Shown: positions 1-64,000 of the stretch, piece by piece
How the letters are laid out: each line of letters starts with the position of its first letter
How positions within the stretch are numbered: the stretch's first letter is position 1
Source: Meridianimarinicoccus sp. MJW13
Lineage (GTDB): Bacteria; Pseudomonadota; Alphaproteobacteria; Rhodobacterales; Rhodobacteraceae
DNA: 64,000 nt
Direction of reading: 5' to 3'
NCBI RefSeq assembly: GCF_014901205.1
Contig: NZ_JACNMU010000002.1
Coordinates: forward strand, 124,001 to 188,000
The notes under the pieces: generated by a model
Told to the model about the DNA's origin: nothing
Seen by the model: only the letters and a program-made list of their open reading frames with translations
Database searches by the model: none
Made by a program: the position numbers and the translations under genes

Positions 1-2336
<2,336 letters not shown>

Positions 2337-2403
2337 TTAATTCGTTGTCATCTTATAGGCGGACGGGCCGGGATTGTCACGGGCAAGGCCGCATATTTAC
2401 GCG

Positions 2404-3024
2404 CTATGTAAAGGGGATGAGACAGCCGACGGCGATCATCAGGCCGCCGGCGACAAGGTTGGTCCGGCGCAGCGCCCCGGGCGAGGTCAGCACCCGCCGG
2501 ATCCGGTCGATGAAGGCCGCGAGGATCAGGTTGCCGATCAGCGGAATCGCCATCGACAGGCCCACGATGGCGGCGATGTCGGCACCGGTCAGCCGGGTCA
2601 GATCGAAGAAGCCCGGCAGGATGCCCATGTAGAACAGGATCGCCTTGGGGTTGCCGAGGATGACCGCCAGCCCGGCCAGAAACCCGGCCCACATGCCGGG
2701 GCGGGTCAGGCGGCTGTCGGTTGACAGGTCGCGATCGGCGTGGCGGATCAGGTTGACCCCCATGATCCAGAACACCGCCACCCCGACAAACCGCAGCACG
2801 GTCATGAAGCCTGCGAATTCCTGTGCGATCCAGCTGACCCCCAGAATGGCCAGAAACGGCCACAACGCGTCGCCCACAACCACGCCTAGGGCAAGCGGCC
2901 AGGCGGCCGGGAACCCGCCGGACAGGGCGCGCGCGGACAGGGCCAGCCAGACAGGACCGGGGGTCAGGAACAGGGCCAGTAGGGCGGCGGCATACAGCGC
3001 CAGATCGGAGAGGGATGCGGTCAT
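2404..3024 (-). CDS. LysE/RhtB-family amino acid exporter
   Basis: 206-residue hydrophobic inner-membrane protein with about six predicted membrane segments. The family hallmark TPGPVWL lies near residue 20, and the conserved GNPKAILFYMG lies near the middle, as in LysE, RhtB and homoserine/lysine exporters. It probably exports an amino acid or a related small molecule; the substrate cannot be read from the sequence. It sits between recF and gyrB on the same strand, an accessory gene within an otherwise conserved replication block. The start at 3024 is an ATG followed directly by the first membrane segment. Confidence 0.85.
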   Translation of the reverse strand: MTASLSDLALYAAALLALFLTPGPVWLALSARALSGGFPAAWPLALGVVVGDALWPFLAILGVSWIAQEFAGFMTVLRFVGVAVFWIMGVNLIRHADRDLSTDSRLTRPGMWAGFLAGLAVILGNPKAILFYMGILPGFFDLTRLTGADIAAIVGLSMAIPLIGNLILAAFIDRIRRVLTSPGALRRTNLVAGGLMIAVGCLIPFT

Positions 3025-3073
3025 CGGGACGGGATAATCGGGCCGGTCCCGCCGTTCAAGAGCGGCCGGAGTG

Positions 3074-4186
3074 TCAACCGGGCGAACCCGGATCGACCCG
3101 GCTGGTGCCCGCGTCTTCGGACACCGCCAGATGCTGGCCCCGCCCCCCCAGCGCGTCGAACAGATGGGCGTCGGTGCCGGTCATCCAGGCCTGCGCGCCC
3201 AGGGCGCAGATCTCGTCGTACAGCGCGGCGCGGCGGGTCTCGTCCAGATGCGCCGCGATCTCGTCCAGCAGCAGCACCGGGGCGGTGCCGTCGCGGTCGC
3301 GCAGCGCGCGGGCATTGGCCAGCACCAGCGAGATCAGCAGCGCCTTCTGTTCCCCGGTCGAACATTGCGCCGCAGTGACGCCCTTGGCGCTGTAGACGGC
3401 CTCCAGATCGACCCGGTGCGGGCCAGTCAGGCTGCGCCCGGCGCGCAGATCGGCCGCCCGGCTGCGCGCCATGGCGGCGGTCAGCGCATCCTCTGTGTCG
3501 CCCGGATCGGCGTCCTCGGGCCAGTGCAGCGCCAGATCCGAAGTCGGAAAGGCCGTTTCGGCACCGTTCTGCGCCGCCGCGATCTGTCCCAGGGCCGCTT
3601 GCCGGTTCTGGATCATCCGCGCCCCGGCCTCGGCCATCTGCGCCTCAAGCGCGTCGTACCAGCGGGCGTCCTGCACCTGATCCTTCAGCAGACGGTTGCG
3701 GTCGCGCATGGATTTTTCATAGGCCAGCGCCGCGCGGGCATGATCGGGAAAGAAGCTGAGCGTCATGCGATCCAGGAACCGGCGTCGGCCTTCGGCCCCC
3801 TCCAGCCACAGACGGTCCATGCTGGGCACCAGCCAGAGCATGGGGACCAGCCGCCCCAATTCGGTCTGGGCGGCGGGTTTGCCGTCGATGCGGGTGCTGC
3901 GCGGTTGCCCGGCCTCGGCGCGGATGTCGATCTCGTGCTTCTGCGCGCCCAGATCGATCAGCGCGCCGACGCGCCAGCCCAGTTGCTCGGGGCGGCGCAC
4001 CAGGTCGGCCGCCGTGGCCCGGCGCAACCCGCGCCCCGGTGACAGCAGGGAAATGGCTTCCAGAAGGTTGGTCTTGCCCGCGCCGTTGGGACCGAACATG
4101 GCCACGGGCCGCGCGTCTACCTGAACCGAGGCGCGCAGGTGCGACCGGAAATGCGACAGGGTCAGATGGGTGACGGCACGGGTCAT
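3074..4186 (-). CDS. recF: DNA replication/repair protein RecF
   Basis: SMC-like ATPase that helps load RecA at single-strand gaps and links replication with recombination repair. The 370-residue protein has Walker A GPNGAGKT at residues 32-39, an ABC-type signature around STGEQKALL, and Walker B LLLDEIAAHLDE near the C-terminus, all in the expected order. Length matches the family (360-380). It lies 43 bp downstream of dnaN on the same strand, the usual neighbour. No anomaly was noted. Confidence 0.96.
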   Translation of the reverse strand: MTRAVTHLTLSHFRSHLRASVQVDARPVAMFGPNGAGKTNLLEAISLLSPGRGLRRATAADLVRRPEQLGWRVGALIDLGAQKHEIDIRAEAGQPRSTRIDGKPAAQTELGRLVPMLWLVPSMDRLWLEGAEGRRRFLDRMTLSFFPDHARAALAYEKSMRDRNRLLKDQVQDARWYDALEAQMAEAGARMIQNRQAALGQIAAAQNGAETAFPTSDLALHWPEDADPGDTEDALTAAMARSRAADLRAGRSLTGPHRVDLEAVYSAKGVTAAQCSTGEQKALLISLVLANARALRDRDGTAPVLLLDEIAAHLDETRRAALYDEICALGAQAWMTGTDAHLFDALGGRGQHLAVSEDAGTSRVDPGSPG

Positions 4187-4229
4187 GCGGGCGGTGTCGC
4201 GGGCCCGGTGTCAGGCCGCGGCCAGCGGG

Positions 4230-5348
4230 TCAGACCCGCATCGGCATCACGACATAGACCGCCGAGTCGTCGCTGCCTTCGCGCATCAGGGTCGGATCGC
4301 CCGCCGAATTGAACAGGAACACGGCGTTTTCGCGATCCACCTGGCTGGCAATCTCCAGCAGGTACTTGGCGTTGAAGCCGATCTCAAGCGGCTCGTCGCC
4401 ATAGGACACCGCCAGTTCCTCTTCGGCGGCACCGCTGTCGGGGGCGTTGACCGACAGGGTCAGCCGATCCTCGTCCAGCGCCAGTTTGACGGCGCGCGAG
4501 CGTTCCGACGACACGGTGGCCACGCGATCCACGGCGCGCGCGAAATCCGAGGCGTCGACTTCCAGCTTGCGGGTGTTGCCGACCGGAATGACGCGGGTGT
4601 AGTCGGGGAAAGTGCCGTCGATGACCTTTGACGTCAGGGTGATGTCGGGGGTGGCAAAGCGCACCTTGGTTTCCGACACCGACACCGCGATCTCGGCGTC
4701 ATCGTCCTCCAGCAGCTTGCGCAATTCGCCCACGGTCTTGCGCGGCACGATCACGCCCGGCATGTCGTCGGCTTTCGGCGGCAGCGGCGCATCGATGCGG
4801 GCCAGACGGTGACCGTCGGTGGCCACGCAGCGCAGGGTGGGCTGGCCGCCCGCATCGGCGACATGCATGTAGACGCCGTTCAGATAGTACCGCGTTTCTT
4901 CGGTCGAGATGGCAAATTTCGATTTGTCGAACAGGCGCTTAAGGGTGCCGGCGGTGGCGGTGAAATTGGCCGCGTATTCGGCGGTGGCCATCACCGGGAA
5001 ATCTTCCTTCGGCAGCGTGGCCAGGGTGAACTGGGCGCGCCCGGCTTCGACCTTCAGGGTGTTGCTGGTGCTGTCGGCGGTCAGTTCGACCAAGGCGCCA
5101 TCGGGCAGCTTGCGCACGATCTCGTGGAAGGTGACCGCGGACACCGTGGTGGCGCCGGCTTGGTGTACCTGCGCCGGGGCAGTGTCCAGAACCTCGATGT
5201 CCAGGTCGGTGGCGCGGAACCGCACGGCCGCGCCTTCGGCTTCGATCAGGACGTTCGAGAGGATCGGGATGGTGTTGCGCCGTTCGACAACGGATTGCGC
5301 CTGGGACACCGCTTTCAGCAACGTGCCGCGTTCGATACTCAGTTTCAT
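4230..5348 (-). CDS. dnaN: DNA polymerase III beta subunit (sliding clamp)
   Basis: Ring-shaped processivity clamp of the replicative polymerase. The 372-residue length is typical. The N-terminus MKLSIERGTLLKAVSQ and the C-terminal VVMPMRV match the beta-clamp family, whose last residues carry an M-P-M-R type ending. Internal family features include TRYYLNGVYMH and ATDGHRLA. It is transcribed in the same direction as dnaA upstream (about 100 bp gap) and recF downstream, so the order dnaA-dnaN-recF is intact. Confidence 0.97.
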   Translation of the reverse strand: MKLSIERGTLLKAVSQAQSVVERRNTIPILSNVLIEAEGAAVRFRATDLDIEVLDTAPAQVHQAGATTVSAVTFHEIVRKLPDGALVELTADSTSNTLKVEAGRAQFTLATLPKEDFPVMATAEYAANFTATAGTLKRLFDKSKFAISTEETRYYLNGVYMHVADAGGQPTLRCVATDGHRLARIDAPLPPKADDMPGVIVPRKTVGELRKLLEDDDAEIAVSVSETKVRFATPDITLTSKVIDGTFPDYTRVIPVGNTRKLEVDASDFARAVDRVATVSSERSRAVKLALDEDRLTLSVNAPDSGAAEEELAVSYGDEPLEIGFNAKYLLEIASQVDRENAVFLFNSAGDPTLMREGSDDSAVYVVMPMRV

Positions 5349-5451
5349 GCCACGGTCCTCAGCTCACAAGGGAGTGTGACGCTAGCGGATTTCTGACATG
5401 GTACAAGCCGTTTTCTGCGATTTTTTACGGGTTTTCCGCGCGCTGGCAGCC

Positions 5452-6867
5452 TCAGGCTTCCAAAGCGCGGCGCAGCAACTCCAGATCATCGGCAACCTGA
5501 CTGTCTTTCAGGCGCAATTCCTCGATCCGCTTGACGCCGTGCATGATCGTGGTGTGATCGCGGCCGCCGAACTTGCGCCCGATCTCGGGCAGCGAGCGCG
5601 AGGTCAGGGACTTGGACAGATACATGGCGATCTGGCGCGGGCGGGCGATGGTGCGCACGCGGGTCGGGCCGATCAGCTCGCTGAGGCGGATGTTGTAGTG
5701 TTCCGACACCCGGCGCTGGATCTCCTCGACGGTGACCTTGCGTTCCGAGACGCGCAGCACGTCTGACAGGCAATCCTGCGTCATTTCCATGGTGACTTCG
5801 CGGCCGCAAAGGTTGGCCAGCGCGCAAAGCCGGATCAGCGCGCCTTCCAGCACCCGCACGTTGGTCGAGATGCGATGCGCGAGGAACTCCAGCACGCCCG
5901 AGCCGATCACCAGACCGGGATACTGCTGGGCATAGACTTCGACCTTCTGCTGAAGGATGCCGAGGCGCAGTTCGTAATCGGTGGGGTGCAGGTCCACAAC
6001 CAGACCGCATTGCAGGCGCGACTTGATGCGCTCCTCCATCTCGGTCATCTCGCCCGGTGCGCGGTCGCCCGAGATGATGATCTGCTTGCGCTGATCCACC
6101 AGGGCATTGAACGTATGGAAGAATTCGTCCTGGGTGCTGTCCTTGCCGGCGATGAACTGCACGTCATCGACCATCAGCACATCGACCGAGCGGAACAGTT
6201 GCTTGAAGTTCATCATCTCGCGTTCGCGCAGCGCCTGCACGAAACGGTACATGAACTGCTCGGCGGACAGATAGACGATCTGAAGCTCGGGCTTGTTCTT
6301 CTGCAATTCCCAGGCGATCGCGTGCATCAGGTGGGTCTTGCCCAGCCCGACGCCGCCATAAAGGAACAGCGGGTTGAAATTCACCGGGCCGCCTTCGGCC
6401 ACGCGGCGGGCGGCAGCATGGGCCAGTTCGTTGGGCGGGCCGACGACGAAGCGGTCAAAGGTATAGCGGGCATCCAGCTTGCCGCCGGGCTCCTCGATCC
6501 GGGGGGCAGGGGCGGAGGCCTGGACCTGGGGCGTTGCCAGCGCGGGTGCGGCGGCCACGGCGGCCACCTCGGCGGTGGCCATGGCCGGTGCATCGGCGGT
6601 GGCTGCAGCCGCGATCGGACTGCCGGCCAGACGCACGTCGAATTCGATGCGGCGCACCTTGGCCCCGGCAGAGTGCAGATGCGCCAGGATCTTGTCGGCG
6701 TAATTCCGGTTTACCCAGGTGCCGATGAAATTGGTGGGAACGTGAAAATGGGCAACGCCATCCTCGAAAGTGTTGAACTCGATCGGGCTGATCCATGTCT
6801 TGTAGTTGTGATCGCCCACTGACTGCCGAAGAGCGAGTTGAACCTCGCCCCATATTTCGTTTGTCAT
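5452..6867 (-). CDS. dnaA: chromosomal replication initiator DnaA
   Basis: AAA+ initiator that binds DnaA boxes and opens the origin. I place the start at the ATG at 6867 (MTNEIWGEVQ), giving 471 residues. An in-frame start 70 codons further upstream would add a non-conserved, low-quality extension. Domain I is at the N-terminus, followed by an alanine-rich linker (about residues 80-125), the Walker A GGVGLGKT near 171, Walker B LMVDDVQFI, and the domain IV DNA-binding signature GGRDHTTIMHGVKRI near the C-terminus. The upstream 597 bp are non-coding and are annotated separately. Confidence 0.97.
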   Translation of the reverse strand: MTNEIWGEVQLALRQSVGDHNYKTWISPIEFNTFEDGVAHFHVPTNFIGTWVNRNYADKILAHLHSAGAKVRRIEFDVRLAGSPIAAAATADAPAMATAEVAAVAAAPALATPQVQASAPAPRIEEPGGKLDARYTFDRFVVGPPNELAHAAARRVAEGGPVNFNPLFLYGGVGLGKTHLMHAIAWELQKNKPELQIVYLSAEQFMYRFVQALREREMMNFKQLFRSVDVLMVDDVQFIAGKDSTQDEFFHTFNALVDQRKQIIISGDRAPGEMTEMEERIKSRLQCGLVVDLHPTDYELRLGILQQKVEVYAQQYPGLVIGSGVLEFLAHRISTNVRVLEGALIRLCALANLCGREVTMEMTQDCLSDVLRVSERKVTVEEIQRRVSEHYNIRLSELIGPTRVRTIARPRQIAMYLSKSLTSRSLPEIGRKFGGRDHTTIMHGVKRIEELRLKDSQVADDLELLRRALEA

Positions 6868-7409
6868 TCTTTTCAGCCCATTCGTTCCTGACCGCGTGCC
6901 TGGCGCGGATGCCCCTGTCCTGCATTCACACATCCCGACAAACCTGTCCCGTCCGGTCGAAACCGGTTTGTCGCCACGCGACACGGCCCGCTTGCCCCGA
7001 GCCGGGGATCCGCACTGCTTCAGAACCCCCGAAAACCGGAAGTTGCCGCACAGAGCGGTCTGCCAAATAATGGACACGCTTCGATTGAACGGATGCCCTT
7101 ATCCGTTCAAAGCTGGCCCCTCCTCCGGTGAAAACACCGGACACAGCCAGAGCTTACGCCACCTCAAACCGGTCGGAACCGGCCAATCATCCGTTACCCC
7201 CGCAAGGATCAACTTCCATTTCGTGGTGCGTATCTCATGTCCCCCAAAGACGATGTGAATCGCAGGATGACACTAGCAATCGGGCCTCGTCCGGCGCAAC
7301 AGAACTTACATATTGACATGTCGATTGCCGAAATCGAATCCAGATTTTCGAAAAATAGAAGCAAAAACAATAGGGTGGAGGCGTGCGATTCTGGACACAC
7401 GGTAGACAA
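6868..7409. other. long non-coding dnaA upstream region, candidate origin/regulatory region
   Basis: No convincing gene is present. The stretch holds several GC-rich short inverted repeats (CCGGT-CGAA-ACCGG at 6953-6966; CCGGTG-AAAA-CACCGG at 7125-7140; a 10-bp perfect repeat at 7085-7110) and an AT-rich patch around 7300-7377 that contains TCGATT...AATCGA. The genes to its left run away from it, as expected if replication starts here. No consensus DnaA box (TTWTNCACA) was found; only two 7/9 matches occur (6922-6930 and 7254-7262 in opposite orientations). The origin assignment therefore rests on position, not on motifs. Confidence 0.4.
7085..7110. repeat. perfect 10-bp inverted repeat, 6-bp spacer
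   Basis: TTGAACGGAT at 7085-7094 and its exact reverse complement at 7101-7110 flank GCCCTT. It lies 218 bp upstream of the dnaA start. No T-run follows on either strand, so it does not look like a terminator. It could be an operator, a hairpin in a long dnaA leader, or an origin element. Confidence 0.7.
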
Positions 7410-7436
7410 GAAAAAAGGAGGCCCAAGCGGACCTCC
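7410..7436 (-). terminator. rho-independent terminator of rpsT
   Basis: Read on the minus strand, an 8-bp stem (GGAGGTCC paired with GGGCCTCC, one G-U pair) with a 4-nt loop is followed directly by TTTTTT. It starts 28 bp after the rpsT stop codon, which fits intrinsic termination before the dnaA upstream region. Confidence 0.9.
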
Positions 7437-7453
7437 CTCGACACGGTTTCCCG

Positions 7454-7468
7454 TTAAGGTGGTGTTAA
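7454..7468. promoter_or_regulatory. perfect CtrA-type site TTAA-N7-TTAA
   Basis: TTAA at 7454-7457 and TTAA at 7465-7468 are separated by exactly 7 bp, the alphaproteobacterial CtrA consensus spacing. The right half overlaps the rpsT stop codon. Eight A/T positions at this spacing are rare in GC-rich DNA. It may serve the dnaA/origin region or be chance; binding is inferred only. Confidence 0.4.
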
Positions 7469-7728
7469 CCGATCGCTTTGACGCGGGCCGACAGGCGCGA
7501 CATCTTGCGCGATACGGTGTTCTTGTGGAACACACCTTTGGTCACGCCGCGCATCAGCTCGGGCTGAGCTTCGCGCAGAGCGGTGGACGCTGCATCCTTG
7601 TCCCCCGATGCAATGGCTTCTTCGACATTGCGCAGGAAGGTGCGGATACGCGACCGGCGCGCCTTGTTGACGGCGTAGCGACGCTCGTTCTGGCGGGCGC
7701 GCTTTTTGGATTGGGGCGTATTAGCCAT
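7465..7728 (-). CDS. rpsT: 30S ribosomal protein S20
   Basis: Small-subunit protein that binds 16S rRNA. The ATG at 7728 gives [17 protein letters not shown] and an 87-residue, Lys/Arg-rich protein, the normal S20 length. A longer in-frame reading upstream adds non-conserved sequence and runs past the likely promoter at 7772-7800. It ends in a clear intrinsic terminator, so it is probably monocistronic. rpsT next to dnaA is common in Rhodobacterales. Confidence 0.97.
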
Positions 7729-7771
7729 AGTCGTTCTTCCCAGTTTTGGGGTGAAATCCGATGAAGCCAGC

Positions 7772-7800
7772 CGTCTAGACGCGACTCGCCGGCAAGTCAA
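7772..7800 (-). promoter_or_regulatory. sigma70-type promoter of rpsT
   Basis: On the minus strand, TTGACT (7795-7800) and TAGACG (7772-7777) are separated by 17 bp, upstream of the rpsT ATG at 7728. The -35 matches 5/6 of consensus and the -10 is weaker. Position supports transcription of rpsT alone. Confidence 0.5.
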
Positions 7801-7821
7801 CCGCCTTGCACCGTTTTCCCG

Positions 7822-8598
7822 CTACTTGTCGCGGAACTGCGGGTCGCGCTTCTGGGCGAAAGCCTCCATGCCTTCGGTCTGGTCAGCGCTGGCGAACATC
7901 ATGTGGAAGGTACGCCGTTCGAACAGAAGCCCGTCGGACAGCGACATTTCCTGGCTCTGGTTCACGGTTTCCTTGACGGCCATCACGGTGATCCGCGACT
8001 TTTCGGCAATTTTCAGGGCGGCGGTGCGCGCCTCGTCCAGCAGGGACTTGCCCGGCACCACGCGGCTGACCAGACCCGACCGTTCGGCCTCTTCGGCCTT
8101 CATGAAGCGGCCGGTCAGATGCATGTCCATGGACTTCGCCTTGCCCACGGCGCGGGTCAGGCGTTGGGTGCCGCCCAGGGCGGCGTTCACGCCAAGGTTG
8201 ATCTCGGGCTGGCCGAATTTCGCCGATTCTGCCGCGATGATGAAATCGCACATCATGGCCAGTTCGCAACCGCCACCCAGGGCATAGCCCGCGACTGCGG
8301 CGATGATCGGCTTGCGGCAATCCTGGAATTGCCGGGTCAGCGGCCCGAAGTGATCGGTGATATAGACATCGACGAAGGACTTTTCCGCCAGTTCGGTGAT
8401 GTCTGCCCCGGCCGCAAAGGCCTTTTCGTTGCCGGTGATGATCGTGCAGCGAACCTTGTCGTTCCCCTCGATCATGCTCAACGCGTCGCACAGCTCGCCC
8501 ATGAGTTGGATGTTCAAGGCGTTCATCGCCTCGGGGCGGTTGAGCGTGATCAGCGCGACGTGGTCTTCAATCTCGAGGATCAGCGTCTCGTAGGCCAT
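7822..8598 (-). CDS. enoyl-CoA hydratase
   Basis: Crotonase-fold enzyme that hydrates trans-2-enoyl-CoA in beta-oxidation. The ATG at 8598 (MAYETLILEIEDHV) gives 258 residues, the standard length. Visible family features are the CoA-pocket segment EKAFAAGADITE and the oxyanion/catalytic region GYALGGGCELAMMCD, with the second glutamate in FGQPEINLG. It lies between fpg and rpsT, on the same strand. Among crotonases the closest type is a short-chain enoyl-CoA hydratase; the exact substrate is not fixed by the sequence. Confidence 0.92.
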   Translation of the reverse strand: MAYETLILEIEDHVALITLNRPEAMNALNIQLMGELCDALSMIEGNDKVRCTIITGNEKAFAAGADITELAEKSFVDVYITDHFGPLTRQFQDCRKPIIAAVAGYALGGGCELAMMCDFIIAAESAKFGQPEINLGVNAALGGTQRLTRAVGKAKSMDMHLTGRFMKAEEAERSGLVSRVVPGKSLLDEARTAALKIAEKSRITVMAVKETVNQSQEMSLSDGLLFERRTFHMMFASADQTEGMEAFAQKRDPQFRDK

Positions 8599-8662
8599 GG
8601 GTACCTGCCATAACAGTTTCAGCAGTCCCACGCCTTAGCAGGCGATTTGCGGCGGTTTCAAG

Positions 8663-9529
8663 CTATCTTTGGCAGGCCGGGCAATAGAAGCTGGATCGTC
8701 CCGATTGCACGATCCGCCGAATGGTGCCGCCACAACCGGGTTGCAGACAGGGGGCGCCTTCGCGGCCATAGGCTTGAAAACTGTGCTGAAAATAGCCCAG
8801 CTCGCCGTCCGGTTGCCGGTGGTCTTTCAGGGTCGAGCCTCCGGCGGCGATGGCCTCGTGCAGAACTGTCCGAATGATGGGCACCAGCGCGGCGGTGCGC
8901 GCGGCGGCAATCTTGCCGGCCTTGCGGGTCGGGGCGATTCCGGCGCGATGCAGCGCCTCGCAGACATAGATGTTGCCCAGCCCGGCCACGATCCGCTGAT
9001 CCAGCAGCGCCGATTTGACCGGCGCGGCGCGGCCCTTGAAGGCGGCCACCAGATGCGCCTCGTGAAAGCCGTTGCCCAGCGGTTCGGGGCCCAGTCCGGC
9101 CAGCAGGCGATGCTGTTCGACCATTTCGGTGGGCGCCAGATCCATCGCGCCGAATCGCCGGGGATCGTTGAAAACCACCTGTGCCCCCTGATCGAAGGAC
9201 AGCACCACGTGATCGTGCTTCTGTGGTGCGGGGTGGGTGTGATGAAAGCCGCCCGGTTGCGACACCGCGGTCTCTGGGGCCGAAATCAGCACCCGGCCCG
9301 ACATGCCCAGGTGCCAGATCAGGGTCTCGCCACCCGAAAGATCACACAGGATGTATTTTGACCGCCGCCGCAGGGCCAGCACCCTTTGCCCGGTCAGCCG
9401 TGCCGCCATGTCGGGCGGAAACGGCCAGCGCAGATCGGGTCGGCGCACCAGGGCCGTGGTGATGACCCGCCCGGTCATGACGGGTTCCAGGCCGCGGCGC
9501 ACGGTCTCGACCTCGGGTAATTCGGGCAT
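8663..9529 (-). CDS. mutM: formamidopyrimidine-DNA glycosylase
   Basis: Base-excision repair enzyme for 8-oxoguanine and ring-opened purines, with AP-lyase activity. The ATG at 9529 gives [13 protein letters not shown], so the catalytic Pro2 and Glu3 follow the initiator methionine; the 288-residue length fits. The C-terminal zinc finger is complete (CLQPGCGGT...FYCPACQR). An upstream in-frame extension was rejected because Pro must be N-terminal for catalysis. It is divergent from ubiE, a frequent arrangement in this order. Confidence 0.96.
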
Positions 9530-9566
9530 CACGGACTCCTGCGGCTGAATGCACGGGGTGGACGCG

Positions 9567-9594
9567 TTGTATCGGCGCGCCAGCGCCCTATAAG
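9567..9594 (+). promoter_or_regulatory. sigma70-type promoter of ubiE-ubiB
   Basis: TTGTAT (9567-9572), a 16-bp spacer and TATAAG (9589-9594) give a probable start of transcription near 9601. This is 23 bp upstream of the ubiE ATG at 9624 and argues against the alternative TTG start at 9600. Confidence 0.55.
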
Positions 9595-9623
9595 AAGGCT
9601 TGGACCCGACAACGGCAAGAGCG

Positions 9624-10376
9624 ATGACCCAGGACAAGAGCAGCACGACGCATTTCGGAAACCGTGAAGTTCCCGAAGAAGACAAGGCCGGACTGGTGCA
9701 GGGGGTCTTTACCTCGGTCGCCTCGCGCTATGATGTCATGAACGACGTGATGTCGGTGGGCGTGCATCGCCTGTGGAAAGACGCGATGATGGATTGGCTG
9801 GCCCCGCGCGACGGCCAGCGCCTGCTGGACGTGGCCGGCGGTACCGGCGACATCGCCTTTCGTTTCCTGAAGCGCGCCCCCGAGGCACAGGTCACGGTGC
9901 TGGACCTGACAGCGTCGATGCTGGAAGCCGGGCGTCAGCGCGCCGAGGCCGAGGCCCTGTCGGATCGGCTTGACTGGATCGTCGGCGACGCCATGGCCCT
10001 GCCTTTCGCCGACAACACCTTCGACCGCTACACGATCAGTTTCGGCATCCGTAACGTCACCCGCGTGCAGGACGCCCTGAACGAGGCCTTCCGCGTGCTG
10101 CGTCCCGGTGGCCGCCTGATGGTGCTGGAATTCAGCCAACTGCCGAACCCGGCGATGCAATGGGCCTATGATCGCTATTCCTACAACGTGATCCCGCAGA
10201 TGGGGCAGGTCATCGCCCAGGATCGCGACAGCTATCAGTACCTGGTGGAATCGATCCGAAAGTTTCCCGATCAGGAAACCTTTGCCGGGATGATCCGCAC
10301 CGCCGGGTTCGATCAGGTGAAATTCCGCAATCTGTCGATGGGCATCGCGGCCCTGCATTCGGGCTGGAAACTGTAA
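9624..10376 (+). CDS. ubiE: ubiquinone/menaquinone biosynthesis C-methyltransferase UbiE
   Basis: SAM-dependent C-methyltransferase of ubiquinone synthesis. 250 residues from the ATG at 9624. The SAM-binding motif [15 protein letters not shown] lies in the first third; the family signatures [17 protein letters not shown] near the N-terminus and [13 protein letters not shown] are present. The stop codon is followed immediately by the ubiB GTG, so the two form an operon. It is divergent from mutM. Confidence 0.96.
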
Positions 10377-11909
10377 GTGCGCGGTCCCCACAACATCTGG
10401 CGCCTGATCCGCACCGGCGCCACGTTCGAACGGACCGGCGCCATGAGCGTGGTTCTGGATGCCTTCCGGGCACCGGCCAGCCTGCGCATGGCGGCGCGGG
10501 TGCTGGGCTGGCCCTTTGCGCCGCTGGGATTGAAGGGCGACATGTCGATGCCGCCGGCCACGCGGGCGCTGACCGCGCTGGGTCCGGCCTACATCAAGTT
10601 CGGGCAGGTGCTGTCGACGCGTCCCGATGTGGTGGGCGATGATCTGGCCCGGCAACTGTCGGTGCTGCAGGACAAGCTGCCCCCGTTCTCGGTGGAGGAG
10701 GCCAAGGCCGAGGTCGCGCGCGAGCTTGAGATCGATGTCGATGAGGTGTTTTCCGAGTTCAGCGCGCCGGTGGCCGCGGCCTCGATCGCGCAGGTCCACA
10801 TGGCGCGGCTGGCCTCGACCGGCGAGAAGGTCGCCGTCAAGGTCCTGCGTCCAGGCATCGAAAAGGCATTCCGCAAGGACATCGACGCCTTCTACCTGAC
10901 CGCCAGCCTGATCGAGACGCTGTCTCCGGCCTCGCGGCGTTTGCGGCCCAACGATGTCATCACCCATTTCGAAGGGGTGGTGATGGGCGAGCTTGACCTG
11001 CGGCTGGAAGCCTCGGCAGCGGCGGAATTCGCCGCGACCACCGCCAATGACGAAGGTTTCGTGGTGCCCAAGGTGCATTGGGGGCTGTCCGGGCGCCGGG
11101 TGATGACGATGGATTGGGCCGAAGGCGTCGCCGCCAGCGATCTGGATGCCATCAATGCGGCCGGTCACGACAAGGCGGATCTGGCGGCGCGGATCCTGCA
11201 GGGATTCCTGAAACAGGCGCTGCGCGACGGCTATTTTCACGCCGACATGCATCAGGGCAACCTGAAGATTTCCGCCGAAAGCGAGATCATCGCGCTGGAT
11301 TTCGGGATCATGGGGCGGATCGACGAATACACGCGCCGGGTCTATGCCGAGATCCTCTACGGGTTCATCCGCAAGGATTACCACCGGGTGGCCGAGGTGC
11401 ATTTCGAAGCCGGCTATGTGCCCGCGGACCGCGATATCGACGAATTCGCCCGCGCCCTGCGCGCAGTGGGCGAGCCGATTTTCGGCATGGATGCCACGCG
11501 AATCTCGATGGCGCGGCTTCTGAATTATCTGTTTGAAGTGACAGAGAAATTCGGCATGGAAACCCGAACCGAGCTGATCCTTCTTCAACGCACCATGGTG
11601 GTGGTCGAAGGCGTGGCCCGTTCTCTGGACCCGCATATCAACATCTGGGACGTGGCCCATCCGGTGGTCGAGGATTACATCAAGAAAAGCATCGGCCCGC
11701 GCGCGGCGATGCGCGATCTGGTGCGCACCGGGCAGGTTCTGGCACGGTTCGGACCCCGGTTGCCGGGGCTGGTCGAGAAGCTGTTGGTGGAACAGATGCA
11801 TCCGCCGCAGGTGCCGGCAACGGTGCCGCTGCGGACGAAACTCAACTGGGCGGCCCTGGGCGCGGGCGGCATGGCACTGGTGGCGGTTGTGGTGGCCTCT
11901 CTGGGGTAA
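10377..11909 (+). CDS. ubiB: UbiB, ABC1-family kinase-like ubiquinone biosynthesis protein
   Basis: Atypical kinase/ATPase that supports assembly of the ubiquinone pathway. 510 residues from a GTG that abuts the ubiE stop. Family features: LTALGPAYIKFGQVLSTRPD (the KxGQ region), AAASIAQVHMA as the atypical nucleotide loop, VAVKVLRPGI with the conserved lysine, and HADMHQGN plus ALDFGIMGRI as the catalytic and metal-binding region. A C-terminal membrane segment is visible near 490-508. The usual length is about 500-540. Confidence 0.95.
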   Translation: MRGPHNIWRLIRTGATFERTGAMSVVLDAFRAPASLRMAARVLGWPFAPLGLKGDMSMPPATRALTALGPAYIKFGQVLSTRPDVVGDDLARQLSVLQDKLPPFSVEEAKAEVARELEIDVDEVFSEFSAPVAAASIAQVHMARLASTGEKVAVKVLRPGIEKAFRKDIDAFYLTASLIETLSPASRRLRPNDVITHFEGVVMGELDLRLEASAAAEFAATTANDEGFVVPKVHWGLSGRRVMTMDWAEGVAASDLDAINAAGHDKADLAARILQGFLKQALRDGYFHADMHQGNLKISAESEIIALDFGIMGRIDEYTRRVYAEILYGFIRKDYHRVAEVHFEAGYVPADRDIDEFARALRAVGEPIFGMDATRISMARLLNYLFEVTEKFGMETRTELILLQRTMVVVEGVARSLDPHINIWDVAHPVVEDYIKKSIGPRAAMRDLVRTGQVLARFGPRLPGLVEKLLVEQMHPPQVPATVPLRTKLNWAALGAGGMALVAVVVASLG

Positions 11910-12022
11910 GGCTGGGTGCGGCAGGCGCCCTGTGATGCCGCAGTGCCGGTGTCGGGGCGTCGATCAAGACCGCAGTCGCCCGTGTTGCGTTCGACCCCCA
12001 TGCCTGACGGTGCTTTGACCCT

Positions 12023-12934
12023 CTAGAGCAGGCGTGCAAGCTGCGCCTGCTCGACCTCCAGCGCCTCCAGATAGTCGACGTCCCCCCGCTGCGCGCGCCA
12101 CAGGCAATGGCCGATCATTTGCACATGCAGGGCCGGTGCCAGATCGCGATACCGTTGCGCTGTTTCGGTCGATCCGTAACCCGACAACACCGCGCGCGGT
12201 TCCAACGGGGATGCACCGCCGCCGTAAATCCGATGCATGGCCGGAGACAGGGCGAGGAAGAGGTCAAGACAGGGATCGCCCCGCCCGATGCATTGCCAGT
12301 CGATCAAGCGCGGGCCGCTGCGGGTCGACAGGAGGTTGGCGCGCACCGGATCGCCGTGAAGCAGCACGTTGCCGTGGGTTGGGACGCGCAGCGCGGCTTC
12401 GATCCGCGCCAGCCGTTGTTCGGACCATCCCGCGTCCTGCAGATACCCAAGCCCCAAGTGCACCAGAGAGGCTGCAAACACCGGACGCCTTGCCCGCACC
12501 ACGTTCGGACGCAACCGCGTGTCGTGCAGTGCGCGCAAGACACTGCCGACGTCCCCGGACCGCAGGTCTGTTTCGGTCTCGGGAACATAGGGGTAGAGCA
12601 AACAGCTGGCCTGCCCCCAGGCGATCAGGGTCCGGGGCGTCACCGAAAATCGTGGTCCGAGGGCCGTCATCGCCCGCGCTTCCAGAACCGGATCCACCGG
12701 AAACAGCGGGCTGGAACACGTAGGATGGGTCAGTTTGCAGACCAGCCCATGCGGGGCGCCGCTGCGGGCGCTGCCCGTGGCCGAGATCAGGAAGACCCGG
12801 CTGACGCGCCCTCCGTGCAGGGTCTGCCACCGGGCGTTGCGCGGCACATATCCGGCACGCACCAGCGATTGGCGCAAGGACAACGGAATGCGCCCGATGA
12901 TCGAGTTTGCGTGCAGCACCCGCCGTGGCCTCAC
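12023..12934 (-). CDS. APH/choline-kinase-like phosphotransferase
   Basis: Predicted small-molecule kinase of the aminoglycoside phosphotransferase superfamily. The catalytic loop LLHGDPVRANLL and the metal-binding LIDWQCIGRGDP (in place of DFG) are in order in the C-terminal half. The start is uncertain: I use the GTG at 12934 (about 303 residues) because it avoids flgD; another GTG at 12919 is equally good, and a longer version would overlap flgD by 44 bp. It is the last gene of a minus-strand run fliK-flgD-this gene. Substrate unknown; sugar or amine phosphorylation is possible. Confidence 0.75.
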   Translation of the reverse strand: MRPRRVLHANSIIGRIPLSLRQSLVRAGYVPRNARWQTLHGGRVSRVFLISATGSARSGAPHGLVCKLTHPTCSSPLFPVDPVLEARAMTALGPRFSVTPRTLIAWGQASCLLYPYVPETETDLRSGDVGSVLRALHDTRLRPNVVRARRPVFAASLVHLGLGYLQDAGWSEQRLARIEAALRVPTHGNVLLHGDPVRANLLSTRSGPRLIDWQCIGRGDPCLDLFLALSPAMHRIYGGGASPLEPRAVLSGYGSTETAQRYRDLAPALHVQMIGHCLWRAQRGDVDYLEALEVEQAQLARLL

Positions 12935-13007
12935 CCCCTTGGCGCCCGACTGGGCGCGTGTTTCGCGATGCCTTACGGCGTTCGTGCAGGGGAAACAACA
13001 GATGGCC

Positions 13008-13664
13008 CTATTTCTGGCGGAGCGCCGCGACGCTGCCCACGGCCACCGCACCTCCGTGGTCCAACACGATCTCGGGTCCGTTCAGCCCGTTCCGCACTTC
13101 CTGCACCGTGGAAAAGCTGGTCACCGGCAGGGTCTGGGGTGTTCCATCGGCATTCGTCGCCGCCACATGCAGCCGGTAATGGCCGTTCAGCAGCGCATTG
13201 CCGCCCGGAGAGATCCCATCCCAGGAATAGGGCGGCGTCTGGTTCAGAACGGAGCGGCGATGGATTTCCTGGCCCGTTGCGGAGGACACCACAAGTTCAG
13301 CCGATTTCAGGCCGGGCGGGCTGTCGAAGTGAACCTCGACCGGCGTGCCATCGAAGTGCACCGGGGCGTCGGTGCGGGCGCTCATCCCGACCCAACCCGC
13401 GTAGTTTTCGATCCCCGACAGGCCACCGCCCGACAGGCCGCGCAGCAGTTCGTTGGTCTGCACCTGCTGTTCGACCCCGGAGAAAGTGGCCAGTTGCACC
13501 GCATAGTCTGTCGAATCCATCGGGTTGAGAGGATCCTGATTCTGGATCTGTGCCGTGAGCATCGTCAGGAAGGTGTCGAAATCCGAACTGATGATCGCGG
13601 TCTGGCCACTGTTTCCGGCGGTGGCGGGAGAGGGGGACGTGGGGGAGGGAATGGACGAGATCAT
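13008..13664 (-). CDS. flgD: flagellar hook capping protein FlgD
   Basis: Scaffold needed for hook assembly; secreted by the flagellar export system. 218 residues. The conserved N-terminal region FLTMLTAQIQNQDPLNPMDS followed by YAVQLATFSGVEQQ is the FlgD signature, and the C-terminal half has the FlgD Ig-like features (SWDGISPGGNALLNGHYRL). It starts 7 bp after the fliK stop, so the two are co-transcribed. Confidence 0.94.
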   Translation of the reverse strand: MISSIPSPTSPSPATAGNSGQTAIISSDFDTFLTMLTAQIQNQDPLNPMDSTDYAVQLATFSGVEQQVQTNELLRGLSGGGLSGIENYAGWVGMSARTDAPVHFDGTPVEVHFDSPPGLKSAELVVSSATGQEIHRRSVLNQTPPYSWDGISPGGNALLNGHYRLHVAATNADGTPQTLPVTSFSTVQEVRNGLNGPEIVLDHGGAVAVGSVAALRQK

Positions 13665-13671
13665 AGGGGCC

Positions 13672-14892
13672 TCACAGTCTCAGGTTCAGGCGCAGGTCGG
13701 TGAAATCGCCTGACGATTGCAGGGTCGCCAAAGCCGGGATTTCGGGATCTTCCGGCGCGGGGATCACCCCGGTCGAGGCGGCGTCTTCCAGCGGATCAGA
13801 GGAGGACTGTCGGGAGGATCGCCCGAAGGAGAAATTCACGTCGGCGAAGCCTGCGGCACTCAGATCTTCGTGCAATTGATCGATATGCCGGCGCAACAGG
13901 TCGAGCGTTTCAGAGCGTTCCGACTGGATGTTGACCTGCAACCCGGTGTCGCTGGCCTGCAAGACAAGGCGAACGCGCCCGAGCTCTTCGGGCGACAGCG
14001 CGATATCAATGCTGCCATCCGATGTCATCCGGATGGCATCGACAATCTGCGACAGGACGGGCGCGGACGGCGCGCGTGGCGCGTTGTGCGTCAGGGTCAG
14101 GCCAGTTGTCGATTGCGCCCCCCTCGTTTCCAAAGAGCTTGGTCCTGCCCCCTCTGCCAAGAAGATCGACTCGACCGTGTCCGATTGCGCTTGTGTCTGC
14201 AGGGCCGGTTTCGAAGGGCCGTTCAAGGGGTTTGCGGGCAGGCCAGGTGAACCTTGCGCAGGCGTTGGGCCTGTTTCGACCGAACGTATCGGATCCTGAT
14301 TGCTGGTCTGTGCCGAAGGCACCAGGGAATCGGCCCGCGCTGGTGACGCCTTGCCTTTCCCAAGCGGCGAAGGCCCGGGACTGGCGGCCAACCGGGTGCC
14401 GTCCAGCGGACCGGAAGAAAAACCTGGCGTGCCTGGCGTTGATTGAGAGAGGCTGGCACCTTGCAGACTTGCCGGGACGTCTGCCCTGACAGGGTCAGAA
14501 CGGCGGATATCCAAAGGATGCAATGCGGGCGCGGACGTCATCTCGATCGCCTGTGCGTCTTGCGGGCTGCCCCCCGATGTCCAGAACGGTGTTCCAGTCG
14601 TGGGCGGAGAGGTTGGAGCCGAAAACGCAACGGCGGTGAGTTCCTCCTGCGGTGTCACCGTAGGTGCTGCGGCATCTTCCTCGGTGTCCGCAGTCGGTTC
14701 CCCGCCAGGCGCGGCTTGATCCTGCGACACCACCTTGTCGAACACCGCCTGCGCATCGGACGCTGGGATCATGAAATCGGAAAAACCGATCCTCCCCGGC
14801 GACGACTCCGCAAGTATATCCGGCTTTGTTCCGGGCGACTCGGACAGTTTTCGTGAAACAGCCGCTGGGCTGGATTCCGCGATCATGGGCAT
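13672..14892 (-). CDS. fliK: flagellar hook-length control protein FliK
   Basis: Secreted ruler that sets hook length and switches export specificity through FlhB. From the ATG at 14892 (MPMIAESSPAAV, with GGAG 8 nt upstream) it has 406 residues. Residues to about 280 are Pro/Ser/Ala-rich and of low complexity, as usual for FliK. The C-terminal Flg_hook domain is recognisable (IALSPEELGRVRLVLQ, then VNIQSERSETLDLLRRH). It heads the operon fliK-flgD-phosphotransferase and is divergent from the rod-binding gene. Confidence 0.88.
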   Translation of the reverse strand: MPMIAESSPAAVSRKLSESPGTKPDILAESSPGRIGFSDFMIPASDAQAVFDKVVSQDQAAPGGEPTADTEEDAAAPTVTPQEELTAVAFSAPTSPPTTGTPFWTSGGSPQDAQAIEMTSAPALHPLDIRRSDPVRADVPASLQGASLSQSTPGTPGFSSGPLDGTRLAASPGPSPLGKGKASPARADSLVPSAQTSNQDPIRSVETGPTPAQGSPGLPANPLNGPSKPALQTQAQSDTVESIFLAEGAGPSSLETRGAQSTTGLTLTHNAPRAPSAPVLSQIVDAIRMTSDGSIDIALSPEELGRVRLVLQASDTGLQVNIQSERSETLDLLRRHIDQLHEDLSAAGFADVNFSFGRSSRQSSSDPLEDAASTGVIPAPEDPEIPALATLQSSGDFTDLRLNLRL

Positions 14893-14930
14893 CTGTGCAC
14901 TCCGTTTCCGGCAGATTGCAGCGGCAGGGC

Positions 14931-14945
14931 TTACCACTTCTTTAC
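14931..14945. promoter_or_regulatory. degenerate CtrA-like site (TTAC-N7-TTAC)
   Basis: Two TTAC half-sites with a 7-bp spacer lie between the divergent fliK (ATG 39 bp away) and the rod-binding gene (ATG 49 bp away). It matches 6 of 8 positions of TTAA-N7-TTAA. Weak alone; it is listed because the same arrangement recurs at other flagellar promoters here. Confidence 0.3.
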
Positions 14946-14993
14946 CGCGATCGGGAAACTCTGGCGGCAATCCGTACAATTGGAGATTTCAGC

Positions 14994-15278
14994 ATGATGC
15001 CCCTGCCAACCATGATGGCTGCCCCCCCTTCCGACCGCACGACGCAACAGCACGCTGCGCTGCACAAGGCCGCGCAACAGCTTGAGGCCCAATTCCTTGC
15101 AGAGATGCTGAAATCCACCAGCGTCGTGGCGGGTGAAAGCGCCTTTGGCGGCGGCACTGGTGAGGAGCAATTCCAGTCCTTCCTGCATCAGGCTCAGGCC
15201 GATCGGATGGTCGAAGGTGGTGGAATTGGACTGGCCGAATCGATTTTCGCGGCGCTCACGCGGAGGGTGGCAGGATGA
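14994..15278 (+). CDS. flagellar rod-binding protein (FlgJ N-terminal domain type)
   Basis: 94 residues corresponding to the rod-binding domain of FlgJ without the muramidase domain, as found in alphaproteobacteria. Core features are LEAQFLAEMLKST followed by GGTGEEQFQSFLHQAQADR and GIGLAESIFAAL. Start at the first of two tandem ATGs with TTGGAG about 9 nt upstream. The stop overlaps the next gene by 4 bp (ATGA). The missing enzymatic domain may be supplied by the separate lytic transglycosylase at 28985-29707. Confidence 0.85.
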   Translation: MMPLPTMMAAPPSDRTTQQHAALHKAAQQLEAQFLAEMLKSTSVVAGESAFGGGTGEEQFQSFLHQAQADRMVEGGGIGLAESIFAALTRRVAG

Positions 15279-15610
15279 CCCAATCCAGTGTTGCAGAACT
15301 TTTCGCCCTGCTTGACGCTGAATTCGCCGCGGTCCGGCAGGGGAAATTCACACAACTTGATGAAATTTTGTCCCAAAAACCGATCTTGCTGGACGCCGTC
15401 GCGGCCAACCCGCTGTCCACCCAGGACCAGATCCGCTTGCAACAAAGGGCTGTGCGCAACCAGGCGGCGCTGAAGGCAGCGGGCGAGGGGATTCGCAGCG
15501 TCCTGACGCGCCTCGCGGATTTGCGCAGGCTGCAGGGTGGCGCCGATTTCTATGCCGCAGACGGCCGCCGCAAGACCGTGGCGCCGCATATTCGCGGCAC
15601 CCGTGCTTGA
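15275..15610 (+). CDS. FlgN-like flagellar protein
   Basis: 111-residue, mainly helical small protein overlapping the rod-binding gene by 4 bp. Composition and layout (leucine-rich N-terminal helix MTQSSVAELFALLDAEFAAV, then helices with LQQRAVRNQAALKAAGEGI) resemble the FlgN class of export chaperones for hook-associated proteins. No strict motif exists, so the call rests on length, helicity and location just upstream of flagellin. Confidence 0.55.
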   Translation: MTQSSVAELFALLDAEFAAVRQGKFTQLDEILSQKPILLDAVAANPLSTQDQIRLQQRAVRNQAALKAAGEGIRSVLTRLADLRRLQGGADFYAADGRRKTVAPHIRGTRA

Positions 15611-15655
15611 AGTGCAAACCAGTTTCCTCAATTTTTAGGCTTTCAAGTCAGCCGT

Positions 15656-15670
15656 TTAGGGAAGTCTTAG
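15656..15670. promoter_or_regulatory. degenerate CtrA-like site (TTAG-N7-TTAG) upstream of flagellin
   Basis: TTAG at 15656-15659 and 15667-15670 with a 7-bp spacer, 6/8 to the CtrA consensus, 148 bp before the fliC ATG and 45 bp after the preceding stop. The rest of this 208-bp gap (15611-15818) holds the flagellin leader; no sigma28 promoter could be assigned with confidence. Confidence 0.3.
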
Positions 15671-15784
15671 GCCCTGGCGACCTAGTGTCTGCTTGCGCTC
15701 CGGACGGGGCGGCGCGGGGGCAGATACATCCGCATCAGTCAGAACGACGGCCATGGCCGCACAGCCGTGCGGTTGGGACAAACG

Positions 15785-15798
15785 GGCGCAAAAGCGCC
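15785..15798 (+). other. small hairpin in the flagellin mRNA leader
   Basis: GGCGC-AAAA-GCGCC can form a 5-bp stem with an AAAA loop, 20 bp upstream of the fliC ATG and just before the AGAGGA ribosome-binding site. In Caulobacter, FlbT acts on the flagellin mRNA 5' leader, and flbT lies two genes downstream here. A role in that control is a guess. Confidence 0.35.
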
Positions 15799-15818
15799 GT
15801 AGTAGAGGATTGAAAACC

Positions 15819-17030
15819 ATGTCCAGCATTCTGACCAACACCAGCGCCATGATCGCGCTGCAAACCCTCAAGGGCGTCAACTCGGGCCTTGAAAAGACGC
15901 AAGGGGAAATTTCCACCGGCAAGTCGGTGGCAACCGCCAAGGACAATTCCGCAATCTGGGCAATCTCGAAAGTGATGGAATCGGATGTGACCGGCTTCAA
16001 GGCAATCTCCGACAGCCTCGCCCTGGGCGAATCCACCGTGGCGGTGGCGCAGCAGGCAGCGGAAACCATCACCGACCTGCTCGGCAAGATGAAGGAAAAG
16101 ATCGTTGCCGCGACCGGTGACAACGTCGACCGGACCAAGCTGAACGCCGATGTGACCGCGCTGAAAGAGCAGATCGCTTCGGTTGTCGGGGCGGCCCAGT
16201 TCAACGGTCTGAACCTTGTGGACGGGTCCACCGCCAGCACCGATGTGCTGTCCTCGCTGGATCGTGACGCATCGGGCAACGTGACGCCCTCCTACATCAC
16301 GGTGGCCGCTCAGGATCTGTCGACCACCGGCTATGTGGCAGCGAACGTCTTCACCGTGGCCAACGGCTATGCCTCGACTGCGGGCGATGCGGCGTCCATG
16401 TCGCTGGATGTCGGCGGCGGCAGCGACAACGATCAGCTGACCATCTCGGCCGCAGGACTTGCCGCGGGCGACACACTGTCAGTGCGCGTGGGTACCGAAA
16501 CCGCATCCTACACGGTGACGGCGGCCGACCTGGCCGCAACCTCGTCGGCGGATGTAATCGCCACCGCGATGAAGGCCGAGATCGAAGCCCTGGGCAACGC
16601 CAATCTGACGGTGGACTACGACACCTCCAACCCTGGAGAGTTGGACTTCACCAACACCGGCACCGGGACCATCTCGATCTCGGCCAGCTTTACCAATGCC
16701 GGTTCGGGATCGCTGGCGGCCCTGCAGTCGCTGGATGTGACCAGCCTGGCCAACGCCCAGACCGCACTTGGTTCCATTGAAACGCTGACCGACACGGCGA
16801 TCGACGCGGCCGCCGCTTTCGGGTCCGACGCAGGACAGATCGAGATCCAGGCCGACTTTGTCTCCAAGCTGACCGATTCCCTGAAGGCCGGGATCGGATC
16901 GATGGTGGATGCCGATATGGAAGAGGCTTCGGCCCGCCTGCAAGCGCTTCAGGTTCAACAGCAACTGGGGATCCAGGCGCTGTCGATCGCCAACCAGGCG
17001 CCGCAGAACGTCCTGTCGCTCTTCCGCTGA
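15819..17030 (+). CDS. fliC: flagellin
   Basis: Filament subunit, 403 residues from the ATG at 15819 with AGAGGA 9 nt upstream. The N-terminal D0/D1 domain (MSSILTNTSAMIALQTLKGV, then ISTGKSVATAKDNSAIWAIS) and the C-terminal helix ending in ALSIANQAPQNVLSLFR are typical of alphaproteobacterial flagellins. The variable middle, about residues 140-320, is rich in Thr, Ala, Gly and Asp. It stands alone between two gap regions and is followed by flaF and flbT, which control its secretion and translation. Confidence 0.97.
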   Translation: MSSILTNTSAMIALQTLKGVNSGLEKTQGEISTGKSVATAKDNSAIWAISKVMESDVTGFKAISDSLALGESTVAVAQQAAETITDLLGKMKEKIVAATGDNVDRTKLNADVTALKEQIASVVGAAQFNGLNLVDGSTASTDVLSSLDRDASGNVTPSYITVAAQDLSTTGYVAANVFTVANGYASTAGDAASMSLDVGGGSDNDQLTISAAGLAAGDTLSVRVGTETASYTVTAADLAATSSADVIATAMKAEIEALGNANLTVDYDTSNPGELDFTNTGTGTISISASFTNAGSGSLAALQSLDVTSLANAQTALGSIETLTDTAIDAAAAFGSDAGQIEIQADFVSKLTDSLKAGIGSMVDADMEEASARLQALQVQQQLGIQALSIANQAPQNVLSLFR

Positions 17031-17044
17031 TCTCAAACCCGGTT

Positions 17045-17069
17045 CGGTGGCGCTGACGGGGTGCCACCG
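17045..17069 (+). terminator. hairpin after flagellin gene, possible weak terminator
   Basis: CGGTGGC (17045-17051) pairs with GCCACCG (17063-17069) around an 11-nt loop, 15 bp after the fliC stop. There is no U-run, so it may attenuate or stabilise the abundant fliC transcript rather than terminate it. Confidence 0.4.
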
Positions 17070-17126
17070 ACATTTCCGCGCGGCTGAATGCCGGCTCGAG
17101 ATTCCATGTCATCGGAAGGATTTGAC

Positions 17127-17504
17127 GTGAACGCATTGAACATGGCCCGAACGGCCTACAACCCGGTCACCACCCCACTTCGCACACCTCGCAGCACGGA
17201 ATACGAAGCCTTCGCGCGCGTGACACGCAAGCTTCGCATGGCGCGTGACGGCAATGACACGACCCTTCCCATGTTGGCCGGTGCCCTTCATGAGAACCGC
17301 AGGATGTGGAATTTCTTTGCCGCCAGCGTTGCCGATGCAGCCAACGAATTGCCCAACCACCTGCGCGCCCAGATTTTCTACCTGGCCGAATACACGACCG
17401 AGCATTCCCGGCGCGTGCTCAAGGGGCAGGCCGATATCGACGCCCTGATTGACATCAACACGGCCATGATGCGCGGCCTTCGGCAGGACGAGGGCACAAC
17501 ATGA
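17127..17504 (+). CDS. flaF: flagellar biosynthesis regulator FlaF
   Basis: Alphaproteobacterial protein needed for flagellin secretion, acting with FlbT. I use the GTG at 17127 (GAAGGA 6 nt upstream), giving 125 residues. Family features include ARTAYNPVTTPLRTPRSTEY near the N-terminus and LRAQIFYLAEYTTEHSRRVL in the C-terminal half. The stop overlaps flbT by 4 bp, so production is coupled. Confidence 0.93.
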   Translation: MNALNMARTAYNPVTTPLRTPRSTEYEAFARVTRKLRMARDGNDTTLPMLAGALHENRRMWNFFAASVADAANELPNHLRAQIFYLAEYTTEHSRRVLKGQADIDALIDINTAMMRGLRQDEGTT

Positions 17505-17908
17505 CCGGCCTTGTCCTGAAGCTCGGTCCGCGTGAACGGATACTGATCAATGGCGCCGTCATCGAGAACGGAGATCGGCGCAGTCGGCTCAATATCATCA
17601 CGCCCCATGCCAATATCCTCCGGCTGAAAGACGCCATTCATCCTCATGAGGTCAACACACCGGTGCGCAGGGTGTGCTATGTGGCCCAATTGGTTCTGTC
17701 TGGGGATGCAGAGGAAACGGAGGCGACCCGCCAATTGCGAACCGGGATTTCCCAATTGCTTGCCGTGCTTCGGGACCGTGACAGCCAGAAGAACCTGCAA
17801 CAGGCGCTGGCATCTGTCGAGAACGGGAATTTCTATCGGGCTCTGAAGCTGTTGCGTGGAGTCCTGCCACGAGAGGCGCAACTGCTGCAAATGCAGTCCG
17901 CGCCGTGA
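17501..17908 (+). CDS. flbT: flagellin translational repressor FlbT
   Basis: 135-residue RNA-associated regulator that in Caulobacter promotes decay of flagellin mRNA until hook assembly is complete. Recognisable features are LKLGPRERILINGAVIENGD at the N-terminus and the NGNFYRALKLLRGVLPRE stretch. It overlaps flaF upstream and the DUF1217 gene downstream by 4 bp each, so all three are translationally coupled. Confidence 0.95.
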   Translation: MTGLVLKLGPRERILINGAVIENGDRRSRLNIITPHANILRLKDAIHPHEVNTPVRRVCYVAQLVLSGDAEETEATRQLRTGISQLLAVLRDRDSQKNLQQALASVENGNFYRALKLLRGVLPREAQLLQMQSAP

Positions 17909-18738
17909 CGTTCCAGCCCATTGTCCCCCAGGGCGGCCTGGGCGGTTGGCGGTTCCTGCAGCGCACCATGGATCGTCAGCAGGCGCTGCAACAGTCAGAT
18001 CCTGCCCTGCAACGGGCCGAGTCACGTTTTCGGTCCCGCATCTCCGACGTCCAAACTGCCGCGGAACTGGTTCAGGATCGCGACCTGCGCTCCGTCGCCT
18101 TGCAGGCTTTCGGGCTGGGGGATGACGTGGACAACGTCTTTTTCATCCAAAAGGTGCTGGAGGGCGGCACGCTGTCGCGCGACAGCCTTGCGAATCGTCT
18201 GAGTGATCCGCGTTACGCCGCGTTGTCCGACGCCTTCGGCTTCGGCAACCTGGGGCGTCCGAGAACCCAGATCCCGGGGTTTGCAGATGAAATCCTGGAC
18301 GCGTTTCGCCAGCAAGGGTTCGAAGAAGCCGTGGGCGAAAAGAGTGCAGACCTCAGGCTGGCCCTCGGCCTGGAGCGGGAGTTGGACGCTGTCCTGGACC
18401 GCGCACAGGGCAATGATGCCCGCTGGTTTTCCTTGATGGGATCTCCGCCGTTGCGGCGCGTGTTCGAGACCGCGCTGAACCTGCCATCCAGTCTGGGCCG
18501 GATGGATGTCGACCGACAGTTGGATCTGTTCAAGAGCCGGGCAGAGGATATTTTCGGAACGTCGGCCTTGCGCGACTTTGCAGATTCCGATCGGCTGGAT
18601 GCCTTGCGAACACGTTTCCTGCTGGTCGGAGAGGCCAGCGGCGCAACAGCCATTTCATCCCCCGCCTTGAGCATACTCTCCAATGCGACCGGACAAGCCT
18701 CCGCGGCGCAGATATTGCAAGTGCTCGGCTCGGTTTGA
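17905..18738 (+). CDS. DUF1217 flagellar-locus protein
   Basis: 277-residue soluble protein of the DUF1217 family found in alphaproteobacterial flagellar loci; its biochemical role is not known. Diagnostic stretches are RSRISDVQTAAELVQDRDLR and LGDDVDNVFFIQKVLEGG, followed by RLSDPRYAALSDAFGF. No signal peptide or membrane segment is visible. The 4-bp overlap with flbT suggests joint expression with the flagellin-control genes. It is convergent with fliI, 9 bp apart. Confidence 0.85.
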   Translation: MTFQPIVPQGGLGGWRFLQRTMDRQQALQQSDPALQRAESRFRSRISDVQTAAELVQDRDLRSVALQAFGLGDDVDNVFFIQKVLEGGTLSRDSLANRLSDPRYAALSDAFGFGNLGRPRTQIPGFADEILDAFRQQGFEEAVGEKSADLRLALGLERELDAVLDRAQGNDARWFSLMGSPPLRRVFETALNLPSSLGRMDVDRQLDLFKSRAEDIFGTSALRDFADSDRLDALRTRFLLVGEASGATAISSPALSILSNATGQASAAQILQVLGSV

Positions 18739-18747
18739 GCAATGGCC

Positions 18748-20067
18748 TCAGGCGGACGACAGAATTTTCTCCAGGTCCCTGAAATCGTCAACGGTCGCCT
18801 GACCGCAACCGCGACCAACAAATTCGTCCAGGCTGGGCCACAAACGTATTGCCCGATCAATTTCCCGGTCATGGCCACTTTCGTAGAGACCGGAGCGGAT
18901 CATCAACTCGGAGTCGTTGTACTGGCTCAGGGCCTGTCGAGCTTCCGCCATGAGCGCGTTTTCCGCAATCGTTGCACACTCCGGCAAGGATCGGGACACG
19001 GATCGCAGCACATTGACCGCGGGGAAACGCCCGCGTTCGGCGATACCGCGATCCAGAACCACGTGACCATCCAGAACCCCGCGCAGGGTGTCTGCAATCA
19101 GCCCGTCCATGTTGGATCCGGCCACCAGGACGCTCATGATCGCGGTGATATCCCCGGCATCACCGGCCCCGGGCCCAGCCCGCTCGGCCAGTTGCGTAAT
19201 TTCCTGAACGACCGACGGCGGGAACCCGTCCAGACCGGGAGCTGCGCCTCGCGACAGGGCGATGTCACGATGCGCCTCGGCCAGACGCGTAACCGAGTCA
19301 ATCAACAACAGGACATGGCGGCCCTGATCCCGGAAAAACTCGGCCGTGGTCATGGCTGCATGCGCGCACCTCTGGCGCGCCGAAGCCGGTTGGTCCGCCG
19401 TCGCCGCAAAGACCACTGCCCGTTGTAACCCTTCGTCTCCCAGCGCGTGATCCACGAAGTGATTGACCTCGCGTCCCCGTTCCCCGATCAGCGCGACGAC
19501 GACGAGATCGGCCTCGACCCGTCGCGCCAGATCCGCAAGAAGCGTCGATTTCCCAACGCCGGACCCGGCAAACAAGCCGATACGCTGACCCCGCGCCAGC
19601 GGCAGGAACGTGTTGAACACCGCATGGCCGGTTTCCAGCCGCGGCCCGAATCCCCGGCGGCTGGTGGCGACTGGCGGCGCGGCGCGAATGGTGCGTTCCC
19701 GTGTGCCTTGCCGCACAGGTTTCTGGTCCAGGGCGTGACCGAAAGGGTCAAGAACCCGGCCGATCCAACTGTCGTCAGGCGCAAAGACGTCCCGACCCAG
19801 GTGCAGCACCCGATCACCCTCGGCAATCCCCTTGGTCAGACCTCGCGGCACCACATCCAGCAGCCCATCGGCCATCGCTTCGACATCGCCCAACAAACGC
19901 AGCCCGCCCCCGCCGGCAACCTCGACAACATCGCCTTGCGCCGCCACCCGCCGCAGCCCCGACACCCGCAGCCGCGCGGGCGAAACCTCGCACACGACGC
20001 CGACATCATGCGTGGTCATCAGCCGATCAATCGAGTCGTTCAGGGCATCCAACATGGTAACGGTCAT
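18748..20067 (-). CDS. fliI: flagellum-specific export ATPase FliI
   Basis: Hexameric F1-beta-like ATPase that feeds substrates into the flagellar export gate. I choose the ATG at 20067 (MTVTMLDALNDS), giving 439 residues; eight extra upstream codons are possible. Walker A is GLFAGSGVGKSTLLADL, Walker B LLLIDSVTRLAEAHRD, and the FliI/SctN signature region GFPPSVVQEITQLAERAG is present. It is divergent from flgB across an 83-bp promoter region with a CtrA-like site. Confidence 0.96.
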   Translation of the reverse strand: MTVTMLDALNDSIDRLMTTHDVGVVCEVSPARLRVSGLRRVAAQGDVVEVAGGGGLRLLGDVEAMADGLLDVVPRGLTKGIAEGDRVLHLGRDVFAPDDSWIGRVLDPFGHALDQKPVRQGTRERTIRAAPPVATSRRGFGPRLETGHAVFNTFLPLARGQRIGLFAGSGVGKSTLLADLARRVEADLVVVALIGERGREVNHFVDHALGDEGLQRAVVFAATADQPASARQRCAHAAMTTAEFFRDQGRHVLLLIDSVTRLAEAHRDIALSRGAAPGLDGFPPSVVQEITQLAERAGPGAGDAGDITAIMSVLVAGSNMDGLIADTLRGVLDGHVVLDRGIAERGRFPAVNVLRSVSRSLPECATIAENALMAEARQALSQYNDSELMIRSGLYESGHDREIDRAIRLWPSLDEFVGRGCGQATVDDFRDLEKILSSA

Positions 20068-20112
20068 TTTAGTTCTCTTTTTGTTCCACAACCCTTTCTA
20101 AACGAATCGCAG

Positions 20113-20127
20113 TTAATCCAAGGTTGA
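20113..20127. promoter_or_regulatory. CtrA-like site (TTAA-N7-TTGA) between fliI and flgB
   Basis: TTAA (20113-20116) and TTGA (20124-20127) with a 7-bp spacer match 7 of 8 positions of the CtrA consensus. It sits in the only divergent promoter gap of this part of the locus, 45 bp from the fliI ATG and 23 bp from the flgB ATG, so one site could control both operons. Confidence 0.45.
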
Positions 20128-20150
20128 AGCTGATCGAGGGAGAAGCCCCG

Positions 20151-20546
20151 ATGTTCAATGGTTTAGACATGTTTAACCTTGCGTCCAACAAGGCCTCGCA
20201 TGCGGGAATGCAGCAGGCCATGATTGCCCGGAACGTGGCGAATGCGGACACGCCCGGCTACAAGGCCGTGGCGCTGGAAGCCTTCTCGCTTGACGGCAAG
20301 CCTTCGCCTGCCCGGCTGGTCATGGCGCAAAGCCGCCCAGGGCATCAGGCCGCGCCGGCGGATTTCAATCGTACCGATTTCAGCACCGTTGCAAGGGATG
20401 GGGCCGCTGCACCCAATGGCAACACGGTTTCGCTGGAAACCGAGATGCTGGAAGCCGCGCGCGTGAAGCAGGATCACGATCTGGCGCTGGCGGCCTATCG
20501 CGGCGGGATGACGCTCTTGCGGTCTGTTCTCGGACGGGCGGGGTAG
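20151..20546 (+). CDS. flgB: flagellar proximal rod protein FlgB
   Basis: Proximal rod subunit exported by the type III system. I use the ATG at 20151, with GGGAGAAG upstream; a TTG 27 bp earlier would overlap the CtrA-like site. 131 residues. The rod-protein N-terminal motif MIARNVANADTPGYKAVALE and the C-terminal MTLLRSVLGR are visible. It is the first gene of flgB-flgC-fliE-fliQ-flgF-flgG-flgA-flgH-fliL. Confidence 0.93.
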   Translation: MFNGLDMFNLASNKASHAGMQQAMIARNVANADTPGYKAVALEAFSLDGKPSPARLVMAQSRPGHQAAPADFNRTDFSTVARDGAAAPNGNTVSLETEMLEAARVKQDHDLALAAYRGGMTLLRSVLGRAG

Positions 20547-20552
20547 GCGATC

Positions 20553-20939
20553 ATGGGAGATTTTCTGGACAGCTTCTCGATTGCGGCCAGTGGCATGCGG
20601 GCGCAAGCCAAGCGGTTGCGCCATGTGGCGGAAAACATCGCCAACGCGGATACGCCCGGCTATCGCCGCAAGTCCATCCCGTTTCACGCCGCCGTTCCCG
20701 GCACCCGCGGCGAAGTCGAAACCGGCCGGGTGCGTCTGGATCCAGCCGAGCTGTCCCTGATCCACGACCCGACCCACCCCATGGCCGATGCGACGGGCCA
20801 CTACCAGGGCTCCAACGTGAACTCGATCCTCGAAATTGCGGATTCGCGCGAAGCGCAGCGCAGCTACGAGGCCAACCTCAAGATGTTTGACCAGACGCGG
20901 AAAATGTCGGGCGCCTTGCTTGATCTTCTGCGCAGATAA
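20553..20939 (+). CDS. flgC: flagellar proximal rod protein FlgC
   Basis: 128-residue rod subunit. The N-terminal helix with SIAASGMRAQAKRLRHVAEN and then IANADTPGYRRKSIPF is the shared rod/hook signature; the C-terminus has SREAQRSYEANLKMFDQTRK, the FlgC ending. It begins 6 bp after flgB and ends 11 bp before fliE. Confidence 0.95.
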   Translation: MGDFLDSFSIAASGMRAQAKRLRHVAENIANADTPGYRRKSIPFHAAVPGTRGEVETGRVRLDPAELSLIHDPTHPMADATGHYQGSNVNSILEIADSREAQRSYEANLKMFDQTRKMSGALLDLLRR

Positions 20940-20950
20940 GGAGGACCAGA

Positions 20951-21241
20951 ATGGTTCCGATTTCAACATTCGCCACAGAGGGTTACGCCAAGGCGCGCCC
21001 GGCCACACAACCCGATGCGCTCCAGGGCTCGGGCGAGGCACTGGCCGCCCAGGCCATCGGGGATTTTGCCGATCAGATGGCCCAGGCCGAAACCGCCGCG
21101 CAGCAAACCCTGACCGGCAGTGCCGATGCGCAGACCCTTGTGGAAGCGCTCGCCCAAACCCAGCTTGCTGTCGAAACCGCTGTGGCGGTGCGCGACAAGG
21201 TGGTGGCGGCCTACCAGGAAATCCTGCGGATGCCGATCTGA
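20951..21241 (+). CDS. fliE: flagellar hook-basal body complex protein FliE
   Basis: 96-residue MS ring-rod junction protein, exported early. Typical helical stretch ADAQTLVEALAQTQLAVETA followed by RDKVVAAYQEILRMPI, which is the FliE C-terminal signature. Good Shine-Dalgarno GGAGGA just upstream. It lies between flgC and fliQ in the rod operon. Confidence 0.93.
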   Translation: MVPISTFATEGYAKARPATQPDALQGSGEALAAQAIGDFADQMAQAETAAQQTLTGSADAQTLVEALAQTQLAVETAVAVRDKVVAAYQEILRMPI

Positions 21242-21242
21242 C

Positions 21243-21509
21243 ATGACCGAGGGTCTTTTCTACGACACGCTGCGGCAGGGGCTGCTGGTGGCGGTGATCA
21301 TCTCGTTGCCCGTTCTCACGGTGGCGCTGCTGGCCGGGGTCGCGGTGGGGCTGTTCCAGGCCCTGACCTCGATCCAGGAAATGACCCTGACCTTCGTGCC
21401 CAAGCTTCTCGCCATCGTGCTCGTGTTCTGGGTGAGCATGAGTTTCATGACCGAGACGCTTCAGGACTTCTTTCGCACCACCCTGATCCCTCTCATTGCC
21501 GGAGCCTGA
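21243..21509 (+). CDS. fliQ: flagellar export gate protein FliQ
   Basis: 88-residue inner-membrane protein with two hydrophobic helices, part of the FliP-FliQ-FliR export gate. Family stretches are GLFQALTSIQEMTLTFVPKL and the first helix LLVAVIISLPVLTVALLAGV. The ATG follows the fliE stop by 1 bp, and flgF follows the stop by 1 bp. Its partners are encoded elsewhere in the window (fliR 26116-26895, fliP 54958-55698). Confidence 0.95.
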   Translation: MTEGLFYDTLRQGLLVAVIISLPVLTVALLAGVAVGLFQALTSIQEMTLTFVPKLLAIVLVFWVSMSFMTETLQDFFRTTLIPLIAGA

Positions 21510-21510
21510 C

Positions 21511-22227
21511 ATGGACCATGCAGCCTATGCCACACTGACCCGCCAGACCGGGTTGCGGAGCGAGTTGCACACGCTTGCCCACAATGTGGCCAATGTGTCG
21601 ACTGTGGGATTTCAGCGCGAGGCCCTGATCTTTTCGGAATACGTGGAACGGGTTGGGGAAGCCGGCGAGGGGCTGTCGATGGCCGCCGCACGTGCCCGGT
21701 TGACCGACCGCAGCCAGGGCCAGTTGGTCCAGACCGGTGGGCAATTCGACCTGGCGATCGAAGGCGAAGGCTATTTCCTTGTCGACACCCCCGATGGCCA
21801 ACAGCTGACCCGCAGTGGCAGCTTCGCGCCGAACGCTGATGGCGAGTTGGTGGCTCCGGACGGTGCGCGGCTTCTGGATTCCGGGCGCGCGGCAGTGTTC
21901 ATCCCGGATGGGGTGAATGGCGTGCATATCGCATCCGATGGCAGCCTCAGCGTCGACGGCACCCCGCTGGGCGAGATCGGGCTGTTCGTGCCGAATGATC
22001 CGGTGAAGATGAACCGCGCTGCCGGGTCCCGGTTCTCGGTCGATGGCGAGATCAACGAACTGCCCGAACCACGGATGGCGCAGGGTTTTCTGGAACAATC
22101 CAACGTCGATCCGGTGCTGGAAATCTCGCGTCTGATCGAGGTTCAGCGGGCCTATGAAACCGGCCGCAACTTTCTGAACGCCGAAGATGACCGCATCCGC
22201 AACGTCATCCGTACCTTGTCGAGTTAA
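21511..22227 (+). CDS. flgF: flagellar rod protein FlgF
   Basis: Rod protein of 238 residues. The N-terminal LHTLAHNVANVSTVGFQREA is the rod/hook motif; FDLAIEGEGYFLVDTPDG and the repeat SRLIEVQRAYETGRNFL at the C-terminus are those of FlgF/FlgG. The order before flgG supports FlgF. A start 15 bp upstream would overlap fliQ and is less likely. Confidence 0.93.
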   Translation: MDHAAYATLTRQTGLRSELHTLAHNVANVSTVGFQREALIFSEYVERVGEAGEGLSMAAARARLTDRSQGQLVQTGGQFDLAIEGEGYFLVDTPDGQQLTRSGSFAPNADGELVAPDGARLLDSGRAAVFIPDGVNGVHIASDGSLSVDGTPLGEIGLFVPNDPVKMNRAAGSRFSVDGEINELPEPRMAQGFLEQSNVDPVLEISRLIEVQRAYETGRNFLNAEDDRIRNVIRTLSS

Positions 22228-22239
22228 GGAGTCCCCCCA

Positions 22240-23025
22240 ATGCGCGCCCTGAAAATCGCCGCCACAGGCATGTCCGCCCAGCAGATGCGGGTCGAGGTGA
22301 TCTCGAACAACCTCGCGAACATGAGCACCACGGCCTACAACACGCGCCGGGCCGAGTTTTCGGATCTGCACTATCAACAGATGCAGCGTCCCGGGGCGAT
22401 CAGTGCCTCGGACGGCACGGTCCTGCCCACCGGGATCCAGCTTGGCCTTGGCGTGACCCCGACGGCGGTCTCGGTGCATCTGGAACAGGGGGCTCTGACG
22501 CAGACCAACGGTGACCTGGACATCGCCATCGAGGGCAGCGGGTATCTGGAAATCACCCTGCCGGATGGCGGCGCGGCCTACACGCGCGACGGCGGGTTGC
22601 GGCGTTCCGCCGAGGGGCAGATCGTGACGGCGGATGGTTATGCGGTGGTGCCCGACATCACGATCCCCGATGACGCCCGCTCGATCTCGATCAACGCGGA
22701 TGGCGAGGTCTACGCCTATTTCACCGATCAGGTGGATGCACAGCTTCTGGGGCAGTTCACGCTGGCGGGTTTCACCAATCCGCGCGGGTTGGAGGCTCTG
22801 GGCGGCAACCTGTTCCAGGAAACCGAGGCCTCCGGCCCCCCGACCGTGGGCGATCCCGGCACCGACGGGTTGGGCACCCTGCGTCAGGGCTATCTGGAGA
22901 ATTCCACGGTCGACGCCGTGCGCGAGGTCACCGAACTGATCGAGGCGCAGCGCGCTTACGAGCTTAACGCAAAGGTCATCACCGCGTCCGATCAGATGAT
23001 GTCCACAACCTCGCAGATCCGGTGA
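22240..23025 (+). CDS. flgG: flagellar distal rod protein FlgG
   Basis: 261-residue distal rod subunit; the length is diagnostic for FlgG. N-terminal motif MRALKIAATGMSAQQMRVEV with ISNNLANMSTTAYNTRRAEF, central DLDIAIEGSGYLEITLPDG, and C-terminal VTELIEAQRAYELNAKVI. SD-like AAGGAG upstream. It overlaps flgA by 4 bp. Confidence 0.96.
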   Translation: MRALKIAATGMSAQQMRVEVISNNLANMSTTAYNTRRAEFSDLHYQQMQRPGAISASDGTVLPTGIQLGLGVTPTAVSVHLEQGALTQTNGDLDIAIEGSGYLEITLPDGGAAYTRDGGLRRSAEGQIVTADGYAVVPDITIPDDARSISINADGEVYAYFTDQVDAQLLGQFTLAGFTNPRGLEALGGNLFQETEASGPPTVGDPGTDGLGTLRQGYLENSTVDAVREVTELIEAQRAYELNAKVITASDQMMSTTSQIR

Positions 23026-23456
23026 TCGGGGTGCGCGCGCTTTTGCCCTTTGTCTTGCTGATCATCGCCGGCCCTGCCGTCGCCGACACGCTGGTGGCGG
23101 CGCGCACCCTGCGCGGCCAGACCGTGATCGAAGAGATGGATCTGGCCTACGGACCGGACCAGCCCGGCGCCCTGCGCGATGCGTCTCAGGCGGTGGGGAT
23201 GGAGACGCGGGTCAACATCTACGAAGGGCGGCCGATCCGGGCGTCAGACCTGCAACCGGCGGCGGTGGTGGCGCGCAACCAGATCGTGCCCCTGAACTAC
23301 ATCTATTCCGGCATTGCCATCGCCACCGAGGCGCGCGCGCTGGAACGCGGCGGTGTCGGCGCCCGTATCCGCGTCATGAACCTTGAATCCCGCAACACCG
23401 TGACCGGAACTGTCATGCCTGATGGCAGCGTCACCGTGGCGCCCCGCGGCAACTAG
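23022..23456 (+). CDS. flgA: flagellar P-ring assembly chaperone FlgA
   Basis: Periplasmic chaperone for FlgI P-ring assembly. 144 residues from a GTG overlapping the flgG stop. A signal peptide (about residues 1-22, hydrophobic LLPFVLLIIAGPAVA then D) is followed by the SAF-type domain with GRPIRASDLQPAAVVARNQI and a C-terminal VMNLESRNTVTGTVMPDGSV. Shorter than many FlgA proteins but normal for alphaproteobacteria. Confidence 0.92.
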   Translation: MIGVRALLPFVLLIIAGPAVADTLVAARTLRGQTVIEEMDLAYGPDQPGALRDASQAVGMETRVNIYEGRPIRASDLQPAAVVARNQIVPLNYIYSGIAIATEARALERGGVGARIRVMNLESRNTVTGTVMPDGSVTVAPRGN

Positions 23457-23470
23457 GGAAGGAAATCCCC

Positions 23471-24196
23471 ATGCGCAGCATCGCACTCTTGATGATCCTC
23501 GGAAGCCTGGGCGCCTGCGCGCGTCTGGATCACGTCGGCAAACGCCCCGACTTCAGCCCCACCGACACCGGGCGCGAGCATCTGGCCATGTCGGTCCAGG
23601 GCCTGCCCCGCACCCTGGAAAAGCAGCGGGCCGTGGACCAGGCGTCGCTGTGGAGCGGGGCGCGCAATTCGCTTCTGGGCGATCTGCGCGCCAGCGAGCA
23701 GGGCGATATCCTGACCGTTGTGATCGAGTTCGACGAGAAGGCCGAGATTTCCAATTCGACCTCCCGGTCCCGATCGGCGGGCGAGTCCATGAAGGTGCCG
23801 CAGTTCCTGGGCCTGCCGCAACGGATCGACAAGAACCTGCCCGAAGGCGCCAGCATGGCCGATGCGGTGTCGGTGAAATCGGGCAGCGAATCGGACGGCG
23901 ACGGGTCGGTGCGCCGCAAGGAAAAGCTTGAGTTAAAGGTGGCCGCAACGATCACGGATGTCCTGCCCAACGGCGTGTTGCGCATCCAGGGCTCGCAGGA
24001 GGTTCGGGTGAACTATGAGCTGCGCGAGCTTCTGGTATCGGGCTATGTGCGGCCCGAGGATATTTCGCGCAACAACCAGATCACCTACGACAAGATCGCC
24101 TCGGCGCGAATCTCCTACGGCGGTCGCGGCCAGATCATGGATGTGCAGCAGCCACGCTATGGCCAGCAGATCGCCGACATCATCCTGCCGTTCTAG
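23471..24196 (+). CDS. flgH: flagellar L-ring lipoprotein FlgH
   Basis: Outer-membrane lipoprotein forming the L ring. 241 residues. A short signal peptide ends in the lipobox LGAC with lipidated Cys16. The conserved ARNSLLGDLRASEQGDILTV and the ending RGQIMDVQQPRYGQQIADII are typical of FlgH. It follows flgA by 14 bp. Confidence 0.95.
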   Translation: MRSIALLMILGSLGACARLDHVGKRPDFSPTDTGREHLAMSVQGLPRTLEKQRAVDQASLWSGARNSLLGDLRASEQGDILTVVIEFDEKAEISNSTSRSRSAGESMKVPQFLGLPQRIDKNLPEGASMADAVSVKSGSESDGDGSVRRKEKLELKVAATITDVLPNGVLRIQGSQEVRVNYELRELLVSGYVRPEDISRNNQITYDKIASARISYGGRGQIMDVQQPRYGQQIADIILPF

Positions 24197-24204
24197 GGGG
24201 CGTC

Positions 24205-24702
24205 ATGCGCAAACTCATCCCCGTGATCCTGGCCGTGGCCGCGCTCGGTGGCGGTCTGGCCACCGGCTATTTCGCCAGGGCCTACCTGTCACCCAGCGAA
24301 ACCGAGGCGGCGGAGGCCTGCCCTGAGGGGACAGCCGATTGCACGGACGCCGGGGCAAAGGATGAACCCGTCGCGCTGCCCACGGAATACGTGAAGTTCG
24401 CCAACCAGTTCATCGTCCCGCTCATCCAGAAGGACGGGATCTCGGCGATGGTTGTCCTGTCGCTGAGTGTCGAGGTCTCGGAGGGCTCCAAGGAGACCAT
24501 CTATAACCGGGAGCCGAAGCTGCGTGACGCCTTTCTGCGCGTGCTGTTCGATCATGCCAATGCCGGCGGGTTCGAAGGCAACTTCCTGAGCAGCGCAGGG
24601 CTGGACGGACTGCGCATGGCGCTGCGCGAGATCGGCCAGAAGACCGCCGGCCCCATCGTTCATGACGTTCTGATCATCGATCTGGTCAAGCAGAAGGTCT
24701 GA
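24205..24702 (+). CDS. fliL: FliL-family flagellar basal body protein
   Basis: 165-residue single-pass inner-membrane protein that associates with the motor. A membrane segment spans about residues 4-24, followed by an acidic, Cys-containing linker and the FliL periplasmic domain (REPKLRDAFLRVLFDHANAG, then GPIVHDVLIIDLVKQKV). It is the last gene of the flgB operon. A second FliL-like gene lies at 58344-58790. Confidence 0.85.
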   Translation: MRKLIPVILAVAALGGGLATGYFARAYLSPSETEAAEACPEGTADCTDAGAKDEPVALPTEYVKFANQFIVPLIQKDGISAMVVLSLSVEVSEGSKETIYNREPKLRDAFLRVLFDHANAGGFEGNFLSSAGLDGLRMALREIGQKTAGPIVHDVLIIDLVKQKV

Positions 24703-24704
24703 GG

Positions 24705-25037
24705 TCAGGTCTTTCGATCCTTCAGTTCCCGTGCAATCTCGAAGCGCGCGTTGGCGCGGTTGGACGCGGGCATCTGGTCCGAGATTTCGGCGCGCAGGTT
24801 GGCAAGTTCCGAATTCCGCGCCAGTATCTGGGCATCGCGCCACAGTCGAGCCCGCTCCCACCCCCCCGAGAACACAAATTCATCCAGTTTCAAGGGTTCG
24901 GGGCAGGATGTTCTCAGGGCTGCGATCTCGGCTTCCAACTGCCGGCGCCTGGCCGTCAACCGGGCCAGCTTGGTCTCTTCGTGCAATTTGCGCAGCCGCG
25001 CGAGTGTCACCAGTTGATCCATCTTGGGATCGGTCAT
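24705..25037 (-). CDS. small coiled-coil protein downstream of flhB
   Basis: 110-residue hydrophilic protein, not confidently recognised. It begins MTDPKMDQLVTLARLRKLHE and is nearly all helical and charged (heptad-like Leu/Ala and Arg/Glu spacing up to LTARRRQLEAEIAALR), with a second helix near the C-terminus. Its start overlaps the flhB stop by 4 bp, so it is made with FlhB, FliR and FlhA. Size, coiled coil and position suggest a FliJ-like export chaperone or stalk, and no other fliJ candidate was seen. That is inference from context. Confidence 0.6.
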   Translation of the reverse strand: MTDPKMDQLVTLARLRKLHEETKLARLTARRRQLEAEIAALRTSCPEPLKLDEFVFSGGWERARLWRDAQILARNSELANLRAEISDQMPASNRANARFEIARELKDRKT

Positions 25038-26119
25038 TTCGCCTTGCTCCGCAGTTTGCGCATCCGGTCGGCAAAGCGGATGGCCGCAGCCACGGCCTTG
25101 TAGTGATCCGGTGCGATTTCCTGCCCGATCTCGGTCGTGGCATGCAGCGCGCGCGCGGTCGGGGGATCGCGGTGCAGGGGCACGCTGGCGCCGCGGGCGG
25201 CTTCCCGGATCCGGGCGGCAACCTCGTCCACGCCCTTGGCCACACAGACCGGCGCACCGCGGTTTGATCGATCCCATTTCAGCGCCACGGCGAAATGCTG
25301 TGGATTGACGATCACAACATCGGCCTTGGGCACCTCGGCCATCATCCGGTTGGTGGCAATGTCATAGCCTTTCTGGCGCCGCTGCTGCTTCATCTGCGGG
25401 TCGCCTTCGGTCTGCTTGGCCTCGTCGGTCATTTCCTTGTGCGACATGCGATGCTTGCGCAGGTGTTCCGCCCGCTGCCACAGGTAGTCCACTCCCCCGA
25501 TGGCCACCGTCACCACCAGCACCACAGCCAGGAACTCCAGCGCCATTCGGGCCATTTCGACGGTGACGGCAGACGGGCCGAGGTAGAGCGTGGTGACCAT
25601 CGTCTCCAGTCGCGAGGACAGGTAGAGGCCCAGCAGGGCGGAGATCACCAGCAATTTCGTGAAGCTCTTGGCAAATTCGAACAGCCCGCTGCGGCCGAAC
25701 TTGTTCTTCATCGACGCCAGCGGCGAGATCCGGTTAAGCTTGGGGGCCAGTTTCGACGGCGTGACCAGGAAACTGCGCAGCGCAAAGGTGGTGGTCAAGA
25801 CCAGCGCGGCGGGCAGCAGGAACACCGGCGCCACGGCCAGCCCGAAGCGGGCCATCATGCCGCCCGCAAGGGACTGGCCGCCATCGGACAGCATCTGTTC
25901 CGACAGGCTGTCGGCGCGATCCAGCAGGACCATCAGCACGGTACCGCCTTGCGTCACCATCCATGGCCCAAGAAGGGTCAACGCCAGCAATGATCCCCCG
26001 TAAGACGCCGCGGTCAGCAGATCGGCGGAACGCGGGATCTCGCCCTTCTTGCGGGCATCTTCCAGCTTCTTCGGGGACGGGTCATAGGGTTTGTCGCCGG
26101 GGGACTCCTGATCGCTCAC
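25034..26119 (-). CDS. flhB: flagellar export protein FlhB
   Basis: Export-gate component that switches substrate specificity after self-cleavage. 361 residues, with an N-terminal SPKKLEDARKKGEIPRSADL, four membrane segments, then the cytosolic domain. The autocleavage site, normally Asn-Pro-Thr-His, reads N-P-Q-H at about residues 272-275 (context VIVNPQHFAVALKWD). The catalytic Asn-Pro pair is kept. It overlaps fliR by 4 bp upstream and the coiled-coil gene by 4 bp downstream. Confidence 0.94.
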   Translation of the reverse strand: MSDQESPGDKPYDPSPKKLEDARKKGEIPRSADLLTAASYGGSLLALTLLGPWMVTQGGTVLMVLLDRADSLSEQMLSDGGQSLAGGMMARFGLAVAPVFLLPAALVLTTTFALRSFLVTPSKLAPKLNRISPLASMKNKFGRSGLFEFAKSFTKLLVISALLGLYLSSRLETMVTTLYLGPSAVTVEMARMALEFLAVVLVVTVAIGGVDYLWQRAEHLRKHRMSHKEMTDEAKQTEGDPQMKQQRRQKGYDIATNRMMAEVPKADVVIVNPQHFAVALKWDRSNRGAPVCVAKGVDEVAARIREAARGASVPLHRDPPTARALHATTEIGQEIAPDHYKAVAAAIRFADRMRKLRSKAK

Positions 26120-26895
26120 GGCAGCACCTCGAAGGGGGCTGCGAGGCGCAAGTTGAGCAGGCGGAGCCAGACGTCCAGCATCCGGGGCGCCGTCAGCAGA
26201 AGCAGCCCCAGGCCACCGGCGGTGATGGCCGGCGCGCCGACAAAGGCAACCATCAGCTGCGGCATGGCACGGTTGATGACCCCCAGAGCGAGGTTGTAGA
26301 CCAGCGAGGCGATCAGGAAGGGCGCGGCAAAGGAAAATGCCGTGCCGAACAGATCCACCACCCGCGTCACCGCAAAGCGCGACAGGTCTGCGGCCAGGGG
26401 CAGCGTTCCGGCGGGCAGGGTGTCATAGGAGCGCACAAGCGCCTCGGTGATCCGCAGATGCAGGCCCGCCGTGGCGGCCAGCGCCAGGCCGCCAAGGGTC
26501 AGCAAGCGGGCGATGGCCGGTTGCGGGTCGATGGCTTCCCCGCCCAGAAGTTGCGACAGAGAGGTGGCCTGCGCAGCCATGGTTCCGGCCACGTGCAGCG
26601 CCCAGACCAGCGCCCGGATCGAGAACCCCAGCGTCAGTCCGGACAGGGTTTCGGTCAGCGTCAGATGTATCAGGCCCGGCAGGCCGACGGCGGGCAGGGA
26701 CAGGTCGGGGCTGACGATCGGAACGACAATGACCGTGAAAGCGCCCGCCGTGGCCAGCCGCAGGCGCATCGGAACCGTCTGCTCTCCGAAGGCCGGAAGG
26801 AACATCATCGCGGCCCCGACTCGCAGGAACACCGCCCAGCCGCTCCACAGCCAGGGGCCGCCGAGGCCGGCCATGGCCTGCAGGATGTCGTTCAT
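26116..26895 (-). CDS. fliR: flagellar export gate protein FliR
   Basis: 259-residue polytopic inner-membrane protein of the export gate. It has multiple hydrophobic helices, with RVGAAMMFLPAFGEQTVPMR near the N-terminus and the typical GAPAITAGGLGLLLLTAPRM toward the C-terminus. The usual length is 250-265. It overlaps flhA and flhB by 4 bp each, so flhA-fliR-flhB-coiled-coil gene form one tightly coupled operon. Confidence 0.94.
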   Translation of the reverse strand: MNDILQAMAGLGGPWLWSGWAVFLRVGAAMMFLPAFGEQTVPMRLRLATAGAFTVIVVPIVSPDLSLPAVGLPGLIHLTLTETLSGLTLGFSIRALVWALHVAGTMAAQATSLSQLLGGEAIDPQPAIARLLTLGGLALAATAGLHLRITEALVRSYDTLPAGTLPLAADLSRFAVTRVVDLFGTAFSFAAPFLIASLVYNLALGVINRAMPQLMVAFVGAPAITAGGLGLLLLTAPRMLDVWLRLLNLRLAAPFEVLP

Positions 26896-28985
26896 GCCGG
26901 CACGACGCCCAGGATGGCGGGCCGCGCGTCGACCCCCAGTTCTTCGAACGACAGCACGGGCAGGCGCAGGCCGCGGGCCGCAACCACGGTTTTCAGGAAC
27001 CGCCGTCGCCGGGTCGACGTCACCAGCGCGGGCAGCGTGGCCTCTCCGCTGCTGCGGGCGTAACGGTCGGCAATGGCCATCGACAGGCGGTTAAACTCCT
27101 CGGCGGGCAGGGCCACTTCGGGCAACGGACGGTCGGTTTCGATCTGGTAGCGCTGAAAGGCGTCTTCCCATTCCGGCGCCAGTTGCAGAACCGGCAACGT
27201 GCCATCGTCGCGGCGATACTCGGCCACCAGCTGGAACCCCAGCCGCTGGCGCACATGTTCGCAAACCGCCTCGGGCATGCCATGCAGGGGGCGGGCTTCG
27301 GTGATGGCATCAAGGATCAGCGGCAGGTTTCGGATCGACACGCGTTCCTCCAGCAGCAGCCGCAGCACCGCCAGCAGCAGTTCCTGCGGAACCTTGTCGG
27401 GGATCAGCTCGTCCAGCAGGCGGCGGTTGGCCTCGGCCCGTTCCGGGTCGCTGAGCCGGGTCATCTCGTCCAGCAGGCGGCGCAGCGCCTTCTGGGTCAT
27501 CAGCTGTGCCAGATTGGCCTTGATGACCTCCAGTAGGTGGGTGGCCAGCACCTCGGGCGCCGAGACCACCGTGGCGCCTTCGATCGCCATGCGATCCTGG
27601 TCGGCGGGGTCGATCCAGCGGGCCGGGGCGCCATAGACCGGCTCTTTCACGTCGCGTCCGGGGATGTCGGGCGGATCGCCATCGGGAAGCAGGGCCAGAA
27701 CCCGGTCGCTGGCCAGACGGTCGCGTACCCGTTCCACGCCCTGAATGCGAATGGCATAGGTGCCCACAGGCAAGGCGCTGCTGTCGGTCAGGCGAATCTC
27801 GGGCAACAGCAGGCCGAAGGTTTCGGCCACATGCATCCGCATCGAAGTGATCCGCGCCTCCAGCCCGGTGGCAGGGTCCAGGATCATCGGCACCAGGTCC
27901 GGGGCAAATTCCACGTGGATATCATCAAGATCCAGCAGGTCGCCAATGGAGGTCCTGGGCGCGGTTTCCGCCGCCGAGGCCAACTCCTGCGCGGAGGCGC
28001 GCTGGGCGGCGCGCTGATCCTCTTTCCAGGCGTAGTAGGCGGCAGCACCCAGTCCGAGGGCGCCCAGAAGGAACGGGATCAGCGGCAGGCCCGGCACCAG
28101 CGCGAACAGGGCCATCAGCAAGCCCACGGTTCCCAGTGCTGCCGGATAGCGGCCCAGTTGAGTAAAAATGGCCAGATCGGTGGTGCCGGTGGTGCCACCG
28201 CGCGCCAGCAGCAGGGCCGAGGCGATGGAGATGATGACCGCCGGGATTTGCGTCACAAGCCCGTCGCCCACCGTCAGGATGGCATAGGTCTTGGCGGCCT
28301 CGCTGAAGGCCATGCCGTGGATCACCGTGCCCATGACCAGCCCCATCACCATGTTCAGTAGGGTGATGAGCAGCCCGGCGACCGCATCGCCCTTGACGAA
28401 TTTCGACGCCCCGTCGAGCGAACCGAAGAAGGTCGTTTCGGCCTGTTCGCGGGCGCGGCGTTCCTTGGCTTCCTCATGGGTGATCGAGCCTGCGGCGATA
28501 TCGCTGTCGATGGCCAGTTGCTTGCCCGGCATCCCGTCCAGCGCGAAGCGCGCGCCAACCTCGGCCATGCGGGCGGCACCCTTGGTGATGACCATGAAGT
28601 TGACGATCAGCAGCACGCAGAAGACCACGACGCCCAGGAACACGCTGCCGCCCATGATGAAACTGGCAAAGCCGTTGATGACCCCGCCGGCAGCATGGGT
28701 GCCGGAATGGCCCTGGCCGATGATCAGCTTGGTCGAGGACACGTTCAGCGACAGCCGAAGCATCAGCGACGCCAGCAGGATCGTCGGGAAGGCCGAGAAA
28801 TCCAGTGGCTTTTCAATGAACAGGGTCACGGTGAAAATCAGGATTGCCAGCGAGAACGACCCCGCAAGCCCGATGTCCAGCACCCAGGCGGGCATCGGCA
28901 AGATCATCATCACGATGATCGCCATCAGGGCCAGGGCCATCAGGATCGTGGGCTGAAACAGGGTATGGGCGTCGATCTTCGGCAT
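26892..28985 (-). CDS. flhA: flagellar export gate protein FlhA
   Basis: Large export-gate protein, 697 residues from the ATG at 28985 (MPKIDAHTLFQPTI). An upstream in-frame extension would run through the lytic transglycosylase and is rejected. The N-terminal eight-helix membrane domain includes the FlhA/SctV signature around ARFALDGMPGKQLAIDSDI; the C-terminal half is the cytosolic chaperone-docking domain. Its start overlaps the lytic transglycosylase stop by 1 bp. Confidence 0.95.
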   Translation of the reverse strand: MPKIDAHTLFQPTILMALALMAIIVMMILPMPAWVLDIGLAGSFSLAILIFTVTLFIEKPLDFSAFPTILLASLMLRLSLNVSSTKLIIGQGHSGTHAAGGVINGFASFIMGGSVFLGVVVFCVLLIVNFMVITKGAARMAEVGARFALDGMPGKQLAIDSDIAAGSITHEEAKERRAREQAETTFFGSLDGASKFVKGDAVAGLLITLLNMVMGLVMGTVIHGMAFSEAAKTYAILTVGDGLVTQIPAVIISIASALLLARGGTTGTTDLAIFTQLGRYPAALGTVGLLMALFALVPGLPLIPFLLGALGLGAAAYYAWKEDQRAAQRASAQELASAAETAPRTSIGDLLDLDDIHVEFAPDLVPMILDPATGLEARITSMRMHVAETFGLLLPEIRLTDSSALPVGTYAIRIQGVERVRDRLASDRVLALLPDGDPPDIPGRDVKEPVYGAPARWIDPADQDRMAIEGATVVSAPEVLATHLLEVIKANLAQLMTQKALRRLLDEMTRLSDPERAEANRRLLDELIPDKVPQELLLAVLRLLLEERVSIRNLPLILDAITEARPLHGMPEAVCEHVRQRLGFQLVAEYRRDDGTLPVLQLAPEWEDAFQRYQIETDRPLPEVALPAEEFNRLSMAIADRYARSSGEATLPALVTSTRRRRFLKTVVAARGLRLPVLSFEELGVDARPAILGVVPA

Positions 28986-29707
28986 CAGCGGCTCCACAAT
29001 GCGCGGACATCGTGATCGGCGAACAACCCGCCCCGCACCACCGCCACGTCGGGCACCAGCGAGCCCATGGTCGCGGACGGCGCGCCTGCCTGCAGCAGGG
29101 GAAAGCGGTTGACGCGGGCAATCATGGCGTCGCTGGCGGGCAGGGGTGCCTGGTGGTCCAACGGACCAAGACGCGCCAGATGCCGGGTGAAGATCTTGCG
29201 GTAGCGGTCGGCGTGGACCTTGGTGCGGGAATGATAGTGTCCGGCCGCCACGGTCCAATCGCCGCTTTCGGCAAACAGCGCGGCCAGGAACTGCGCGGCG
29301 TAAAGCGCATTGCGATCCGGTTCAAGCATCTCGGCCAGAGAGGCGAAGGCATCGCCGTGCCAGCGATAGTTCACCTGAAAACAGCCGACATCGAAGCTGG
29401 TCTGCCCGCTGCGCAGGCTGCGTTCGGCGCGGGCTAGCGCGGCCGCGGGCGTGTCAAAGAAAAATCCCTCGCCCGCGATGTTCAGCGTCCAGGGCCAGGG
29501 CCCGAAGCCGCTGGCCTGCTTGCGCCCGGTTTCGGTCAGGGAAATCGCCAGCAGCACCTGAACCGGCACCCCTGTCGTGCGCGCGGCCTTGTGCGCGGCG
29601 CGTTCGCACAGATCCGGGGGTGGCGCATCGGCGCGGCGTGCGACCGCCGCACCCGCCGCACCGATGAACATCACCACAAGGATCAAACTGGTAAACCTGC
29701 GTTTCAC
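28985..29707 (-). CDS. lytic transglycosylase of the flagellar locus
   Basis: 240-residue periplasmic peptidoglycan hydrolase. A signal peptide covers about residues 1-24. The SLT-type domain shows LLAISLTETGRKQASGFGP with the catalytic Glu (SLTETG), SFDVGCFQVNYRWHG and AAGHYHSRTKVHADRYR. It is the first gene of the flhA operon. Because the rod-binding protein at 14994-15278 lacks an enzymatic domain, this enzyme probably opens the wall for the rod. Confidence 0.85.
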   Translation of the reverse strand: MKRRFTSLILVVMFIGAAGAAVARRADAPPPDLCERAAHKAARTTGVPVQVLLAISLTETGRKQASGFGPWPWTLNIAGEGFFFDTPAAALARAERSLRSGQTSFDVGCFQVNYRWHGDAFASLAEMLEPDRNALYAAQFLAALFAESGDWTVAAGHYHSRTKVHADRYRKIFTRHLARLGPLDHQAPLPASDAMIARVNRFPLLQAGAPSATMGSLVPDVAVVRGGLFADHDVRALWSR

Positions 29708-29759
29708 GCCACACTCCGCCGCAATTCATGCCGACCCACAAGCATGTGACAGCCGAGGC

Positions 29760-29774
29760 TTGAGAATTCGTTAG
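29760..29774. promoter_or_regulatory. degenerate CtrA-like site (TTGA-N7-TTAG)
   Basis: TTGA (29760-29763) and TTAG (29771-29774) with a 7-bp spacer, 6/8 to consensus, 52 bp upstream of the lytic transglycosylase-flhA operon. The same 214-bp gap (29708-29921) must hold the promoter of the divergent peroxidase operon; a possible -10 (TATAGT, 29867-29872) lacks a good -35. Confidence 0.3.
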
Positions 29775-29921
29775 TCCGCCCGTCTGGCCCTCTGGATTCG
29801 GTGTGGAATTCACGACCCGGCGATCCTGCAAACGGGAAAAAGCTTCGTGGGATCCCCCGGCGGGCGTATAGTTTCCCCAAAGTCATGCGAAGGCCGACGA
29901 ACAGGCCAAAGGGGGGGGACG

Positions 29922-30590
29922 ATGTCGAACATTGCTGGCAAAGCCTATGCAATGAACGTGGTGACGCCGAGCAAACCGCGGGTCACCTGGCTCAACCGGT
30001 TGATCTTCATGGTGGCGCGCGGTGTGCCCAAGGTGTTGAGCGGGCTTCTGGGCCTGTCGCTGATCCATTTTGCGCGCTGGATCGTCATCAAGCGTGATCA
30101 ATGGCCGGATCTGGGGCAGGGCAAGCAGGATATTCAGAACGACTATGTGCTGTTCTGTTCGAACTTCAACGGCACCTGGGACCAGTACATCGATGCCTTT
30201 TCAGACGGGATTCCCAACGGCCTGAACCTGTTCTGGTATTCGGCCACCAAGTATCCGCAGTCGATCCCGGTGACCTCGTTCAAGAATTACATCACCTACA
30301 ATCAGGTCTTCAATGACTACTACTACAACGCGACGCCCGGCTCGGCGCAGCGCGATGTGAAATGCGCCATGCGGGTCTATCAGGCCATCGAGGACCTGGC
30401 CGACGCCCATGCCCGGCAAACGCCCGAGGAATTCGCCAAGACCTATACGGCGCAGCTTTTGAAAGTGCAGGGATGCCTGGGCGATCCCGGTCTGGGGCCC
30501 GTGGCCTCGATCGACACCGAACGTGCGGACACCAACCGCGCCCCTTTTGTTCACAAACTGTCGAACCTGTTCGACAGCCAGCGCACGTAA
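29922..30590 (+). CDS. unrecognised protein, first gene of the DyP-P450 operon
   Basis: 222 residues from the ATG at 29922 (MSNIAGKAYAMN), preceded by a strong G-rich ribosome-binding site (AAAGGGGGGGG). I do not recognise the family. There is no signal peptide, but residues about 26-50 (LIFMVARGVPKVLSGLLGLS) are hydrophobic and could bind a membrane. The central part is rich in aromatic residues and Asn (VLFCSNFNGTWDQYIDAFSD, then NDYYYNATPGSAQRDVKCAM), suggesting a compact enzyme or binding domain. It is followed 11 bp later by a second unknown gene and then a DyP peroxidase. Confidence 0.8.
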   Translation: MSNIAGKAYAMNVVTPSKPRVTWLNRLIFMVARGVPKVLSGLLGLSLIHFARWIVIKRDQWPDLGQGKQDIQNDYVLFCSNFNGTWDQYIDAFSDGIPNGLNLFWYSATKYPQSIPVTSFKNYITYNQVFNDYYYNATPGSAQRDVKCAMRVYQAIEDLADAHARQTPEEFAKTYTAQLLKVQGCLGDPGLGPVASIDTERADTNRAPFVHKLSNLFDSQRT

Positions 30591-30601
30591 GGAGGGGTCC
30601 G

Positions 30602-31645
30602 ATGCCGACATTCGACACTGGCCACCTGTTCCTGACTTTTCTGTCGCCGATCAAGCAAGGCTCCACCAGCGATCCCACGGGCGCCATCGTCTCCCATGAA
30701 CAGCTTGTCCGGGCGACGCTGGGGCTGTTGCCCACGGCGCTGCAATCGCCGGCCACGCAGAAAATCGGGGAAAACAGCCCCTTCGCGCGCAACCGCATGA
30801 CCCATCTGTGCCGGATGTTCGTGCTGGAAGACGCGGTCTTCAACGGGCGCAATCCCGTAGACGCGATTTGCGAGTCCCTGCAGGGCAAGGATCCGATCAA
30901 CCCGCAGCGGGTGGATCGCCTGAACTGCGCCTACCTGGTGTTCTGCGCCGATGTCGACGCGGTGATGGACGAGGGCGAATCCCTGCCTGAGGTGCTGGAT
31001 ACGGCCCTGCAGGCACGGGCGCGCGATGCCTATCTGCGCAAGCTCTGGACCACGATGGAGCCGGAACTGCGCCTGATCTATGGCAATTGCACCGGCTTTG
31101 ACGGGGTGGATTCGGGGGCCAGCTTTGCCGCCTACATGGCCAAGTGCCAGATCGAAACCACCATGCCGTTCAACGACTACTGGATCTCGCAGCCCGAGCT
31201 CAGCAACCTGCCGACCAAGCCGATGCTTGTCGCGGCGGCGATCCCGGCGGCGATTACCCTTCTGGGGCTGATCGGCGGCATTTTCGGCATGGACAAGATG
31301 TTCCTGCTGGGTTGGCTGACCGGGTGGAGCGCCTGGGGCAGCTTCTTCTGGGGCGGGCTTGTGACTGCGGCTGTGGTCTATGGGCTGTATCGCTATGTCC
31401 TGGCCAACGGGCAGAAGCCCATGCCACCGGCCAAATACGGCGATCTGCCATCGGTGCTGAAGTCGCTGTATCTGCAACAGCATTTCGCGAATTTCGTCAT
31501 CGACCAGCAAGGCCGCGATGCCGATACGCTGCACGCCGATTTCGGCGACTTCCTGAAACAGCATCGCCCCGGCAACAAGATGGCGCCCAGTCAGGCGCCC
31601 GGCGTGATCTCCATCGACGCCGCCGGCGGCGTGATAGAAGGATAG
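30602..31645 (+). CDS. unrecognised membrane protein of the DyP-P450 operon
   Basis: 347 residues from the ATG at 30602, with GGAGGGG upstream. Residues 1-200 are soluble, with several cysteines and tryptophans and no motif I can name. A membrane hairpin follows: helices at about 208-229 (MLVAAAIPAAITLLGLIGGI) and 238-264 (FFWGGLVTAAVVYGLYRYVL). The last 80 residues are again soluble. It could anchor the peroxidase and P450 to the inner membrane or handle a lipophilic substrate. Function unknown. Confidence 0.8.
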   Translation: MPTFDTGHLFLTFLSPIKQGSTSDPTGAIVSHEQLVRATLGLLPTALQSPATQKIGENSPFARNRMTHLCRMFVLEDAVFNGRNPVDAICESLQGKDPINPQRVDRLNCAYLVFCADVDAVMDEGESLPEVLDTALQARARDAYLRKLWTTMEPELRLIYGNCTGFDGVDSGASFAAYMAKCQIETTMPFNDYWISQPELSNLPTKPMLVAAAIPAAITLLGLIGGIFGMDKMFLLGWLTGWSAWGSFFWGGLVTAAVVYGLYRYVLANGQKPMPPAKYGDLPSVLKSLYLQQHFANFVIDQQGRDADTLHADFGDFLKQHRPGNKMAPSQAPGVISIDAAGGVIEG

Positions 31646-31654
31646 GGGGCCAAG

Positions 31655-33304
31655 ATGACTCGCATTCTGAATCTGGACGACATCCAGGGCAACGTCACCC
31701 GCGCCTACGGGCGCTTTTCCTTCCCCTTTGCACGCTATTTCTTCCTGCACATCGAAACCCCCGAAGCGGGCCGCAAGTTCGTCGATGCGGCGCGCCGTCG
31801 GGTCACCACCGCGACGCGCTGGACCGAGGGCACCAAGCCGCCGGTCACCTTCAACATCGGGTTCACCTTCACCGGGCTCTACATGATGGGGCTGCCGACG
31901 CGCACCCTTCAGGGCATGCCCGAGGCGTTCATCGACGGCATGAAGGCCCGCGCCTTCATCCTGGGCGACCGGGACGTGACCAAGACCGAGGAGGACGCGG
32001 GCAACTGGTGCGCCAAATGGGATCCGATCTGGCGCGACAACCGGATGCGGGGCGTCGGCGGCAAGAACGACGTTCACATCTGGATCTCGATGAACGCGCA
32101 ACTGGCCGAACCGGGGACCGACACACCAGCGCCTGAGCTGGAGGAACAGACCGACTGGCTGCGCGAGCTGTGCGCCGAACTGGACCACAAGGTCTGGATC
32201 ATGAAAACCAACGGTCAGAACGGCGGCGAGGAATACCAGGCCGCCTCGGCAGTGTTCGACACGCTGGGCGACAAGAAGATCCCCACCCCGAAAGAGCATT
32301 TCGGGATCACCGACGGCATCGGCGATCCGGTCTTCGAGGGCCAGTACCCGGAGGACAAGGAAAAGGTCGCCGTCATCGGGCGCGGCAAATGGATGAACGA
32401 AAAGGACGGCTGGCAACCACTGGCCACCGGCGAATTCATCCTCGGCCATCCCGACGAAAGCCAGGAACTGCCGCCCACGGCCCAGCCCCCCAACTTCATG
32501 CACAACGGCACCTACATGGTGTATCGCAAGCTGCACGAGAACGTTTCGACCTTCGCCGAGGTGGTGGGCGAAGAGGCCAAGACCTATGCCGCGACCATGG
32601 GCGTGGACGAAGAGGAAGCCCGCGAAACCCTGATCGCCAAGATGGTCGGGCGCTGGTCCGACGGGGTGCCGCTGGCGCGCGTGCCGACCTATGACGGATG
32701 GCGAGCCTTCCGCAAGGAAAAGGGGTTCGACGATCCCGACCCGCTGAAGGCGCTTGGCGCCATGCGGGCCTATCTGTCGTCCACGGAAGTGTCGAACTTC
32801 CGCTATGCCGACGACCTGGAAGGGTTCAAATGTCCCAACGGGGCGCACCTGCGGCGGGTGAACACGCGCGATTACCTTGATCCGCTGAACACGCCGGGCA
32901 GCAAGAACCCCAAGGCCACCACCCAGCTCAACAAGCGCCGGCGCATCCTGCGGCGGGGTCTGCCCTATGGGCCGGACCATCCCGGCGGGATGACCGACGA
33001 GACCGAGCAGGGCGTGGCTTTCATGGCGCTTGGCGCGTCTATCTTCCGGCAGTTCGAATTCGTGCAGCAGCAGTGGATTCAATACGGGCTGGACTTCAAC
33101 CAGGGCAACAACACCTGTCCGCTGCTGGGTAGCCACGAGATCCACAAGCGGCACAGCATCCCGTCGGATCCCGCCAGCGGCAAGCCGCCCTATTACATGA
33201 GCAAGCTCAAGACCTTCGTGGAAACGCGGGGGGGCGACTATTTCTTCATCCCGTCGCTGACGGCGCTGCACATGATGGCGCTTGGCATCGTCGATCCGAC
33301 CTGA
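31655..33304 (+). CDS. DyP-type heme peroxidase
   Basis: 549-residue heme peroxidase, in the size range of the long DyP classes. It starts with LNLDDIQGNVTRAYG, the usual DyP opening. The distal GXXDG motif is GITDG with Asp220. The proximal heme ligand is His398 in CPNGAHLRRVNTRD. The C-terminal FRQFEFVQQQWIQYG is also typical. There is no Tat or Sec signal, so it is probably cytosolic. DyP enzymes use H2O2 or organic peroxides to oxidise bulky substrates. Gap to the previous gene is 9 bp and to the P450 10 bp. Confidence 0.92.
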   Translation: MTRILNLDDIQGNVTRAYGRFSFPFARYFFLHIETPEAGRKFVDAARRRVTTATRWTEGTKPPVTFNIGFTFTGLYMMGLPTRTLQGMPEAFIDGMKARAFILGDRDVTKTEEDAGNWCAKWDPIWRDNRMRGVGGKNDVHIWISMNAQLAEPGTDTPAPELEEQTDWLRELCAELDHKVWIMKTNGQNGGEEYQAASAVFDTLGDKKIPTPKEHFGITDGIGDPVFEGQYPEDKEKVAVIGRGKWMNEKDGWQPLATGEFILGHPDESQELPPTAQPPNFMHNGTYMVYRKLHENVSTFAEVVGEEAKTYAATMGVDEEEARETLIAKMVGRWSDGVPLARVPTYDGWRAFRKEKGFDDPDPLKALGAMRAYLSSTEVSNFRYADDLEGFKCPNGAHLRRVNTRDYLDPLNTPGSKNPKATTQLNKRRRILRRGLPYGPDHPGGMTDETEQGVAFMALGASIFRQFEFVQQQWIQYGLDFNQGNNTCPLLGSHEIHKRHSIPSDPASGKPPYYMSKLKTFVETRGGDYFFIPSLTALHMMALGIVDPT

Positions 33305-33314
33305 GGACCGTTCC

Positions 33315-34679
33315 ATGCTGACACGGATTGCAAACCTGGTGACCGCGCCGTTGCGGGTGGTCACCGAATGGGGGCAGGGGCTGGCGGCGCTGGTCGGTCT
33401 GGCCGGGGCCGGGGTGACGGCGGCGCGCGCGCCGGGCGGCTTCAAGGCCAATGCCGGGGCGGTGTTTGCCGCGCCGGCCATGCAGCGCAGGGTCTTCGAT
33501 GCATTGCGCGCCTTCCTGCCCAACATCGGGCTCAGCCGGGTGCTGGTGAAATCCTATGACAACAACGGCACGGTGGTGGTGACCCGGCGCGCCGATGTGC
33601 TGGACGTGCTCTATCGCGATGCAGATTTCGAGGTGGTCTACGGCCCCCGGATGCGCAAGCTGACCGATGGCGACAACTTCTTTCTGGGGATGCAGCCGGG
33701 TTGGGACTACACCCGCGACACCTCGGCCATGCGGCTGGCCGCGCGGCACACCGATGTGGCCGCGATCGTTCTGCCCCGTGCCACCGAATTGGCAGCGGGC
33801 ATCGTGGCCGATAGCGAGGGTCGGCTCGATCTGCCCCCGGCGCTGACGCTGCAGGTGCCCTGGGACATGACCGACCGCTATTTCGGCACCGGCGGGCCGG
33901 ACAATGCCACCATGCAGGGCTGGACCACAACGCTGTTCTGGTACCTGTTCGGCGATCTGGGGGCCGATCCGGCGCTGGATGCGCGCGCCATGACGGCGGC
34001 GGCCGAGTTGCGCGCCTGGCTGGACGGGGCGATCGCCGCCCGCAAGGCCAGTCCGACCGAAGGGGACGACATCCTCAACCGCTGCCTGGCCCTGCAATCG
34101 GCGGAAACGCCGGGGATGAGCGATCTGGGCATCCGCAACAACCTTCTGGGCCTGCTGATCGGCGCGATCCCGACCATTTCCAAGGCCAGTTGCCTGGCGC
34201 TGGATGAGCTTCTGAACCGCCCCGAGGCCCTGGCCGAGGCGCAGGCCGCCGCCCGTGCGGGCGATGACGCCAAACTGGCCGCCTGCATCTGGGAGGCGCT
34301 GCGCTTCAACCCGCACAACCCGGTGATCTACCGCCGCGCCACCCGCGACTGCGAGATCGCCTCGGGTACCTTCCGGCGGCTGAAGGTGAAGAAAGGGCAG
34401 ATGGTCTTTGCCGCCAGCCTGTCGGCCATGTTCGACCGCGCGGCCATCGACCGGCCCGGTGCGTTCCGCACCGACCGGCGGTTCGAGGATTACATCATCT
34501 GGGGCACCGGGATGCATACCTGTTTCGGCGCCGCTATCAATGAAGCGGTGATCCCGGCGATCCTGAAGCCTGTACTGGCGCAAAAGAACCTGCGCCGGGC
34601 CGAGGGCGCGGCCGGGCAGATCGACTCCGGCGACACGCCTTTCCCGCAGCATTTCACCGTCGCCTTCGACCCCGCATAA
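33315..34679 (+). CDS. cytochrome P450 with atypical I-helix
   Basis: 454 residues from the ATG at 33315. The heme-thiolate loop is IWGTGMHTCFGAAIN with Cys403; the K-helix ExxR is Glu327-Arg330 (WEALR). The I-helix, where monooxygenases carry an acid-Thr pair in AGxDTT, reads G-A-I-P-T-I at 283-288, so the acidic residue is Pro286. No ferredoxin or reductase gene is nearby. These points suggest peroxide use or hydroperoxide rearrangement rather than O2 activation, which is inference. The N-terminal 45 residues contain a weakly hydrophobic stretch. Confidence 0.9.
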   Translation: MLTRIANLVTAPLRVVTEWGQGLAALVGLAGAGVTAARAPGGFKANAGAVFAAPAMQRRVFDALRAFLPNIGLSRVLVKSYDNNGTVVVTRRADVLDVLYRDADFEVVYGPRMRKLTDGDNFFLGMQPGWDYTRDTSAMRLAARHTDVAAIVLPRATELAAGIVADSEGRLDLPPALTLQVPWDMTDRYFGTGGPDNATMQGWTTTLFWYLFGDLGADPALDARAMTAAAELRAWLDGAIAARKASPTEGDDILNRCLALQSAETPGMSDLGIRNNLLGLLIGAIPTISKASCLALDELLNRPEALAEAQAAARAGDDAKLAACIWEALRFNPHNPVIYRRATRDCEIASGTFRRLKVKKGQMVFAASLSAMFDRAAIDRPGAFRTDRRFEDYIIWGTGMHTCFGAAINEAVIPAILKPVLAQKNLRRAEGAAGQIDSGDTPFPQHFTVAFDPA

Positions 34680-34689
34680 GGACCGTCTG

Positions 34690-35463
34690 ATGACCAAACC
34701 GCCGTTCATGGTCACCCTTCTGCCCAGTGTCGACGTGGATCTGGGGCGCTGGCTGATGCAGCTTTGGGGGGTGGCCTATACCGAGCGGCCCCACGCCCCG
34801 GTGTTCCACATCCTCGCGCTCAAGTCCCATGGGGTCGGCAAGGATGACTACCCGCTGCTGATCGACGGTGACACGAAAACCCCCACCATCGAGAAACTGG
34901 TGGCGGCCTTCGATGACAAGGCCTCCTCAGGCAACCGTCTGGTGCCCGATCCGCAGGCCGAGCCCGAACTGCATGCCGAGGTCATGGATCTGCAACACCG
35001 GATGCGCTACGACATGGGCGAGGGCACCGTGCATTGGGCCTATTTCCACTTCCTGCAACACAAGAAACTGGTCTGGCCCAGCCTGACGACCGGCGTGCCG
35101 TGGTTTGAAACGGCCTTCATGTCGCTGGGCGGCTACAGCGTCATCAAGGCCGCGATGTTCAAGGGGCTGGGGCTGGGTCCGGAAGATGCCGAAAAGGCCC
35201 TGACCCGCATCCAGGCGGCGTGGGACGAGATCGACGCGCGGCTGGCCGATGGGCGCAAGTACCTGTGCGGCGACCGCCTGACGCTGGCCGATCTGGCCTT
35301 TGCCACTTCAGGTGCGCCGATGATCGTGGCGCGCGGCTACGGCGGTCACCTGCCCGAGATGGCAGCGCTGCCCCCCGAGATGCGCGCGGTGATGGAGCCG
35401 CTGCGCGACCGGCCCGCGGGCCAGTTCATCCAGCGGATCTATGACGAGGCGCGCTTGGCCTGA
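34690..35463 (+). CDS. glutathione S-transferase-like protein
   Basis: 257 residues. The C-terminal GST helix region is clear (DGRKYLCGDRLTLADLAFAT at about 187-206). The N-terminal thioredoxin-like part is weakly conserved and has VHWAYFHFLQHKKLVW-type aromatic inserts in the middle. It may conjugate or isomerise an electrophilic product of the upstream hemoproteins, such as an epoxide or hydroperoxide. It starts 10 bp after the P450 stop and its 3' end overlaps the convergent mnhG by 25 bp. Confidence 0.8.
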   Translation: MTKPPFMVTLLPSVDVDLGRWLMQLWGVAYTERPHAPVFHILALKSHGVGKDDYPLLIDGDTKTPTIEKLVAAFDDKASSGNRLVPDPQAEPELHAEVMDLQHRMRYDMGEGTVHWAYFHFLQHKKLVWPSLTTGVPWFETAFMSLGGYSVIKAAMFKGLGLGPEDAEKALTRIQAAWDEIDARLADGRKYLCGDRLTLADLAFATSGAPMIVARGYGGHLPEMAALPPEMRAVMEPLRDRPAGQFIQRIYDEARLA

Positions 35464-35762
35464 GCCGCCGCACGGGCCGCCTTGACGCGGCGGATCTCGA
35501 CCGTGGCACGGCCGATCATATGCGCGGCGATGGGGGCAGTCAGCATCAGGAACAGGATGGTGGCCACGGCCTTTGTGGTGACGCTGGCAATTTCGAAATG
35601 CAGCGCCGCAGCGGCCAGGGTCAGCGCACTGCCCAGCGTGCCCGCCTTGGTCGAGGCATGCATCCGGTTCAGCACATCGGGCAATTTCAGCACCCCAAGC
35701 CCCGCGATGAAGGCAAAGGCGCCTCCGGTCAGGACGAGGATGCCGGCGATGATCTCGGTCAT
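35439..35762 (-). CDS. mnhG: Na+/H+ antiporter subunit MnhG/MrpG
   Basis: 107-residue membrane subunit, the last of the Mrp operon. Three hydrophobic helices with LGVLKLPDVLNRMHASTKAG, the MnhG signature. The ATG at 35762 overlaps mnhF by 4 bp. Its last 25 bp overlap the 3' end of the GST-like gene on the opposite strand. Confidence 0.93.
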   Translation of the reverse strand: MTEIIAGILVLTGGAFAFIAGLGVLKLPDVLNRMHASTKAGTLGSALTLAAAALHFEIASVTTKAVATILFLMLTAPIAAHMIGRATVEIRRVKAARAAAQAKRASS

Positions 35763-36139
35763 GACAGGTTCCTCGGGGCAGGGTCTTTCTTGGTCTGTGC
35801 CGGCTTGACGGCTTCGGCCTCCATCTGCTCGGCAGGGGGCAGGACGGGCTGTGTCGACTGCCGCAGCATCGACCGTTCGGCAAAACGGGCCAGTGCCACG
35901 GTGGCCAGAAATCCGATCAGCGCCAGCACTAGCGCCACGTCCAGAAAGGCCGAGGCTTCCGAGCGGATCGCGAAGAGCGCGCAGAAGGCCACGATCGACA
36001 CGGTCATCATGTCCAGCGCGACCACCCGATCCGAGAACGACGGTCCCTTGAACAGCCGGATGAAGCCCAGCACCAGCGAGATCATCACCAGCGTGAACCC
36101 GGCCTCGGTGCACCAATAGAAGAAGTTTTCCGGGGTCAT
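35759..36139 (-). CDS. mnhF: Na+/H+ antiporter subunit MnhF/MrpF
   Basis: 126-residue protein with three membrane helices and the MnhF core GPSFSDRVVALDMMTVSIVA. The C-terminal 40 residues are hydrophilic, Ala/Pro/Glu/Lys-rich, longer than in the typical 90-residue MnhF. It overlaps mnhE and mnhG by 4 bp each. Confidence 0.93.
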   Translation of the reverse strand: MTPENFFYWCTEAGFTLVMISLVLGFIRLFKGPSFSDRVVALDMMTVSIVAFCALFAIRSEASAFLDVALVLALIGFLATVALARFAERSMLRQSTQPVLPPAEQMEAEAVKPAQTKKDPAPRNLS

Positions 36140-36615
36140 TCCTCGAATACCCTCCGTACCATGTGTTCCATGCCAGACTTCAGGTCGGCGATGACCTGCT
36201 CGGGATCGTCGCCGAACATGGCGTGGACATAAAGCGTCTTGCGGTCAGGCGAGACATCCAGGCTGAGCGTGCCCGGCGTCAGCGAGATCAGGTTGGTCAC
36301 CAGCAGAATCTCCAGATCGGATTTCACGTCCAGCGGCATCTCGATGATCTTGGGGTTCGATCGATCCCGCAGGGTCAGCACGTCCCACGCAACGCGGATG
36401 CTGGACACCAGCAGATCATAGACGAAAAACAGCGCCAGCTGCACGATCCGGATCATCCGCACGAAATACTGCTTGGGCGCATTGTACAGCGGCTGGGTAA
36501 TCCACAGGGCCGCGAAACCGATCAGATAGCCGGTGATCAGCGCATTGAAGGTAAAGGCAGCCGACAGGGCGCACCAGACAAAGGCCAGAAGGACGTTGAT
36601 CGCGAACAGGTTCAT
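36136..36615 (-). CDS. mnhE: Na+/H+ antiporter subunit MnhE/MrpE
   Basis: 159 residues from the ATG at 36615 (MNLFAINVLLAFVW). Two or three N-terminal helices, then the conserved TNLISLTPGTLSLDVSPDRK and LYVHAMF, diagnostic of MnhE. An upstream in-frame extension into mnhD is rejected. Overlaps mnhD and mnhF by 4 bp each. Confidence 0.94.
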   Translation of the reverse strand: MNLFAINVLLAFVWCALSAAFTFNALITGYLIGFAALWITQPLYNAPKQYFVRMIRIVQLALFFVYDLLVSSIRVAWDVLTLRDRSNPKIIEMPLDVKSDLEILLVTNLISLTPGTLSLDVSPDRKTLYVHAMFGDDPEQVIADLKSGMEHMVRRVFEE

Positions 36616-38111
36616 TGCGCAGTCTCCCCCAGAACAGCCGCCAGATAGGCGGTTGGGTCCAGCAGTTGCGCGGCGGCTTGCTCGGCCAGCGTGATGAAGG
36701 GTTGCGGGAAAAAGCCCAGGATCAGGCTGAGCCCGCACAGCAACACGATCGGGGTCAACATCCCGACCTTGTCGGGGCCCAGATCATCCAGCACCGGCTC
36801 GCGGTCATCCGGGTGGGCCTTCCAGAAGGCCTCGGCCCAGATCGTGGTCATCGAATAGATCGTCAGCAACCCGACCGCCAGCGCCACACCTGCAACCACC
36901 CAAGCCTGCACATCCAGCGTGGCCTTGACCAGAAGAACCTTGGCCCAGAAGCCCGAGAACGGCGGGAAGCCGGCCAGCGAAAACGCCGGGATCAGGAACA
37001 GCACGGCCAGCAGCGGCGCCGATTTATAAAGCCCGCCGGTGAAGCGCAGGTCGGACCCGCCCGAAAGACGCTCCATCACCCCCGCGACGAGGAACAGCAG
37101 CACCTTCACGATGATGTTGTGCATCAGGTAGAAGATGGCACCGGCCAGTGCCAGTGGCGTGCCGATGGCCAGACCCAGCAGCAGAAAACCGATCGAGCTG
37201 ATGATCTGATAGGACAGGATGCGCCGCACCTCGGTCTGGGCCAGCGCGCCCAGCACCCCGGTGATCATGGTCAGCACCGCCACCCAGATCAGGACGTCCT
37301 GAAAGAAGCTGTCCTCGCTATCGAAGATCAGCGTGAAAATGCGCATCAGCGAATAGACACCGACCTTGGTCAGCAGCCCGGCGAAGATGGCCGAAACCAC
37401 GAACGTCGGCGTGTGATAGGACGCCGGCAGCCAGGAAAACAGCGGGAAGGCCGCCGCCTTCATGGAAAAGGCGATCAGGAAGAACACCGAGATTACGGTC
37501 AGAACCCCCTGCCGGTCGCTGGCCGCCACCGCGCCGCGCAGGTCGGCCATGTTCAGGGTGCCGGTGACGCCGTACAGCAGGCCGATGCCCGACAGGAACA
37601 GCACCGTGGAAACGAGGTTCAGGGTGACGTATTTTACCGCCCCGTCGATCTGCCGCCGTTCACCGCCCAGGATCAGCAGCCCGAATGACGCGATCAGCAT
37701 GACTTCGAACCAGACGTACAGGTTGAACAGGTCGCCGGTCAGGAAGGCGCCGGTCACGCCGCCCAGCAGGATCTGAAGGATGGTGTGAAAGCCCAGCCTT
37801 TCCAGCGTCTGGTCGATTTCGGCGGTGGCATAGAGGCTGACGGCCAGTCCCGAGATCGCGGTCAGCAGCACCATGATCGCCGACAGCCGGTCGGCCACCA
37901 GCGTGATGCCGAAGGGGGCGGCCCATTCGCCCATCTGCCCGGCGACCACATCATCGCTGAGCACCTGTTTCATCAGCGCCACGGCCGCAAGGACGGCCAG
38001 GGCGGACCCGCCCACGGCGATCCAGCGGCCCAGGTCGCGTTCACGGTAAAGAAAGCTGAAAACCGCCGTCAAGAAGGGGATCATCAGCGGAAAGACGAGG
38101 ATCCAGATCAT
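36612..38111 (-). CDS. mnhD: Na+/H+ antiporter subunit MnhD/MrpD
   Basis: 499-residue polytopic protein homologous to complex I NuoM/N. Proton-path features are the Glu in NLYVWFEVMLIASFG and the Lys in MKAAAFPLFSWLPASYHTPT, followed by SAIFAGLLTKVGVYSLMR. It is assigned as MnhD rather than a complex I subunit because MnhE, F and G genes follow directly. Overlaps mnhC by 4 bp. Confidence 0.95.
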   Translation of the reverse strand: MIWILVFPLMIPFLTAVFSFLYRERDLGRWIAVGGSALAVLAAVALMKQVLSDDVVAGQMGEWAAPFGITLVADRLSAIMVLLTAISGLAVSLYATAEIDQTLERLGFHTILQILLGGVTGAFLTGDLFNLYVWFEVMLIASFGLLILGGERRQIDGAVKYVTLNLVSTVLFLSGIGLLYGVTGTLNMADLRGAVAASDRQGVLTVISVFFLIAFSMKAAAFPLFSWLPASYHTPTFVVSAIFAGLLTKVGVYSLMRIFTLIFDSEDSFFQDVLIWVAVLTMITGVLGALAQTEVRRILSYQIISSIGFLLLGLAIGTPLALAGAIFYLMHNIIVKVLLFLVAGVMERLSGGSDLRFTGGLYKSAPLLAVLFLIPAFSLAGFPPFSGFWAKVLLVKATLDVQAWVVAGVALAVGLLTIYSMTTIWAEAFWKAHPDDREPVLDDLGPDKVGMLTPIVLLCGLSLILGFFPQPFITLAEQAAAQLLDPTAYLAAVLGETAQ

Positions 38112-38476
38112 GCGTCCTGCTCTTCTTCGCGGGGTTCTGCCACGCGCATGTCATCGGTTTTCAGGGTGCCAAGGTCGGTATAGGCCCGCAGCGTCAGCAC
38201 CAGCGAAAAGGCAAACAGGCCAAAGCCGATCACCACCGCCGTCAGCACCAGCGCCTGCGGCAGCGCGTTGGCCACCCCCGGCAGCGGGGCCTTGGCGCCC
38301 TGGGGCACCAGTGGCGGGCGGCCGCTGGTCAATTGGCCCGAGGTGAAGATCAGCAGGTTGGCGGCGTTCGATATCAGGGTCAGCCCGAACAGAAACCGCA
38401 GCAGGTCGCGTTGCAGCATCAGATAGACGGCGGCGGCAACCAGCACGCCGACGGTCAGGGACAGGAGCGTTTCCAC
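38108..38476 (-). CDS. mnhC: Na+/H+ antiporter subunit MnhC/MrpC
   Basis: 122-residue NuoK-like subunit with three helices. I use the GTG at 38476 (VETLLSLTVGVLV), which has GAGGAG 8 nt upstream and lies 1 bp after the mnhB stop. Family core: LLRFLFGLTLISNAANLLIF and LPQALVLTAVVIGFG. Confidence 0.94.
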   Translation of the reverse strand: METLLSLTVGVLVAAAVYLMLQRDLLRFLFGLTLISNAANLLIFTSGQLTSGRPPLVPQGAKAPLPGVANALPQALVLTAVVIGFGLFAFSLVLTLRAYTDLGTLKTDDMRVAEPREEEQDA

Positions 38477-38477
38477 G

Positions 38478-38897
38478 TCAGATCTCCTCTTCCAGGGCAA
38501 AGACCAGGGTCAGGATCGCGCCCAGCACCACAAGATAGACGCCGATGTCGAAGGCGATGATGTTCGAGATCGGGAAGCCCTTGCTGTCGGGCGTGGCGCC
38601 CAGGAACAGCCATTTTCCGGTATAGGCGGCATTGCCGAACAGCCCTGGTATCAGGCCGGAAATGGCCGCGACACCCAGACCGACGGCGGCAATCTGTTCG
38701 GGCGCGGCGCGCAACGCCCGCCGGGCCTCGGAGGTGCCGTTGGCAATGGCATAGAGCACAAAGCCCGACGCCCCGATCAGCCCGCCGATGAAACCGCCGC
38801 CGGGTTCGTTATGGCCGCGCAGCAGCATGTAGACCGAAAAGACCAGCAGAAGCGACACGATGATTCGCGTCCCCGTGGTGAGGATGATGGACTTCAT
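38478..38897 (-). CDS. mnhB: Na+/H+ antiporter subunit MnhB/MrpB
   Basis: 139 residues, four membrane helices. The family signature [20 protein letters not shown] is intact. It overlaps the mnhA stop by 4 bp and is followed by mnhC after 1 bp. Here MnhB is a separate gene, not fused to MnhA as in some Mrp systems. Confidence 0.95.
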
Positions 38898-41170
38898 GAG
38901 CGTCCCCCCTTTCCGCGCTGTCGCAGCAGGGCAAGGGCCGCCAGCGCCGCGACGGCAACCACCGAAACCTCGCCGAAGGTATCAAAGGCACGGAAGTCCA
39001 CGAGGATCACGTTGACGATGTTGCGGCCATAGGCATCCGGGTAACTGGCGATTTCGAAGAAATCCGACAGGCGGCGATCGATGGGTTCCGAGACCACCCC
39101 CAGCAGGGTCAGCGTCACCAGCGAGCCGACCGAAACCGCGATGATCCCGTGGCCGATGCGCTCGCGCTTGCCGGTGCGGCGCGGCAGCACCGGCAGGCGC
39201 AGGGCTGCGACCGAGAACAGCACCACCACGAGCATCTCGACCAGAAGCTGGGTGATCGCCACATCCGGCGCCGAGAACAGGATGAAGATCAGCGCGACGC
39301 CGATGCCGACCACGCCCAGCCCGGCGATGGCGGAAATGCGCGAGTTGGTGATGATGGTCAGGGCCGTGCCCGCGAAAGTCAGCAGGAAGACCACCAGATG
39401 CTTGAATTCCGGTGTCGGGATGGCGATCGGGCCGGTGCTCATTCGCGTATGGATCATGGCGCTGGCCAGTCCCAGTGCGATGACGATGAACACGGTTGTC
39501 AGATAGCGGTTCAGGATGCCGGACTGGATCAACCCGCCCTGCCAGCGGGCAAATCGGCCCAGCCGCGCCAGGAACCCGTCCCAAAGCCCGTCAAAGGTGA
39601 ACAGGCGGTCGCCGGCGGCCTCCAGCGCGTCGCGCAGACGGGTGTGGAGCAGGTACAGCAGGATGCCGATGGCAAAGGTGATCAGGCTGAGAATCAGCGC
39701 CGCGTTGACCCCGGCCCAGAGGTGCAGATGCTTGGCCTTGGCCGGGTCGCCCAGCAGGGCGGCCACCAGTGGTGTGGTGACATTGACCTCAAGCATGTGC
39801 GGGACAAGGCCGAAAAGCAGCCCCAGAACGCTCAGCAGTACCGGGCCGACCAGCATCGGCCAGGGCGCTTCGGTGATCGGACGGCCCGGATCGGGCATCT
39901 TGTCAGCGGATCCCCAGAACGGGCGCAGCGCCACGATGCCACCCGCGGCAAACATCAATGCCGAGGCGGCCAGGGTGGCTCCGATCAGAATCGGGCCGAC
40001 AGAGGGGCTTTCCAGCCCGCCCTTGTAGAGCAATTCCTTGCCGATGAAGCCGATGAACGGCGGCACACCCGCCATGGACAGTGCTGCCAGACCGGCGGCC
40101 ACGGTGGTCACCGGCATCTGCCGCATCAACCCGCCCAGCCGCCGCGCGTCGCGGGTGCCGGTGGCATGATCGACGCATCCGATCACCAGAAACAGCGCCG
40201 CCTTGTACAGCGAATGCACAACAAGGAAGGTGGCCACGGCGGTGATCGCGTAGGCGTTGGGCGAGGCCAGGAACATCACCAGCGTGCCAAGCGCCATCAG
40301 CGTTGTATAGGCCAGCGTCTGTTTCAGGTCGGTCTGCTTGATCGCCATGATCGAGGCAAAGACGGCGGTCACCGCCCCGAAGATCGTCAGCGACCAGAGC
40401 CAGGCATCGGTGCCCGACAGGGTGGGATGCATCCGTGCCAGCAGATAGACGCCGCCTTTGACCATGGTGGCCGAGTGCAGATAGGCGCTGACCGGCGTCG
40501 GGGCCGCCATCGCATTGGGCAGCCAGAAGTGAAACGGCACCTGTGCCGACTTGGTGAAGGCGCCCAGCAGGATCAGCACCAGGATGGCGCCATACATGGA
40601 ATTGTCGCGCAGGATGTCGCCCATGCCGCGCAGTTCCGACAGTTCCATCGTGCCGGCAATTCCGGCGATGATCAGGAAGCCTGCCAGCATCGCCAGCCCG
40701 CCGAACCCGGTGACGAACAGGGCCTGCAAGGCCGAGCGCCGCGAGTTTTCTGAGGTGTGGGAAAAGCCGATCAGCAGGTAGGAGGTGATCGTGGTCAACT
40801 CCCAGAACACGAACAATCCCAGCATGTTGTCGCTTAGGACAAGGCCCAGCATCGCCAGCATGAAGCTGACAAGATACAGTGAGAACCGCCCGTGCTGGGG
40901 ATGCCCCTTGAGGTAGCTGCCCGAAAACAGCATCACCATGACACCGATGCCCGAGATCAGCAGCGCGAAGGTCAGGCTCAGCCCGTCAACGAAGAAACTC
41001 AGGTCGACACTCAGCGAGGGGATCCAGCTGAAGCTGTACCGCAAGGTGCCGCCGCCGGCGATGGTGGGCAGGGCTTGCAGAAAGGTCAGAAACAGCCCGG
41101 CTGCGATGACCGGCGGAACGTATCCGGCAGCGGTCCAACCTTGGCTGGGATTGGGGTCATGTTCAGCCAC
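38894..41170 (-). CDS. mnhA: Na+/H+ antiporter subunit MnhA/MrpA
   Basis: 758-residue NuoL-like main subunit of the Mrp antiporter. Conserved Glu in [20 protein letters not shown], Lys in [20 protein letters not shown] and [15 protein letters not shown] are the coupling residues of this fold. The C-terminal part contains the extra MrpA domain with [20 protein letters not shown]. It is the first gene of a complete seven-gene operon A-B-C-D-E-F-G. Such systems export Na+ and help with alkaline pH and osmotic balance, which fits a marine or saline habitat. Confidence 0.96.
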
Positions 41171-41262
41171 GGTCGGCTCCTGTCGGGGTCGGGCGTGTCG
41201 CCAAGGGGCATATGCGGGGTCGATACTGACCCGAATATAGAGTCACTTTTCAAAATGACAAA

Positions 41263-41300
41263 GGCCCCGCGGCACATGTCGCGCCGCGGGGCCCTTTTTT
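41263..41300. terminator. strong bidirectional hairpin terminator
   Basis: An 11-bp perfect GC stem (41263-41273 with 41283-41293) with a 9-nt loop is followed by CTTTTTT on the plus strand and by TTTGTCATTTT on the minus strand. It separates the small secreted-protein gene from the mnh operon, both on minus, so the minus orientation is the relevant one although its T-tract is weaker. Confidence 0.85.
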
Positions 41301-41321
41301 GGGATCGCTAAGGCAAGAACC

Positions 41322-41504
41322 TTAGTTGTTCGTGGTGGTGCTGCTGTCGCTCGAACCGTTGTTCACAACGACGGCACCCAGAACGATCATGCCGGCAGCA
41401 ATGCCTGCACCAACTTCCGGGGTGATCTGGCCACCGAAGTCCTGAGCCTGGGCCGAGGTCGAAACGAGCAGGGCGGCCGTGATGGCCAGTGCAATCTTTT
41501 TCAT
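41322..41504 (-). CDS. small exported protein with hydrophobic Gly/Val core
   Basis: 60-residue protein from the ATG at 41504 with GGAG 7 nt upstream. An N-terminal signal peptide (MKKIALAITAALLVSTSAQA, cleavage after AQA) precedes a short mature part with a hydrophobic Gly/Ala/Val helix (VGAGIAAGMIVLGAVVVNNG) and a Ser/Thr/Asn tail. Similar tiny proteins are common in Rhodobacterales and have no known role. Clear own terminator and a long upstream region with two palindromes suggest a real, individually regulated gene. Confidence 0.75.
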   Translation of the reverse strand: MKKIALAITAALLVSTSAQAQDFGGQITPEVGAGIAAGMIVLGAVVVNNGSSDSSTTTNN

Positions 41505-41532
41505 GGTCAACTCCAATCTTTGATGACTTGGC

Positions 41533-41546
41533 TGTAGATTACTACA
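41533..41546. promoter_or_regulatory. 14-bp palindrome upstream of the small exported protein
   Basis: TGTAG-ATTA-CTACA, 28 bp upstream of the ATG at 41504, where an operator would sit. The next bases contain CACGTG (41545-41550). The regulator is unknown. Confidence 0.45.
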
Positions 41547-41642
41547 CGTGAGCAAAGCGTAAAGGGGATTCTTCGCGGTGCAGAAAATGTCATGCATCTG
41601 CGCTGTCACTGTCACCTTGTTGCCGCATTCTACACCGGACGT

Positions 41643-41676
41643 GACGGGATGTGCGAAAATATTTGCACGTCCCGTC
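41643..41676. repeat. 34-bp imperfect palindrome upstream of rfbC
   Basis: Two 17-bp arms, starting GACGGGATGTGC and ending GCACGTCCCGTC, match at 14 of 17 positions with an AT-rich centre (AAAATATT). It lies 95 bp before the rfbC start and 138 bp before the divergent small gene. It could bind a dimeric regulator or form a stable hairpin; no T-run follows. Between 41677 and 41771 nothing else was recognised. Confidence 0.6.
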
Positions 41677-41771
41677 GAATTCGCCTTGCGGGCGTGCGTC
41701 CAATTTCCTGTGTGACGCCCCCGGTTTGCCGGGTTAAAAGGCGGCGAACGGAATGGTGTATGGAGTGAGCG

Positions 41772-42335
41772 GTGAACGTCGAAGAGACCAGATTGCCAGG
41801 CGTGCTGATCGTGACGCCCAAGCGTTTCGGGGACGACCGGGGCTTTTTCTCGGAAGTCTATAACAAGACGGCCTATTTCGCGGCGGGGATCGCGGTGGAA
41901 TTCGTGCAGGACAACCACTCGCTGTCCCGCGACGTGGGGGTTGTGCGCGGTTTGCACTTTCAGGCGCCGCCCGCGGCGCAGGACAAGCTGGTGCGCGTCG
42001 GTGCGGGCCGGGTGCTGGACGTGGCTGTCGATATCCGCAAAGGCTCGCCCACCTATGGCGATTGGATCTCCGTGGAACTTTCCGCCGAAGCCGGCAACCA
42101 GTTGTTCATCCCCAAGGGTTTTCTGCACGGTTTCGCCACGCTGGAGCCGAACTCCGAGCTTCTGTACAAATGTTCGGACTTCTACGCGCCGGACTGCGAT
42201 GGGGCAGTGCGATTCGATGATCCGGATCTTGCCATCGACTGGGGCGTGGACAGCGAAAAGGCGACCCTGTCGGCCAAGGATGCCGCCGCGCCGCTGATGA
42301 AGGACTTCGACAGTCCGTTTGTATATGAGGGCTGA
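41772..42335 (+). CDS. rfbC: dTDP-4-dehydrorhamnose 3,5-epimerase
   Basis: Third step of dTDP-L-rhamnose synthesis. 187 residues from a GTG with TGGAGTGA upstream. The cupin enzyme shows [29 protein letters not shown] with the catalytic His in RGLHF, and [14 protein letters not shown]. It heads the order rfbC-rfbB-rfbD-rfbA. Confidence 0.95.
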
Positions 42336-42339
42336 TGCC

Positions 42340-43389
42340 ATGAAAATTCTCGTCACCGGCGGCGCCGGTTTCATCGGGTCCGCCGTTGTGCGGCTGGCCG
42401 TGTCGCGCGGACACACGGTGGTGAACCTTGACGCGCTGACCTATGCCGCCTGTCTCGACAATGTCGCCATGGTGGCCGACAGCCCGCTGTATGCTTTTGA
42501 ACACGCCGACATTCGCGATGCCGAGGCGCTGAAGCGGATTTTTTCCGAACACAAGCCCGACGCAGTGATGCACCTGGCCGCCGAAAGCCATGTGGATCGC
42601 TCCATCGACGGACCGGGGGCGTTCATCGACACCAATGTCATGGGCACCTACCAGATGCTGAACGCGGCCCGCGATTACTGGCTGGCGCAGGGCAAGCCCG
42701 AAGGGTTCCGCTTTCACCACATCTCGACGGATGAGGTCTATGGCTCGCTGCCCGCCGACCCTTCGGTGCAGTTCACCGAGGACACGCCTTATGATCCGCG
42801 CTCGCCCTATTCGGCGTCCAAGGCCTCGTCTGATCATCTTGTGCGTGCCTGGGGCGAGACCTATGGCCTGCCCTTCGTTCTGACCAATTGTTCCAACAAC
42901 TACGGCCCGTTCCACTTCCCCGAGAAGCTGATCCCGGTGGTCATCCTGAACGCGCTGGCTGGCAGGCCGCTGCCGATCTACGGCGATGGCTCGAACGTGC
43001 GCGACTGGTTGTTCGTGGAAGATCACGCCGATGCACTGCTGACAGTGCTGGAGAAGGGCGAGAACGCCCGCACCTACAACATCGGTGGCGAGAACGAACG
43101 CTCGAACCTCGAACTGGTCAGAACGCTGTGTGCGATCCTCGATGAAAAGCGGCCCAAGGCGGACGGCTCCTATGCCGATCAGATCACCTTCGTGACCGAT
43201 CGCCCCGGCCATGACGCGCGTTACGCCATTGATCCGACCCGGATCCGCACCGAACTGGGCTGGCGCCCCTCGGTGACGGTCGAGGAGGGGCTGGCGCAAA
43301 CCGTGCAATGGTACCTCGACAACGAGGCCTGGTGGAGGGCCCTGCAAACCCGCGAAGGTGTGGGCGAACGACTGGGCAAGACCGCATGA
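42340..43389 (+). CDS. rfbB: dTDP-glucose 4,6-dehydratase
   Basis: Second step of dTDP-L-rhamnose synthesis. From the ATG at 42340, 349 residues. NAD-binding [12 protein letters not shown], the active-site [11 protein letters not shown] with Thr-Asp-Glu, and [15 protein letters not shown] containing the YxxxK pair are all present. It overlaps rfbD by 4 bp and follows rfbC by 4 bp. Confidence 0.96.
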
Positions 43390-44252
43390 AGATCCTTGTA
43401 TTCGGACGCAACGGACAGGTCGCGCGGGAGCTTCAGCGCCGCGCCGGCGGCGTGGAACTGGAGGTCTACGGCTCGGACGAGGCCGATTTTCGGGACACCG
43501 CCGCTTGTGTCGCCCGGGTCACGGCCACGGACGCCGATGCGGTGATCAACGCGGCGGCCTATACGGCGGTGGACAAGGCCGAGGAAGAAGAGCCGCTGGC
43601 CACCTTGATCAACGGCGACACGCCGGCCGCGCTGGCCAAGGTCTGTGCCGAACGCGGGCTGCCCTTCGTCCAAATCTCCACCGACTATGTCTTTGATGGA
43701 TCAGGAGAATACCCATGGTCCGTGGATTCGCCCTCGGGTCCGCTGGGGGCCTATGGCCGCTCCAAGCTGGCGGGGGAAATGGGTGTGCGACAGGCCGGCG
43801 GGAACTATGTCATCCTGCGCACGTCGTGGGTTGTCTCGGCGCATGGCCGCAACTTCGTCAAGACCATGCTGAAGCTGGGGGCCGAGCGGGACCGGCTGAC
43901 CATTGTCGCCGATCAGGTTGGCGGGCCTACGTCGGCAGCGGATATCGCCGATGCCTGCCTTGAGATCGCCCGGCAGTTGAAGGCTGATCCCGAGAAATAC
44001 GGCACCTATCATTTCAGCGGCGGCCCGGATGTCAGCTGGGCCGATTTCGCGCGCGAGATCTTCCGACAGGCGGATCTGAACTGCGAGGTCGCGGACATTC
44101 CTTCCTCAGACTTCCCCACGCCGGCGAAAAGGCCCTTCAACTCCCGCATGGACAACAGCCTGACCGAAAGCATTTTCGGCATTTCCCGCCCTGACTGGCG
44201 GGTGTCGCTGGCGGCGATTCTGTCCGACATTCAGGCTGGGGATGGTGCGTGA
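43386..44252 (+). CDS. rfbD: dTDP-4-dehydrorhamnose reductase
   Basis: Last step of dTDP-L-rhamnose synthesis. 288 residues from the ATG at 43386. NADPH-binding [14 protein letters not shown], then [30 protein letters not shown] and [13 protein letters not shown] with the catalytic YxxxK are those of RfbD. The 166-bp gap to rfbA (44253-44418) holds no gene and no clear promoter. Confidence 0.96.
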
Positions 44253-44418
44253 CCGGCGCGCCGGGGGCGGACCATCCCGCCCCGGTGCAATGTGACGCAG
44301 CGCGGCGGCTAAAGGTTGCCAATTATCCTGCCGCCGGTACAGCGGCACTGTAACAAGGGTTCGGGCCGGGCCATTGCGTCCGCTCAACATGTATTTTCTG
44401 GTCGAAGGACAGTCTCAC

Positions 44419-45303
44419 ATGACATCGCGCAAGGGCATCATTCTGGCCGGTGGGTCCGGCACGCGGCTTTATCCGATCACGCGCGGCGTGTCGAAACAGC
44501 TTCTGCCGATCTATGACAAGCCGATGATCTATTTTCCCATCTCGGTGCTGATGCTGGCCGGCATCCGCGAGATCGCGATGATCACCACCCCGCACGACCA
44601 GGAGCAGTTCCAGCGCACGCTGGGCGACGGCAGCCAGTGGGGCGTTTCGCTGGAATATATCGTACAGCCCTCGCCTGACGGGCTGGCGCAGGCCTATCTG
44701 CTGGCCGAAGATTTCCTTGATGGTGCGCCCTCGGCGATGGTTCTGGGCGACAACATCTTCTTCGGCCACGGTCTGCCCGAGCTTCTGGCCTCGGCCGGTG
44801 CGCAGGACAGCGGTGGCACGGTCTTCGGGTATCGGGTGGCCGACCCCGAGCGCTATGGCGTGGTCGGCTTCGACGCGGATGGCAAGGCTGAAACCATCGT
44901 CGAGAAGCCCGAGGTGCCGCCCAGCAACTATGCCGTCACGGGGCTGTATTTCCTGGATGGCAGCGCGCCAGAGCGGGCGCGGCAGGTGCAGCCGTCGCCG
45001 CGCGGCGAGCTGGAAATCACCTCGCTGCTGGAACTGTATCTGGCGGATGGTACCCTGCGGGTCGAAAAGATGGGCCGGGGCTATGCCTGGCTGGACACCG
45101 GCACCCACGGCAGCCTGCTGGACGCGGGCAATTTCGTGCGCACCCTGACCAAGCGGCAGGGGATGCAGGTTGGTTGCCTGGAAGAAATCGCCTGGTCGCA
45201 GGGCTGGATCAGCACCGAAACCCTGTTGGAAGCGGCCGAGCTTTACCGCAAGAATGACTATGGCAAGTACCTGAAGGCGCTGGCCGGCAGCGGCAGCCTC
45301 TGA
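44419..45303 (+). CDS. rfbA: glucose-1-phosphate thymidylyltransferase
   Basis: First step of dTDP-L-rhamnose synthesis. 294 residues from the ATG at 44419. Nucleotide-binding LAGGSGTRLYPITRGVSKQL and PIYDKPMIYFPISVLM are the family hallmark, and VLGDNIFFGHGL is the metal-binding region. With rfbC, rfbB and rfbD it gives a full pathway to dTDP-L-rhamnose. Confidence 0.96.
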   Translation: MTSRKGIILAGGSGTRLYPITRGVSKQLLPIYDKPMIYFPISVLMLAGIREIAMITTPHDQEQFQRTLGDGSQWGVSLEYIVQPSPDGLAQAYLLAEDFLDGAPSAMVLGDNIFFGHGLPELLASAGAQDSGGTVFGYRVADPERYGVVGFDADGKAETIVEKPEVPPSNYAVTGLYFLDGSAPERARQVQPSPRGELEITSLLELYLADGTLRVEKMGRGYAWLDTGTHGSLLDAGNFVRTLTKRQGMQVGCLEEIAWSQGWISTETLLEAAELYRKNDYGKYLKALAGSGSL

Positions 45304-45358
45304 ACCGGGAGGCGCGGCAGGGGCGCGGCGCGGTCGCAGGAAAGGACATGGCACGCCC

Positions 45359-46132
45359 ATGATGTTCGATCTTCGAACGCCCCGCGTGATCTCTGCGCTT
45401 GTCCTGCGCGAGATGAGCACCACCTACGGGCGCTCGGCGGCAGGTTATCTGTGGGCATTTGCAGAACCGATTGCCGGGATCGCGATCCTGACCGCTGCGT
45501 TCAGTTTCATGCTGCGAGATCCCCCACTGGGGAACAGCTTTGCCCTGTTTTATGCGACGGGAATGCTGCCCTTCCTGATGTACATGACGGTGTCGGGGAA
45601 GGTGTCGCAGGCCATCCAGTTTTCGCGCCCGCTGCTCAGCTACCCGCGGTTGACCTTTCTGGACGCTGTCTTTGCACGCTTCCTGTTGAACGCGATCACG
45701 CAATTGGTCGTCGTATTCACCGTGATGGGGGGGCTATTGCTGATGCAGGACACGCGCCCTGTCATCGACTTTGGCGCGATTTTCCTGTCCTTCGCCATGG
45801 CACTGTCTTTCGCCTTTGGGGTCGGGGCTTTGAACTGCCTGCTGTTCGCGTTTTTGCCGTCGTGGCAGATGATCTGGGCGGTGATGAACCGGCCTGCCTT
45901 CCTGATTTCGGGGATATTTTTCACTTATGACAGCATGCCCGCGCTGTTGCAGAAATTTCTATGGTTCAATCCGTTGATCCATGTCATCGGGCAGATGCGG
46001 ATCGGCGTGTACCCAACCTATGCCGGGGCCTATGTGACGCCATGGTACGTCTTTCTCTGCGCGGCCATTCCGGCGGTTGCAGGCATCTTCTTCCTGCGCC
46101 GCTATCACAAGAAGATCCTTAACGAGCTATGA
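45359..46132 (+). CDS. polysaccharide export ABC permease (KpsM-like)
   Basis: 257-residue ABC-2 type membrane protein with about six helices. The N-terminal VISALVLREMSTTYGRSAAG and the following GYLWAFAEPIAGI are typical of the KpsM/Wzm group, which exports capsule or O-chain polysaccharide. The nucleotide-binding partner is the KpsT-like gene at 47853-48518, with a KpsE-like gene between them. AAGGA lies 14 nt upstream of the ATG at 45359. Confidence 0.9.
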   Translation: MMFDLRTPRVISALVLREMSTTYGRSAAGYLWAFAEPIAGIAILTAAFSFMLRDPPLGNSFALFYATGMLPFLMYMTVSGKVSQAIQFSRPLLSYPRLTFLDAVFARFLLNAITQLVVVFTVMGGLLLMQDTRPVIDFGAIFLSFAMALSFAFGVGALNCLLFAFLPSWQMIWAVMNRPAFLISGIFFTYDSMPALLQKFLWFNPLIHVIGQMRIGVYPTYAGAYVTPWYVFLCAAIPAVAGIFFLRRYHKKILNEL

Positions 46133-46222
46133 TTTTGTGCAGGGGTGTTCTGCAGTGCGGCGTTGCGGATGGGTTGGTTGCCAGCCTATGAAGCCTAACA
46201 CGGATGGAATGAAGGATCGGCC

Positions 46223-47842
46223 ATGACAGCAGGTGAGGGACAGCCGAAACAGCAAGGCCCCGCGCAGGATGCCCCGGCCGGGCAGGCGCAGCCTGCAGAG
46301 GCCGGCGCGCCGTCGTCCCGAAATCCCGCGCAAAAGGCGCAAGCAGGTTCAGGACCTGCGGGCAACCAGCCTGCGCAAGGGCAGGGTGGCGGCCAACCCG
46401 CGCCTCAGGGGAAGGGTGGCGAGAAACCCGCAGGGGCCGGCTTGGCAGCACAACCCGCGCAGCAACAACCGGCACCTCAGGCGCAAGGGGCCGACGGACC
46501 CCAGGGTGGTCAGAAACCGGCCGCCCAGAAGCAACCGGCGCGCCCTGCGCAGGCCCAGCCGGGCGCAGGTGGCGGCCAGAAGAAACCCGCCGCTGGTCCG
46601 GGTGCGCAAGGCCAGGCCAAGCCCAAACCCCCGGCAGTTCAGCAGAACAAGCCGCTGGTGAAGCAGGCGCCGACCCCGGCCAAGATCCCGCAGCAACCCC
46701 AGCCAACGCCGCAGCCGCGCGTGCCCACGGCGCGTGCCAAGCGACGCCACTGGATGCTGATGTTCAGCTTCATCCTGTTTGTGGTTCTGCCCTCGGCACT
46801 GGCCTTCGCCTATCTCTATGTGCAGGCGGCCGATCGCTTTGCCTCGCACGCGGCGTTTTCGGTGCACAAGGAAGACAGCACAAGCTCGTTCGAGATGATG
46901 AGCGGCCTGTCGGCGCTGGGGGTGTCGAGCGGAACCACCCCGGACGCGGATATCCTGTACCAGTTCATCCAGTCGCAGAAGATGGTCGAAGCCGTGGACG
47001 CGCAGGTCGACTTGCGCAACGCCTTTGGCCGCCACTACAAGGCCGATCCGGTGTTTTCCATCGCTCCGGATGCCAACCTTGAAGACATGGTGGAGTACTG
47101 GGAGCGTATCGTCGCGCTGGTGTTCGACGCGGACATCGGGCTGATCTCGATGGAGGTGACCGCCTTTACCCCGACCGAGGCGCAGCGCATCGCCGAGATC
47201 ATCCTTCAGGAAAGCTCGACCCTGATCCAGCGTCTCAGCAAGATCGCGCGGGATGACACCATCCGGTTGGCGCAGGAAGAGTTGGACATCGCCTCGGCAC
47301 GCCTGAAGGACGTGCGCCTGCAAATGGCCGAATTCCGTGACATCGAACAGATCGTCGATCCGACGGCGGATATTGCCGGGCAGATGGGGGTCATCTCGGC
47401 GCTGCAGCAAAGCCTTGCCGAAGCCATGATCCGCCGCGACCTTCTGATCGGCACCACCCGTGCAGGTGATCCGCGCATCATCCAGGCCGAGCGCGAGATC
47501 GAAGCCATTCGCCGCCGGATCGAGGATGAGCGCACCAAGGTCGGCAGCCGCGAGGAGGAAAGCGCCGACGATCTGGCCCGCGTGGTCGGCGACTATGAAA
47601 GCCTTGTGGTGGATCGCGAGTTTGCCGAACAATCCTATATTGCGGCGCTGGCGGCCTATGACAGTGCGGTGGCCGAAGCCCGGCGCAAAAGCCGGTACCT
47701 GGCCGTGCATATCGAACCGACGCTGGCCGAAACCGCGATCTACCCCCGGCGCCTGACCCTTGGTCTGCTGTTCAGCGGCTTCACCTTCATGGTCTGGATG
47801 CTGGTGGTCCTGACGCTTTATTCCATCCGGGATCGCCGCTAG
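46223..47842 (+). CDS. KpsE-like capsule export inner-membrane protein with long low-complexity N-terminus
   Basis: 539 residues. Residues 1-173 are Pro/Gln/Ala/Gly/Lys-rich with repeats such as GQKPAAQKQPARPAQAQPG and should be cytosolic. A membrane helix follows at about 177-198 (MLMFSFILFVVLPSALAFAY), then a periplasmic coiled-coil region with RIAEIILQESSTLIQRLSKI, and a second helix at about 512-533. This is the KpsE/Wzz-type layout that links the ABC exporter to the periplasm. Usual KpsE proteins have only a short N-terminal tail. AAGGAT precedes the ATG. Confidence 0.88.
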   Translation: MTAGEGQPKQQGPAQDAPAGQAQPAEAGAPSSRNPAQKAQAGSGPAGNQPAQGQGGGQPAPQGKGGEKPAGAGLAAQPAQQQPAPQAQGADGPQGGQKPAAQKQPARPAQAQPGAGGGQKKPAAGPGAQGQAKPKPPAVQQNKPLVKQAPTPAKIPQQPQPTPQPRVPTARAKRRHWMLMFSFILFVVLPSALAFAYLYVQAADRFASHAAFSVHKEDSTSSFEMMSGLSALGVSSGTTPDADILYQFIQSQKMVEAVDAQVDLRNAFGRHYKADPVFSIAPDANLEDMVEYWERIVALVFDADIGLISMEVTAFTPTEAQRIAEIILQESSTLIQRLSKIARDDTIRLAQEELDIASARLKDVRLQMAEFRDIEQIVDPTADIAGQMGVISALQQSLAEAMIRRDLLIGTTRAGDPRIIQAEREIEAIRRRIEDERTKVGSREEESADDLARVVGDYESLVVDREFAEQSYIAALAAYDSAVAEARRKSRYLAVHIEPTLAETAIYPRRLTLGLLFSGFTFMVWMLVVLTLYSIRDRR

Positions 47843-47852
47843 GCGCGGCACC

Positions 47853-48518
47853 ATGATCGAGTTTCGCAACCTCACCAAATCCTACCGCACCGATGCAGGC
47901 CGCAAGGTGGTGCTGGACAATTGCACCATCACCTTTCCCTCGGGCAAGGTCATCGGCCTGCTGGGCCGCAACGGCGCGGGCAAATCCACGCTGCTGCGGC
48001 TGATTGCAGGCACGCAGGACGTGGATTCGGGCGAGATCATCCGCCACGGCACCGTGTCCTATCCCATCGGCTTTGCGGGCTCGTTCCACCCCGATCTGAC
48101 CGGCGCCCAGAACGCGCGCTTCGTGGCGCGGATCTATGGCGCGGACACCGATGCGCTGGCGGATTACGTGATGGATTTCACCGAGCTGGGCGAGTTCTAT
48201 CATATGCCCCTGCGCACGTATTCCTCGGGGATGCGGGCGCGGCTGGCCTTCGGGATCTCGATGGGCCTGCCATTTGACACCTATCTGATCGACGAGGTGA
48301 CCTCGGTCGGGGATCAGGCGTTTCGCGACAAGGCCGAGCGGGTCTTCAAATCGAAGATTTCCAGCGCCGGGGCGATCATGGTCAGCCACGGGATGGGCCA
48401 GATCCGCAGCATGTGCGACGAGGCCGCCGTGCTGGATCGGGGCAAGATGACCTATTTCGACAATGTGAACGACGCCATCGCGTTCCACGAACGCAACATG
48501 CGGGAACAGCAGCGGTGA
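47853..48518 (+). CDS. polysaccharide export ABC ATPase (KpsT-like)
   Basis: 221-residue ATP-binding protein. Walker A GLLGRNGAGKSTLLRLIAGT, ABC signature YSSGMRARLAFGIS and Walker B YLIDEVTSVGD are in order. Length and SVGD-loop context are those of the KpsT/Wzt short form without a substrate-binding C-terminal domain. It overlaps the next gene by 4 bp. Confidence 0.93.
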   Translation: MIEFRNLTKSYRTDAGRKVVLDNCTITFPSGKVIGLLGRNGAGKSTLLRLIAGTQDVDSGEIIRHGTVSYPIGFAGSFHPDLTGAQNARFVARIYGADTDALADYVMDFTELGEFYHMPLRTYSSGMRARLAFGISMGLPFDTYLIDEVTSVGDQAFRDKAERVFKSKISSAGAIMVSHGMGQIRSMCDEAAVLDRGKMTYFDNVNDAIAFHERNMREQQR

Positions 48519-49414
48519 CGCGGCCGCGTGTGCTTGTCCTGGGCGCTGGCGGACGGGTCGGCACTCTGCTGCGCGCTGCCTGGGATCGGCGCGGGGCAGA
48601 ACTGGTGGTGCAATCGCGGCGTAACCTGGGGCCAGGCACGCTTGCACTGGCGCCCGAGGTGGCCGGTGCGGCGGCTCTTGCCACGGCCCTGACGGCGCAG
48701 CGCCCGGATCTGGTGGTCTGCCTGTGGGGCGCTGTTCCGGGCGCGCAAGAGGCGGATTTCACGCGCAATACCCGTCTGGCGGAGCTGGCTTTTCGTGCGT
48801 CCGCCCAAGCCGGAATCGCCCGCTTCGTGGCGCTGTCTACCGGGGCTGTCTACGGGCCCAAAGACAGCCACGCCTTTTGCGAAGACGACACCCTGGCGGG
48901 AACCTCGCCCTACGCCCGGTCGAAAATCGCGATGGAGCGGCGCTTGCGCGATCTGGCCACGGCCGACGCCCCGGCGCTGACCACCTTGCGGCTGGCCAAC
49001 CTGTTCGGGGCCGATCAACTGGCCGTGGCTATGCGCAACGCCCGTACCGAGACACCGCTGAAGCTGGATCAATTCCCCGATGGCACCGGCCCACGACGCA
49101 GTTATGCCTCCGGCAGGCTGCTTGCTGCCCTGTTTCAAGCGCTTGCCGACGCAGACCCGACACGCTTGCCGCCGGTTCTGAATGTGGCGGACAGTGCGGC
49201 AGGGGTGGACATGGCGGCGGTTCTGGACGCGATGCAGGCCGCGGGGCATCCGGTGGCGTGGCAATGGACGCCAGCGCCGCCAACGGCCCTGCATGCGCAT
49301 CTTCTGGACACGCGCACCCTGTTTCAGACCTTTCCCGCGCTGCAACAGGTCCGCTGTCACGATGCGGGCGCACTGGTGCGGCAGACGCCGTTTGCTGCCG
49401 AGACAACCCGATGA
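48515..49414 (+). CDS. NAD-dependent sugar epimerase/dehydratase
   Basis: 299-residue extended SDR from a GTG that overlaps the KpsT-like stop by 4 bp. N-terminal NAD-binding LVLGAGGRVGTLLRAAWD, then SARFVALSTGAVYGP-like core (FVALSTGAVYGPKDSH) and YARSKIAMERRL with the YxxxK pair. The SDR core is complete. It probably modifies a nucleotide sugar for the exported polysaccharide; the substrate is not clear. Confidence 0.85.
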   Translation: MTRPRVLVLGAGGRVGTLLRAAWDRRGAELVVQSRRNLGPGTLALAPEVAGAAALATALTAQRPDLVVCLWGAVPGAQEADFTRNTRLAELAFRASAQAGIARFVALSTGAVYGPKDSHAFCEDDTLAGTSPYARSKIAMERRLRDLATADAPALTTLRLANLFGADQLAVAMRNARTETPLKLDQFPDGTGPRRSYASGRLLAALFQALADADPTRLPPVLNVADSAAGVDMAAVLDAMQAAGHPVAWQWTPAPPTALHAHLLDTRTLFQTFPALQQVRCHDAGALVRQTPFAAETTR

Positions 49415-50013
49415 CCCCCGCCAAACGCCTGATGGACCTGACGATCGCGCTGATCTTCGGCGTCCTGTTCCTGCCACTGGGGCTTGGCATTGCCGTTGTG
49501 ATCCTGCTGCGTGATGGCCGTCCGATCCTGTACCGGTCCGAGCGGATGAAGACCGCCACGCAGGGCTTCACCTTGCTGAAATTCCGCACCATGCGCCTTG
49601 ATCCGGCAGACGCAGGCGTGACCGGGGGTGACAAGTCCGACCGGATCACCCGCACCGGACGCTGGTTGCGGGCGCATCGGCTGGACGAGCTGCCGCAGCT
49701 TTGGAACGTGCTGAGGGGCGACATCAGCCTGGTCGGCCCGCGCCCGCCCCTGCGCCTGTATGTCGAGGCGGAACCGGCGCTGTATTCGGCGGTGTTGCGC
49801 AGCCGTCCCGGCCTGACCGGTCTGGCGACCCTAGTCTATCACCGCCACGAATCGCGGATTCTGGCGCGCTGCCAGACGCCGGAAGAGACGCACGAGACCT
49901 ACCTGCGCCGCTGCGTTCCGGCCAAGGCGCGGCTTGATCTGATCTACTGCGACAACCGCAACGTGTGTCTTGATCTGGTTCTGCTGTGGCGGACCCTGCG
50001 GGCCATCCTCTGA
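49411..50013 (+). CDS. initiating sugar-phosphate transferase (PglC/WcaJ family)
   Basis: 200-residue monotopic phosphoglycosyl transferase that places the first sugar on undecaprenyl phosphate. An N-terminal hydrophobic re-entrant helix, TQGFTLLKFRTMRLDPADAG, RAHRLDELPQLWNVLRGDIS with the catalytic Asp-Glu pair, LVGPRPPLRLYV, and RPGLTGLATL are the family motifs. The short form resembles PglC. It overlaps the epimerase by 4 bp. Confidence 0.92.
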   Translation: MTPAKRLMDLTIALIFGVLFLPLGLGIAVVILLRDGRPILYRSERMKTATQGFTLLKFRTMRLDPADAGVTGGDKSDRITRTGRWLRAHRLDELPQLWNVLRGDISLVGPRPPLRLYVEAEPALYSAVLRSRPGLTGLATLVYHRHESRILARCQTPEETHETYLRRCVPAKARLDLIYCDNRNVCLDLVLLWRTLRAIL

Positions 50014-50016
50014 GCG

Positions 50017-50048
50017 CTTTCGCACTTGCGGCAGTTCTGCCACGAAAG
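50017..50048 (+). other. long hairpin after the sugar transferase
   Basis: Outer arms CTTTCG / CGAAAG enclose an inner stem GGCAG-TT-CTGCC. It begins 3 bp after the sugar transferase stop and has no U-run. It may mark the 3' end of the export operon; a T7 run at 50150-50156 lies too far downstream to be part of it. Beyond it, 50049-50206 shows no clear feature. Confidence 0.4.
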
Positions 50049-50206
50049 CGGGCATTCGTGGCGAGTCTTTGCCGGTTGCATGCTCTTTGGGCGCGAAACT
50101 CTTGCGACGGAAGGGCCGCGTCTGCTACCCCTGAAAGGACTGAAAGCGTTTTTTTAGAAGTTATTACACGTATCTCGTGACACAGATAGGACCAGGTTTG
50201 GCGCCC

Positions 50207-52096
50207 ATGAAAAAGGCACTCGCAAAGGCGTTGGGACCTCTCAGCCGGCTTGCGCAGGTGCAGAAAATCCGGATCATGTTGGCAGTGGATGCCTTGCTCA
50301 TTCCACTGTCTCTCTATGTGACGGTCGCGGTCTTCGAGAACACGTTTCTGATCTCGTCCCAGGCCCTGCACGATTGGGAGATCGTCCCGATCCTCGTGGT
50401 GATCGGGGTTCTGTGTTCCTACACGCTGGGCCTGCCCCGCATTCAGTTGAACGACTATGAAACCGCCGGGCTGCCGCGCGGCGCGGTCCTGTCGGCGATC
50501 CTTGCGGTGTCGGCCTTCGGATTGAACGAACTGGCCGATGGCTCGATCCCTCCGGGGGCTTTCCTTGGCTTCGGCGTCGTGATGTTCATGGGCCTGCTGA
50601 TGTCGCGCGTGACCATGCGCGCCATGCTGATCGCGGTCCTGACCTCGCAGACGCCACGCATGTCGATCCTGATCTACGGGGCCGGACGCACGGGCATGCA
50701 GTTGGCCGCGGCCCTGCGCCACGATCACCGGGTGCAGCCCGTGGCCTTCATCGACGACAATCCTGCGCTGCGGCACATGTCGGTGATGGGGCTGCCGGTG
50801 CTGTCGCCGGCCAATCTGGAAGAGACCATCCGCAAGAAAAAGATCGAGCGGGTGATCCTGGCCATGCCCTCGCTGACGTCGCCGCGCAAGCTGCGCATGT
50901 TCCGGCGCCTGTCGCCGCTTGGGGTCGAGGTTCAGGCGCTGCCGTCGTTCGCACAACTGGTCGGGGCCGAGGCGCTGGTGGAAAAGCTGACCCCGGTGAA
51001 TCCCGAGGATTTCCTGGAGCGGACGCAATTCGATGGCGCGCTGGAAACCGCCGAGCACGCCTATGCGGGCAAATCGGTGCTGGTGACCGGTGCCGGCGGC
51101 TCGATCGGATCGGAACTGTGCCGCCACGTACTGGCCTGCAAGCCCGCGCATCTGGTGCTGCTCGATCACTCGGAACTGGCACTGTACAACATCAGCGCCG
51201 AGATCGAGGCCGCACCGGGCAACACAAAAATCCATGCGGTCCTGGGCAGCGTCGACAATCCCGGTCTGTGCCGCAAGGTTTTGCACGCCCATGACGTGGA
51301 CGTGGTGTTGCATGCCGCGGCCTACAAGCACGTTCCCATCGTCGAACAGAATCCGTTCGTGGGTCTGCAGAACAATGTCTTCGGAACCAAGGTTCTGGCC
51401 GATGCAGCACGGGCCAAGGGCGTAGAACGCTTCCTTCTGGTGTCGACGGACAAGGCGGTGCGTCCGCGCAACGTGATGGGCGCCTCGAAGCGGTTGGCCG
51501 AACTGGTGATCCAGGACATGGCCGCCCGTAGCACGACAACCCTGTTCTCGATGGTGCGTTTCGGCAATGTGCTGGGCTCGTCGGGGTCGGTCATTCCATT
51601 GTTCGAGCAGCAGATCGCCAATGGCGGGCCCGTGACCCTGACCGATCGGTCTGTCACCCGGTACTTCATGACCATTCCCGAGGCCACCCGCCTTGTGCTG
51701 ATTTCCTGCGCACTGGCGCGTGGCGGCGATGTGTTCGTGCTGGACATGGGCAAACCGGTGGAAATCCGGAAGCTGGCGCAGCAGATGATCACCTCTGCCG
51801 GATACACGGTGCGGGACGAAACCAATCCCGACGGCGATATCGAGATCTGCGTCACCGGCCTGCGACCCGGTGAGAAGTTGCATGAGGAACTGCTTATCGG
51901 CGATGAAAGGGTCACCACGGCGCACCCGAAGATCATGCGAGCCCTTGAGCAGGGGCTGTCCGAGATCGAGGTCGCCACGGCCCTGCGCGAACTGCGGGCC
52001 GCAATCGAGGCAAATGACGGTGATGCCGTGAGCGCGACCCTGTCCCGTTGGGTTGAAGGCGCACAGCACCCGATACGAGTAACGACAGGCGCTTGA
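50207..52096 (+). CDS. FlaA1/CapD-like nucleotide-sugar 4,6-dehydratase, membrane-bound
   Basis: About 629 residues from the ATG at 50207; a GTG 30 bp upstream is also possible. Four N-terminal membrane helices, then a first Rossmann domain (ILIYGAGRTGMQLAAALRHD), and the SDR domain VLVTGAGGSIGSELCRHVLA with the active site STDKAVRPRNVMGASKRLAE, where Met replaces the usual Tyr of YxxxK as in WbpM/PglF. Probably a UDP-N-acetyl-hexosamine 4,6-dehydratase that prepares the substrate of the sugar transferase. The TGA overlaps the yjbH TTG start. Confidence 0.9.
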   Translation: MKKALAKALGPLSRLAQVQKIRIMLAVDALLIPLSLYVTVAVFENTFLISSQALHDWEIVPILVVIGVLCSYTLGLPRIQLNDYETAGLPRGAVLSAILAVSAFGLNELADGSIPPGAFLGFGVVMFMGLLMSRVTMRAMLIAVLTSQTPRMSILIYGAGRTGMQLAAALRHDHRVQPVAFIDDNPALRHMSVMGLPVLSPANLEETIRKKKIERVILAMPSLTSPRKLRMFRRLSPLGVEVQALPSFAQLVGAEALVEKLTPVNPEDFLERTQFDGALETAEHAYAGKSVLVTGAGGSIGSELCRHVLACKPAHLVLLDHSELALYNISAEIEAAPGNTKIHAVLGSVDNPGLCRKVLHAHDVDVVLHAAAYKHVPIVEQNPFVGLQNNVFGTKVLADAARAKGVERFLLVSTDKAVRPRNVMGASKRLAELVIQDMAARSTTTLFSMVRFGNVLGSSGSVIPLFEQQIANGGPVTLTDRSVTRYFMTIPEATRLVLISCALARGGDVFVLDMGKPVEIRKLAQQMITSAGYTVRDETNPDGDIEICVTGLRPGEKLHEELLIGDERVTTAHPKIMRALEQGLSEIEVATALRELRAAIEANDGDAVSATLSRWVEGAQHPIRVTTGA

Positions 52097-54249
52097 GTTT
52101 GAACACATCGGTCTTTCCGCGCGGCGTCCGGCCCCTCTGCACGCTTGCCGCCGTCTGTGCTGCAACTGGCTGGGGAGCGGCGGCGGATATCGCCAAGCCC
52201 ACGGTCACAAGGACCGAATTGGGGTTCTACGGTCTGCCCAGCGTGATCGACATGCCGACGGCGGACATGATGCCCGATGGCGAATTTGCCTTCACGGCGT
52301 CGACATTCGCCGGACAGACCCGCAGCACGCTGGCCTTCCAGATCGCTCCACGGCTGATGGGCAGCTTTCGCTACAGCAGCATTCGCAACTGGAACTCCGA
52401 CGGGTTCGATATCTACTATGATCGCAGCTTCGATCTGCGGTTGCAGCTTCTGACCGAAACCGCGCGCCGCCCGTCGATCACGATCGGGCTTCAGGACTTT
52501 ATCGGCACCGGGGTGTATTCGGGCGAGTTCATCGCGGCCAGCAAGTCCTTCGGCGACAGTCTGACCGTCAGCGGTGGCCTGGGATGGGGACGGCTGGGCA
52601 GCTACAACCCGATTGGCTCTACCGGGACGCGACCGGTAACGACGCCGGATGAGGTTGGCACCGGCGGTACCGTCAATTCGGACGTCTGGTTTCGCGGCGA
52701 CGTGGCGCTGTTCGGGGGCGTCGTCTGGCGCCCGACACCGAAATGGACCTTTCATGCCGAGTATTCGTCGGATGCCTATGTTCAGGAAACCGAACAGCGC
52801 GACATCTTCGACCGGAAATCGCCGCTCAACTTCGGGGCGGAATATGCCATTTCCCGCGATTTCAAGGTCGGTGGCTATTTCATGTATGGCTCCGAGATCG
52901 GGGTGCAGCTTCAGGTCAACCTGAACCCCGCCCGCCCGCCGGTTGTCGGCGGGCAGGAGCCTGCGGGGTCGCCGGTCTATCAGCGGCCCTCGCGCGCTCA
53001 AGCGCCGGAGCTTTACACCACGGCCTGGGTCGGTTCGGAGCCCACCCGCATCACGATCCGCGATGCCCTGGCCGATGCCCTTCTGGCCGAAGGGATGGAG
53101 ATGGAGGCGCTGCACCTGGACGCCACCGAAGCCACGCTTTACCTGCGCAACAAGGGCTACCGCTCCGGTGCGCAGGCGATCGGGCGCAGCCTGCGCCTGA
53201 TGTCGACCGTCATGCCGCCCTCGGTTGATACATTCACCATCGTGCCGATGGTGACGGGGCTGGAACTGCCTTCGGTTACCTATGCGCGCAGCGCGGTGGA
53301 GCAGAACGTCATTCAGGCCGATGGGGCCGAGCAGATGCTGGCAATCGCGGCGTTCGGCACAGCGCCCGATGAACCCGCCGCAGAGGACTATGCGCCCTTC
53401 GTCTATCCCCGGTTCACCTGGTCGCTGGGGCCGTATGTCAGCACGTCGCTGTTTGATCCGGCCAACCCGTTCCGGATGGATGTCGGGGTTCAGTTGACCG
53501 GCGCGTGGCAGCCCGCACCGGGATGGCTGTTTGCGGGGACCGTGCAGAAAAAACTGATCGGCAACCTGGATCAGAACAGCGAAACCTCGGCGTCGACGCT
53601 GCCGCACGTGCGCAGCGACTTCACGCTTTACAACAAGTACGGCGATCCGGCGATGCGGGATCTGTACGGCGCCTATTACTTTCAGGGCAGTTCGGAAGTC
53701 TACGGCCGCCTGACCGCCGGTTATCTTGAGCGCATGTATGCCGGTGTCTCGGGCGAGGTGCTTTGGGCCCCGTTTGACAAACGCTATGCCCTCGGCGCCG
53801 AGTTGAACTATGTCAAGCAGCGCGACTATGACGGCGGCTTCGGGATGCTGGACTATGAAGTCGCGACCGGCTTCGTTACGGGCTATTGGCAGTTCACCGA
53901 TGACTTCTTTGCCCGGCTTGACGTGGGCCGCTATCTGGCCGGCGATGTCGGCGCGACCCTTGGGCTGGAACGAACATTCGCCAACGGCTGGAAGATCGGC
54001 GCCTTTGCCACCAAGACCGACGTGTCGGCCGAGGACTTTGGCGAAGGATCCTTCGACAAGGGCATCGTCATGGAAATACCCATCGACTGGTTCCTGGGGC
54101 GTCCCACGCGGGTGACAGAGCGTATAGTCATCCGGCCGTTGACCCGCGACGGCGGTGCACGCGTGGATGTGCCGGGGCAGCTCTATCAGGCCGTGAACGA
54201 CAGCCGGAAGTACAAGTTGGAAGAGCAATGGGGACAGTTCTGGAGATGA
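52093..54249 (+). CDS. YjbH-like outer-membrane polysaccharide protein
   Basis: 718 residues. A signal peptide is predicted at about 1-30 (TLAAVCAATGWGAAADIAKP). The N-terminal region with GLPSVIDMPTADMMPDGEFA is the typical opening of YjbH (DUF940) proteins, followed by alternating polar/hydrophobic stretches consistent with a beta-barrel and ending in WGQFWR. YjbH/GfcD proteins are outer-membrane components of exopolysaccharide export. The TTG start at 52093 overlaps the upstream stop by 4 bp; a TTG two codons later is equally possible. Overlaps the lipoprotein gene by 4 bp. Confidence 0.87.
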   Translation: MSLNTSVFPRGVRPLCTLAAVCAATGWGAAADIAKPTVTRTELGFYGLPSVIDMPTADMMPDGEFAFTASTFAGQTRSTLAFQIAPRLMGSFRYSSIRNWNSDGFDIYYDRSFDLRLQLLTETARRPSITIGLQDFIGTGVYSGEFIAASKSFGDSLTVSGGLGWGRLGSYNPIGSTGTRPVTTPDEVGTGGTVNSDVWFRGDVALFGGVVWRPTPKWTFHAEYSSDAYVQETEQRDIFDRKSPLNFGAEYAISRDFKVGGYFMYGSEIGVQLQVNLNPARPPVVGGQEPAGSPVYQRPSRAQAPELYTTAWVGSEPTRITIRDALADALLAEGMEMEALHLDATEATLYLRNKGYRSGAQAIGRSLRLMSTVMPPSVDTFTIVPMVTGLELPSVTYARSAVEQNVIQADGAEQMLAIAAFGTAPDEPAAEDYAPFVYPRFTWSLGPYVSTSLFDPANPFRMDVGVQLTGAWQPAPGWLFAGTVQKKLIGNLDQNSETSASTLPHVRSDFTLYNKYGDPAMRDLYGAYYFQGSSEVYGRLTAGYLERMYAGVSGEVLWAPFDKRYALGAELNYVKQRDYDGGFGMLDYEVATGFVTGYWQFTDDFFARLDVGRYLAGDVGATLGLERTFANGWKIGAFATKTDVSAEDFGEGSFDKGIVMEIPIDWFLGRPTRVTERIVIRPLTRDGGARVDVPGQLYQAVNDSRKYKLEEQWGQFWR

Positions 54250-54941
54250 CGATGTGCACTCGCCTGTCCCTCGCCCTGCGGTTCTGTGCGGTTGGTCTGG
54301 TCTTCGGACTGGCCGGTTGCAGTTCCGAACCCACCGGCCAGGCGCCCGACCAGCTTTTGGCTCAGGTTACCGAATCGTTGTTTTCATCCGGCAACCGGGA
54401 GGCGTCCGAGGTGCGCGACATCTCGGAACTGACCCGCGCGGCAATCGCCGATGTCACCATTCCCCTGATCCTGTTCGAACTGCCGGATCAGGGTGTCGCG
54501 ACCACGTTGAAGGTCTGGTACCAGGATGGGGCCTTCATCTATTGGCGGTCGGCGGATGGCGGCTCTCTGATCCTCGACGACGGCGTGATTTTCGCGACGC
54601 GAGGCATCGGCTGGGATCTGATGGCGGCCGAGACACGCCAGACCGCAGCACTGGTTCGTCAGGGCCGCGGGGCCGAGTATTCGCGCAGCTATCGCCACCT
54701 TGACGGGTTGAACCAGATGATTGTGCGCGACATGACCTGTCGCTTTCAAAGGGCGGGATCCGAAACCATCGTGGTGCTGGAGCGACGTCACGCGGTGACC
54801 CGCTTTGAAGAAAGCTGTCAGGACGGTACCCTGGCCTTCACCAATCTCTACTGGGCGGGATCCGACGGATTCCTGTGGAAGTCGCGCCAGTGGATCGGGG
54901 AAAAGCTGGGCAGCGCCACAATCCAGCGTCTGATCCGCTAG
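54246..54941 (+). CDS. YjbF-like polysaccharide lipoprotein
   Basis: 231 residues. Signal peptide with lipobox LAGC and lipidated Cys25, then SSEPTG. The mature part (KVWYQDGAFIYWRSADGG, TRGIGWDLMAAETRQTAALV) matches the YjbF/GfcB group of capsule lipoproteins. Its pairing with a YjbH-like protein is as in the yjbEFGH and gfc loci. It ends 16 bp before the convergent fliP. Confidence 0.87.
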   Translation: MTMCTRLSLALRFCAVGLVFGLAGCSSEPTGQAPDQLLAQVTESLFSSGNREASEVRDISELTRAAIADVTIPLILFELPDQGVATTLKVWYQDGAFIYWRSADGGSLILDDGVIFATRGIGWDLMAAETRQTAALVRQGRGAEYSRSYRHLDGLNQMIVRDMTCRFQRAGSETIVVLERRHAVTRFEESCQDGTLAFTNLYWAGSDGFLWKSRQWIGEKLGSATIQRLIR

Positions 54942-54957
54942 GCCAGGTACCGCGGCA

Positions 54958-55698
54958 TCACATGTAGCCGCGGACAAGTGCGGCCGAAACCAGCGTCCAA
55001 CCATCCGCCACAACAAAGAACGCCAGTTTGAATGGCAGGGACACGATGGCGGGTGGCACCATCATCATGCCCATCGACATGAGGATGGCGGCGACCACAA
55101 GGTCGATGATGAGGAACGGCAGGAAGATCATGAAGCCGACCTCGAAAGCGCGCGTCATCTCGCTGAGCAGGAACGAAGGCACCAGCAGGGACAGCGGAGA
55201 GGTCGGGCTTGGCGCAAGCGTGTCCTCGGCCCGCAATTCCGCCAGGTGTTGATAGGTTTCCGGATCCACGCGCGCGGTCATGAAGATGCGAAACGGTTCC
55301 AGGGTTCTCAGGAATGCGTCCTCGAACGGCAGGGTTCCCTGTACCGCGGGGCCAAGCCCAACGCGCCAGGCTTCGGAAAACACCGGCTCCATCACGAAAT
55401 AGGTCAGGAACAGCGCCAGCGAGACAATGAGCATGTTCGGTGGCGATTGTTGCAGGCCGATGGCGTGACGCAGGATCGACAGAACCGTCGCGATGAACGG
55501 GAAACAGGTCACGACGATCAAGAGCGCCGGCGCCACGCCAATCGCGGCGATCAGAAGGAACAGGAGAACACCCTGACCCGAGACCGTGCCGTTGCCGATC
55601 AGATCCATGGGCAGATCCTGCCCTGCAGCCGTCCCGGCCCAGAACAGGCAAAGGGCGCCAAGCAGCCCGGCGCCAAGTTTACGACACTGCGCCATCAC
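54958..55698 (-). CDS. fliP: flagellar export gate protein FliP
   Basis: 246-residue inner-membrane export-gate protein with a cleavable signal (about residues 1-26) and four helices. Family core: VVTCFPFIATVLSILRHAIG, PPNMLIVSLALFLTYFVMEP and ILMSMGMMMVPPAIVSLPFK. It overlaps the fliN 3' end by 20 bp and is the last gene of fliF-fliH-fliN-fliP. No fliO is seen before it. Confidence 0.95.
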   Translation of the reverse strand: MMAQCRKLGAGLLGALCLFWAGTAAGQDLPMDLIGNGTVSGQGVLLFLLIAAIGVAPALLIVVTCFPFIATVLSILRHAIGLQQSPPNMLIVSLALFLTYFVMEPVFSEAWRVGLGPAVQGTLPFEDAFLRTLEPFRIFMTARVDPETYQHLAELRAEDTLAPSPTSPLSLLVPSFLLSEMTRAFEVGFMIFLPFLIIDLVVAAILMSMGMMMVPPAIVSLPFKLAFFVVADGWTLVSAALVRGYM

Positions 55699-55981
55699 GG
55701 ATCACCTCGGTCAGGCGCACCACCAACTGTCCAGCAGGACCGTCTTCGGCGGCTTCCAGCACCCCTCGGGCGATGATCCGGTCGCCGATGAACAGTTCCA
55801 CCGGATCGTCGATCTTGCGGTCGAGTTCCAGAACCGACTCCGGCCCGAACGCCAGCAACTCCTGAATGGAGGGGTGGGCGCGGCCCACGGACACCCGGAT
55901 CTCGATAGGCACATCTTCGAAAGGATTCGAGGTCGGGGAGGTTCGCCCCTCTGAAACAGCAGGATTGATGCCGGTCGTCAT
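55679..55981 (-). CDS. fliN: flagellar motor switch protein FliN
   Basis: 100-residue C-ring protein. The C-terminal SpoA domain is clear: IEIRVSVGRAHPSIQELLAF, ESVLELDRKIDDPVELFIGD and RIIARGVLEAAED. Short form typical of alphaproteobacteria. It starts 3 bp after the fliH stop and its 3' end is inside fliP, an overlap of 20 bp. Confidence 0.94.
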   Translation of the reverse strand: MTTGINPAVSEGRTSPTSNPFEDVPIEIRVSVGRAHPSIQELLAFGPESVLELDRKIDDPVELFIGDRIIARGVLEAAEDGPAGQLVVRLTEVIRDGAVS

Positions 55982-55984
55982 CGG

Positions 55985-56581
55985 TTATTCCTTTCTGTGA
56001 GAGGCAAAAAAGCTCTCGATGCGTGTTTCGATTTCGCCAAGCATCCGCGACACATCGGTCAGGCGGGAGGCGCCGTGCAACGTGGTGATGACTTGCCCTT
56101 CAGCGAGGCTTGCGTCCGTGGTGATCTGGACCGCCTCGGCCAGGTCCGGGGGAAGAAGCGCGGAAACCTCGGCGCGGGTGCTTTCGCAGGCCTGAATCTC
56201 CAGTTGGGCATCGCCGGTTTCCGAAAGGTTGGCCCGGATCAGATCCAGGACGATTTCCGGAAAATGTGCTTGTGCGACTTCGGGGAGTGTTTTCCGGGCA
56301 AGCCCGCACAAGAGCGGCTCGATTTCCCGCAAGAGATCCTGACACGCGGACTCATAGGTCGTTGTCGATGCCTTGATCGCATCCTGAACGGTGCTGCAGA
56401 AAGAGAGTTTGTCTGCATCCAGTGCTTTGCGCGCATCATCCCAGCCGGATTTGTAGCCATTTTCAAACGCCTCCAATTTGAGGCCTTCTGTCGTGGCCGC
56501 GTCCCCCTCGAACACGTCAGGCCCGGACCCCGGCGCAGAGAAGTCGCGCAAATGGATGCTGTTCCTGGGTGAAGCAACCAT
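55985..56581 (-). CDS. fliH: FliH-like flagellar assembly protein
   Basis: 198 residues from the ATG at 56581, which overlaps the fliF stop. The sequence has the FliH layout: acidic N-terminus, a central helix with ENGYKSGWDDARKALDADKL, then a C-terminal half including VAQAHFPEIVLDLIRANLSE. FliH binds FliI and tethers it to the export gate. FliH proteins are poorly conserved, so context between fliF and fliN supports the call. Confidence 0.75.
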   Translation of the reverse strand: MVASPRNSIHLRDFSAPGSGPDVFEGDAATTEGLKLEAFENGYKSGWDDARKALDADKLSFCSTVQDAIKASTTTYESACQDLLREIEPLLCGLARKTLPEVAQAHFPEIVLDLIRANLSETGDAQLEIQACESTRAEVSALLPPDLAEAVQITTDASLAEGQVITTLHGASRLTDVSRMLGEIETRIESFFASHRKE

Positions 56582-58200
56582 CAAACGGGGCTCTCTTCGA
56601 GCCAACTGCGCAGAACCTCGACCGTGTCGGACTGCCGCTGATCCACAAGTTCAACAAGGGTGTTGTTTGCAGGCTGTTGCGTCGTCCCGGAGGTCTTGGA
56701 TGGTCCGTCAGGATCGGAAGCATCCGCAACGGGCAGTGATTTCATGCGCGCCTGGGGGCTCGGGACATCCGTTGCTGTCATTGGATAGGAAGCGCGTTCA
56801 GGTGTATCCGGTGCAATAACCTGGCCAGGTTCATGGGGCAGCACCGAGAGCGCGGTTCCAGATGTCGCCTCTTCACGCCTGCTGGACGCAAAAGGCCGAA
56901 CCACGAAGATCCCGATGACCACGGCGGCGATGGCAAACAACAGGGTCTTCAGCAGTTGCGAGATGTCCAGCGACGATAAGGACAACAGGGAGGCCGCGGG
57001 AGCCTCGCCCTCGGCTGCCGGAGGTGAGAACGGAAGCGCCTTGACGGTGACGCGGTCGCCCCGCTCCTGATTGATGCCGACTGCCGAGGTCACCAACTCG
57101 CCGATTTGCAACAGTTCCTCTTCGATCTGGGCGGGATCGCCTTCAACCGAAGCAAGGTTCACCAGAACGGCGACCGAGATACGCTGAACCGATCCGGGCG
57201 GCTTGCTGGTTTCTCGGGTAACCTGAGAGACCTCGTAGTTGGTTGTTTCGCGGCTGGACGTGGATTCGGTGCGGGTCTGCCGATCCTGCCCCGCGGCGTC
57301 GCCGTCCGGCAGGTTGCTGGCAACCCCCACCGAGGCACCGTCAGACGACGATTCGCTTCGGCTGGAATCCTCGGAATCCACACTGATGGCGACACGCGAA
57401 TCCGGCGTGATCAGGCGTTCTACCACCGTTTCTTCGTTCTTGACCGTGTCGACAGCCACTTCGACGATGGCGTTGCCACGGCCGACGCGTGCATCGACGA
57501 GGCGCTCGACCTTCTTGCGGAAGGCTTCGGACAGTTCAACCTCCAGCGACGAGTAGTCCCTTTCGCTGCTGAACTCCGTCCCGTTCCGCGCGTCGATGAT
57601 CGCCACGGCATCCCGGTCAAGGCCCTGGACAGATGATGACACCAGGGATCTTACCGCCTCTGCCATCTGCGGCGATAGGGATCCGGTGACCGGGGTCAGG
57701 GAGACCGACGCAGACACGGCCAGGTTGCTGGAAAACCCCTGTGACGTGGGTGTCGAAAGATGCACGCGCGCGCCCTTGATCAGCGGGCTGGCGGTGATTG
57801 TTCGTGCCAGTTCCCCTTCGATCGCGCGCCAGTACGTGGCGTCGAACATCCGGGAGGTGGTGCCGAACCCTGGCAGGGTCTCGAGCAGCTCGAAGCCGAC
57901 GCCACCGGTGCTCGCGACGCCATCCAGGGCCAGGCTCATGCGCAGGGCGTCACGCTCTGTGGCCCGCACATAGATGGAATCACCCTGAATGGTGTAATCC
58001 ACATTGCGCTGAGCAAGCGTGTCCAGGATCTGACCGGCCAATTGCGGCTCAAGCCGCGAGTACAGAAGTGCCATGGACGGCGCGAACGGGCGGACCAGCG
58101 CCAACATGATGGCGAACGACAGGACCGAAAAGGCAATTGCGGCACTGAGACCCTTGTGCCGCATGATGCGAGAAAGAACGGATTCCAGAATATTTTTCAT
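56581..58200 (-). CDS. fliF: flagellar MS-ring protein FliF
   Basis: 539 residues from the ATG at 58200; a TTG three codons earlier is possible. Membrane helix near residues 20-40, YscJ/FliF ring-building domain with MSLALDGVASTGGVGFELLE and AIEGELARTITASPLIKGARVH-type core, a Ser-rich loop (about 275-320), a second helix near 425-445, and the FliG-binding tail ending VEVLRSWLEESPV. It is the first gene of the minus-strand operon, divergent from the second fliL-like gene. Confidence 0.94.
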   Translation of the reverse strand: MKNILESVLSRIMRHKGLSAAIAFSVLSFAIMLALVRPFAPSMALLYSRLEPQLAGQILDTLAQRNVDYTIQGDSIYVRATERDALRMSLALDGVASTGGVGFELLETLPGFGTTSRMFDATYWRAIEGELARTITASPLIKGARVHLSTPTSQGFSSNLAVSASVSLTPVTGSLSPQMAEAVRSLVSSSVQGLDRDAVAIIDARNGTEFSSERDYSSLEVELSEAFRKKVERLVDARVGRGNAIVEVAVDTVKNEETVVERLITPDSRVAISVDSEDSSRSESSSDGASVGVASNLPDGDAAGQDRQTRTESTSSRETTNYEVSQVTRETSKPPGSVQRISVAVLVNLASVEGDPAQIEEELLQIGELVTSAVGINQERGDRVTVKALPFSPPAAEGEAPAASLLSLSSLDISQLLKTLLFAIAAVVIGIFVVRPFASSRREEATSGTALSVLPHEPGQVIAPDTPERASYPMTATDVPSPQARMKSLPVADASDPDGPSKTSGTTQQPANNTLVELVDQRQSDTVEVLRSWLEESPV

Positions 58201-58251
58201 AGCACCCAAACGCTGCCGGATTGTGACCGCCTCTGATATGGCATCCGCGTT

Positions 58252-58266
58252 TTAACAACTGGTTAG
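58252..58266. promoter_or_regulatory. CtrA-like site (TTAA-N7-TTAG) between fliF and the motor operon
   Basis: TTAA (58252-58255) and TTAG (58263-58266) with a 7-bp spacer match 7/8 of the CtrA consensus. It is in the 143-bp divergent gap, 51 bp from the fliF ATG and 77 bp from the second fliL-like ATG, so it could serve both operons. Confidence 0.45.
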
Positions 58267-58343
58267 CTGTGTTGGCTTTACAGATGAGTTCGCGGCGAGT
58301 CGAAGAAGGCAGAATTGTCGCGAGGCATTCATCGAGAAGGAGC

Positions 58344-58790
58344 ATGGTGTTGTCGAAAAGAACTGTCGCCCTGTTGCTTGGCTGTTTCTCTCTCGGGGCA
58401 GTGGCCGGATATGCGGTTCTGGAGCCGCGCCTGGATGCAATCCTTGCGGACAGTCCAAATAGAGTCGGCGCGTACACTGAAACGGAAGTTGAGATGGGCA
58501 CATTTCCGTTGCCGCCAATACTGGTTCCGGTTTCCTCCACTGGACCTGAAAGGCAACTTCGCTTGGAATTGGCAATCGCGGGATTGCCGGAAAGCATGAA
58601 AGAAATCGAATCAAGATCGTCATTCTTTACGGACGTTGTCTCGCAGTATGTGCGGTCGGTGGAGGTGTCTCAGATTGATGATCCAGGCGAAATAGCAGAG
58701 CTTCGCGCACAACTTCTTCGTCGACTGCAAACCGTCTCAAGCCCCGAGCTTGTTCGGGAAATATACCTGACGAAATTCATGATTGGATGA
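58344..58790 (+). CDS. second FliL-family protein
   Basis: 148 residues from the ATG at 58344, with a strong AGAAGGAG 3 nt upstream. A membrane segment at about residues 8-28 (VALLLGCFSLGAVAGYAVLE) is followed by the FliL periplasmic domain (FPLPPILVPVSSTG; RAQLLRRLQTVSSPELVREI; ending LTKFMIG). It differs strongly from the first FliL at 24205-24702. It heads the motor operon with motE and motA, so it may be the motor-associated FliL. Lower GC than the block A genes. Confidence 0.78.
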   Translation: MVLSKRTVALLLGCFSLGAVAGYAVLEPRLDAILADSPNRVGAYTETEVEMGTFPLPPILVPVSSTGPERQLRLELAIAGLPESMKEIESRSSFFTDVVSQYVRSVEVSQIDDPGEIAELRAQLLRRLQTVSSPELVREIYLTKFMIG

Positions 58791-58794
58791 GGGA

Positions 58795-59160
58795 ATGGGG
58801 ATGATTGCCGACTCGCTTCTGATCGCTGCGGCCCTTTCGGCCGCAATATACTGCATTGTCCTGTCACGAAAGCTCAACAGGTTTTCAAACCATTCGGATG
58901 GGATTGGCTTGGAAATAAAGGCACTTTCCGACCAAGTTCAAGCTCTGAACGAAACTCTGGAGAAAACCCTGCAAAGCGTAGATTCTTCCTCCGAGTCTTT
59001 GGCGCGAAACCTTGAAAAAGGGGAGGCTGCCAAGAAGAGCTTGGAACTCCTTCTCGCCTCACTCCATGATTTACCCGGTGACAATCCGGACAAAGAACGG
59101 GCCGAGCCGGTTTTTGCGCGACGCGCGCCGGACGCAACGTCTCGTGCGGAACGAGGGTGA
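58795..59160 (+). CDS. small membrane-anchored coiled-coil protein of the motor operon
   Basis: 121 residues from the ATG at 58795 (a second ATG at 58801 has better Shine-Dalgarno spacing). One N-terminal membrane helix (ADSLLIAAALSAAIYCIVLS) then a coiled coil with IGLEIKALSDQVQALNETLE and a charged tail. I cannot name the family. Its stop overlaps motE by 4 bp, so it probably belongs to the stator/motor machinery. Confidence 0.7.
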   Translation: MGMIADSLLIAAALSAAIYCIVLSRKLNRFSNHSDGIGLEIKALSDQVQALNETLEKTLQSVDSSSESLARNLEKGEAAKKSLELLLASLHDLPGDNPDKERAEPVFARRAPDATSRAERG

Positions 59161-59750
59161 AAAATATGGCGAAACCATCGTGGCCAACCAGAAAACTCTC
59201 GTTCGGGAAAGTGATTGCGTTTCTTTTCATTGCCTCATGTCTAATCAGAATCATGGAAAGTGACTTCCTGGTAAAGGCAAGCGACTTGGTTGGTGAAGTG
59301 AAAAACTCTGACCCGTATCCCGGTGCTAGGGAGGCGATTGATCCTGCGATTGAAGATCTTATTGCAGATCTTTCGACACGAGAGAAACGTCTGGACGAGC
59401 AAGCGAGACAACTGGATATCCGCAGCCGGCAAGTGTCCGAGATGGAGCAGGAACTGGCCGTTGCGATATCCAGGCTTCAGGAGTCCGAAGAGAAGCTATC
59501 GCAGACGATTGAAGTTGCACGGGACGCATCCAGTGGCGACATCGAAAGACTTGTGGGCATCTATACGAACATGAAGCCCAAGGATGCAGCGGTGATTTTC
59601 GAACAGATGCCACCAGGCTTTTCGGCCGGGTTCCTCACGCAGATGGATCCAAGTGTGGCCGCCGGAATTGTCTCCAACATGTCGCCCAATTCTGCATTTG
59701 CCGTGTCTGTCCATGTCGCGGGTCGGAACATGGATGTACCGTCCAACTAA
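59157..59750 (+). CDS. motE: MotE-like protein with MgtE N-terminal-type domain
   Basis: About 197 residues from the GTG at 59157 that overlaps the previous stop; an ATG at 59166 is also possible. A membrane anchor at about residues 17-33, a coiled coil with STREKRLDEQARQLDIRSRQ, then the MgtE intracellular N-domain (YTNMKPKDAAVIFEQMPPGF and MDPSVAAGIVSNMSP). In rhizobia MotE is a periplasmic chaperone for MotC and is needed for motility. The call rests on this domain layout and the neighbouring motA. Confidence 0.82.
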   Translation: MKNMAKPSWPTRKLSFGKVIAFLFIASCLIRIMESDFLVKASDLVGEVKNSDPYPGAREAIDPAIEDLIADLSTREKRLDEQARQLDIRSRQVSEMEQELAVAISRLQESEEKLSQTIEVARDASSGDIERLVGIYTNMKPKDAAVIFEQMPPGFSAGFLTQMDPSVAAGIVSNMSPNSAFAVSVHVAGRNMDVPSN

Positions 59751-59786
59751 TCAATTTTGGTACGTCAATAAGATGGAAGTTCAACT

Positions 59787-60656
59787 GTGCTTGGTCTGGC
59801 TGGAATTGCATTAATCTTTGTTACCGTCTTCGGAGGCTACCTTGCCTCTGGGGGCAAGATGGCAATCATTCTCAAGTCCCTTCCATATGAGTTCATCATC
59901 ATTGGAGGCGCTGCCATCGGTTCCTTTGTCATTGGGAGCGACAAGGGCGGAATTTCACATGCGGCAAAAGACATCTCCAAGGTTTTCAAGGGCCCAACGT
60001 GGCGTTCTGCGGACTACAAGGATCTTCTGTGCCTGTTGTACGAATTGATCGATGTGGCACGAAAAGACGTGGTGGCATTGGAGGGTCATCTGGACGATCC
60101 GCAAGATTCTGAAATCTTCGCCCGCTATCCAAAGATTCTTGCCGACGCCGACGCGATTGACCTGATTTGTGACACCCTTCGGTCTGGGTTGATGAACTTT
60201 GACGATGCAAACCAGGTCGACGAGGTTCTGGAACGGCGGTTGGAAGCGCGCGTGAAGGATGCCCTACACTCGTCGCACGCCTTGCAGTCGATGGCCGATG
60301 GTCTCCCGGCACTTGGAATTGTGGCGGCCGTTCTGGGTGTGATCAAGACGATGGGGTCCATTGATCAACCCCCTGAAATTCTTGGAGGATTGATTGGCGG
60401 TGCCCTCGTCGGTACTTTCCTTGGCGTTTTCCTGGCCTATGGCCTGGTGGGACCCTTTGCGATCCGGATCCGGGACGTGGTGCTGAACGATTCAAACTAC
60501 TACAAAGTCATCCGCGAAGTTCTTGTAGCCAATTTGCGCCAGCATTCCGCGAATGTGTGTCTGGAAATTGGTCGGCAGAATATCCCCGGCCATTTGCGTC
60601 CAAACTTCCCGGAAGTGGATGAGGCCATTCGTGATCTGAAGCGGGCCGCGAGATGA
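59787..60656 (+). CDS. motA: flagellar motor stator protein MotA
   Basis: 289-residue proton-channel subunit with four membrane helices, from a GTG with GGAAG about 7 nt upstream. Conserved features: FGGYLASGGKMAIILKSLPY, EFIIIGGAAIGSFVIGSDKG, SMADGLPALGIVAAVLGVIK with the functional Pro of the third helix, and IGGALVGTFLGVFLAYGLVG. No motB lies in this window, so its partner must be elsewhere. It overlaps the next gene by 4 bp. Confidence 0.96.
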   Translation: MLGLAGIALIFVTVFGGYLASGGKMAIILKSLPYEFIIIGGAAIGSFVIGSDKGGISHAAKDISKVFKGPTWRSADYKDLLCLLYELIDVARKDVVALEGHLDDPQDSEIFARYPKILADADAIDLICDTLRSGLMNFDDANQVDEVLERRLEARVKDALHSSHALQSMADGLPALGIVAAVLGVIKTMGSIDQPPEILGGLIGGALVGTFLGVFLAYGLVGPFAIRIRDVVLNDSNYYKVIREVLVANLRQHSANVCLEIGRQNIPGHLRPNFPEVDEAIRDLKRAAR

Positions 60657-62728
60657 AGATAGCTAGAGCGCTGCTTTGGGCCTGCTTCGCGCTGTTTCCA
60701 ACGATTCTGGACGCGCAAGTGACCATCAGGTCGGGAGAGCATGCCGGGTTTACCCGATTGGTATTCTACTTCGACCAGGATGTAGATTGGACGCTTGGGA
60801 AGGTGTCCGGTGGCTATGGCCTCGCAACGCAGGGCACGCGGCAGAGCTATGACTTTGCAGGCGTCTTTGACCGGATTCCCCGGACAAGGGTCTCTTCCCT
60901 TGCTCAAAACCAGACGCACCTGCAAATCTCGGTCGCCTGCATCTGTCATGCACGGGCATTTGAAGTGTCTCCTAGGGTACTTGTTGTTGACGTGGTTGAC
61001 GGGCCTGCGGAAAATTCGTCACCGTTTGAGCGGCGCTTGACATCTGTCCTGCCCGATTATCCGCTGCCCCCGGAGCCGATCGAAACGGGATTCCCGCCAT
61101 CGGTTCAGCCACCAGAGGCCTTGCCGGATTTTGGTGAGTCCGGTCTTCCGCGCGACCAGGGCCAGGCACGAATGTTGGACCCGGAGATATCAACGGCCTT
61201 GGCGCGGGCCGTTTTCGATGGCGTTTTGGAGCCTGCTGCACCGCAAAGGGTGGCCCGCCCGTCCCAACTTGGGTCCTCTCCACAAGTTCTTGCGCAAACC
61301 GCGACCGATCTGCTGAGGCCGCAACAGCAAGAACCGGCTTCAATCCAATGCCCGGATGCGGCGCATCTGAATTTCATCCAGATCGCGGGCGTCGGGAGCC
61401 TCGAGGAAGCTGTCGAGAAACTGCACAGCCGCCCGGATGAAGACGGGTCTCTCGGCACTGTCGATGGGGTGGCGGTGGCCGCGCGATACCTGTTTCTGGG
61501 ATTCGGGGCCGAAGCCCGTGCGGAGCTGGAGAAGCTGGGTGCAGACACGACCGCGACGAGGCTTCTGAAGGAAATCTCCTTCCAATTGGATGCACCGGGG
61601 CGCGTGTCTTCCGAACTGCTGGGCGGGATGACGAACTGTCCCGGGTCGGCGGCCTTGTGGGGCGTCCTTGGCCTTGGAGCGATCAAGACGCCCGCATCGG
61701 TGAAGGTAAATACCCAAGCCGTCTTCCATACGGTTTCGGGCTTGCCGCCGCACTTGCGTACACATCTCGCACCCGCCGTGTCCCGCCAATTGAGGATGTT
61801 GGGGCACGATGAAACCGCGACCGCTGTCCGGTCGACGGTAGCGCGCACATTGGCGGGGGCCGAAGGTGACATGCTCGTTGAGCAGGCAAGGGCTGCCCCG
61901 GAACACCCGGACAGGGCCGCGTTGAAGGATCTGACGCGGTCCAGAGACCTGGTGGGTCTGGAGGCCCAATCCATCCTGCTCGAGAAGGTCGCGCCTGGAA
62001 ACGACGCATTCCCGGCCGAATGGCAACGGGAAGTGGAAGCACAGATTCTGTCGGCAAAGGGATCGCGCGAGGCCGGCCAACTCCTCGCGAGCTATGTACA
62101 GGCCATGTCGGGCGTCGGTGAATTCGAGCCTGCCTTGAAGTTCCTGTCGGATCTGGCGGAGTCGCGCTTCGCACAGGATCTGGGCGTACCCCTGGCCTAC
62201 GATGACCTCATGGGGGCGTTGGCGGCCGAGGATCAGGAAGCCGAATTCGTCTATCTTTCAGCAGCCTACTTTCCCGACAAGAGGCTGCCCATCAGCCCGG
62301 AAAATGGCGGGGCATTCGTTGACAGACTGTCGTCCCTTGGGTTCTCGACCTTGGCCAACCGATACAGATCCCTTCCCGTGCTCAAGGGGTGGACGCGAAC
62401 CGAGCCCGGCGTGGTTTCCGAACCGGTTCCCCTTGCCGACGATCTGATCGCCCGCCGCTATGGACCGGTTCCGGACACGACCCCGATCCCCCAAACCGAT
62501 CCGGTCGCGCCTCTGTCCGGGCAGCAACCGGTGCTGCCAGACCAGACAACCAGCCAGCCGGCGCAGACACGATCCACCGCGCTTGCAGCCGGCGGAGAGC
62601 CGGCGGAAACCGGGCCCCCGACGCTGGCCGCCCAAAGGGATCTTCTGGCCCAAAGCGCCGGGCTCAGAGAAAGGGCCGAGGCCCTGTTGACAGGCTCCGG
62701 CCCCGCCGCCCGGGAATCTTCCCCCTAG
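60653..62728 (+). CDS. large periplasmic protein downstream of motA
   Basis: 691 residues, not recognised as a named family. A signal peptide is predicted at about 1-21 (ARALLWACFALFPTILDA). The next ~100 residues resemble an AMIN-type domain (RSGEHAGFTRLVFYFDQDVD, then SPRVLVVDVVDGP). The middle is helical and repeat-like, reminiscent of TPR or solenoid proteins; the C-terminal 100 residues are Pro/Gln/Thr-rich. Its 4-bp overlap with motA suggests a role in stator assembly, perhaps like MotC in rhizobia; no clear sequence proof. Confidence 0.7.
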   Translation: MKIARALLWACFALFPTILDAQVTIRSGEHAGFTRLVFYFDQDVDWTLGKVSGGYGLATQGTRQSYDFAGVFDRIPRTRVSSLAQNQTHLQISVACICHARAFEVSPRVLVVDVVDGPAENSSPFERRLTSVLPDYPLPPEPIETGFPPSVQPPEALPDFGESGLPRDQGQARMLDPEISTALARAVFDGVLEPAAPQRVARPSQLGSSPQVLAQTATDLLRPQQQEPASIQCPDAAHLNFIQIAGVGSLEEAVEKLHSRPDEDGSLGTVDGVAVAARYLFLGFGAEARAELEKLGADTTATRLLKEISFQLDAPGRVSSELLGGMTNCPGSAALWGVLGLGAIKTPASVKVNTQAVFHTVSGLPPHLRTHLAPAVSRQLRMLGHDETATAVRSTVARTLAGAEGDMLVEQARAAPEHPDRAALKDLTRSRDLVGLEAQSILLEKVAPGNDAFPAEWQREVEAQILSAKGSREAGQLLASYVQAMSGVGEFEPALKFLSDLAESRFAQDLGVPLAYDDLMGALAAEDQEAEFVYLSAAYFPDKRLPISPENGGAFVDRLSSLGFSTLANRYRSLPVLKGWTRTEPGVVSEPVPLADDLIARRYGPVPDTTPIPQTDPVAPLSGQQPVLPDQTTSQPAQTRSTALAAGGEPAETGPPTLAAQRDLLAQSAGLRERAEALLTGSGPAARESSP

Positions 62729-62788
62729 TCATTCTGGCCGATCACGACTAGACCGCGCCGCACGTGTGTCAGAAGTGGAGTAGTGATC

Positions 62789-64000
62789 TTGGACCGTTCA
62801 AGCGGCCTCAGGGCAGAATGGCTTGGTAACATTCGCGCAGACTTGCTGGCAGGTCTGGTCGTGGCTCTGGCACTCATTCCCGAAGCCATCGCATTTTCGA
62901 TCATCGCCGGCGTCGACCCGAAAGTCGGGCTGTATGCGTCGTTCTCGATCGCGGTCATCACCGCCATTGTCGGGGGACGACCGGGCATGATTTCGGCAGC
63001 CACGGCGGCCACGGCGGTCCTGATGGTGACGCTGGTGCGCGATCACGGGCTGGAATACCTGCTGGCCGCGACCGTGCTGGCCGGATTGCTGCAGATCGGC
63101 GCCGGGATGCTGAAGCTGGGCTCGGTGATGCGCTTCGTCTCGCGATCCGTGATGACAGGCTTTGTCAACGCGCTCGCCATCCTGATCTTCCTGGCGCAGG
63201 TCCCCGAACTGACGGGCGTCACCTGGGTCACCTATGTCATGGTCGCGGCCGGTCTGGCGATCATCTATCTGTTCCCGCGCATCACGCGTGCGGTGCCCTC
63301 GCCGCTGGTCACGATTGTCGTCCTGACGCTGGCCTCGCTGGCGCTGGGGCTGGATGTGCGCACCGTCGGCGACATGGGCGCATTGCCCGACACCCTGCCG
63401 GTGTTCCTGATCCCCGACATCCCGCTGAACTTTGAAACCCTGCAGATCATCTTCCCTGTGTCCGCCGCTATTGCCGTGGTAGGCCTGCTGGAAAGCCTGA
63501 TGACAGCGTCGCTTGTGGATGATCTGACCGACACGAAAAGCGACAAGAACCGCGAGTGCATCGGACAGGGCGTGGCCAACACCGCCACCGGGTTCATCGG
63601 CGGCATGGCAGGCTGCGCCATGATCGGCCAGTCGATGATCAACGTGAAATCCGGCGGTCGGGGCCGCCTGTCGTGCTTTGCCGCCGGTGTGTTCCTGCTG
63701 ATCCTGATCGTGGGGCTGGGCGACCTGGTGCGCCAGATCCCGATGCCGGCGCTGGTGGCGATCATGATCATGGTGTCCATCGGGACCTTCTCGTGGTCCT
63801 CGATCAAGTCGCTGCGCGATCATCCGCGCAGCTCCTCCATCGTGATGCTGGCCACGGTCGTGACCACGGTCTTTACCCACAACCTGGCCATCGGCGTTCT
63901 GACTGGCGTGCTGCTGTCGGGGATCTTCTTTGCCGGCAAGATCGCGCAGATTTTCCGGGTCAGATCGGTCTTGTCCGAAGACGGGACCGAGCGCACCTAC
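62789..64000 (+). CDS. SulP-family anion transporter, 3' end cut by window edge
   Basis: 404 residues are visible before the right edge. I start at the TTG at 62789 because GGAG lies 8 nt upstream; a GTG two codons earlier is also in frame. SulP hallmarks are [40 protein letters not shown], then [11 protein letters not shown] and [20 protein letters not shown]. About ten membrane helices are visible. The C-terminal STAS domain, if any, is outside the window. It may carry sulfate or bicarbonate. Confidence 0.92.

Follow-up and report, generated by a model that had tools for sequence, protein, structure and literature searches.

A DyP-type peroxidase is accompanied by a little-known partner family and usually a second heme enzyme in a widespread bacterial gene module

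We analysed a block of five genes within a 64,000-nucleotide stretch of DNA from Meridianimarinicoccus sp. MJW13 (the window) and found it to be one local variant of a widespread module that combines a DyP-type peroxidase with a little-known partner protein and usually a second heme enzyme. That the DyP travels with these proteins, at times fused into a single polypeptide, points to a common role in acting on peroxides, which may be those of lipids. Neither the module nor a DyP–P450 fusion appeared in the open-access literature (titles and the starts of abstracts, among the matches listed); either may be in print elsewhere.

Layout and conservation of the block

The five genes are co-directional (Table 1) and separated by 11, 9, 10 and 10 nt in gene order, bearing out the 9–11 nt spacing described in an earlier sequence-only reading of the window. 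The end of the GST-like gene overlaps the 3′ end of a converging ORF (35439–36116, minus strand) by 25 nt. In agreement with that reading, no ferredoxin, reductase or transporter was seen among the ORFs of the block. Pfam matches above cut-off in the five proteins were confined to DyP, P450 and GST domains, with no COX-like dioxygenase domain among them, and a PADLOC search returned nothing at E 1.

Table 1 Genes of the block, in window coordinates
Feature	Coordinates	Strand	Details
Gene A, partner protein	29922..30590	+	222 aa; ORF; no Pfam/NCBIfam family; 80 relatives
Gene B, diverged A-family member with inserted membrane stretch	30602..31645	+	347 aa; follows A in 78/80 loci
Gene C, DyP-type peroxidase	31655..33304	+	549 aa; D220, H398, R433; Pfam Dyp_perox_C
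Gene D, cytochrome P450	33315..34679	+	454 aa; E327xxR330, Cys403, Pro286; Pfam p450
Gene E, GST-like protein	34690..35463	+	257 aa; Pfam GST_C_2, GST_C

Using gene A alone, we fetched 80 loci and compared their neighbouring genes by clustering the output of a crude ORF picker. The DyP gene adjoins A in 76 of the 80 loci, the remaining four ending within 900 bp; the order A–B–DyP is kept in 75 and A–B–DyP–P450 in 55. A P450 follows DyP in 56 loci and is missing from 17 of the 73 that have enough sequence, and a GST follows the P450 in 26/80. Judged from the counts themselves, gene order is probably kept far beyond chance. The sequence-only reading was to be abandoned if the genes were not conserved together; across the 80 loci the block is conserved. 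Its five-gene composition, in contrast, is only one local form, and the absences of P450 and GST identify the A-like protein and DyP as the core. The product of gene A is the best conserved of the block, with a mean identity of 71% compared with 56% for DyP and 58% for the P450.

The partner family and the wider module

Searches of Pfam and NCBIfam models yielded no family covering gene A or gene B, described earlier as two unrecognised orphans. They are not separate orphans, however. Profiles built from A only and from B only converge on the same intermediate ORFs, and A and B are, on this evidence, members of one family. We regard these separate profiles as the clean test, as E-values from iterated profiles may be circular for A versus B relatives; compared directly, the two profiles matched weakly (probability 34%). 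A further comparison (A2–A4) was set aside because its two sides had rows in common. Weak matches of gene A to a 2Fe-2S model (E 0.18) and of gene B to DUF202 (E 2.1) were dropped as chance.

Gene B has a clear hydrophobic stretch starting at residue 206. To that extent the membrane hairpin noted earlier in one of the two proteins stands; its two-helix form is a matter of reading, the second half being less hydrophobic. Hydrophobic stretches also occur in gene A, inside residues 27–56. In the AF2 model of gene A (pLDDT 86.1, pTM 0.61), a predicted beta-alpha-beta-beta-alpha domain at about residues 4–140 precedes C-terminal helices, so that A is predicted to contain an alpha+beta-barrel-like domain; H49, R52, F78, G84 and Y89 are common to most remote A-like domains. 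The predicted fold of residues 4–140 resembles that of dimeric alpha+beta barrel proteins (ABM, IsdG, SnoaB, NIPSNAP, mutarotases), from which A differs in having no sequence match to them and a long helical C-terminus. Mutarotases, at the top of the structure matches of gene A, were not accepted as relatives, the best matches to PDB sequences (E 0.026 and 0.011) were both dropped, and profile comparison found no relationship between A and DyP.

Gene order varies between remote loci, and in several of them the genes are fused. Single ORFs encode P450::A::A::DyP at four loci (L104, L148, L149 and L150), DyP::P450 at L119 and A::DyP at L120 and L125, and on three annotated plasmids one ORF joins a P450 domain to A-like and DyP domains. 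A fusion gene is present in Novosphingobium aromaticivorans DSM 12444. Structure matches to a model of the fusion protein cover its DyP part only. Among 30 sampled A-like loci, 17 have a P450 (G248 and G260 included), seven a catalase-related protein and none both; five have neither and one is cut. The 'neither' class includes L125, whose C-terminal half shows a P450 resemblance confined to the heme loop (E 0.023), and an annotated catalase family peroxidase at L099 went uncounted as it has no match to the catalase-related group. Sampled from the side of the peroxidase, 16 of 17 genomes carrying a DyP of this kind have an A-like gene adjoining it.

The heme enzymes, the GST-like protein and known systems

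The DyP motif GITDG lies at residues 217–221, and D220 (distal Asp), H398 (proximal His) and R433 (distal Arg, its role assigned by alignment to 4au9 and others) are invariant in 94/94 alignment rows, confirming the GITDG and His398 from which a complete DyP peroxidase was recognised earlier. The protein scores 23.4 bits against Pfam Dyp_perox_C (cut-off 20) and falls below cut-off against DyP_N (24.6, cut-off 27.5) and NCBIfam TIGR01413 (86.4, cut-off 100.5). Its best solved relatives, 8re2 and 8re3, are Deinococcus radiodurans DyP DR_A0145, with about 30% identity as read off the alignments. In D. radiodurans an A-like gene lies 1 nt upstream of the DyP gene, and 41 nt downstream of the DyP gene comes a catalase family gene. 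This locus is like that of the window in the A-like neighbour of DyP and unlike it in having a single A-like gene, a catalase family gene in place of the P450 and no GST seen. The structural paper reports that the D. radiodurans DyP alone is inactive at pH 7.5, for which its authors suspect a need for other proteins, and describes what DyPs do physiologically, and on which substrates, as unclear (PMC10820274). An A-like partner adjoins DyP in nearly every locus examined, this crystallised enzyme, inactive at neutral pH, included. A partner family beside DyP makes the question of DyP's role directly testable.

The P450 scores 39.7 bits against Pfam p450 (cut-off 22.8). C403 in the heme ligand loop and E327 and R330 of the ExxR motif occur in 58/58 alignment rows, in line with its earlier identification as a heme-thiolate P450. 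An acid–alcohol pair in the I helix is a feature of oxygen-activating P450 monooxygenases, and some true P450 monooxygenases also do without the acid. Here the pair is absent, with Pro286–Thr287 in all 58 rows, whereas the host's two other P450s have Glu at the acid position; Asp is kept there in 2 of 14 remote relatives. The GST-like protein is recognisable as such from its C-terminal domain alone (Pfam GST_C_2 and GST_C above cut-off); its thioredoxin-like N-domain was unmatched in the Pfam search.

P450s and catalase-related proteins are the two kinds of heme enzyme for which conversion of fatty-acid hydroperoxides is known (PMC13049297, PMC5617202). In the fungal linoleate diol synthase (LDS)/Ppo enzymes, as described in PMC13049297, a heme peroxidase-type enzyme and a P450 are coupled, frequently as one fused protein, and the P450 may not require an electron-transfer chain. 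The module shares this coupling and differs in that its peroxidase is a DyP rather than a COX-like dioxygenase, that it has the additional A/B family, and that it is bacterial, its activity being putative. Loci that pair a catalase-related protein, in place of the P450, with a heme oxidant likewise recall the catalase-related allene oxide synthases (AOS) or hydroperoxide lyases (HPL) of corals and Nostoc, which neighbour a lipoxygenase or dioxygenase or form a fusion with it; here the partner is DyP plus an A-like protein, and the catalase-related proteins are not assigned to AOS/HPL by sequence. The sequence-only reading is supported in part: the block is conserved, DyP and P450 are fused in some bacteria, the P450 lacks the I-helix acid, and the exchange of P450 for catalase-related proteins fits its Ppo/CYP74-like hydroperoxide idea. 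Its suggestion of oxylipin signalling or of detoxification of lipid hydroperoxides stays a hypothesis.

Candidate function and rival explanations

We give a probability of about 0.5 to the proposal that the operon encodes a membrane-associated multi-heme hydroperoxide-processing complex, working like the fungal dioxygenase–P450 fusions without being one. A and B would hold, position or activate DyP, with B tying the partner to the membrane. DyP may handle a hydroperoxide or make a substrate radical, and its product would pass to a second heme enzyme needing no electron-transfer chain. In this operon that enzyme would be the P450 lacking the I-helix acid, and a catalase-related protein would take its place in other bacteria. 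The GST could remove or isomerise reactive products. The substrate would most likely be an unsaturated lipid or its hydroperoxide. This proposal draws on the adjacency of A and DyP from both directions of sampling (76/80 loci, the other four being cut; 16/17 genomes), on the fusions, on A being the most conserved protein, on Pro replacing the I-helix acid in every row when the host's other P450s have Glu, and on the D. radiodurans DyP, with its A-like neighbour, being inactive alone at pH 7.5 (PMC10820274). It draws also on the P450 and catalase-related protein never occurring together in 30 loci, both kinds being able to convert fatty-acid hydroperoxides. The fusions and this exchange indicate which enzyme probably acts next and what chemistry is likely. 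If true, the proposal describes a bacterial route for making or clearing oxidised lipids, assembled from unrelated parts. More tentatively, DyP and the A family could form a new lipid oxygenase or hydroperoxide core, a bacterial counterpart of COX/LOX coupled interchangeably to a P450 or a catalase-related enzyme, which would give this DyP class its missing physiological partner and role.

General oxidative-stress detoxification is an unlikely alternative, in which DyP, the catalase-like protein or P450 and the GST clear H2O2 as well as organic peroxides but form no defined product, and A and B act as chaperones, heme-delivery factors or scaffolds. It would accommodate the GST in 26/80 loci, the catalase-related proteins in some loci, a katG gene 4 kb from the Granulicella block and the increase of both D. 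radiodurans proteins after UVC/vacuum exposure (PMC5731708), but a chaperone that is better conserved than the enzymes, or fused between P450 and DyP, would be unexpected, and a P450 would be an unusual scavenger.

It is distinctly unlikely that the P450 acts as an ordinary monooxygenase supplied by a general ferredoxin of the cell, with DyP and A/B carrying out a separate oxidation in one shared pathway, be it biosynthetic or catabolic. Proline at the acid position in 58/58 rows, single-polypeptide fusions and the swapping of P450 for catalase-related proteins, enzymes that operate without a reductant chain, all argue against this, even though Asp persists in 2/14 remote relatives, 17/73 loci lack a P450 and the host has two other P450s, so that redox partners are probably present. 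Non-lipid substrates for the module (aromatics, carotenoids or polymers) are improbable; they would match the in vitro DyP substrates given in PMC10820274, and a RoxA-like cytochrome c gene lies near locus L110. Against them stand the clustered unannotated neighbours from the crude ORF picker, in which none recurred that points to aromatic catabolism, and the membrane stretch of B.

Conservation of the block and the A/B family

We found five plus-strand ORFs in the block (29922-35463), with spacings of 11, 9, 10 and 10 nt. Among the five proteins, Pfam and NCBIfam matched a divergent DyP-type peroxidase (DyP), a P450 and, of a glutathione S-transferase (GST), the C-terminal domain; A and B, the first two, matched no family model in either library. 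The catalytic residues named in the sequence-only reading are in place, GITDG at 217-221 and His398 in DyP, and E327xxR330 and Cys403 in the P450. D220, H398 and R433 are unchanged across 94 DyP rows.

The block recurs as a unit. Using A alone as query against contigs of one genome per species, we took the best 80 of 250 stretches encoding a relative, which biases the sample towards close relatives. By profile, A was followed by B in 78/80, DyP in 76/80, P450 in 56/80 and GST in 26/80 loci, with the order kept as A-B-DyP in 75, A-B-DyP-P450 in 55 and all five genes in 26. Record titles include Rhodobacteraceae, Falsiroseomonas, Burkholderia, Mesorhizobium, Methylosinus and an Acidisphaera MAG. 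In the four loci lacking DyP, the sequence stops 140-883 bp past A. Twenty loci have DyP with no P450 directly behind; setting aside three with at most 1.6 kb remaining (L017, L048, L080), P450 is truly absent from 17 of 73. In the 54 loci that carry A, B, DyP and P450 together, pairwise distances of the four proteins are correlated (Spearman 0.73-0.88). Mean identity is 71% for A, the best conserved, possibly somewhat favoured by selection of loci through A, and 58%, 56% and 47% for P450, DyP and B. Besides antisense artefacts of the block, no other neighbour family recurred in more than 7/80 loci, a count that is too low since antisense ORFs compete in the crude ORF picker, which recovered A in 50/80 and DyP in 53/80 loci. 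We conclude that the block is a genuine and unusual feature. The operon of five genes proposed earlier holds as a conserved unit but represents one version of a wider module, in which GST and P450 are variable and genes are fused in some loci.

A and B, viewed earlier as separate orphans, instead belong to one family by profile searches, because A-only and B-only profiles reach the same distant ORFs. The A-only profile (78 close sequences) matched the second A-like gene of remote loci (L098, 2.8e-15; L109, 6e-15; L116, 4.8e-12; L108, 1.7e-9; L107, 7.2e-7), and the B-only profile (71 close sequences) matched those same ORFs at E 4e-35 to 3e-18. Close B proteins escaped the A-only profile, as did close A proteins the B-only profile, and direct A-B profile comparison was weak (probability 34%). 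Across 53 remote A-like domains, including B-like ones and one duplicate, the common residues are H49 (46/49), R52 (42/50), F78 (49/53), G84 (49/53) and Y89 (50/53). Remote B relatives lack the stretch that carries the membrane segment in the window's B. This partner family is without a model in the Pfam and NCBIfam libraries.

Rearrangement and fusion

A was present in 15/299 sampled genomes of the phylum and, by profile, in 12/385 of the class; DyP of this kind was found in 17/249. DyP adjoins an A-like gene in all sampled A-like loci except L126/L166, where the contig stops at the A-like ORF. Conversely, among the 17 DyP genomes, DyP was without an A-like neighbour in G167 alone (L151; 14 kb taken). 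Plasmid genes of Sulfitobacter, Novosphingobium aromaticivorans and Pararhizobium (1620, 1443 and 1423 codons) encode P450, A-like and DyP domains, with one A-like domain detected in each. Four P450::A::DyP fusions have a TPR-repeat protein directly upstream, with a nucleotide-cyclase domain by Pfam in two of the four; a signalling link is possible.

Block genes, remote arrangements and neighbouring features (::, within one ORF; -, separate neighbouring ORFs; [ ], one ORF)
Locus	Coordinates	Strand	Arrangement or feature
Window	29922-30590	+	A
Window	30602-31645	+	B
Window	31655-33304	+	DyP
Window	33315-34679	+	P450
Window	34690-35463	+	GST-like
L107; L115			A-B-DyP-P450-GST (GST match weak in L115)
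L116			P450-A-B-DyP
L117, L123, L152			A-DyP-P450
L119			A-[DyP::P450]
L120			P450-[A::DyP]
L121			P450 divergent from [A::A]-DyP
L104, L148, L149, L150			[P450::A::A::DyP] (four genomes, one genus)
L164, L165			A-B-DyP, P450 about 1 kb beyond
L104	3712-5490		TPR-repeat protein
L160	1932-3692		TPR-repeat protein
L155	1997-3625		TPR-repeat protein
L156	1960-3645		TPR-repeat protein
L118	6367-10028	-	Three consecutive A-like genes, then a single DyP
L102	7359-9820		Sinorhizobium chiapasense: DyP, then NIPSNAP, second A-like and DUF4331 genes
L157	5611-7635		Sinorhizobium medicae plasmid ORF, perhaps a remnant: A-like domain and only the later DyP part; IS630 transposase gene near
L125	7905-11531		One ORF with A-like and DyP domains; P450 similarity of its long C-terminal part confined to the heme loop (E 0.023)
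L106	11584-13326	-	GMC oxidoreductase gene
L110	4388-5806	-	RoxA-like cytochrome c gene

The heme enzymes and a proposed mechanism

The solved structures nearest to the window's DyP are 8re2 and 8re3, both matched by the DyP of Deinococcus radiodurans (L154) across the full length of the structures (E 0); the gene of this DyP is preceded at 1 nt by an A-like gene and followed at 41 nt by a catalase family gene. Frade et al. report this DyP as six-coordinate, low-spin and without activity at pH 7.5, with an ABTS optimum at pH 2.8 and activity nearly nil above pH 4, and speculate that it is governed by protein interactions, for example with encapsulin (PMC10820274). The words operon and catalase are absent from the main text of that paper. 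The adjoining A-like protein is the prime candidate for such a partner.

A+DyP loci without P450 often carry a catalase-related protein. Those of L103, L105, L111, L112 and L113 match one another (BLASTP, E 2e-20 or better), and Pfam Catalase matches that of L112. A profile of these five also detected ORFs in L106, L109 and L122 and annotated catalase family proteins of D. radiodurans (L154), Paracoccus yeei (L158) and Acinetobacter lwoffii (L161), with no match in L001-L080, the loci found with A. Against the PDB, two of these proteins matched ordinary catalases weakly or nothing; PMC7143949 describes DR_A0146 as a catalase of lower efficiency than KatE1. Among 30 distinct A-like loci drawn from the phylum, class and DyP samples, including the window's own and excluding G167, which has no A, P450 occurs in 17, four of them from one genus sharing one fusion (G000, G055, G102, G171, G194, G197, G241, G248, G260, G271, G280, G305, G432-C3, G466, G541, G578, G612). 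Catalase-related proteins occur in seven (G070, G074, G175, G200, G235, G294, G432-C107), neither in five (G052, G099, G111, with little sequence upstream of A, G450, G594), and one is cut (G378); both together occur in 0/30. Fatty-acid hydroperoxides are converted by two known kinds of heme enzyme, P450s and catalase-related proteins, according to PMC13049297 and PMC5617202. The replacement of P450 by a catalase-related protein is our main reason for suggesting hydroperoxide-type chemistry.

We propose that A and B would position or activate DyP in a membrane-tied complex, its product being handed to a P450 or catalase-related enzyme working without reductant; the GST may clear the product, and the substrate would be a lipid. 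The module is proposed to work like fungal dioxygenase-P450 fusions; however, it is not one of them, because the COX-like domain of those fusions is absent by Pfam from the block's five proteins. We found no report of the module in our searches of the open-access literature; it may be in print elsewhere.

Oxygen-activating P450s typically carry an acid-Thr pair in the I-helix. At position 286, a register that PDB alignments back only roughly, all 58 P450 rows have Pro followed by Thr, whereas AGHET and AGHEA stand at the matching position in the other two P450s of the host. Of 14 remote relatives, four of which are also among the 58, 11 have Pro (three of these also without Thr), L117 and L120 Asp and L119 another residue. 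Within this P450 family the acid is usually, though not always, lost.

The GMC oxidoreductase gene of L106 is located upstream of a double A-like gene accompanied by DyP and by a catalase-related ORF, and the RoxA-like cytochrome c gene of L110 lies near an A+DyP pair with neither P450 nor catalase-related gene.
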